From Hyphomicrobiales bacterium (GTDB lineage Bacteria; Pseudomonadota; Alphaproteobacteria; Rhizobiales; Xanthobacteraceae), in the NCBI GenBank assembly GCA_021732625.1, contig JAKFUP010000083.1:1-32341 (forward strand): a stretch of DNA of 32,341 nt. The letters are read 5' to 3'. Both the position numbers and the translations under genes were made by a program. The notes beneath the pieces are model-generated. The model searched no databases, was not told where the DNA came from, and saw only the letters and a list, made by a program, of their open reading frames with translations. Shown here in pieces: positions 1-32,341 of the stretch (the first letter of the stretch is position 1; each line of letters opens with the position of its first letter).

Positions 1-132
1 CACGACAATTGTCTTGAGGTTGCGATCCTCAACGGCAAGCCCGCCGACGTGCAGCACGTCGCCGATCATGTGTTCGCCGAGCGTGGTGTGCGCTACGGCC
101 GTGTGGTGATGATCCCGCCGGATGTGGACTAG
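1..132 (+). CDS. nikR: Nickel-responsive transcriptional regulator NikR, C-terminal fragment
   Basis: Partial gene; its 5' part lies before the window. Frame 1 is open from base 1 to a TAG stop and encodes the last 43 residues, beginning HDNCLEVAIL and ending MIPPDVD. This matches the end of the NikR C-terminal metal-binding (ACT-like) domain, where E. coli NikR has a very similar HDDCLEIAVL stretch; the Cys here corresponds to the nickel-ligand Cys95. The following GVRYG segment is also typical of the family. NikR is a ribbon-helix-helix repressor that binds Ni(II) and shuts off nickel uptake genes; its DNA-binding part and targets are not visible here. The stop shares bases with the stop of the convergent downstream gene (CTAG at 129-132). 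Seen: the motif. Known: the family function. The nickel uptake operon is not in view. Confidence 0.85.
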   Translation, partial: HDNCLEVAILNGKPADVQHVADHVFAERGVRYGRVVMIPPDVD

Positions 133-971
133 CTTGCCGCCGCTCGCGGCTTCGACTTGCCGAGTTCTTTCGCCATGGCGCTGATCAAGGGCCGCATGAA
201 GAAGGCATCGTTGTCAGGATAGATGCTCGCGCGCAGGCCGTAGTTGCCGAGTTCGTCCGAGACGACAGGTCCGACCGATGCGATCGGTGTGCGCTCGAGT
301 CCGGCGCGAAGACGATCCTCGCAGTTGTGCGCTTTCGCCGTATCCATCAGCCGCCGCACCTGGCCTGAACTGGTCAGCGCGATCGCATCGACGCGGCCGG
401 ATGCCATCTCGTCGATCGCAGTGACGATCGAGCCTTCGGCCGCCTGCGGATCGTAGACATACGGCAGCACGGAATCGATCTCGGCGCCCAATGACTTGAT
501 CGCGGCGATCAGCTTCGCATGGTCGCGGTCGGGATAAAGCTGCAAGGCTAGCCGCCGGCCCTTCAGATTATGCTTGCCCAGCATCTCCGCAATGCCCTCC
601 GACGTCGGCGTTTCGGTGATTTCTTGCGCCTCAAGGCCAAGTTCGCGCAGCGCGCGTACCGGCTTCGGCCCGCGGGCAAATTTACGGGCCTTGCCGAGCG
701 CCGCGACAAACTCCGCCTCTAGTCCGATCCGGCGCACCACGGTCATGATCCGCCGCAAGCCTTCGCCGGTCATCAGCACGAGATCGTCGAACGGCTGCGC
801 CACAAAGCGCTTGATCCACGCTTCAATCGGAGCCGCATCCGGCGCATCGTGAATCACGAACATCGGGCACTGGATCACATCCGCGCCTTGGTCAGCGAGC
901 ATGCGCGAGAACTGCGCTTCCTCGCGTGTCTCCAGAATCAGAATGCGGTAGCCGTTGAGGCGGTCGGCCAT
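129..971 (-). CDS. hemD: Uroporphyrinogen-III synthase (HemD family)
   Basis: Encodes 280 residues. The N-terminal ILILETREEAQFSRML segment and later IDAIALTSSGQVRRL and PIASVGPVVSDEL stretches follow the pattern of HemD, which has two alpha/beta domains and cyclises hydroxymethylbilane to uroporphyrinogen III in cytoplasmic tetrapyrrole synthesis. HemD sequences diverge strongly, so the assignment rests on overall pattern and length (usual range about 240-280), not on a strict active-site motif. No hemC or other haem gene is adjacent, so this could be a stand-alone copy or a paralogue used for sirohaem or another tetrapyrrole. It is convergent with nikR, and the two stop codons overlap in the palindrome CTAG. 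It is divergent from purU across about 157 bases that must hold both promoters. Confidence 0.8.
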   Translation of the reverse strand: MADRLNGYRILILETREEAQFSRMLADQGADVIQCPMFVIHDAPDAAPIEAWIKRFVAQPFDDLVLMTGEGLRRIMTVVRRIGLEAEFVAALGKARKFARGPKPVRALRELGLEAQEITETPTSEGIAEMLGKHNLKGRRLALQLYPDRDHAKLIAAIKSLGAEIDSVLPYVYDPQAAEGSIVTAIDEMASGRVDAIALTSSGQVRRLMDTAKAHNCEDRLRAGLERTPIASVGPVVSDELGNYGLRASIYPDNDAFFMRPLISAMAKELGKSKPRAAAS

Positions 972-1128
972 ATACGTTGTCCTTGTGCGTCGTCCTTGCG
1001 TAATCAGAAACCTGTACTAAACCACAAACAGCTTGCTCCGCCATTGTCACGGACCTGAGCATTGGCGCAATCGCACCGGGATGATAGAGCAACCCGGCGT
1101 TCCCTCATCGGCTGCACACATATTCATC

Positions 1129-1989
1129 ATGCATCATCGCCAGTTCGTTCTGACCCTGTCCTGTCCCGATCAGCCCGGCATCGTTGCAGCCGTCTCGGCA
1201 TTCCTGTTCGAGAACGGGCAGAATATCTCCGACGCCCAGCAGTTCAACGATATCGAGACGCGGCAGTTCTTCATGCGCGTGGTGTTTGAGGCGAACAAGC
1301 CGGTCACGGTCGAGGCACTGCAGGCTGCGTTTCAGCCGATCGCCGAGCGCTTCAAGTTCGGCTGGCGCATGCGTGACCGCGCCAGTCGCCAGCGCGTCAT
1401 GCTGCTGGTTTCGAAATTCGATCATTGTCTGGCCGATATTCTCTATCGCTGGCGTACCGGCGAACTGGAAATGCATCCGACCGCCATCGTCTCCAATCAT
1501 CCCGTCGAGACCTATCATGGTCTCGATTTGTCCGGCATACCGTTCCACCATCTGCCGGTGACGACAGCGACCAAGGCAGAGCAGGAAGCTTCGATCCTCA
1601 AGCTGATGGCTGACACCGACACCGATCTGGTCGTGCTCGCGCGTTATATGCAGGTACTGTCGGACAACCTCGCGCGCGGCCTGTCCGGCCGCTGCATCAA
1701 CATCCACCATTCGTTCCTGCCGGGCTTCAAGGGCGCGAAACCCTATCATCAGGCGCATGAGCGCGGCGTGAAGCTGATCGGCGCGACCGCGCATTATGTC
1801 ACCGGCGATCTCGATGAGGGGCCGATCATCGATCAGGATGTCGAGCGCATCAGCCATCGCGACGATCCGGAGAGCTTGATCCGCAAGGGCCGCGATATCG
1901 AGCGCCGCGTGCTGGCGCGCGCCATTCGTTATCATCTGCAGGATCGGGTCATTCTCAATGGCCGCAAGACGGTGGTGTTCACCGATTGA
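1129..1989 (+). CDS. purU: Formyltetrahydrofolate deformylase PurU
   Basis: Hydrolyses 10-formyltetrahydrofolate to formate and tetrahydrofolate, balancing the one-carbon pool and feeding formate-dependent purine synthesis. With the ATG at 1129 the protein has 286 residues, normal for PurU. Residues about 5-85 form an ACT-like regulatory domain ([18 protein letters not shown]) and residues about 88-280 a formyltransferase domain. The catalytic triad shared with GAR transformylase is present: Asn191 and His193 in [10 protein letters not shown] and Asp229 in DLDEGPII. An in-frame ATG at 1081 and an upstream frame to 1033 exist, but they would add a non-family N-terminus; the Shine-Dalgarno signal at 1129 is weak, so the start is the least certain part. 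It lies in front of a MetE-like gene, in a neighbourhood rich in methyl-group metabolism. Confidence 0.93.
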
Positions 1990-2106
1990 TCGCTGCCGGA
2001 ACCGGTACCTCGATCCTTCAAGCCAGGCTATAGGTTCTGCCAAGGCCGGAACCAAACATCCGGCAGCAGTATGCCGCCATTCTTTCGGTGGCCGGGGAGA
2101 GCGATC

Positions 2107-3222
2107 ATGTTGAGAACAAAGCCGCCATTCCGGGCCGATGAAGTTGGAAGCCTGTTGCGCCCGCAGAGCATCAAGCAAGCTCGCGCGCAGTTCGAAAAAG
2201 GTGAGATCGGCGCGGCCGCGCTGAAGCGCATCGAAGACGATGAAATCGTCAAGGTCGTACGCAGGCAGCAAGAGATCGGCCTGAAGCTCGCGACCGACGG
2301 CGAGTTTCGCCGCTCGTGGTGGCATTTCGATTTTCTTGCCGGGCTGACCGGCTGTGAGCTCTATCATCCCGAGACGGGGATCCAGTTCGCCGGCATTCAG
2401 ACGCGCAACGACTCGGTGCGTGTCATCGGCAAGCTCGATTTCCCGGCCGATCACCCGATGCTGGATCACTTTCGTTTCCTGAAAGCGCAGTGTGACGCTG
2501 TGGGTAACACGCCGAAGATGACGATTCCGTCGCCGGCGGTTTTGCATTTTCGCGGTGGCCGCAAGGCGATCTCGAAGGACGTCTATCCGGATATTGAGCC
2601 ATTTTTCGACGATCTCGGCAGGACTTATCGCAAGGCGGTGAAGGCGTTCTACGACGCCGGCTGCCGCTACCTGCAGTTCGACGATACAGTGTGGGCTTAT
2701 CTCTGCTCGCAGGATGAACTGAACAAGGTGCGCGCGCGCGGCGAGGATGCGGACAATCTGCAGCAGATTTACGCGCGCATGATCAACTACGCGATCGCCG
2801 ATCGCCCTGCCGATATGGTCATCACAACCCATGTTTGCCGCGGCAATTTTCGCTCAACCTGGATTTCGTCGGGTGGCTATGAGCCTGTCGCCGAAACCAT
2901 GCTGGCCGGCACCAACTATGACGGCTACTTTCTTGAGTACGATTCCGAGCGCGCCGGCGGCTTCGAGCCGCTGCGTTTTCTGCCGAAGGGCGACAAGATC
3001 GTCGTGGTCGGCGTGATTACGTCGAAATTCGGTGAGCTTGAGAAGAAGGCCGACATCGTGAGCCGGCTTCAGGAAGCCGCGAAGTATGCGCCGATGGAGC
3101 AACTCGCTGTGTCGCCACAATGCGGCTTCGCTTCGACGGAAGAGGGCAATATCCTCTCGGAAGACGAGCAGTGGGCCAAGCTTGCGCTCGCTGTCGAGAT
3201 TTCCCGAGAGATGTGGGGCTGA
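2107..3222 (+). CDS. Short MetE-type cobalamin-independent methyltransferase (methionine synthase II family)
   Basis: Encodes 371 residues, about half the size of MetE, and corresponds to the catalytic C-terminal barrel only, like Bacillus YxjG/YxjH. The zinc-thiolate site of the family is complete: His242 and Cys244 (THVCRGN), Glu277 (YFLEYDS) and Cys339 (SPQCGF). The enzyme very probably transfers a methyl group to a thiol such as homocysteine; the methyl donor cannot be read from the sequence, and short family members do not necessarily use methyl-triglutamyl-folate. The ATG at 2107 follows GGGGAGA with good spacing, and I prefer it over the upstream frame from 2071. The neighbours purU and, after two small genes, metK and ahcY fit a role in the methyl cycle. 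A 9-base inverted repeat sits upstream (1992-2000 and 2059-2067). Confidence 0.87.
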   Translation: MLRTKPPFRADEVGSLLRPQSIKQARAQFEKGEIGAAALKRIEDDEIVKVVRRQQEIGLKLATDGEFRRSWWHFDFLAGLTGCELYHPETGIQFAGIQTRNDSVRVIGKLDFPADHPMLDHFRFLKAQCDAVGNTPKMTIPSPAVLHFRGGRKAISKDVYPDIEPFFDDLGRTYRKAVKAFYDAGCRYLQFDDTVWAYLCSQDELNKVRARGEDADNLQQIYARMINYAIADRPADMVITTHVCRGNFRSTWISSGGYEPVAETMLAGTNYDGYFLEYDSERAGGFEPLRFLPKGDKIVVVGVITSKFGELEKKADIVSRLQEAAKYAPMEQLAVSPQCGFASTEEGNILSEDEQWAKLALAVEISREMWG

Positions 3223-3277
3223 GCCGTTGGCGAGAGACGTGGCTGCAATTAGCATGGCTGTGAAATAGGAGTTCGGC

Positions 3278-3592
3278 ATGCCCGGTTTTCAATGCACATC
3301 GCCTGCGATCCCGACGTTGCAGCAGGACGACCCAACGCTGCGGATCACGCGCTGGGATTTCGAGCCAGGCTCGGTCACCGGGTGGCACAAGCACGGCTGG
3401 CCGTACTTCGTCATCATGCTGACCGATGGCGTGCTGCAGATTCACGATGGTGCGAAGGTTACCGACGTGCCGCTGGTCAAGGGTCAGTCCTACATGCGGC
3501 AATCCGGCGTCGAGCATGACGTCATGAATGGCTCGCAGCATCCGATCAGCTTTGTCGAAATCGAAGTGAAGCAGCCTGATGCGCTCGTCTAG
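3278..3592 (+). CDS. Small single-domain cupin protein
   Basis: Encodes 104 residues and is essentially one cupin beta-barrel. The first cupin motif is visible around residues 25-45 (EPGSVTGWHKHGWPYFVIML, with two His near the usual metal position), and the second as GQSYMRQSGVEHDVMN around residues 68-84 with another His. A metal-binding fold is therefore likely. The substrate is not predictable: single-domain cupins include dioxygenases, isomerases and non-enzymatic sensors. A clear AGGAG ribosome-binding site lies 6 bases before the ATG. The gene follows the MetE-like gene by 55 bases on the same strand and could be co-transcribed with it, but no functional link can be shown. Confidence 0.8.
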   Translation: MPGFQCTSPAIPTLQQDDPTLRITRWDFEPGSVTGWHKHGWPYFVIMLTDGVLQIHDGAKVTDVPLVKGQSYMRQSGVEHDVMNGSQHPISFVEIEVKQPDALV

Positions 3593-3640
3593 GGCCTGCT
3601 TTACCGAGCTGACTAAGGTCGCTGCCAAGCAGGTGCAACA

Positions 3641-4108
3641 ATGAAGAAAGTAAAACCCTCCGCGAAGAAAAGCGAAGCAAGGGAGACAAAAAGCGCAGAC
3701 TCACCCTCTCGGCTGATCGATGCGCGGATTGATGAACTTGGCGACTGGCGCGGCGCGATGCTTGCGCGGGTCCGGGCTCTTATCAGGAAGGCCGATCCTG
3801 AAGCGGTCGAGACGTGGAAGTGGCGAGGGGTTCCGGTCTGGGAGCATGCCGGCATTATCTGCACCGGGGAGACTTACAAAGCTGTCGTGAAGCTGACTTT
3901 CGCCAAGGGTGCCTCGCTGAAGGACCCGTCGCGTCTCTTCAACTCCAGCCTCGAAGGCAACATGCGGCGCGCCATCGACATTCATGAGGGCGACAAGATA
4001 AATGAAAAAGCGCTGAAGACGCTTATTCGCGCCGCTGTGGAACTGAACACGTCAAAGCAGGCTTCCGCTCGCCCGGCTCGTTCCCCAAAGAAACCCAAAG
4101 GCGCTTGA
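3641..4108 (+). CDS. DUF1801 domain protein
   Basis: Encodes 155 residues. The centre (about 25-135) resembles the DUF1801 / YdhG family: an IDARIDELGDWRGAMLARVRALI helix, then the WKWRGVPVWEHAG strand pattern and VVKLTFAKGASLKDPSRLF, which is characteristic of this uncharacterised small-domain family. Both ends are rich in Lys, Ala and Ser (start MKKVKPSAKKSEAR, end ARPARSPKKPKGA), which suggests basic, probably disordered tails that could bind nucleic acid or a membrane surface; this is inference only. The Shine-Dalgarno signal is weak (CAGGTG). It is 48 bases downstream of the cupin gene on the same strand. Cellular function unknown. Confidence 0.75.
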   Translation: MKKVKPSAKKSEARETKSADSPSRLIDARIDELGDWRGAMLARVRALIRKADPEAVETWKWRGVPVWEHAGIICTGETYKAVVKLTFAKGASLKDPSRLFNSSLEGNMRRAIDIHEGDKINEKALKTLIRAAVELNTSKQASARPARSPKKPKGA

Positions 4109-4121
4109 GCGGCCGGTTTAT

Positions 4122-4208
4122 GCGTGCTGCGTTGGGCAACACGCGGGCGTCCGAACGCTAGACAAACGAGCGCGACTAAAAGGTCGATCCGGGAGAAATC
4201 AGGCCCGG
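4122..4208 (+). promoter_or_regulatory. Candidate structured leader RNA upstream of the HTH-methyltransferase/metK genes
   Basis: Four stem-loops can be drawn in a row: 4122-4144 (8-base stem with one mismatch), 4147-4158 (GCGT/ACGC around CCGA), 4173-4186 (CGAC/GTCG around TAAAAG) and 4189-4208 (CCGGG/CCCGG). Each is short and GC-rich DNA forms such hairpins by chance, so this is only a candidate. It does not match the SAM-II, SAM-V or SAM/SAH riboswitch layouts as I know them. No transcription start has been identified. Confidence 0.25.
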
Positions 4209-4268
4209 GATAATGGTCCGAGGCGGCTTTTCTTTCGTGGGAATGGCGTGTTAGGAGGATTGGGCTGA

Positions 4269-4397
4269 ATGTCGCTGCCCACTCCATCCCACCAAATCGC
4301 ACCGCATGAAAAACGACGCCTTGCTGGCTCAGATTTCCGACTACTGCCGCGGGGCGGGGATGGCGGAATCGACCTTTGGCCGCCGGGCCGTCAATGA
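4269..4397 (+). CDS. Possible 42-codon leader ORF with strong ribosome-binding site
   Basis: An AGGAGG at 4253-4258 is the best Shine-Dalgarno sequence in this gap. It stands 10 bases before an ATG at 4269 that opens a 42-residue frame (MSLPTPSHQIAP at its start, TGA at 4395-4397). This frame overlaps the first 92 bases of the main gene at 4306 in another frame. The main gene has no obvious ribosome-binding site of its own and no in-frame start codon closer to the AGGAGG. The small frame could therefore be a translated leader coupling translation into the main gene. No homology is recognised, and it may equally be chance. Confidence 0.25.
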   Translation: MSLPTPSHQIAPHEKRRLAGSDFRLLPRGGDGGIDLWPPGRQ

Positions 4398-5661
4398 CGG
4401 AAAACTGGTGTCACGTTTGCGCGAGGGCAAGCGGATCACGACTGACACGCTGGACCGCATTCACGCATTTCTCGGCGACGGATTGCCCGGCGGTTCTGCT
4501 CCAACGCCGCGCCCTGCGCCGCCCATCGAGCGGCGCGATCCACGCGGCAATTTTCGTTTTTTCGAGAACCGGCAGAAGTATCTGCTGTTCGTGCACACCT
4601 GTTCGGAAAAGCGCGTCATCGCAGATCGCGTGGCGCTCGAGCTTGGCAGCATCCACCCCCGGCCGCCGGCGCTGCGTTTGTTCGATGCGGGCTTGGGCGA
4701 CGGTACGGTGCTTGCCCGCGTCATGCGCGCGATGCACGGCCGTTTTCCTCACATGCCATTTTATATCGCCGGCAAGGAGATCAGTTTCGAGGACGTGCGC
4801 CTTGTTCTCGACAAGGTGCCGGATCGCCTGTTCGAGCACCCGTCCAGCATCGTTGTTCTGACCAATATGAACTACGCGGAGGCACCCTGGCTGACGCCAA
4901 AATCGCCCGCCGCTGCCGCCAGCATGATCTGGCGTGACGTGCCATTACGGGGCAATTCGGCAGGCGATTTCGAGACGCAGATCGCTGCGCAAATTCCTTT
5001 TCTGGAAGAGAACTGGCGCGCGAGTGTATCGCCCCGCTCGGGCATGCCGGTCTATGAGCGGCCGGTCGTGTTAGTGCTCTACCGCGAGGACCATCGGTTC
5101 CTGCTGGATTCGATGATCCCGCGCCCTGGCCGGTCCGAAGCCAACTTCGACCTCGTGATCGCCTCGCAGCCGTATCGCGCCCGATCGTCGGTTAATTTCC
5201 GCGCCAAACGGATCATTGCGCCGCTGGCGCAAGCACTGCGGGCCGGAGGGCGGCTGATCGGAATTCACTCTCACGGGCAGGATCCCGGAATGGAGATCGT
5301 CCAGTCTGTCTGGCCCGGAGAAAATCCTTTTGCGGTGAGCCGTCATGAGCTGCTGAGGGCCGTTAAATATGAACTCGGATCGGCCGGGCGGGACCTCAAT
5401 TTTAATGCCTATGCCGATAGCCGCTCGATCTTCAGATATGATATGGAAGCGCTGCCCAACGAGGTCACAGGCCCCATTGGGACGTCCACGGCCTTTGCGG
5501 CCTGGAACGCGGCGGTGTATGTGGCTCAGGTCGAAGATGACCGGCTGACGGAAGTCACCCAGAGCGGCCGCTACCTCGATGCCACCAGAGAGGTTTTGCG
5601 CAAGCACAACGGCCTCTGGTTCTACGACGAATCCTATGTCATCTCGCGCAGGCGGGACTGA
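4306..5661 (+). CDS. HTH-like plus SAM-methyltransferase-fold protein upstream of metK, function unknown
   Basis: Encodes 451 residues. Residues about 5-55 ([20 protein letters not shown], then [12 protein letters not shown]) look like a compact helix-turn-helix domain. After a Pro-rich linker (about 60-75), residues about 90-450 resemble a Rossmann-type SAM-dependent methyltransferase: [12 protein letters not shown] is a convincing motif [11 protein letters not shown] fits motif IV, and [14 protein letters not shown] resembles the strand-5 region. I recognise no named family. It starts at the first in-frame ATG, lacks a clear ribosome-binding site, and ends 58 bases before metK on the same strand. 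The context suggests a protein that binds SAM and either methylates a substrate or senses SAM to control metK. That role is inference; the fold reading is moderate and the substrate unknown. Confidence 0.75.
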
Positions 5662-5688
5662 CGCTCCATCTGAAAGTTCAACACAGGG

Positions 5689-5712
5689 CCGCCGGGTTCC
5701 GGCGGAAGAGGA
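5689..5712 (+). promoter_or_regulatory. Hairpin overlapping the metK ribosome-binding site
   Basis: CCGCCGG (5689-5695) and CCGGCGG (5699-5705) form a perfect 7-bp GC stem with a 3-base loop. Its 3' arm runs into the purine-rich Shine-Dalgarno sequence GGAAGAGGA just before the ATG at 5720. Folding would partly mask the ribosome-binding site, so it could tune metK translation. It is too simple to be called a riboswitch, and no run of T follows to make it a terminator. Confidence 0.4.
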
Positions 5713-5719
5713 TCGATTG

Positions 5720-6916
5720 ATGCGCGGGTCTTATTTGTTCACCAGTGAGTCGGTTTCGGAAGGTCACCCGGACAAGGTGTGCGACCGGATTTCGGACGAG
5801 ATCGTCGATCTGTTCTATCGCGAAGGACCGAAGGCCGGCATCGATCCGTGGGCAATCCGGGCTGCGTGCGAAACGCTGGCGACGACCAACAAGGTGGTGA
5901 TCGCGGGTGAGACTCGCGGACCCGACACCGTTACCAACGATCACATCGAAGCTGTCGTTCGCAACGCGATCAAGGACATCGGCTACGAGCAGGAGGGCTT
6001 CCACTGGAAGACCGCCGACATTCAGATTTTATTGCATCCGCAGTCTGCCGATATCGCGCAAGGCGTCGATGCGCTGCAGCCCGGCACCAACCAGGAAGAG
6101 GGCGCTGGCGATCAGGGCATCATGTTCGGTTACGCCACCAACGAGACAGCAGAGCTGATGCCGGCGCCGCTGTTCTATGCCCACAAGATTTTACGGCTGA
6201 TCGCGGAAGCGCGCCACGCCGGCACCGAGAAGGTGCTCGGCCCAGACTCTAAGAGCCAGGTCACCGTGCGCTATGAAAACGGCAAGCCGGTCGGCGTGCG
6301 CGAGATCGTTGTCTCGCATCAGCATCTGATCGAGGACATGACGTCCAATCAGGTGCGCGAGCGTGTCGAGCCTTATGTGCGCAAGGCGCTTCCCGAGGGC
6401 TGGATCGGCAAGGATACAGTTTGGCACATCAATCCGACCGGCAAGTTCTTTATCGGCGGTCCTGACGGCGACAGCGGTCTGACCGGCCGCAAGATCATCG
6501 TCGACACCTATGGCGGTGCAGCTCCCCATGGCGGCGGCGCATTCTCCGGCAAAGATCCGACGAAGGTTGACCGCTCGGCAGCTTACGCGGCGCGCTATCT
6601 CGCCAAAAACGTTGTCGCCGCCGGTCTTGCCGATCGCTGCACGCTGCAACTCGCCTACGCCATTGGCGTCGCACGTCCGCTGTCAATCTATGTGGATACC
6701 CACGGCACCGGCAAAGTGAGCGAGGACAAGATCGAGACGGCCGTTGCGAAAGCGTTCGACCTTACTCCGCGCGGTATTCGCAAGCATCTCGACCTCAACA
6801 AGCCGATCTACGCCCGTACCTCCGCATACGGTCACTTCGGCCGCGCGCCCGACAAGGACGGCGGTTTCTCGTGGGAGAAGACCGATCTCACCGACGCGCT
6901 CAAGAGCGCTGTGTAA
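5720..6916 (+). CDS. metK: S-adenosylmethionine synthetase
   Basis: Makes S-adenosylmethionine from methionine and ATP in the cytoplasm. The 398 residues are near full family length. All three repeats of the MAT fold are covered: the N-terminal [19 protein letters not shown] stretch binds ATP and metal, [12 protein letters not shown] is the first MetK signature, and [19 protein letters not shown] is the glycine-rich second signature. I chose the ATG at 5720 because it gives the usual [18 protein letters not shown] start and follows GGAAGAGGA; the longer open frame from 5579 overlaps the upstream gene and adds no family sequence. It lies 58 bases after the HTH-methyltransferase-like gene and 156 bases before ahcY, so the three may be transcribed together. 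A small hairpin overlaps the ribosome-binding site. Confidence 0.98.
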
Positions 6917-6936
6917 TTAGCTATCCGCCGCTCTTC

Positions 6937-7052
6937 ACCTCTCCCCGTTAACGGGGAGAGGTCGGATCGCAAGCGATCCGGGTGAGGGGCATTTTGAATG
7001 ATGGGCCGCGACGGCCCTCACCTTAACCCTCTCCCCGCAGGCGGCGAGAGGG
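6937..7052. repeat. Palindromic intergenic repeat element between metK and ahcY
   Basis: The gap holds a set of nested inverted repeats. 6937-6962 is a perfect 26-base palindrome (ACCTCTCCCCGTT and its complement). GGATCGC/GCGATCC pair at 6964-6979, GGTGAGGG (6981-6988) pairs with CCCTCACC (7015-7022), GGGCCG/CGGCCC pair at 7003-7017, and CCCTCTC (7027-7033) pairs with GAGAGGG (7046-7052). The layout, with CTCTCCCC arms and a GATCGCAAGCGATC centre, is the dispersed extragenic palindrome found in many copies in Bradyrhizobium-group genomes. Transcribed, it would fold strongly between metK and ahcY and could stabilise, attenuate or process the mRNA. Only this one copy occurs in the window. Confidence 0.85.
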
Positions 7053-7072
7053 CGTGAAGAAGGAACAGCAAC

Positions 7073-8506
7073 ATGAGCAACGCCACTGCAAAGAAAGCCG
7101 ACTTCTCCGACTACATCGTCGCCGACATGGGCCTTGCACCATTCGGCCGCAAGGAACTCTCGCTCGCCGAAACCGAGATGCCGGGCCTGATGGCGACGCG
7201 CGAGGAATACGGTCCGAAGCAGCCGCTGAAGGGCGCGCGCATCGCCGGCTCGCTGCACATGACGATTCAGACCGGCGTGCTGATCGAGACGCTGAAAGTT
7301 CTCGGCGCCGACATTCGCTGGGTCTCGTGCAACATCTATTCGACGCAGGATCACGCCGCTGCCGCGATCGCAGCCGCAGGCATTCCGGTGTTCGCGGTGA
7401 AGGGCGAATCGCTGATCGAGTATTGGGACTACACCGCCAAGCTGTTCGACTGGCACGGCGGGGGTCATCCGAACATGATCCTCGACGATGGTGGCGACGC
7501 CACGATGTACGTTCATCTCGGCTTGCGTGCGGAGAACGGCGACACGGCGTTTCTCGACAAGCCGCAGTCCGAGGAAGAAGAAGTGTTCTTCGCGCTGCTC
7601 AAGAAGCAGCTCAAGGAAAAACCGAAGGGTTACTTCAAGGCCATTGCCGATAGCATCAAGGGTGTGTCGGAAGAAACCACCACGGGCGTGCATCGCCTTT
7701 ACGACATGCAGAAGGCTGGCACGCTGCTGTGGCCTGCGATCAACGTCAACGATTCGGTCACCAAGTCAAAGTTCGACAATCTCTATGGCTGCCGTGAATC
7801 GCTGGTGGACGGCATCCGCCGCGGTACCGACGTGATGATGTCAGGCAAGACGGCGATGGTCGCGGGCTTTGGCGACGTCGGTAAGGGCTCAGCGGCGTCG
7901 CTGCGTCAGGCCGGTTGCCGCGTGATGGTATCGGAAGTCGATCCGATCTGCGCGCTTCAGGCGGCGATGGAAGGCTACGAAGTCGTGACGATGGAAGACG
8001 CGGCACCCCGCGCCGACATCTTCGTCACCGCCACCGGCAACAAGGACATCATCACCATCGAGCACATGCGCGCGATGAAGGATCGCGCCATTGTTTGCAA
8101 CATTGGCCACTTCGACAATGAAATTCAGGTCGCGACCCTGAAGAACATGAAGTGGGACAACATCAAGCCGCAGGTGGACGAAATCACATTCCCCGACGGC
8201 AAGCGCATGATCCTCTTGTCCGAAGGCCGCCTCGTGAACCTCGGCAATGCGATGGGTCATCCATCGTTCGTGATGTCGGCGTCGTTCACCAACCAGACGC
8301 TGGCGCAGATCGAGTTGTGGGCGAACAACAAGGACGGCAAGTACAAGAAGGAAGTGTACGTGCTGCCGAAGGCGCTCGACGAGAAGGTAGCGATGCTTCA
8401 CCTGGCCAAGATCGGCGTGACGTTGACCAAGCTGCGCAAGGATCAGGCCGACTACATCGGCGTCAAGGAAACCGGCCCGTTCAAGTCGGATCATTACCGC
8501 TACTGA
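7073..8506 (+). CDS. ahcY: Adenosylhomocysteinase (SAH hydrolase)
   Basis: Reversibly cleaves S-adenosylhomocysteine to adenosine and homocysteine, removing the product that inhibits methyltransferases. The 477 residues are typical for the bacterial form, which carries an insert of about 40 residues. Visible landmarks are the substrate domain ([30 protein letters not shown]), the NAD-binding loop [10 protein letters not shown] near residue 265, the [11 protein letters not shown] stretch, and the C-terminal Lys/Tyr tail ending HYRY that reaches into the NAD site of the neighbouring subunit. The ATG at 7073 follows AAGGA with good spacing. It is downstream of metK on the same strand with a palindromic repeat between them, and a rho-independent terminator follows. 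Confidence 0.98.
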
Positions 8507-8546
8507 GCATGACCCCGAAAAACAAGCGATGATCGGCAAAACATGC

Positions 8547-8580
8547 AAAGCCCCGGAGCGATCCGGGGCTTTTGTTTTTA
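8547..8580 (+). terminator. Rho-independent terminator after ahcY
   Basis: AAAGCCCCGGA (8547-8557) pairs perfectly with TCCGGGGCTTT (8562-8572) around a GCGA tetraloop, followed by TGTTTTTA. It lies 40 bases after the ahcY stop. The A-rich left flank may let it also end transcription of the convergent TPR gene on the other strand. Confidence 0.92.
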
Positions 8581-8593
8581 ACATCGCCGCTTA

Positions 8594-9397
8594 CTACCGC
8601 GCTGGCGCGGCCGCCGTTGCTGGCGGTTTAGGCGGGCGCGGCGGCCGCGCGGGGCGGGGCTTCGCGGGCGTCGTTTCGAAGCCGAGCCGTTTCAATTCTG
8701 CAAGCGCCGAGTTGAATTCGATTGTGTCCCTTGTGCAGACCCCTGCCGCCATTCGCAGCGGGCGTTCAGCGGCGGCCTTGATATTTGCGATCACAAGAAA
8801 TTCGCCGACATGGAATTGCGCTTCGCAGCGATGCTCTTTCGTGACCGCTGCGCGCAGGGTGGCCGGAATGGTCTTCTTGCCGAGATAGAGTTCGAACAAG
8901 GCAAACGGCCAGTTGCCCGCCGCGCCAAGTGTGCGCGCATAGGTCTCGAGGTCGGCCGCTGCCGTTGCCACGCCGCTGCGCGAACCCGCCAGATACAGCA
9001 GCAGCATGGTGTAAGGATCTTTCTTCACGCTCGCCACCTGGGCGAAATCGCTGGCTGCGGCTGCAAAGTCGCCGCGATCGTAATATGCGACACCCCGGTT
9101 CTGCCGGGCGTTGATGAGCTTGGGATCGAGTTCTATCGCCTTGGTGTAATCGGCGAGTTCTTCATCTGGCTTGCCGGTGGCGGCATAGGCAATTCCACGA
9201 TTGAGATAAGCCCATGCCGCCTTGGCATCGCTGCCGATAATCTCGGAACATGCTTCGATCATGCGGGCGGGCTGGGTAGTCTCCCATTTGGCACATGCAT
9301 CATCAGGCTTGGTCTGTGCGAGTGCCGGCGCGAATGATGCCGATATGGCCAACAGGCAAGCCGCCGCCGCGCCGCCCGCCACTATCGTCGTTCGCAT
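8594..9397 (-). CDS. Exported tetratricopeptide-repeat protein
   Basis: Encodes 267 residues. The N-terminus is a clear Sec signal peptide (MRTTIVAGG, then a hydrophobic stretch to FAPALA|QT, cleavage near residue 27). Two TPR units are visible: AAWAYLNRGIAYAATGKPDEELADYTKAIELDP (about 60-92; consensus spacing LNRGIAYAATG...A) and KLINARQNRGVAYYDRG...FAQVA (about 93-125). The middle part has further helical, TPR-like character (LFELYLGKKTIPATLRAAV). The tail from about residue 243 is Pro/Ala/Arg/Lys-rich and probably disordered. TPRs bind other proteins, so a periplasmic scaffold role is likely, but no partner is indicated. It is convergent with ahcY across the terminator. Confidence 0.85.
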   Translation of the reverse strand: MRTTIVAGGAAAACLLAISASFAPALAQTKPDDACAKWETTQPARMIEACSEIIGSDAKAAWAYLNRGIAYAATGKPDEELADYTKAIELDPKLINARQNRGVAYYDRGDFAAAASDFAQVASVKKDPYTMLLLYLAGSRSGVATAAADLETYARTLGAAGNWPFALFELYLGKKTIPATLRAAVTKEHRCEAQFHVGEFLVIANIKAAAERPLRMAAGVCTRDTIEFNSALAELKRLGFETTPAKPRPARPPRPPKPPATAAAPAR

Positions 9398-9500
9398 TTC
9401 GTATCCCCGTTAGCCGGTCCGCCTCGGCGGGATTGTGTTGAAGGCGGCGCCGGATCGCAAGTGGAACCACGGGTGAAGGCGCGATGTTTGCGGCGAAAAT

Positions 9501-9821
9501 CTAGCAGGATGCGTAGAATCTACATGCGTAGGGGAAACGGCTGTAAATGGCCGTCAGCGGCGTGCCGTAATACGAGCGGTAATAGAAATCGCCGGACCGC
9601 CCGTAATAGCCGGGCACCCAGGGGGAATTGTTGACCCACGGTGCGATGTCGTCCGCGTAACGATCTTTGTGCTGGACCGCCACGCGGCCCGGGCGCGGCT
9701 CTGAAAATATCTCACCCAGACTTGTGCGTGGCGGAAGGTCGGCGGCGCGTACAGCCGGCGCGCTCACGGCGAGTGTGAGTACGGTGAAGCTAAGGATGTG
9801 CAGCGCGTGTCTTGGCAACAT
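9501..9821 (-). CDS. Small exported Tyr-rich protein of unknown function
   Basis: Encodes 106 residues from the ATG at 9821, or 115 from one at 9848. I prefer 9821 because it gives a standard signal peptide (MLPRHALHILSFTVLTLAVSAPAVRA|AD) without the acidic residues of the longer form; neither start has a strong ribosome-binding site. The mature part of about 80 residues has a Pro/Asp/Trp-containing half (IAPWVNNSPWVPGYYG) and a C-terminus rich in Tyr, Arg and Phe (FYYRSYYGTPLTAIYSRFPY) with two Cys among the last seven residues. No family is recognised. A periplasmic or outer-surface location is likely. It lies between the TPR gene and the amidase gene and diverges from the latter. Confidence 0.65.
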   Translation of the reverse strand: MLPRHALHILSFTVLTLAVSAPAVRAADLPPRTSLGEIFSEPRPGRVAVQHKDRYADDIAPWVNNSPWVPGYYGRSGDFYYRSYYGTPLTAIYSRFPYACRFYASC

Positions 9822-9991
9822 GGCCGGTTCCGATGATTCGAAGAGCATAGCGGACGAGGCTTAGGAATGGTTAACGCGGGGGTGTCGGAGTATCCGCGAA
9901 AGTGCGGGAAACTTCATTGCAGGCCGCATTGCGTTCGTCGTCCGGAAAATCCATTGTCCCTGCTGTCCCGCCCCCAGAGCACGATCACGAA

Positions 9992-11284
9992 ATGAAAACC
10001 TCCCGCGACCGCCTCGAAGATACGCTTGCCCGCATCGCCGATCCGAACGGCGAGGGCGCGCGCGCGGTTCTTACCGTCTACGCCGATGAAGCGCGCCGGG
10101 CTGCAGACGCGGCCGATGCACGGACGAAAGCAGGGCAGACGCTCGGGCCGATGGATGGCGTTGTCATCACCATCAAGGACCTGTTCGACATCACGGGCGA
10201 AGTGACGCGCGCAGGCTCGAAAGTACTGGCGGCGCGAGGCAAGCCTGCGAAGGACGATGCGCCGGTGATCAAGCGGCTGCGCGACGCCGGTGCTGTCATC
10301 GCGGCGAAGACCAACATGGTCGAGTTTGCGTTTTCTGGCGTCGGGCTCAATCCGCATTTTGGCACGCCGGGCAATCCCGCGGATCGTTCGCGCGTGCCGG
10401 GCGGCTCGACCTCTGGTGGCGCGGTTGCCGTCGCCGATGGCATGGGTGCCATCACCATCGGCACCGATACCGGCGGCTCGACCCGCGTACCGGCGGCGCT
10501 ATGCGGAATCGTCGGCTTCAAGCCGACGCAAAAGCGGATTTCGCGCGACGGTGCCTATCCGTTGTCGTTCTCGCTGGATTCCATCGGGCCGATGGCAAAG
10601 AGCGTTGCCGAATGCGCGCTGGCGGATGCCATCATGGCCGGCGAGGCGAGCGATTTTGCGCCAATGGGATTGAGTGGCGTGCGTGCCGGAATGATGCAGG
10701 GCCTGCCGCTGGAGGCCATCGACGCCACTGTGTCGGTGGCGTTTGCATCGGCGCTGGCGAAGCTATCGGGTGCGTGGAAATCGGCCGCCGACGTCACGCC
10801 GGAAGCGATATCGATCATGCAGGGCGTGAACGAACGCGGCGGGCTTGCGCCGCCGGAGGCCTACGCAATTCATCGAGAGCTTTTGACTGCGCAGGGCGAT
10901 GGCGTCGATCCGTTTGTGCGTCAGCGCATCATGCGCGCTGCGGCGACGACAATGCCGGACTACGTCATGCTTGTTGAGGACAGAAAGCGAGGCATCGCGC
11001 AGATGGATGCGCTGTTCGATCGCTTCGATGTGCTGGTGTTGCCGACGACACCGATCGTTGCGCCTACCAAGGCTGAGGTCGTGGCTCTCGACGAGTTCGG
11101 CAAGCGCAACGTACTCTTGTTGCGCAACACTTCGATCGGTAATTTCTTCGATCTGTGCGCAGTATCGCTGCCGATCAATCTCGGCAACGCGTTGCCGTGC
11201 GGATTGATGCTGTTCGGCCGTCATGGCAGCGACCGTAAGCTGCTCGCGATCGCGGCCGGAGTGGAGAGGGCGCTCGCGAATTGA
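9992..11284 (+). CDS. Amidase-signature family hydrolase
   Basis: Encodes 430 residues from the ATG at 9992 (MKTSRDRLEDTLARIAD). The amidase signature is intact: the catalytic Lys in GVVITIKDLFD (near residue 58), the cis-Ser in PGGSTSGGAVAVADG (near 135) and the nucleophilic Ser in DTGGSTRVPAALCGIVGFKPT (near 158). The enzyme therefore hydrolyses an amide bond. It resembles GatA-like single amidases, but no gatB or gatC is next to it, so it is probably a small-molecule amidase of unknown substrate. An in-frame extension to 9902 exists and looks non-conserved; no strong ribosome-binding site marks either start. Its stop abuts, with no spacer, the stop of the convergent FAH-family gene. Confidence 0.9.
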   Translation: MKTSRDRLEDTLARIADPNGEGARAVLTVYADEARRAADAADARTKAGQTLGPMDGVVITIKDLFDITGEVTRAGSKVLAARGKPAKDDAPVIKRLRDAGAVIAAKTNMVEFAFSGVGLNPHFGTPGNPADRSRVPGGSTSGGAVAVADGMGAITIGTDTGGSTRVPAALCGIVGFKPTQKRISRDGAYPLSFSLDSIGPMAKSVAECALADAIMAGEASDFAPMGLSGVRAGMMQGLPLEAIDATVSVAFASALAKLSGAWKSAADVTPEAISIMQGVNERGGLAPPEAYAIHRELLTAQGDGVDPFVRQRIMRAAATTMPDYVMLVEDRKRGIAQMDALFDRFDVLVLPTTPIVAPTKAEVVALDEFGKRNVLLLRNTSIGNFFDLCAVSLPINLGNALPCGLMLFGRHGSDRKLLAIAAGVERALAN

Positions 11285-11992
11285 TTATGCGATCGGATTG
11301 CCGATGCTGAACGCCAGCGTGCCGACGCCATCGATGCCGCAGTCGATCTTGTCGCCGGGTTGAAGGGCTGCGACGCCAGCCGGCGTTCCGGTCAGGATGA
11401 TGTCGCCGGCCCCGAGCGACACCTGCAACGACAGCTTGCCGATGATCTCCGGCACATTCCAGATCATCTCGGACAGGTCGCCCTTCTGCCGTTCGGTGCC
11501 GTTGACCGAGAGCCAGATTTTGCCCTTCGCCGGATGACCGATTTCGGATGCGGGGCGCAGCGCACCGCACGGCGCGCCCATGTCGAACGACTTGCCGATC
11601 TCCCAGGGCTGCTCTTTCTTGCGCGATGCCATCTGCAGGTCACGCCGCGTGAGGTCGACGCCGACGCCGTAACCGTAGACGCAATCCAGCGCCTTCTGCG
11701 GATCGATGTTGAAGCCGCCGCTCTTTAGCGCCACCACCATCTCGACCTCGTGCTGGAAATCCTTGGTCAGTTGCGGATACGGCACCGTGACGCCAGCTTG
11801 GGCAACCATGTCAGCATGCTTGGCGAAGAAAAATGGCGGCTGGCGTTCGTCGTTGCCGAGTTCGCGGATATGCTCGAGATAGTTACGCCCGACGCACCAC
11901 ACGCGGCGCACCGGAAACGGCTTGTCGGATCCGGCAACGGCGATGACAGGCTGCGGCAGTGCCGGAATCGCGAACGAACTGGAGGCGGTCAT
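11285..11992 (-). CDS. Fumarylacetoacetate hydrolase family protein (fumarylpyruvate hydrolase/acylpyruvase-like)
   Basis: Encodes 235 residues from the ATG at 11992 (MTASSSFAIPALPQPVI). The stretch VWCVGRNYLEHIRELGNDE, then PFFFAKHADMV, HEVEMVVALK and YGVGVDLTRRDLQ, followed by PWEIGKSFD and DIILTGTPAGV, is the single-domain FAH fold with its acidic metal ligands. Its closest remembered pattern is fumarylpyruvate hydrolase of gentisate degradation, which splits the C-C bond of a beta-diketo acid, but no gentisate or maleylpyruvate gene is present. Related acylpyruvases or oxaloacetate decarboxylases are equally possible. A longer open frame to 12235 runs into the exporter gene and is rejected. 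The next gene upstream on this strand starts its coding region 38 bases away, so the two could form one transcript. Confidence 0.87.
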   Translation of the reverse strand: MTASSSFAIPALPQPVIAVAGSDKPFPVRRVWCVGRNYLEHIRELGNDERQPPFFFAKHADMVAQAGVTVPYPQLTKDFQHEVEMVVALKSGGFNIDPQKALDCVYGYGVGVDLTRRDLQMASRKKEQPWEIGKSFDMGAPCGALRPASEIGHPAKGKIWLSVNGTERQKGDLSEMIWNVPEIIGKLSLQVSLGAGDIILTGTPAGVAALQPGDKIDCGIDGVGTLAFSIGNPIA

Positions 11993-12030
11993 GGGTTGCT
12001 CTTTGCTTGAGTGCGGAGGGAGGCTGAAAA

Positions 12031-13830
12031 TTAAGCCGAAGCGATCGCCGGCGCCAGCGGGCTGGTGTTTTGATGCTGAAGACGGAAAAAAGTAGCGTAG
12101 CGGCCATTTTTGCGCAGCAGGTCGTCGTGGCTGCCCTGTTCGACGATCTCGCCACCCTCGACAACCAGAATCGCATCCGAGTGCATGATCGTGTGCAGCC
12201 GATGGGCGATCACGATGGTCGTCCGGTTGGCGCACAGATGTGCAAAGGCCTGCTGGACAAGGTTCTCGGATTCGGAATCGAGTGCCGCTGTGGCTTCATC
12301 GAGCAGAATCAGTGGCGCGTTGCGCACCAGCGCGCGAGCGATGGCAACGCGCTGGCGTTGGCCGCCGGATAGCTGCGCACCATGTTCGCCGACCGGCGTA
12401 TCGTAACCAAGTGGAAAACTCATGATGAAGTCGTGAGCATAAGCCGCCTTGGCCGCACTGATGATTTCGTCTTCGGTCGCGCCGTCCTTGCCGAATGCGA
12501 TATTCTCGCGGATGTTGCCGCGGAACATGAAAATATCCTGACCCACATACGAGATTTGATCGCGGAGAGATCGTCTGGATGTCTCACTGAGATTCTGGCC
12601 ATCGATAGAAATGACTCCGCTTTGCGGATCGTAAAATCGCAGCAGCATCGCCAGTATGGTCGATTTTCCTCCGCCTGACGGTCCAACCAGGGCCGTGACC
12701 TTTCCCGGCATCGCAACGAAGCTCATGCCGTTGAGAACAGGTTCGTTGGCGCGATAAGCGAAGCCGACATCGCGGAATTCAATGCGCACGTCGTTCAGCT
12801 GCAACGCCGGCTTGAAGCTGTCGTCAGGCTCGCTCGCGGGGCTGTCCACGATGTCGAGGAGCATTCGCGCGCCGACCATGCTGGCATTCAGTTCGACGTT
12901 CAGGCGAGCAAGACGCTTTGCGGGTTCGTAAGCCAGCAAGAATGCGGTCAGGAAAGAGAAGAACTGGCCCGGCGCGGCATTTTGTTTGATGACGAGGTAT
13001 CCGCCATAAACCAGCGACGCAGCGATTGCCACGCCTCCCAGTGCCTCCATCAGAGGGCTGGACCGGCTCATCACCTGCGTCATCTTGTTCGACATCGCTT
13101 CTACTGTCGCGATGCTGGCGTTCATCCGTCGCTGCATCTCGCTCTCCAGCGTGAATGCCTTGACGGTTCGGATTCCCTGTAATGCTTCCTGCATTGCCTC
13201 CAGGATGAAGGCCGAACTTCCAAATTGCCGGTTAGCGATTTCGCGGATTCGTTTGACCAGCTTTTGGATAATAAAAACCGCGGGAGGCGCGATGAGAAGG
13301 CCGAACAGCGACATGAAAGGATCTTGCCAGACCATCACCGAGATCAGGGAAATCAGGGTCAGCAAATCCCGCCCAAGCGCATTGACGCAAAGACCTAAAA
13401 CCTGCGCGACGGCCGCGGCTCCGCCGGTCAGCCGTTGTAGAAATTCGGAAGAGTGCCGGTTGGAAAAATAACCAAGGCTTTCGGTCATCAGTTTTGCGAA
13501 CAGGCGCCGCTGATTGTTGGCAATGATCGCGTTGCTAATTCTGGAAAGAATCACCGTGCTGATATACGTCGCCGCGCCTTTGGCGATAAAAAGAAACATT
13601 GTCACCGCAGCAAGCACAAGGATCGCGTTGAAATCCCGATCGATGTACGCCTTGTTGATGACCTGACCGAGCAGGTATGCAGTTGCTGCAGTCGCGCCTG
13701 CGGAAACGCCGAGCAACGCAAACGACAGGAGATAGCTCCGCCAGTATTGCGATCCTTGTTCCGTGACAAGCCGGCGAATAAGCGCAAGCGCGCCATTCGG
13801 GGCCTGTAGACTGAAAGAAAATCTGGCCAT
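12031..13830 (-). CDS. MsbA-like ABC exporter, fused membrane and ATPase domains
   Basis: Encodes 599 residues, the size of a half-transporter that works as a homodimer. Residues about 25-320 form the six-helix membrane domain (for example WRSYLLSFALLGVSAGATAA and LGGVAIAASLVYGGYLVI), and about 345-590 the ATPase. Walker A is GPSGGGKST near residue 381, the signature is LSGGQRQRVAIARAL near 487, Walker B is LILLDEATAALD near 505, and the switch His is in VIAHRLHTI. The domain order and the LPS-gene setting suggest export of a lipid or lipid-linked glycan, most simply lipid A-core as for MsbA; substrate assignment is inference. An ATG preceded by AGGA is used. The FAH-family gene follows closely on the same strand. 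Confidence 0.9.
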   Translation of the reverse strand: MARFSFSLQAPNGALALIRRLVTEQGSQYWRSYLLSFALLGVSAGATAATAYLLGQVINKAYIDRDFNAILVLAAVTMFLFIAKGAATYISTVILSRISNAIIANNQRRLFAKLMTESLGYFSNRHSSEFLQRLTGGAAAVAQVLGLCVNALGRDLLTLISLISVMVWQDPFMSLFGLLIAPPAVFIIQKLVKRIREIANRQFGSSAFILEAMQEALQGIRTVKAFTLESEMQRRMNASIATVEAMSNKMTQVMSRSSPLMEALGGVAIAASLVYGGYLVIKQNAAPGQFFSFLTAFLLAYEPAKRLARLNVELNASMVGARMLLDIVDSPASEPDDSFKPALQLNDVRIEFRDVGFAYRANEPVLNGMSFVAMPGKVTALVGPSGGGKSTILAMLLRFYDPQSGVISIDGQNLSETSRRSLRDQISYVGQDIFMFRGNIRENIAFGKDGATEDEIISAAKAAYAHDFIMSFPLGYDTPVGEHGAQLSGGQRQRVAIARALVRNAPLILLDEATAALDSESENLVQQAFAHLCANRTTIVIAHRLHTIMHSDAILVVEGGEIVEQGSHDDLLRKNGRYATFFRLQHQNTSPLAPAIASA

Positions 13831-13944
13831 TGCATCCTGCGGTGCAAACCGAATTCTGGTCTGACCTTATATACGCGGTTTGGCCTGTTTGCCCGCCTCA
13901 GTACTGATTTTCAAGTCAATTTCGGCCCGGTCTGGAACCTTTGT

Positions 13945-14958
13945 TCACGCCGGGACGGCTTGTTGGCGGCTGGTCTCGCGGTCGTGGAGGAGCTTTTCTT
14001 CCCATGCCAGCGCGTGGGTCACGATGGCGTCCAGATTGTCGAAGCGCGGCGTCCAGTCGAGCGTGCCGCGAATCCGCGAAGTGTCGGCGATCATGGTCAT
14101 GATGTCGCCCGGACGCCGGTCGGCAAACTGGATCGCGAAGTTCCGGCCCGATACGCGGCGCACGGCTTCGATCACCTCAATGACCGAATAGCCGCGGCCG
14201 TAGCCGCAGTTCAGCGTTGCCGATTGACCGCCGCTGCGCAAATACGCCAACGCCGAGCGATGCGCTTCAGCCAGATCGCTGACGTGGATGAAATCGCGGA
14301 TGCAGCTTCCATCCGGCGTCGGATAGTCGGTGCCGAAAACGTCGATCTTGGCGCGTTGGCCGGTGGCCGCCTCGACCGCAATTTTCAGAAGATGCGTTGC
14401 GCCGACGGTTGCAAGGCCGATGCGGCAATCGGGATCGGCGCCCGCGACGTTGAAATAGCGCAACGCGACGAATTTCAATCCGTGAGCGGCGGCGACGTCA
14501 TGCAGCATGATCTCGGTCATCAGTTTCGACGAACCGTAGGGCGAGGTCGGCCGCGTCGGAGCTTCTTCCGGCACCGGCGTGCGTTCGGGATTGCCGTAGA
14601 CAGCTGCGGTCGATGAAAAGATGAATCGATTGACGTTCTGCCGCACGGCGACGCTGAGCAGATTGCGGGTCGTCATGGTGTTGTTGCGATAGTAGCCGAG
14701 CGGATCACGGAGCGAATCCGGCACCACGATCGAACCGGCGAAATGGATGATGGCATCGACGCCGTGGGAGGCGATGACGCCTTCGACAAGATTTTCGTCC
14801 GCGGCATCGCCGATGAACAGCGGAACGCTTTCGGGGAGAAAAGCAGAGAAGCCCGTGCTCAGATTGTCGATCACCACGACGCTTTCACCTGCATCGGCAA
14901 GTGCACGCACGGTATGACTTCCGATGTAGCCAGCGCCGCCGGTGACGAGGACAGTCAT
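13945..14958 (-). CDS. galE: UDP-glucose 4-epimerase
   Basis: Interconverts UDP-glucose and UDP-galactose for LPS and exopolysaccharide synthesis. The 337 residues match GalE length. The NAD-binding TGGAGYIGSHT loop is at residues 6-16, SSTAAVYG lies near 125, and the catalytic YxxxK is Tyr141-Lys145 (SPYGSSK). The later RYFNVAGADPD and GYGRGYSVIEVI segments are typical of GalE rather than of GDP- or dTDP-sugar dehydratases. The ATG at 14958 is favoured over a GTG at 14967 because the GGAG sequence is 8 bases before the former and almost touches the latter. It diverges from waaC across about 200 bases. Confidence 0.95.
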   Translation of the reverse strand: MTVLVTGGAGYIGSHTVRALADAGESVVVIDNLSTGFSAFLPESVPLFIGDAADENLVEGVIASHGVDAIIHFAGSIVVPDSLRDPLGYYRNNTMTTRNLLSVAVRQNVNRFIFSSTAAVYGNPERTPVPEEAPTRPTSPYGSSKLMTEIMLHDVAAAHGLKFVALRYFNVAGADPDCRIGLATVGATHLLKIAVEAATGQRAKIDVFGTDYPTPDGSCIRDFIHVSDLAEAHRSALAYLRSGGQSATLNCGYGRGYSVIEVIEAVRRVSGRNFAIQFADRRPGDIMTMIADTSRIRGTLDWTPRFDNLDAIVTHALAWEEKLLHDRETSRQQAVPA

Positions 14959-15162
14959 GATGAGCACTCCAGAAAGCTAACGGCTGTTAACGCTGCGCTT
15001 CATAGTCCAGCGTCGAAATCGGCTCCACGGTGTCGTCAAAGAATGGAATTGAGGTATAAGCCAGTCCGCCGGGACGGGATTTACGGGCTTTTGCGCCGGG
15101 AATCCGTCGTATGGTTGCCAAATCCTGACTTCCGATCCTGCCGTTTTCAGCCTGTGGTGCCG

Positions 15163-16107
15163 ATGAGGGACATACTTTTCGTCAAGACCTCCTCGCTCGG
15201 CGACGTGGTGCACCACATGCCGGCCGTCACCGACGCTGCGCGTCATTTCCCCGGTCGCAAACTGGCCTGGATCGTCGAGGAGGATTTTGCGCCGCTGGCG
15301 CGGCTTCATCCGGACATCGGTGACGTGATTCCGGTTTCGACCCGGCGTTGGCGCTCGGCGCCGTTCGCGCCATCGACGTGGAGCGAGATCGGCGCGTTTC
15401 GCGCGGCGCTGCGTGGGCGTGACGATGCGACAGTTATCGACACCCAGGGCCTCATTCGGTCCGCGCTGATTGTCCGCAGCACCAAGGGGGAGAAACACGG
15501 TTACGACCGGAAAAGTATTCGCGAGCCTCTGGCGTCCAGCGTCTATGACGTGACGCATACGGTTTTGCGAGAGCTCCATGCGGTCGCGCGCAATCGTGTG
15601 CTGACGGCGCTCGCGCTTGGCTATCAACTCGATGACGCGATCGATTACGGTTTGCCGCGTGCGCAGCCCGCAGGTATCGCGCCTTACGCCATCCTCCAGC
15701 ACGGCACATCGCGCGCCGACAAGGAGTGGCGCGAGGTGGACTGGATCGGGCTTGGGCAGTGGCTGTCAAAGCGCGGACTGGAAGTGGTCTTGCCATGGGG
15801 AACGCAGGCCGAGCGGGTGCGAAGCGAACGCCTGGCAGGCGCGATCAAGGGCAGCCGCATTCTGCAGCGCCAGCCGCTCGACATCACCGCGCAAACATTT
15901 GCCGGTGCATCGCTCGTCGTCGGCGTCGATACCGGATTGCTGCACCTCGCCGCCGCTTATCGCGTGCCGTTGCTCGCGATTTTCATCGCAACCGATCCGG
16001 GGCTGACTGGCCCCGTCGGGTCGGGACCGATCAAGGTTCTTGACGCCAGGCTGCAATATCTGTCGTTCATGCGCGCTATCGAGGCGGCCGAGGCGCTATT
16101 GGATTAA
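15163..16107 (+). CDS. waaC: ADP-heptose:LPS heptosyltransferase I (WaaC)
   Basis: Adds the first L-glycero-D-manno-heptose to Kdo of the inner LPS core on the cytoplasmic face of the inner membrane. The 314 residues are close to E. coli WaaC. It is a GT-B glycosyltransferase of family 9: the N-terminal domain starts [20 protein letters not shown], where Ser/Leu/Gly/Asp are the hallmark, with the early acidic [10 protein letters not shown], and the C-terminal domain contains the [18 protein letters not shown] nucleotide-sugar motif. The ATG at 15163 gives the family-standard start; the much longer frame from 14743 runs antisense through galE. The stop overlaps that of convergent gmhB by 4 bases (TTAA). 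Confidence 0.92.
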
Positions 16108-16631
16108 GGCGTGATCCCGCTGCGTTTCTGCGCCAGGATGCGATTAACGAACTCTTCAAGATCGCCACCGCCAAACAGATAGCCTTGAATTTTTGCGGCT
16201 GACGCGGCTTCAAGATCGCTCGGTTTGTCACCGATCATGAAACTGCCCGCGCGATCGACCGGCCATGACGCCATCAGATCGAGCAGCATGCCGGGTTTTG
16301 GCTTGCGCCACTCGCTGTCGCGCGCATAAGCAGCGACGCTGCCTTCGGTATGGTACGGGCAATAGCGGACATCGTCGATCACAGCATTTTGCTCGGCCAG
16401 TTCGCTCCGCATCCAGTCGTGCAGCGCTGTGACATCGGCTTCGCTGAACATGCCTCGGGCGACGCCGGACTGATTGGAGACGACAAACACGAAATAGCCT
16501 GCGCCGTTTAATTTCCGCACCGCTTGCGCAACCCCGGTCACCCAGCGAAACCGCTCACGGCTGCCGATATAGCCATCGTCGATGTTGATGACGCCGTCGC
16601 GATCGAGAAACGCGGCTGGCTTTTGGATCAT
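16104..16631 (-). CDS. gmhB: D-glycero-beta-D-manno-heptose-1,7-bisphosphate 7-phosphatase
   Basis: Removes the 7-phosphate of heptose-1,7-bisphosphate in ADP-heptose synthesis. The 175 residues fit GmhB, a small HAD-superfamily phosphatase. The catalytic aspartates are Asp10 and Asp12 (FLDRDGVIN), [10 protein letters not shown] carries the motif-II Ser, KPKPGML the motif-III Lys, and [12 protein letters not shown] the motif-IV aspartates. The Cys/His pattern of the zinc loop seen in many GmhB proteins is at most partial (YCPYH only). Its ATG overlaps the gmhA stop as ATGA, which indicates translational coupling, and its stop overlaps that of waaC on the other strand. Confidence 0.93.
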
Positions 16632-17209
16632 GACGCGGTCAGTGCGCGCTCAACGTGGTCGCAGATCGCGTGCAGCGCCGTCATGTGAATTTGCTGGATC
16701 ACCGGAGTGTCGCTGCTCGGTGCGATGAAGAGATGATCGCACAGCGCATTCAGGCTCACACCTTTGAGGCCGGTGAACCCGACGGTTTTCAGTCCGGCTT
16801 CGCGCGCCAGTTCAAGGGCGGCGATGATGTTGGATGAGCGTCCGGACGTGGTGAGTGCGATCAGCACGTCGCCGCGCCGGCCCAATCCCTCGACCTGACG
16901 GGCGAAAATCTTTTCGATGCCGTAGTCGTTGCCGATCGCCGTCAGCGCTGATGTGTCTGTGGTCAGCGCCAGCGCGGCATATCCGCGGCGTTCTTTCTTG
17001 TAGCGGCCAACCAGTTCAGCGGCGATGTGCTGTGCATCCGCAGCGCTGCCTCCGTTGCCGATCAGAAGTACCTTGTGGTCGTTGCGCAGAGCGTCAGCAA
17101 TCATCGCGGCGATGTCGCGGGCAAGCGCAAGCAGCGCCGAGTCCGCAGCCGCTGCGGTGAGGCCGTCAACTGACGCTTTGAAGTGATTACCGATTGGGTC
17201 GTTGGTCAC
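16628..17209 (-). CDS. gmhA: Sedoheptulose-7-phosphate isomerase
   Basis: First step of heptose synthesis: converts sedoheptulose-7-phosphate to D-glycero-D-manno-heptose-7-phosphate. The 193 residues form one SIS domain. [19 protein letters not shown] holds the sugar-phosphate loop with His61 and Glu65, and Gln172 and His180 are also present; these are the same residues and numbers as the zinc/active-site set of E. coli GmhA. The start is GTG at 17209, with CGAGG upstream. The ATGA overlap with gmhB shows an operon order waaF-gmhA-gmhB on this strand, although 96 bases separate waaF from gmhA. Confidence 0.96.
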
Positions 17210-17305
17210 GCTGGCCTCGGTCGATTCAGTGTTAAAGTGGTAGCGGTGGCACGAACCGGGTGCAAGCCGAACAGCTCCTCGTGGTCAACGGATCGCCCCC
17301 GCTGG

Positions 17306-18370
17306 TTATGCTTTTTCCGTTTGCAATGTTTTGCCGGCTGCGTCGAGGACATCGCTGACCGGGATGTCGCGCATGCAGCGGTGATGCTGCATGCGGCATG
17401 TCGGTTTGTGGCACGGCCGGCATGCCACTTCGGTTTTGGTCTCGATGATTGCGTCGACGGGATTGAGCGGCGCGTAGTGAAACGGACTGGTCGGCCCGAA
17501 GATGCCGATCGTCGGTGAGCCGATTGCAGCCGCGACATGCAGCAAACCGGAATCGTTTGAGATCACGAGATCCGCAGCCGCGAGCGCCATGATGCCGTTG
17601 CGCAGATCGTCGCCGGTGAGATCGCGCGCATGCGGTCCTGCAGCGTGGACGATCTCGGTTGCGGCGTCTTTTTCTCCTGGGCCACCGATCACCCACACGT
17701 CGTAGCCGCGATCGGTCAGTTCCTTGGCGGCTTGCGCATAATAGCTCCAGCGTTTTGATGGCCCGACCGCGCCTGGCGCCAGAGCGACAGCCTTGTTGAC
17801 GCCTAACGACTGGACGGAGCGCCACGCGCCGATATCAGCTTTGCTGACGACAAGCTGCGGCTCCGGCCAATCCATTGGCAGGTCGGTGTTCGGCGGCAGC
17901 GCCAGTGCAGACAGGCAATCGACCATGCGGGGCAGGGATCGCTCGCCCCGGCGCCAGTCATTGAGCAAGCCAAAACGGAATTCGCCGAGGAAGCCGGTGC
18001 GTTGAGGAATACCGGCGAGCATCGGCGCAAGTGCGGCCTTCCATGTGCGCGGCATCACCAGCGACGCCCCATAGCCCTTCGCGCGCAGCGTATCCGCGAG
18101 TGCCCGCTGGCGGTCCATTGCGATCTTCCCGCGCGGCAGGTCCGACAGAATTCCGGATCGCACGCCGGGCATATAGTCGAGCAGGGGCGCGCAGAGTTTG
18201 GTGGTCAGCACGTCGATAGGACGGTTCGGCCAGCGATCCTTGAGCACCCGGACCACGGTGTGACAGCGAACAAAGTCCCCGATCCACATATACGGGACCA
18301 GCAGCACCGGGCTCGTCTCGGAGCGATCCGGCGAACTCATCATTCCCTTAAGAAGTGAATTATAGTCCAT
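17306..18370 (-). CDS. waaF: ADP-heptose:LPS heptosyltransferase II (WaaF)
   Basis: Adds the second heptose of the inner LPS core. The protein has 354 residues from the ATG at 18370 or 344 from the ATG at 18340. The family-9 GT-B signature is clear: the VLLVPYMWIGDFVRCHTVVRVL start motif, WPNRPIDVLTTK, the acceptor-side MPRTWKAALAPMLAGIPQRTGF, the ALAPGAVGPSKRWSYYAQAAKEL donor domain, and NDSGLLHVAAAIGSPTIGIFGPTSPFHYAP near the C-terminus. The Cys-rich ending (ACRPCHKPTCRMQHHRCM) is normal for WaaF. Ribosome-binding sites do not decide the start, and AAGGGA is close to the second ATG pair. It is transcribed divergently from hldD across about 195 bases. Confidence 0.92.
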   Translation of the reverse strand: MDYNSLLKGMMSSPDRSETSPVLLVPYMWIGDFVRCHTVVRVLKDRWPNRPIDVLTTKLCAPLLDYMPGVRSGILSDLPRGKIAMDRQRALADTLRAKGYGASLVMPRTWKAALAPMLAGIPQRTGFLGEFRFGLLNDWRRGERSLPRMVDCLSALALPPNTDLPMDWPEPQLVVSKADIGAWRSVQSLGVNKAVALAPGAVGPSKRWSYYAQAAKELTDRGYDVWVIGGPGEKDAATEIVHAAGPHARDLTGDDLRNGIMALAAADLVISNDSGLLHVAAAIGSPTIGIFGPTSPFHYAPLNPVDAIIETKTEVACRPCHKPTCRMQHHRCMRDIPVSDVLDAAGKTLQTEKA

Positions 18371-18565
18371 TACTATATGGCACCGGCATTCCAGGGCGGC
18401 GGCTGACGCCTGAATATAGCCGGTAGCGCCGCGAAAGCCGCCCGTCCAGCGCCAATTTCCAGTCCATTTTCAAGCCTGCCAAGGGGCTTCACCACGCTTC
18501 CCGAGTTCGGTTGCCTGTAAGGCGAGGGTGGGGCATTGGTGACCCAGCAATTGTGGGGCTGGACG

Positions 18566-19546
18566 ATGCTGCTTGTGACCGGCGGAGCCGGGTTTATCGG
18601 ATCGAACGTCGTGGCGGCGCTCAATGACGCGGGCCGCACTGACGTCGCGGTCAACGATTTTCTCGGCCATGATGGCAAATGGCGGAATCTCGCCAAACGC
18701 CAGCTTGCCGATTTCGTCGCTCCCTCGGAATTGTTCGACTGGCTCCATGGCCGCAAGCTCGACGCGGTGATCCACCTCGGTGCGATTTCCGAAACCACGG
18801 CGACCGACGGCGATCTTGTGGTCGAGACCAATTTCAAACTCTCGCTGCGCCTGCTCGACTGGTGCACCGAGAACCGCACGCCGTTCGTCTATGCGTCGTC
18901 CGCGGCCACTTACGGCGATGGCAATGGCGGTTTCGCTGACAGTGATGACCTGACCGAACTGAAGCAGTTGCGGCCGATGAACCTCTACGGCTGGAGCAAG
19001 CATCTGTTCGACATGGCGGTCGCAGCGCGTGTTGCGAGAGGCGAGAAATTGCCGCCGCAATGGGCGGGACTGAAGTTCTTCAATGTGTTCGGCCCCAATG
19101 AGACGCACAAGGGCTCGATGATGAGCGTGCTGACCAGCCGCTTCGATGACATCAAGGCGGGCCGTCCCATTCAGCTTTTCAAGTCGCACCGCGACGGTAT
19201 TGCGGACGGCGATCAGCGCCGCGATTTCATTTACGTCGATGACGTCGTTCGTGTCATCAACTGGCTGCTGGCGACGCCGTCGGTCAGCGGCATCTTCAAT
19301 GTCGGCACCGGCAACGCGCGCAGCTTTCGCGACATGATGCTCGCGGCCTATCGCTCGCTCGGTACATCGCCCAACATCGCGTATATCGATATGCCCGGGC
19401 AGATTCGCGGCAGTTATCAATATTTCACGCAGGCCACTGTCGAACGTTTGCATCGTGCCGGTTACAACGGCGGCTTCACGCCGCTCGAAGCTGCGGTGGA
19501 TCTGTACGTGAAAGACTTTCTCGACCGGCCGGACCGATATCGCTGA
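18566..19546 (+). CDS. hldD: ADP-L-glycero-D-manno-heptose 6-epimerase
   Basis: Last step of heptose donor synthesis: epimerises ADP-D-glycero-D-manno-heptose at C6. The 326 residues fit HldD (310 in E. coli). LLVTGGAGFIGSNVVAALN is the NADP-binding loop, HLGAISETTATDGD is diagnostic of HldD over other short-chain epimerases, and the catalytic pair is Tyr141-Lys145 (LYGWSKHLFD). FFNVFGPNETHKGSMMSV is also HldD-typical. The ATG at 18566 is favoured over a TTG at 18536 because it places the glycine loop at the usual position. hldE begins 23 bases after its stop, so the pair is an operon. Confidence 0.96.
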   Translation: MLLVTGGAGFIGSNVVAALNDAGRTDVAVNDFLGHDGKWRNLAKRQLADFVAPSELFDWLHGRKLDAVIHLGAISETTATDGDLVVETNFKLSLRLLDWCTENRTPFVYASSAATYGDGNGGFADSDDLTELKQLRPMNLYGWSKHLFDMAVAARVARGEKLPPQWAGLKFFNVFGPNETHKGSMMSVLTSRFDDIKAGRPIQLFKSHRDGIADGDQRRDFIYVDDVVRVINWLLATPSVSGIFNVGTGNARSFRDMMLAAYRSLGTSPNIAYIDMPGQIRGSYQYFTQATVERLHRAGYNGGFTPLEAAVDLYVKDFLDRPDRYR

Positions 19547-19569
19547 CCGGATAACAATAGGCCTTTTCG

Positions 19570-21042
19570 ATGCTTGATTTCGACATGTTGTCGAACGCGA
19601 TGACCCGAAAGACGGTGCTATGCATCGGCGATCTGATGCTGGACGAATTCGTCTATGGCGAAGTCGCGCGTATCTCGCCCGAAGCGCCCGCGCCGGTGAT
19701 CGCCGTTCAGCGCAGCGAGATCAACGTCGGCGGCGCTGGCAATGTGGCGCGCAACATCGCGGCTCTTGGTGCGCGTTGTATCTTTGTCGGCATCGTCGGT
19801 GACGACGACTCAGGCCGCGTGCTGAAAGCGCAGTTCGATGCCGAGCCGCTGATCGAGCCGATGCTGGTTGTCGACCCGGCGCGTCCGACCACGCGCAAAG
19901 TCCGTTTCGTTTCGGAACATTTCTCGACGCATATGCTGCGTGCCGACTGGGAAAAGGCGGAGCCCGCAGCACCCGCGATCGAGCGGACATTGATCGACGC
20001 GATCATGGCCATGCTGCCGCGCGCCGATATCGTGTTGTTGTCCGACTATGCCAAGGGTGTGCTGACCGAGAGCGTGGTGCGTTCCACCATCGACGCGGCG
20101 CGCAAGCTCGGCAAGCGCGTCATCGTCGATCCGAAGAACATGAACTTCATGGCTTACCGAGGTGCGTCGATCCTGACGCCCAATCGCAAGGAGTTCGCCG
20201 ACGCCACGCGCAGCCTTGCGCAAACTCAAGCCCAGATTGTCGATGCGGCGCGTTTATCGATGCAGCAGACCGACAGCGAAGCGATGCTGGTGACCCAGAG
20301 CGAATTTGGCATGACGCTGGTCACCCGGCAGGGTGAAGCGATCCATGTTCCGGCCTATCCAGTAAAGGTGCGCGATGTCTCCGGCGCGGGCGACACGGTC
20401 GCCGCCGTGCTTGCAGTCGCAATGGCTGCGGGCGCGACCTGGGATACGGCGCTGCGCGCTGCCAATGCGGCTGCTGCCGTTGCGGTCGGCAAGAAGGGCA
20501 CCGCGACAGTCTCGGCCGCTGAGCTGCGCAAGAAATTGCTGCCGCATGCTTCGCTCGCGGTCGAGGAGAAGATCGCCCCGACTGCTGCCGATCTCGATGC
20601 GCAGCTCGCGGAGTGGCGCGGCGACGATCTTCGGGTCGGCTTCACCAACGGATGCTTCGACATTCTGCATCCCGGTCATGTGAAGGTCATCACACAGGCA
20701 AGAGCTGCTTGCGACCGCCTCATCGTCGGCCTCAACAGCGATGCGTCGGTCAAGCGTTTGAAAGGACCGGCGCGCCCGGTCCAGAACGAGCGCGCGCGCG
20801 CCGAAGTGCTGGCGTCGCTGGAAGCGGTCGATCTGGTCGTGATCTTCGAAGACGATACGCCGCTCAAGCTCATCACGCAGATCAAGCCGAGCGTGCTGGT
20901 CAAGGGCGGCGACTATAGCCGCGAGCAGGTCGTTGGCCACGAGGTGGTGGCTGCAAACGGCGGAGAGATTTTGCTGATCGATCTGCTCGAGGGCTTCAGC
21001 ACGACATCGCTGGTCAATCGCGCAAAGCGCGGATCAAGCTAG
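19570..21042 (+). CDS. hldE: Bifunctional heptose-7-phosphate kinase / heptose-1-phosphate adenylyltransferase
   Basis: Carries out two steps of ADP-heptose synthesis in one chain of 490 residues. Residues about 10-330 are a PfkB-type kinase ([45 protein letters not shown] at 271-276 with catalytic Asp275). Residues about 355-490 are a nucleotidyltransferase ([15 protein letters not shown], with the HxGH motif at 367-370, and [14 protein letters not shown]). Both active sites look intact. ATG 19570 is 18 bases after a weak AATAGG; an internal ATG at 19600 is a possible alternative. It lies directly behind hldD and is nearly end-to-end with the convergent UPF0104-type gene (9-base gap). Confidence 0.96.
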
Positions 21043-21051
21043 CGGACTCCG

Positions 21052-22014
21052 CTAGGCGTCGAGCAGTGGCGTGCGGCCGGCGGTTTGCGCGGACTTTTCC
21101 GGACTGAGAATCCAGACCAGCCCGCCCAATAACCCAACGGCAAACGTCACGGCCCCAAACAGCAGTGAGATGTTGATGCCGTCCTGCGATGGCAGATCGG
21201 CATATCCGAATGCGACCATCATTGCTGTCTCGCGAACTCCCCAGCCTGCGATGGCAATCGGCAACATGGTGACGATCACGACAGGCGGAATGAGAAGGAA
21301 AATCTGATACGGCGCGATCGGCGCCTTGATCGATTGCACGACGCACCATCCGACAGCCGCTGTCAGGGCGTGAATGGATAACGACAGCAGCGCCACTTTG
21401 GGGCCGCTGCGCGCATTGAACAGCGTCTGACCCGCGATGATCGAGCACTGGTATGGATGATGGGTCAGCCACCATCGCTTCAGGAAAGGCCACTTTAGCT
21501 GACCGAGTACGAGAAACCCGAGGCCACCAACCAGCGCAATCAGATCGACTGCGGTCAGCGCAATGCGCCCCTGAACATCGGCAATCAGGCTGTAGCTCCA
21601 GGGCAGACTTCCCGCAATCAGCAGGGCTAGCGCGATGAGGCCGATCGCGCGGTCGACAAAGACCGAATAAGTCGCATTGCGCCATCCGGCACCGGTATTC
21701 TTGACGAGCCAGATGCGGACGGCGTCGCCACCGATGCTTGAAGGCAAGACCTGGTTGAAAAATGTTCCGACCAGATTAAACCGCGTGGCCTGACCCAATG
21801 TCAGCGGGGCGTCGCATCTGGCCGTGATTTCACGCCAGCGGACCGCTGCGAGAAAAATCTGAAAGACAATGATGCAAGCCGCCAGTACCAGCCAGCCGAT
21901 ACTGTTTGCATTGAGTCTCGACCACAGATTGCCGAGGTCGATCTTGCTCAGAGCCAAATAGAGGAGACCGCCCGACACGGCTATCTTCAGCAAAATGAGC
22001 AGTATCCGCTGCAT
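21052..22014 (-). CDS. UPF0104 / LPG-synthase-TM family integral membrane protein
   Basis: Encodes 320 residues with about eight hydrophobic segments, for example ILLILLKIAVSGGLLYLAL (N-terminus), WLVLAACIIVFQIFLAAVRW, AIGLIALALLIAGSLP, and VTMLPIAIAGWGVRETAMM. The stretches FNLVGTFFNQVLPSSIGGDAVRIWLV and IAGWGVRETAM are hallmarks of the family that contains the membrane half of lysylphosphatidylglycerol synthase and flippase-like proteins. No C-terminal synthase domain is present, so the aminoacyl-transfer activity is not expected. In LPS clusters such proteins are thought to move or modify lipid intermediates, but the substrate here is unknown. It is convergent with hldE and divergent from the following epimerase gene. 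Confidence 0.85.
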   Translation of the reverse strand: MQRILLILLKIAVSGGLLYLALSKIDLGNLWSRLNANSIGWLVLAACIIVFQIFLAAVRWREITARCDAPLTLGQATRFNLVGTFFNQVLPSSIGGDAVRIWLVKNTGAGWRNATYSVFVDRAIGLIALALLIAGSLPWSYSLIADVQGRIALTAVDLIALVGGLGFLVLGQLKWPFLKRWWLTHHPYQCSIIAGQTLFNARSGPKVALLSLSIHALTAAVGWCVVQSIKAPIAPYQIFLLIPPVVIVTMLPIAIAGWGVRETAMMVAFGYADLPSQDGINISLLFGAVTFAVGLLGGLVWILSPEKSAQTAGRTPLLDA

Positions 22015-22190
22015 GATTTCTGGACGCCGTCCGGTTCAAGGTACGCTGCGGGCGCGTTGCGGGATTCAATGAATCGCCCTGTGTGCGCTCAAACGTGTCC
22101 TAAGCGCTTAACGCCATCCCCGCAATAGAACGGATAAACCGCTTGCGAATATGTTGCGGTGAGTGGCCGATCGTATAAAGAGAAGGAATT

Positions 22191-22235
22191 ATGGCGTTTT
22201 CGCCCGGTCGAATGCTGGATGTCGGAAGGCATTGA
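22191..22235 (+). CDS. Possible 14-residue leader peptide before the epimerase gene
   Basis: AGAAGGAATT (22181-22190) is a good ribosome-binding site directly before an ATG at 22191. The frame reads MAFSPGRMLDVGRH and stops at a TGA (22233-22235) whose last base is the first base of the epimerase ATG (TGATG). Start-stop overlap of this kind usually indicates translational coupling. The peptide shows no run of one amino acid, so amino-acid attenuation is unlikely. The epimerase has its own GGAAGG, so the leader may also be a chance frame. Confidence 0.35.
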   Translation: MAFSPGRMLDVGRH

Positions 22236-23245
22236 TGTTGCACCCCATCCTCATTACCGGTGCTGCCGGGTTCATTGGATTTCATGTTGCCCGGCGCTTG
22301 TTGCAATCCGGCAGACATGTTGTCGGCGTTGACAGCCTCAATAGTTACTACGATCCCCGGCTCAAGCATGCGCGGCTTGAGCTTCTGCGCGCCAGCCCCC
22401 TTTTCCGGTTTGTAGAACTGGACCTCGCCGATCGTGAGCAGACCGCGGCGCTGTTTGCGGAATTTCGTTTTCCGGAAGTGATTCATCTGGCGGCGCAGGC
22501 TGGCGTGCGCCATTCGATCGACAATCCCGCAGCGTATGTCGATGCCAATCTGCAAGGTTTCGGGAATGTGCTGGAAGGATGCCGTCACCACGGATGCGGC
22601 CATCTTCTGTTTGCCTCGTCGTCGTCCGTCTATGGTCTGAACGCCAAGCTACCTTTTTCCGTGCACGACAATACCGACCATCCGATCAGCATGTATGCCG
22701 CTACGAAAAAGGCAAACGAGGCGATGGCTCATTCCTACAGTCATCTTTATGGCCTCCCCGCAACCGGCCTTCGCTTCTTCACGGTCTATGGACCTTGGGG
22801 ACGGCCGGATATGGCGATGTATCTTTTTGCCAGGGCGATCGACGAGGGCCGGCCCATCAAGCTCTTTAATCACGGCAACATGCGTCGCGACTTCACTTAT
22901 ATTGACGACGTGACCGATGCGATACAAAAGCTCATCGCCCGTCCGCCGCATGGCGATCAACGATGGGCAAGCCATCCCGATCCTGCGACCAGTTCGGCTC
23001 CGTGGCAGCTCTATAATATCGGTAATAACAAATCCGAAGAGTTGTTGCGGATTGTCGGTCTGCTGGAGAAGGCCTTCGGCAAGCCGGTGCAACGGGAACT
23101 GTTGCCGATGCAGCCGGGAGATGTGTTAGAGACCTGCGCGGATATCGATAGCCTGATCCGCGATATCGGTTTTCGCCCGACATCGGATGTTGAAGGCGGC
23201 ATCGAGCGATTTGCAAAGTGGTATCGCGATTACCACAAGGTTTGA
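22235..23245 (+). CDS. lpsL: UDP-glucuronate 4-epimerase (CapI/LpsL type)
   Basis: Converts UDP-glucuronate to UDP-galacturonate for LPS or capsule. The 336 residues are a full-length extended short-chain epimerase: ILITGAAGFIGFHVARRLL binds NAD, VGVDSLNSYYDPRLKHARL is characteristic of this subfamily, SSSSVYGLNAKLPFS follows, and catalytic Tyr154-Lys158 sit in PISMYAATKKANE. LPATGLRFFTVYGPWGRPDMA is nearly invariant among UDP-GlcA epimerases and separates it from GalE. ATG 22235 follows GGAAGG; a longer in-frame reading from 22163 has no family support. It starts a same-strand run with manC, the transaldolase gene, gnnA, gnnB and murJ. No UDP-glucose dehydrogenase gene is in the window. Confidence 0.9.
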   Translation: MLHPILITGAAGFIGFHVARRLLQSGRHVVGVDSLNSYYDPRLKHARLELLRASPLFRFVELDLADREQTAALFAEFRFPEVIHLAAQAGVRHSIDNPAAYVDANLQGFGNVLEGCRHHGCGHLLFASSSSVYGLNAKLPFSVHDNTDHPISMYAATKKANEAMAHSYSHLYGLPATGLRFFTVYGPWGRPDMAMYLFARAIDEGRPIKLFNHGNMRRDFTYIDDVTDAIQKLIARPPHGDQRWASHPDPATSSAPWQLYNIGNNKSEELLRIVGLLEKAFGKPVQRELLPMQPGDVLETCADIDSLIRDIGFRPTSDVEGGIERFAKWYRDYHKV

Positions 23246-23259
23246 GGTCAGAGACGTTT

Positions 23260-24672
23260 ATGAGTTCGCTTATCATTCCTCTTATCATGTGCGGCGGCGC
23301 CGGGACGCGACTGTGGCCGGCGTCGCGCGAAGGCCGCCCGAAACAGTTTTTGAGTTTGTTCGGCGGCCGCTCGACGTTTCAGGATACGTTGCTGCGCGTC
23401 AGCGATCCTGCACTGTTCGACCGGGCGATCGTTATCACCAACGCCGCCTATCGTTTTATGGTCCGCGAGCAGCTTGCAGAGATCGGCCTTGAAGCTGACG
23501 TCTTGCTGGAGCCCGCGCGCCGCGATTCTGGTCCGGCCATTGTGGCGGGTGCATCATTTGCGCAATTGCGGAACGCAGATGCGGTCGTGCTTGCGCTCGC
23601 CGCCGATCACGTTGTGCAGGACAACGCTGCGTTCGTCGAAGCCTGTCGCAAAGGTCTCGCGTCCGCGAGCGCCGGCCGCATCGTCACCTTCGGTGTGCCG
23701 CCGGAGCGCCCTGCGACCGAGTATGGCTATATTCGTCCCGGTGAAAGAATTGATGGCGATGTGAGGTCGGTCGCAAAATTCGTCGAAAAGCCGGACCCGG
23801 CGACTGCCGCTGTCTATCTGAAAGAGGGTTATCTCTGGAACAGCGGCAACTTCATGTTTCGTGCGAGCATGCTGCTCGATGAGTACCGCCGGGTCGATGC
23901 CGAAAGCGTCGAGACCTTGAGTGCCTCGGTCAGCATGGCGGGCAACGATCTCGGCTTCGTTACGCTTGATGCGGGCGCCTTCTCGCAAGCCAAGCCGATC
24001 TCGATCGATTATGCCGTCATGGAAAAGACCTCGCAGGCTGCCGTCGTGCCGGTGTCTTGCGGCTGGTCGGATGTCGGCACCTGGCGCGCAGTCTGGAGCC
24101 TGTCGCAGAAGGATGCCGAGGGCAACGCTGCGCAGGGCGCCGCAGTATTCGAGGATTCGCGCAACTGTAACGTCTCCAGCGACGGAACGCTCGTCGCGCT
24201 TGAAGGCGTTGACGACCTTGTCGTTGTTGCGACACAGGATGCCGTGCTGGTGTCCCGGCAAAAGGATGCCGACGGTCTCAAGCGGCTGGTGACAAAACTC
24301 AGGAGCGTCGCGCCGAAGGTGACCGAAGATCATCTCAAGGTTCACCGCCCGTGGGGTTCATACCAGTCGCTCGACAACGGTGAGCGCCATCAGGTCAAGC
24401 GAATAATCGTCAAGGCGGGTGGCCGTTTGTCGCTGCAGAAGCACCATCACCGGTCCGAGCACTGGATCGTGGTGCGTGGTGCTGCGCTCGTGACCGTCAA
24501 CGAGTTGCAGAAGATCGTCCACGAAAACGAATCGATCTATATTCCGATCGGTTCGGTGCATCGCCTCGAGAACCCCGGCAAGATTCCGCTCGAACTCATC
24601 GAGGTTCAGACCGGTAGCTATCTCGGCGAGGACGATATCATTCGCATCGACGACGATTATCGGCGTTCGTGA
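23260..24672 (+). CDS. manC: Mannose-1-phosphate guanylyltransferase / mannose-6-phosphate isomerase
   Basis: Makes GDP-mannose from mannose-1-phosphate and GTP, and probably also interconverts fructose-6-phosphate and mannose-6-phosphate. The 470 residues are the two-domain type II form. Residues 1-350 are the nucleotidyltransferase (LIMCGGAGTRLWPASREGRPKQF with Arg17 and Lys28; FVEKPD; GYLWNSGNFMF; CGWSDVGTW), and about 355-470 the cupin isomerase domain (VHRPWGSYQSLDNGERHQVKRI; LSLQKHHHRSEHWIVVRG; IYIPIGSVHRLENPG). The metal-binding His residues of the cupin are present. ATG 23260 lies 14 bases after the epimerase stop and has a GAGG upstream, so the two genes are co-transcribed. Confidence 0.95.
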   Translation: MSSLIIPLIMCGGAGTRLWPASREGRPKQFLSLFGGRSTFQDTLLRVSDPALFDRAIVITNAAYRFMVREQLAEIGLEADVLLEPARRDSGPAIVAGASFAQLRNADAVVLALAADHVVQDNAAFVEACRKGLASASAGRIVTFGVPPERPATEYGYIRPGERIDGDVRSVAKFVEKPDPATAAVYLKEGYLWNSGNFMFRASMLLDEYRRVDAESVETLSASVSMAGNDLGFVTLDAGAFSQAKPISIDYAVMEKTSQAAVVPVSCGWSDVGTWRAVWSLSQKDAEGNAAQGAAVFEDSRNCNVSSDGTLVALEGVDDLVVVATQDAVLVSRQKDADGLKRLVTKLRSVAPKVTEDHLKVHRPWGSYQSLDNGERHQVKRIIVKAGGRLSLQKHHHRSEHWIVVRGAALVTVNELQKIVHENESIYIPIGSVHRLENPGKIPLELIEVQTGSYLGEDDIIRIDDDYRRS

Positions 24673-24751
24673 GCCGGGACGGGCCGGGTTCCGGTCTTGC
24701 CCGGGCTGGACGGCGGGCGTAGAAACTTCGCGATATACCCGGAGAGTTGCA

Positions 24752-25504
24752 ATGTCCGTCGATCTCAAATCGCTGAAAGTGAAGCTGTTCACCGATGGCG
24801 CCGACAAGGCGCAGATCGTCGCGATGGCAAAGAATGCCTGGATCTCCGGCTTCACCACCAATCCTTCGCTGCTGAAAAAAGCGGGCGTTACCGACTACGT
24901 GCGTTATGCGAACGAGCTGGTGGTGGCGGTGCCCGACCGGCATATTTCGTTTGAAGTGATTTCGGATGACGAACAGGAGATGATCGCGCAGGCGCGGCTG
25001 ATTTCGTCGTGGGGCGCGAATGTCTATGCCAAGATTCCGGTGATGACGACGCGCGGCGAAATGCTGTTCGACGCCGTGCGAACGCTGTCGCGCGACGGCA
25101 TCAAGGTGAACATGACCGCGATCTTCACATCCGAACAGGTGGAGAGGGCGGTTGCGGCGCTCGATGGCGGCGCACCCGCCTGCGTTTCCGTGTTTGCGGG
25201 CCGTCTCGGCGATGTCGGCATCGACTACCGCCCCATCGTCCAGGACGCCGTGGACAAGGCGCGCGAGACTAAAAACGTCGAGATCATCTGGGCCTCGACC
25301 CGTGAGCCATTCAACGTCATCGAGGCGCACGACATGGGCTGCCATATCGTCACCGCGCCCGCCGACGTATTGCAAAAGATGCCGGGTCTCGGGATGCAGA
25401 CGGGAGACGATTTGACGCTCGCATGCGTCAAGGCGTTCTGCGCCGACGCCAAATCCGCCGGCCTGACATTGCCGCTGCCGGGCTCGGCCCGGGCTGCTGA
25501 ATAA
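24752..25504 (+). CDS. Small transaldolase-family enzyme
   Basis: Encodes 250 residues, a single TalC/FSA-type barrel. The Schiff-base Lys94 lies in VYAKIPV, Asp15 in LFTDGAD, and GFTTNPSLL is family-typical. Two diagnostic positions read as transaldolase rather than fructose-6-phosphate aldolase: Glu68 (ISFEVIS) where E. coli FSA has Gln59, and Phe125 (MTAIFTS) where FSA has Tyr131. The expected reaction is transfer of a dihydroxyacetone unit between sedoheptulose-7-phosphate/glyceraldehyde-3-phosphate and erythrose-4-phosphate/fructose-6-phosphate. Its place between manC and gnnA suggests supply of sugar phosphates to envelope synthesis, but a general pentose-phosphate role is not excluded. 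A GGAGAG ribosome-binding site is present. Confidence 0.88.
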   Translation: MSVDLKSLKVKLFTDGADKAQIVAMAKNAWISGFTTNPSLLKKAGVTDYVRYANELVVAVPDRHISFEVISDDEQEMIAQARLISSWGANVYAKIPVMTTRGEMLFDAVRTLSRDGIKVNMTAIFTSEQVERAVAALDGGAPACVSVFAGRLGDVGIDYRPIVQDAVDKARETKNVEIIWASTREPFNVIEAHDMGCHIVTAPADVLQKMPGLGMQTGDDLTLACVKAFCADAKSAGLTLPLPGSARAAE

Positions 25505-25683
25505 GCGCTCGTTTCGCCGTTGAGCCGGTCTCAAGTACCGTCCAACCGCCGGTTTTGACGTGTAATCGTTTGAATCAAAACGTGTTTGACCGGGCTGCCC
25601 GCACGTTCGCCACTGCGAATTCGGCGTGCTAGGAAACGGACGGGCAATGCGGATGTCAATCCGCCGGACGGGGGTATTCAGAA

Positions 25684-26700
25684 ATGGTGTCTGGCGTGAA
25701 AGCATCCGCGAAAGCGTCGGGTGAAAGCCGGCTTCGTATCGGCGTGATCGGTGCGGGCGTCATGGGCAGCAACCATGCGCGCGTTCTGGCGAGTTTGCCG
25801 GGCGTATCGCTGACCGGCATTGCCGATCCGCTGCCGGCGCATCGTTCGCGCGCCGAGGAATTCATCGGTTGCAAGACCTTCGCCACCATCGACGAATTGC
25901 TTGCGGCCGGCGTTGATGCCGTCACCGTGGCAGCGCCGACCCATCTGCATCACGAGATATCGCTCGCCTGCATTGCCAAGGGCATTCACGTTCTGGTCGA
26001 GAAGCCGATCGCTTCCACCGTCGAGGAGGGCAACGAGATCGTCGAGGCCGCGCGCAGCGCTGGCGTCACGCTGATGGCCGGCCATGTCGAGCGTTTCAAT
26101 CCCGCCGTGGCCGCGATCAAGAACGCGATCAAGGGCGAGGACATCCTGTCGATCGCGATCACGCGCGTCGGACCGTTTCCTCCGCGCATGTCGAACGTCG
26201 GCGTAGTGATCGACCTTGCCGTCCACGACATCGATTTGATCCGCTGGTTCACCGAATCCGAAATCATCGATGTGCAGCCGCAACTCTCCAGCGCCGTCGC
26301 CGAGCGCGAGGACATCGCGCTGCTGCAATTCCGCACTGCGTCCGGCGTGCTCGCGCACATCAACACCAATTGGCTGACGCCATTCAAGGCGCGCAACGTG
26401 ACCGTCGCGACCCGCGGCAAATACGTGATGGGCGATTTGCTGACCCGTCAGGTCACCGAGTGCTTCGGCTTCCAGCCGGATGGCAGCTACTCGATGCGCC
26501 ATCTGTCGGTCGGTCACGATGAGCCGCTGCGTGCCGAGCTGATGGCTTTTATCGAGGCGGTGAAATCCGGCTCGACCCCCGCCGTCACAGGCGAGCAAGC
26601 CGTCGCCAGCCTTGAGATCGCGATCAAGTGTCTTCAGGCGCCCGTCAATTCCGCCGCTGCGGCAACCGCCCGCAAGGGGCCGCGCCGCGTGGCCGGCTAA
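25684..26700 (+). CDS. gnnA: Gfo/Idh/MocA oxidoreductase, probable UDP-GlcNAc 3-dehydrogenase (GnnA-like)
   Basis: Encodes 338 residues. RIGVIGAGVMGSNHARVLA (about 18-36) is the NAD-binding loop, HVLVEKPIA carries the conserved EKP (Glu106-Lys107-Pro108), and VVIDLAVHDIDLIRW gives the catalytic Asp177/His181 pattern of the Gfo/Idh family. The next gene is a DegT-type aminotransferase. That pair is the hallmark of GnnA/GnnB, which oxidise and transaminate UDP-GlcNAc at C3 to give UDP-GlcNAc3N for lipid A with amide-linked 3-acyl chains. A WlbA/WbpB role would need dehydrogenase and acetyltransferase partners that are not here. About 180 bases separate it from the transaldolase gene. Family certain, exact substrate inferred. 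Confidence 0.8.
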   Translation: MVSGVKASAKASGESRLRIGVIGAGVMGSNHARVLASLPGVSLTGIADPLPAHRSRAEEFIGCKTFATIDELLAAGVDAVTVAAPTHLHHEISLACIAKGIHVLVEKPIASTVEEGNEIVEAARSAGVTLMAGHVERFNPAVAAIKNAIKGEDILSIAITRVGPFPPRMSNVGVVIDLAVHDIDLIRWFTESEIIDVQPQLSSAVAEREDIALLQFRTASGVLAHINTNWLTPFKARNVTVATRGKYVMGDLLTRQVTECFGFQPDGSYSMRHLSVGHDEPLRAELMAFIEAVKSGSTPAVTGEQAVASLEIAIKCLQAPVNSAAAATARKGPRRVAG

Positions 26701-26721
26701 TTGCTTTTTGAAATTGGACAC

Positions 26722-27873
26722 ATGAACCAGCATTTGCGCCCCGATCCCATTCCGTTCATCGACATCCAGGCTCAGCGCCGCCGGCTCGGTCAATCCATCG
26801 ACGATGCGGTGGCCCGCGTTCTCACCCATTGTGCATTCGTCAACGGTCCGGAAGTTACGCAGCTCGAAGCCGATCTCGCGGCATTCAGCGGCGCGAAGCA
26901 TGTCGTCACCTGCGCCAGCGGCACCGACGCGCTGCTGATGGTGCTGATGGCGAAAGGCATCGGTCCGGGCGACGCGGTGATCGTGCCGTCGTACACGTTT
27001 TGCGCGACGGGCGAAGCGGTTGCGCTGACAGGTGCGACGCCGGTGTTTGTCGATGTCGACGAAACCACATTCAACATCGATGCTGAATCGTTGAAGCGTG
27101 GCATTGCGACGGCGCGAAAGCTCAAGCTGACGCCGAAAGCGGTGATCCCGGTCGATCTGTTCGGCCAGTGCGCAGATCACGATGCGATCGCGGCTGTCGC
27201 AAATGCAGAAGGTCTGTTCGTGCTCGACGATGCGGCGCAAGGTTTCGGCGCGTCGTACAAGGGCCGCCGTCTTGGCACGTTCGGTCTGGCGACAGCGACG
27301 AGCTTCTTCCCGGCCAAACCGCTTGGCTGTTACGGCGACGGCGGCGCCATCTTCACGGACGATGCCGAGCTGGCCAATACGCTGCGCAGCATCCGCGTCC
27401 ACGGTCAGGGTTCCGACAAGTACGATAACGTCCGCCTCGGCCTCACGGCCCGCCTGGACACGATGCAGGCCGCGGTCCTGATCGAGAAGCTGAAGATATT
27501 CGAAGACGAGATTGCCGAGCGCAATCGTGTTGCGGCACGTTACGCGCAGGGTCTTGGCAACATGGTCACGGTGCCTCAGCTTGCCGACGGCTGCTCGTCG
27601 GTCTGGGCGCAGTACACCATCCGGCTGCCGCAGGGCGTCGATCGTGACGCGTTTGCCGCGCACCTCAAATCGCAAGGCGTTCCGACCGCGGTCTATTATG
27701 GAAAGTCGATGCATCAGCAGAGTGCATACCGGCATTATCCGGTCGCGGACGGTGGCCTGCCGGTGTCGGAGAAGCTCTCGGAGGATGTCATCAGCCTTCC
27801 GATGCACGCCTATCTCGATGAATCGGCGCAGGATCGTGTCATCAAGGCTGTGCGCGGCGCGCTTTCCGCCTGA
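26722..27873 (+). CDS. gnnB: DegT/DnrJ/EryC1 aminotransferase, probable GnnB
   Basis: Encodes 383 residues of a PLP sugar aminotransferase. IPFIDIQAQRRRLG starts the fold, TCASGTDALLMVLM binds PLP phosphate, PSYTFCATGEAVALTGATPVFVDVD follows, VLDDAAQGFGASYKGRRLG has the PLP-stacking Asp/Gln, and the Schiff-base lysine is Lys199 in FFPAKPLGCYGDGGAIFT. Directly behind the GnnA-like dehydrogenase it would transfer an amino group, usually from glutamate, to the 3-keto sugar, giving UDP-2,3-diamino-glucose. ATG 26722 fits the family start; a TTG at 26701 abuts the previous stop, so coupling is likely in any case. Other 3-amino-sugar pathways remain possible. Confidence 0.82.
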   Translation: MNQHLRPDPIPFIDIQAQRRRLGQSIDDAVARVLTHCAFVNGPEVTQLEADLAAFSGAKHVVTCASGTDALLMVLMAKGIGPGDAVIVPSYTFCATGEAVALTGATPVFVDVDETTFNIDAESLKRGIATARKLKLTPKAVIPVDLFGQCADHDAIAAVANAEGLFVLDDAAQGFGASYKGRRLGTFGLATATSFFPAKPLGCYGDGGAIFTDDAELANTLRSIRVHGQGSDKYDNVRLGLTARLDTMQAAVLIEKLKIFEDEIAERNRVAARYAQGLGNMVTVPQLADGCSSVWAQYTIRLPQGVDRDAFAAHLKSQGVPTAVYYGKSMHQQSAYRHYPVADGGLPVSEKLSEDVISLPMHAYLDESAQDRVIKAVRGALSA

Positions 27874-27915
27874 TTTCGGCGTTTTTCCGCACCTCCGGTT
27901 AGGCTAAAACGCCTC

Positions 27916-29442
27916 ATGCTGCGTCGTATTTTCACCGTCGGCGGTTTTACGCTTCTCTCGCGGCTGACCGGCTTTGCCCGCGACATCATGCTGGCGGCTA
28001 TTCTCGGCGCCGGTCCGATTGCGGATGCGTTCTTTGTCGCGTTGAGGCTGCCCAATCATTTCCGTGCAATCTTTGCCGAGGGCGCATTCAACGCGGCGTT
28101 CATTCCGGCCTACGCCCACATCCATGGCAATGGCGGCGAGGCATCGGCGCGGCTGTTTGCCAGCCGAATCTTCACGCTGCTGTTGGCGGTGCAAGTCATT
28201 CTGCTGGCGGTGGCGTGGCTGTTCATGCCGCAGGTGATCGCGCTGCTTGCGCCCGGCTTTGTCGACGATCCGCAGCGCGGTGCTCTGGCCGTGACGCTGA
28301 CGCGGATCACGTTTCCTTATCTGCTGCTGATTACGCTGGTGACGCTCTATGGCGGCATGCTCAACGTCATGCATCGCTTTGCGACGGCCGCCGCCGCACC
28401 AATCCTGCTCAATCTCTCGATGATGGCGGCGCTGGCGCTCGCTGTCTTTTTCCCGACCGCCGGCCATGCGGCGGCGTGGGGTGTACTGGTGGCCGGCGTG
28501 CTGGAATTTCTGCTACTGGCCGGCGATGCCAAACGGAATGGCGTGCTGCCGGGCTTCGCGAAGCCGAAACTCGACGAAGACGTGCGCGGATTCTTCCGCG
28601 CGCTCGGCCCGGCGACACTTGGATCGATGGGCACGCAGGTCGCGCTGTTCGCCGACACCATCATTGCAACATTTCTCGCCGCGGGCGCGCTGTCGGCACT
28701 GTATTACGCCGATCGCCTCAACCAGTTGCCGATCGGCGTCATCGGCATCGCGATCGGCACCGTTTTGTTGCCGGAGATGTCGCGGCAACTGACCTCGGGT
28801 GATCGCATTGGAGCGATGGCGTCGCAGCGCAAGGCGTTCGACTTCACGCTGCTGTTCTCGGTGCCGTTCGTGGCTGCGTTCCTGACGGTGCCCGATATCA
28901 TCATGCGTGCGATGTTCGCGCGCGGCGCTTTCACCAAATCGGATGCGGCGGCGGCGGGCGCGACGCTGGCCGCTTACGCCGTTGGGCTCATTCCGTTCGT
29001 GCTGATCCGCAGCGCGATCGCGACCTTCCTCGCGCGCAAGGACACTGCGACGCCGATGATAGCTGCGCTGACCGGTGTTGCGGTCAATGTCGCGCTCAAG
29101 ATCGCGCTGGTTGGCTCATTGGCGCAAATCGGCCTCGCATTGGCCACAGCCGTCGGCGCGTGGGTCAATCTGCTGCTGGTGGTGGTCTTTGCAGTCCGGC
29201 GAGATCATCTTGAGATCGATCGCGGCTTCGTCCGTTCGATGCTGAAATTCGCCGCTGCGGGAATTGTGCTCGCCGCTGCGCTCTGGTTTTCGTCGCGATG
29301 GCTTGCGACTGGGATGGGGAGCATCGCCTTGCGCGACGAAGCCATCCTTGGCGCATTGATCGTGATTGGCGCTGTGGTCTACGTCGTGCTTGTTTTCGCA
29401 CTGTTCGGCAAACGCTGGCTTGCATCGCTGATCCGCCGGTAA
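27916..29442 (+). CDS. murJ: Lipid II flippase MurJ (MviN)
   Basis: Flips lipid II across the inner membrane for peptidoglycan synthesis. The 508 residues show about 14 hydrophobic segments of the MOP superfamily. The N-terminus (FTLLSRLTGFARDIMLAAIL and GPIADAFFVALRLPNHFRAIFAEGAFNAAFIPAY) carries the conserved Arg residues of the central cavity, Arg18 and Arg24 among them, and YYADRLNQLPIGVIGIAIGTVLLPEMSR is a further MurJ hallmark. These marks make MurJ much more likely than an O-antigen Wzx. It follows gnnB by 42 bases on the same strand and probably shares its transcript. GTTAGG serves as a weak ribosome-binding site. Confidence 0.95.
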   Translation: MLRRIFTVGGFTLLSRLTGFARDIMLAAILGAGPIADAFFVALRLPNHFRAIFAEGAFNAAFIPAYAHIHGNGGEASARLFASRIFTLLLAVQVILLAVAWLFMPQVIALLAPGFVDDPQRGALAVTLTRITFPYLLLITLVTLYGGMLNVMHRFATAAAAPILLNLSMMAALALAVFFPTAGHAAAWGVLVAGVLEFLLLAGDAKRNGVLPGFAKPKLDEDVRGFFRALGPATLGSMGTQVALFADTIIATFLAAGALSALYYADRLNQLPIGVIGIAIGTVLLPEMSRQLTSGDRIGAMASQRKAFDFTLLFSVPFVAAFLTVPDIIMRAMFARGAFTKSDAAAAGATLAAYAVGLIPFVLIRSAIATFLARKDTATPMIAALTGVAVNVALKIALVGSLAQIGLALATAVGAWVNLLLVVVFAVRRDHLEIDRGFVRSMLKFAAAGIVLAAALWFSSRWLATGMGSIALRDEAILGALIVIGAVVYVVLVFALFGKRWLASLIRR

Positions 29443-29503
29443 GCCGTTTGCGCCGCCGCCCGATCCGCTGCACTATATTGCGAACAACAACACCGGAGTG
29501 ACA

Positions 29504-31810
29504 ATGGCACCCGTAAAATTCGGCGTCGGCCAGAGCGTGCGGCGCAAGGAAGACGATCCGCTGATCCGCGGCAAGGGCCGCTATACCGACGATCATTCCC
29601 CCGGCCGCGAATTGCATGGGTTGATGGTCCGTTCGCCTCACGCACATGCCAAATTCAAGATCGATGCGGGCGCGGCGCGCGCTAAGCCCGGCGTCAGCGA
29701 GATCTTCACCCATCGGGACGTGCGCGATCTGGGCACGCTGCCGTGCCTGTTCGAGCTGCCAGACACCAAATTCAAGGTCCCGCCCTATCTCATTCTGGCC
29801 GATGGCGAAGTGCGACATGTCGGCGATGCGGTTGCCTTCGTGGTCGCCGAAACCATCGAGCAGGCCCGTGACGCAGTCGAAGCCCTCAAGATCGACTGGC
29901 AGCCGCTGCCCTCGGTCGTCGGCGTCAAGAACGCCATTCAGAAGAACGCGCCGCAGGTGTGGGCGGATCAGCCGGGCAACGTACTGTTCGATGTTTCGAT
30001 CGGCGACAAGAAGGCGGTGGACGCTGCGTTCGCAAAGGCGCATGCGGTGGCCGAGATCGCCATCGTCAATCCGCGCGTTGTCATCAACTACATCGAGACG
30101 CGCGCCGTCGTTGCCGAATACGACGCCAAGCGCGATCACCTGACGCTGACGCTCGGCAGCCAGGGCAGCCACCGCATCCGTGATATCCTGTGCCAGAACA
30201 TTCTGAAAATCCCGGTCGACCAGATGCGGGTGATTTGCCCCGATGTCGGCGGCGGTTTCGGCACCAAGCTGTTTCCGTATCGCGAATACGCGCTCGCTGC
30301 ATTCGCCGCGCGCAAGCTGCGCAAGAGCGTCAAGTGGGTCGCCGACCGCGCCGAGCACTTTCTCGGCGATGCGCAAGGACGCGATAACGTCACCACCGCG
30401 CGCATGGCGCTCGGGGAAGACGGCAAGTTTCTCGGCATGGATGTCGATCTTGTCGCCGACATGGGCGCGTATCTGTCGACGTTCGGCCCTTACATTCCCT
30501 ATGGCGGCGCGGGCATGCTGCCGGGGCTCTACGATTTTCAGGCGTTTTACTGCCGGGTGCGGACCGTGTTCACCAACACCGTGCCGGTCGATGCCTATCG
30601 CGGGGCGGGCCGCCCCGAAGCCTCCTATGTGGTCGAGCGTCTCGCCGATGCGGCCGCACGCAAGCTCGGAATGACGCCCGATGCGATCCGCCGCAAGAAT
30701 TTCATCGCGCCGCGGGCGATGCCTTACACAACCGCGACGGCCAAGATTTACGACTCGGGCGACTTCGCTGCGCATCTGAAACGTGCGCAGGAAGTCGCGA
30801 ACTGGAAAGAGTTCCCCAAGCGCGCCAAGGCGGCGAAAAAGCTGGGGCTGGTGCGCGGCATCGGCCTTGGCTCCTACGTCGAGGTCTGCGGTACCATGGG
30901 CGAGGAAGCCGCCGAGGTGCGGCTCGACGAGAGCGGTGACGTCACGGTTCTGATCGGCACCCAGTCGAGCGGGCAGGGACATCTCACGGCCTACGCGCAG
31001 ATCATTGCAGACCAGTTCGGAATTCCGCCCGAGCGTGTTCACATGGTGCAGGGTGACACCGACAAGGTTGCGACCGGGCTCGGCACCGGCGGATCGGCCT
31101 CGATCCCGACCGGCGGGGTCAGTGTTCAGCGCGCCACGCGCAAACTTGGCGAAAGTCTCAAGCAGATTGCTGCGGACGCGCTCGAAACCGGCGTCGCCGA
31201 TCTGGAGATCGGCGACGGCAAGGTTCGGGTCGCTGGCACCGACCGGTCGATCTCGTTTGCAGATCTGGCCAAGCGTCCCGGCGTAGATCCATCGAAGCTG
31301 AGCGCCAGCGAGACGTTCACCAGTGCGGACGGGACGTATCCGAACGGCACCCACGTCGCGGAAGTCGAAATCGATCCGGCGACCGGCGTAATTCGCGTGG
31401 TCAACTACGTCATCGTCGATGACTTTGGCGTTACCTTGAATCCGCTTCTGCTGGCCGGGCAGGTCCATGGCGGCACCATGCAGGGCATCGGTCAGGCGCT
31501 GATGGAGCAGGCGGTTTACGACCCTGCCGACGGCCAGCTCGTGACCGGCACGTTCATGGACTATGCGCTGCCGCGGGCGGCCGACGGCCCGTCGATCCAG
31601 TTCGAAACCAGCAATGTGCCCTGCAAGACCAATCCCTTGGGCGTCAAAGGGGCCGGCGAGGCGGGGGCGGTCGGATCATGCCCGGCGGTCGTCAACGCCA
31701 TTATCGATGGCCTGTGGCGGGAATACCAGATCGGCCACATCGATATGCCGGCCACCTCGGAAAGGGTGTGGATGGCCATCGCAGAGCAGCAAAAGCGTCA
31801 TCGATTGTAG
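29504..31810 (+). CDS. Molybdenum hydroxylase large subunit (CO dehydrogenase form II / aldehyde oxidase type)
   Basis: Encodes 768 residues, full length for the molybdopterin-binding subunit of the xanthine oxidase family. The start VGQSVRRKEDDPLIRGKGRYTDD is typical of CoxL-like proteins. The active-site loop is AYRGAGR at 364-370, the form II motif; the AYxCSFR loop of genuine CO-oxidising CoxL is absent. GGGFGTKLFPYREYAL binds the cofactor, and the catalytic Glu719 is in GVKGAGEAG. Expected reaction: hydroxylation of an aldehyde or heterocycle with water, electrons passing to FeS and FAD subunits. Those subunits (coxS, coxM) are not next to it, so partners must be elsewhere. A CGGAG ribosome-binding site precedes the ATG. 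Substrate unknown. Confidence 0.92.
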   Translation: MAPVKFGVGQSVRRKEDDPLIRGKGRYTDDHSPGRELHGLMVRSPHAHAKFKIDAGAARAKPGVSEIFTHRDVRDLGTLPCLFELPDTKFKVPPYLILADGEVRHVGDAVAFVVAETIEQARDAVEALKIDWQPLPSVVGVKNAIQKNAPQVWADQPGNVLFDVSIGDKKAVDAAFAKAHAVAEIAIVNPRVVINYIETRAVVAEYDAKRDHLTLTLGSQGSHRIRDILCQNILKIPVDQMRVICPDVGGGFGTKLFPYREYALAAFAARKLRKSVKWVADRAEHFLGDAQGRDNVTTARMALGEDGKFLGMDVDLVADMGAYLSTFGPYIPYGGAGMLPGLYDFQAFYCRVRTVFTNTVPVDAYRGAGRPEASYVVERLADAAARKLGMTPDAIRRKNFIAPRAMPYTTATAKIYDSGDFAAHLKRAQEVANWKEFPKRAKAAKKLGLVRGIGLGSYVEVCGTMGEEAAEVRLDESGDVTVLIGTQSSGQGHLTAYAQIIADQFGIPPERVHMVQGDTDKVATGLGTGGSASIPTGGVSVQRATRKLGESLKQIAADALETGVADLEIGDGKVRVAGTDRSISFADLAKRPGVDPSKLSASETFTSADGTYPNGTHVAEVEIDPATGVIRVVNYVIVDDFGVTLNPLLLAGQVHGGTMQGIGQALMEQAVYDPADGQLVTGTFMDYALPRAADGPSIQFETSNVPCKTNPLGVKGAGEAGAVGSCPAVVNAIIDGLWREYQIGHIDMPATSERVWMAIAEQQKRHRL

Positions 31811-31967
31811 GGGTATGCCGGAATATTAAATTGATTCCAGTGTTCTGGATTATAGTGCATCGTCTGTCTGACCTTGAATCGGGCCGGTCATGCCCTGGGT
31901 GATAGCACTTCGGGTGATAGCCAGCGATTTTGCGCGCAATTCGTTTGATCCAAAGGAGAACCGGCCG

Positions 31968-32341
31968 ATGATTCGTGGAGTTGTTATTGTGGGGACATTG
32001 TTGCTGGGTGCCGGCGTCGTCGCCGCGCAGCAGGATCTCGTTGCGCAGCGTGCGTCGCTGATGAAGGCCAACGGCAAGAACATCGGAACTGTTCTCAGCG
32101 CCACAGCGAAGGGCGACAAGCCCTACGATCAGGCCGCGATCGATGCCGCGCTGAATGTTCTTGAAGACACCGCAAAGAAGCTTCCTGCGCTTTATCCCGA
32201 CGGCACCAAGGGCCTCAAGACCGACGGCGATTTCCGGGCGTCGCCGAAGATCTGGGAGAACAGGGCCGGGTTCGAAGCCGAAATAGCTGCCTTCGCCAAG
32301 GCCGTTAGCGAAGCCAAGACAAAGATGAAAGATATCGATTC
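31968..32341 (+). CDS. Cytochrome c'-type protein, 5' part (cut by window edge)
   Basis: The frame is open from an ATG preceded by AAAGGAG to the last base, giving 124 residues. A short signal peptide (MIRGVVIVGTLLLGAGVVAA, cleavage about residue 20) directs it to the periplasm. The mature start QDLVAQRASLMKANGKNIGTVLS has the R-x-x-L-M-K pattern of class II c-type cytochromes (c' and c-556), and the later KTDGDFRASPKIWENRAGFE helix is also family-typical. The haem motif CxxCH normally lies near the C-terminus and would be just beyond the window, so covalent haem is not proven here. It follows the molybdenum hydroxylase gene by 157 bases on the same strand. Confidence 0.88.
   Translation, partial: MIRGVVIVGTLLLGAGVVAAQQDLVAQRASLMKANGKNIGTVLSATAKGDKPYDQAAIDAALNVLEDTAKKLPALYPDGTKGLKTDGDFRASPKIWENRAGFEAEIAAFAKAVSEAKTKMKDID

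Follow-up and report, generated by a model that had tools for sequence, protein, structure and literature searches.

The closest described systems are SahR, SamR, a SAM/SAH riboswitch and MetJ. SahR is a SAH-responsive repressor of SAM-cycle genes (PMC4239095, PMC8877191). The regulator, a member of the ArsR family, was detected in 11 of 15 Rhizobiales, and its predicted targets across many Proteobacteria are ahcY, metH, metF and metK (PMC4239095). Autoregulation of SahR has been suggested as well (PMC8877191). SamR of Xanthomonadales, a distant SahR homologue reported to be ~30% identical and associated with a 24-bp palindrome, is predicted to control metK, and the authors suggest SAM as its effector (PMC4239095). 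In the related Rhodobacterales, metK is controlled by a SAM/SAH riboswitch (PMC4239095). MetJ is a ribbon-helix-helix protein with SAM as corepressor (PMC1282579). In the passages of these papers considered here, no regulator is named for metK of Bradyrhizobium and its relatives, and a search of PMC4842269 revealed no mention of metK, ahcY, methyltransferase or S-adenosyl.

Here, we analyse a gene directly upstream of metK in the window, i.e. the whole stretch of 32,341 nucleotides from a Hyphomicrobiales bacterium (Xanthobacteraceae). The encoded protein combines a DNA-binding and a methyltransferase-type domain, as does the SahR-like protein P0005, and the predicted targets of both types of protein include metK. 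The window's family is tied to SAM-cycle genes and carries repeats at its own promoter, hence the protein would work like SahR without being a member. The helix-turn-helix (HTH) may be of the Cro/C1 (XRE) type in place of the ArsR-type PF01022, and the second domain matches no family in place of PF08241. Control of metK would be shared with SamR, but the protein is not of the SamR family. The logic proposed here is the SAM-dependent control of methionine genes known for MetJ, although MetJ is no HTH-methyltransferase fusion. A hairpin precedes the metK ribosome-binding site at this locus as well, but it has a small loop and no Rfam match, and what lies upstream instead is a gene for a protein, preceded by operator-like repeats.

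Gene architecture and fold

The gene at 4306-5661 (forward strand) encodes 451 aa from an ATG start according to the open reading frame call and its relatives. An N-terminal HTH is followed by a linker and a SAM-methyltransferase-like domain. The HTH (residues 1-59; 4306-4482) is recognized from model helices, from comparison with the structure 3vk0 and from a weak match to Pfam HTH_26 under the cut-off (E = 0.069). The methyltransferase-like domain (residues 80-451; 4543-5658) occurs without the HTH in other Alphaproteobacteria. SAM motif I (residues 125-136; 4678-4713) contains a D-A-G-x-G-D that is invariant in 16 of 16 diverse members aligned, the 15 others being 26-71% identical to the window's protein. 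K-E-x-S is kept in all 16 as well, and the two agree with the hallmarks of class I SAM methyltransferases, a glycine-rich motif I behind strand one and an acidic residue behind strand two. The motif-IV-like segment (residues 281-290; 5146-5175) is largely invariant in the same alignment and its P nearly so. Homologues without the HTH retain the SAM motif and a conserved SQPY segment, which reads SQAF in the most distant member (L185). The gene is real and conserved, and no stop was found in any listed match among 391 sampled genomes of the family.

No credible Pfam or NCBIfam match was found for the protein (P0001), and its relatives gave only scattered weak matches in these collections. Searches of PDB by sequence returned one chance-level match each for P0001, a set of its relatives and the HTH, none of them significant, and PHROGs yielded scattered weak matches only. 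In the open-access literature, we noticed no paper on the gene. The protein belongs to a family without a curated name that consists of an HTH part and a part probably binding SAM. The original prediction, an HTH-like plus SAM-fold protein 58 bases before metK on the same strand, thus holds for the reading frame, the gap and both motifs, which are conserved. It recognised no named family, and none was found in Pfam or NCBIfam.

The HTH was modelled as a four-helix unit over residues 3-57 (helices 3-17, 21-29, 34-39 and 46-57), with a local pLDDT of 82-88 up to residue 50 and of 72 for residues 51-60. The unit resembles Neisseria NHTF (3vk0; Z 5.9, rmsd 2.4, 59 aligned residues). Outside of the HTH, the two structure models are poor (mean pLDDT 60.1 and 59.2), and the rows of the underlying alignment were 80-93% identical save one. 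A Rossmann SAM pocket had been proposed as a check of the original prediction. Structural matches of the whole-protein model were nearly all SAM methyltransferases, with RsmC on top (Z 7.4, rmsd 2.9, 136 aligned) at a level not above background. The domain-only model gave mixed matches including phosphoglycerate mutases and GTPases, again not above background, with histamine methyltransferase on top (Z 6.7, rmsd 5.9, 197 aligned). Foldseek retrieved nothing at E 0.001 for either model. Z values of this size are common by chance. Both models are poor and settle nothing on the fold, hence the methyltransferase assignment rests mainly on sequence motifs.

Distribution and history of the family

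A match to the gene was found in 308 of 391 sampled Xanthobacteraceae genomes, a few of the matches being weak and HTH-sized (e.g., G377, G463 and G506). Across Alphaproteobacteria, the profile matched 37 of 289 sampled genomes. Among these, 18 matches including the window covered the methyltransferase-like domain, two were C-terminal fragments only and 17 covered the HTH part only. The HTH is present in four of the 18 domain-bearing genomes (G000, G240, G248 and G162). Family f119 carries the gene in five of 24 genomes, and the family of G284 in G284 only (one of 59). In a tree of 33 domain sequences, from which L182 was excluded as cut at a contig end with its downstream neighbour out of view, the HTH label requires two changes and homologues without HTH branch outside of the HTH clade. 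We read this as a probable gain of the HTH in one clade, with a loss in the nested pair L173/L193. Provided that the tree is rooted correctly, the domain would therefore predate the fusion. A search of plasmids revealed no relatives, and a search of viral contigs retrieved only L193. The contig of L193 is filed as viral, and genes named by eye as tail-like and restriction-modification-like adjoin this copy without HTH.

Association with metK and the methyl cycle

The ATG of metK (5720-6916, forward strand) lies 58 bases past the end of the gene, and its product matches all three SAM-synthetase Pfam domains (S-AdoMet_synt N, M and C). The next gene in the conserved order is ahcY, encoding SAH hydrolase (7073-8506, forward strand; named by eye from its sequence). 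The gene is preceded by a DUF1801 gene at 3641-4108 and, further upstream, by a Meth_synt_2 gene at 2071-3222. The best 80 of 517 named relatives are close kin from Bradyrhizobium, Afipia, Nitrobacter, Rhodopseudomonas, Tardiphaga and metagenome-assembled genomes. In 80 of these 80 loci, the metK match starts 53-155 bp downstream, with a gap mostly near 60 bp, and ahcY follows beyond metK in 77, the other three reaching a contig end soon after metK. Among 90 genomes sampled from the family, 59 carry the gene and 26 of these have metK directly downstream.

Copies not linked to metK, with HTH or none, lie less than 1 kb from an MTHFR-like gene in 21 of 31 loci. As L243 repeats the genome of L170, this corresponds to 20 of 30 genomes. 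The neighbours belong to either of two subfamilies, are located downstream on the same strand or on the opposite strand, and matched PF02219 in the three tested. The remaining ten of the 30 genomes have no MTHFR-like neighbour, and two of them (L179 and L182) are on cut contigs. L170 is followed by a Meth_synt_2 gene. L185 adjoins a homocysteine S-methyltransferase gene (PF02574), 3.7 kb from metK-ahcY. The methyl-cycle linkage is hence broader than metK itself. The original prediction would have fallen if relatives had lacked linkage to metK or methyl-cycle genes, and the genomic survey found such linkage conserved in both settings. A hydroxypyruvate-isomerase-like gene, named by eye, recurs nearby in six loci (L160, L163-L166 and L183). 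The HTH-less L184 adjoins an aldehyde dehydrogenase gene (PF00171) and genes that read by eye like aminoethylphosphonate breakdown.

The metK gene itself appears to have been exchanged. In 11 of the 80 loci (L066, L074, L075, L077, L081, L085, L095, L104, L107, L114 and L118), metK shares only 56-66% identity with the window's gene, for which the query P0002 begins two codons ahead of the ATG. Ten of these were compared, as metK of L074 was not recovered. Eight form one lineage, 91-99% identical among themselves and ~60% to the window's metK. Those of L075 and L114 form another and are 93-94% identical to metK of G023, a genome in which metK and the gene are not adjacent. Three metK lineages in the same place suggest that metK was swapped in place behind a retained upstream gene.

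The junction with metK contains the hairpin CCGCCGG-GTT-CCGGCGG (5689-5705, forward strand) just 5' of the ribosome-binding site. Junctions were compared in 35 of 67 distinct sequences, after removal of L063 (start unrecognised), of junctions of at least 90 nt (some Afipia and L114) and then of near-copies. A perfect stem of at least five pairs lies within 12 nt of the ribosome-binding site in 30 of the 35, and 18 of the 35 reach P 0.05 singly against mononucleotide shuffles. The paired letters differ among junctions (CCGCC/GGCGG, CGTCG/CGACG, CCGCTGG/CCAGCGG and GGGCCG/CGGCCC), and the hairpin is missing in L074 and L075. Rfam yielded no match over the window at the gathering score and, with E relaxed to 10, none at the junction. 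The lack of a covariance-model match argues against a known SAM/SAH riboswitch at the metK junction. Upstream of the gene, no known riboswitch was recognised either, the search giving only a sub-threshold CRISPR-repeat match on the other strand (E 0.38). A perfect 13-nt inverted repeat without spacer lies between metK and ahcY (6937-6962). Several Rhizobiales metK genes lacking the upstream gene (among L027-L047) often show a CTTGACC...GCTGCAA-like sequence upstream by eye, which is perhaps a metK promoter or regulator site.

Operator-like repeats upstream of the gene

The sequence before the gene contains the half-site GTGGGAA (4237-4243) and, inverted to it, TGCCCAC (4276-4282), both covered by the pattern counts below. 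A third half-site, TCCCACC (4287-4293), was seen by eye within an inverted-repeat arm. All three are given on the forward strand. A MAFFT alignment of 250 bp upstream was hard to read, and the motif was instead found by eye in upstream sequences and then counted on the same metK-linked loci, with diverse loci and f119 added later. Of 80 metK-linked loci (the window and 79 relatives, L070 being left out as too near a contig end), 76 contain TGGG[CA]-N31..37-GCCCA within the final 120 bp before the gene. By comparison, 100 shuffles gave a mean of 0.28 and at most two loci of 80, and of 1580 random windows from the same loci, 12 contained the pattern. The pattern is absent from L060, which has the HTH and lacks the repeats, and from L074, L075 and L114, which keep the first site without the second half-site. 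A stricter element is found in 57 of the 80 loci and spans 45 or 46 bp in 54 of them.

Diverse loci not linked to metK separate by the presence of the HTH. Within 300 bp each, 12 of 12 HTH-bearing loci contain at least three half-sites (3-6) and at least one inverted pair, whereas 13 of 13 HTH-less loci contain at most one half-site and no inverted pair, in stretches that are partly coding because the 300 bp were measured upstream from the domain start. L179 was dropped as too short. Taken singly against 300 shuffles, the HTH-bearing loci range over P 0 to 0.073 for half-sites and P 0 to 0.163 for pairs. The window taken singly reaches P 0.013 for half-sites and P 0.11 for the inverted pair, the excess at a single locus being often modest. 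Distant HTH-bearing loci share the half-site in another arrangement, with an inverted pair shortly before a TTGAC-like box in most of them by eye. In f119, the array was read by eye, with no shuffles, in five of five gene-bearing genomes, and L243, L246 and L247 contain the exact palindrome GTGGGA-N4-TCCCAC. A sigma-70 consensus scan upstream of the window's gene gave 0 matches against 0.8 in shuffles, and a promoter there is only presumed.

The strict element is present as a single copy in the window's genome, at 4237-4282. In a search of 41 genomes, the element is confined to the gene's own promoter, as one copy each, in five of six metK-linked genomes, among them the window's, and absent in the sixth (G019). 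Genomes without the linked gene contain the strict pattern at 0-9 other places and a backwards control matches too, hence the pattern alone is not specific. A single element at the own promoter fits a local autoregulator. L193 lacks the HTH, is nested in the HTH clade and keeps the repeats. Its sister L173 shows no repeats over 450 bp. The repeats kept by L193 raise the possibility that such repeats serve another factor or are a relic.

Relationship to SahR

The SahR-like P0005 combines the ArsR HTH PF01022 with Methyltransf_11 (PF08241), and in G011 its gene is the first of a row that continues with an MTHFR gene and a metH-like gene. Its name rests on this layout and these neighbours, and the P0005 sequence includes one residue ahead of a Met. 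A BLAST comparison of P0005 with P0001 showed no similarity (best E 1.7), and P0001 matches neither PF01022 nor PF08241. Membership in SahR/SamR was rejected on these grounds.

At E 1e-40, 59 of the 90 family genomes contain a SahR-like gene. All 26 genomes in which the gene is linked to metK lack SahR, 25 of them being >90% complete, compared to five of 64 others (G336, G339, G343, G372 and G384). Both SahR and a gene of the window's type occur in 29 of the 90 genomes, and there the latter is not beside metK. The 26 SahR-less genomes with the linked gene look like one clade, and the HTH-bearing loci reflect one clade plus one nested loss. Neither pattern therefore amounts to many independent events, and the absence of SahR from the linked genomes is close to a single event, though a telling one. 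In G343, a gene 76% identical is not beside metK and SahR was not found, making G343 a possible intermediate of SahR replacement. The conserved operator-like repeats and the co-distribution with SahR absence support an action of the protein on DNA. The original prediction had left a choice between a SAM-responsive regulator and a dedicated methyltransferase, and it is the regulator part, action on DNA, that these two observations back.

Proposed mechanism and alternatives

Architecture, linkage, conserved repeats and co-distribution emerge directly from the computational analysis. We suggest that the protein serves as a dedicated transcriptional autoregulator for the metK operon to which its gene belongs, SahR-like in function and unrelated to SahR by sequence, with a probability of about one half. 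The operon would start at the regulator's own gene and run into metK as one transcript. Through its HTH, the protein would recognise the TGGG[AC]A/TGCCCA half-sites that surround the presumed promoter, and the bound form would probably be a dimer or tetramer spanning about four helical turns. The methyltransferase-like domain would bind SAM (or SAH) and thereby tune the grip on DNA. As a result, repression might let SAM-synthetase supply track the SAM/SAH pool. We infer such SAM/SAH sensing, as well as any enzyme activity. The methyltransferase-like domain likely came first, tied to a folate C1 gene (MTHFR-like), and the HTH may have been added once. In one clade, which includes Bradyrhizobium, Afipia, Nitrobacter, Rhodopseudomonas and their relatives, the fusion would then have settled before metK, with SahR absent. 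We favour the view that the regulator stands in SahR's place in this clade.

A trigger enzyme is a serious rival, given the older HTH-less form often found beside MTHFR-like genes, and we consider it a real though lesser possibility. The domain would be an active enzyme of C1 metabolism or the methyl cycle, and the HTH would do no more than bring the enzyme's own gene and, through its position, metK under the enzyme's control. Widespread homologues outside of the HTH clade that keep the SAM motif and the SQPY segment point this way, as does the homocysteine S-methyltransferase gene next to L185. Against this, no family match so far indicates a substrate and catalysis is putative.

A plain C1 methyltransferase appears unlikely. 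In this case, a different regulator would bind the repeats, and the HTH-like segment would be a module for protein-protein contacts or RNA binding. The repeats retained by L193 without an HTH would agree with this, as would the lack of a significant Pfam or PDB sequence match for the HTH. The repeats track the HTH across the diverse loci (12 of 12 versus 0 of 13) and the segment is modelled with good local confidence, both of which argue against a plain methyltransferase. Less probable still is a separately arisen HTH-methyltransferase sensor of the methyl cycle that displaced SahR and remains active. Such a protein could read methylation capacity by turnover, with its operator DNA or the protein itself as possible methylation targets. 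The SQPY segment sits at what we take to be the place where amino-methyltransferases carry xPPY. If true, repression would report the working SAM/SAH ratio rather than mere ligand binding.

Gene-order inertia within one family, i.e. a conserved neighbourhood without functional tie to metK, is improbable. The metK linkage in only 26 of 59 gene-bearing genomes, apparently one clade, agrees with inertia, but three metK lineages share the same place behind the gene, mostly at a gap near 60 bp, and homologues elsewhere adjoin other C1 genes. A true but diverged SahR of the same family is hardly credible, as the shared layout, the overlapping targets and the mutual exclusion of SahR and the metK-linked form in the 90-genome sample stand against the differing domain families, the BLAST result and the 29 genomes carrying both genes.

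Significance

Two observations go beyond the original prediction, namely operator-like repeats that follow the HTH and the absence of SahR in metK-linked genomes. The family extends across Alphaproteobacteria (more than a fragment of the domain in 18 of 289 sampled genomes, the window's included), yet has no Pfam or NCBIfam entry. With a concrete gene and an operator candidate, control of SAM supply in these bacteria becomes directly testable. If the autoregulator reading is true, a second, unrelated methyltransferase-type domain would have been combined with an HTH for the same job as in SahR, and the clade would provide an instance of regulator replacement.
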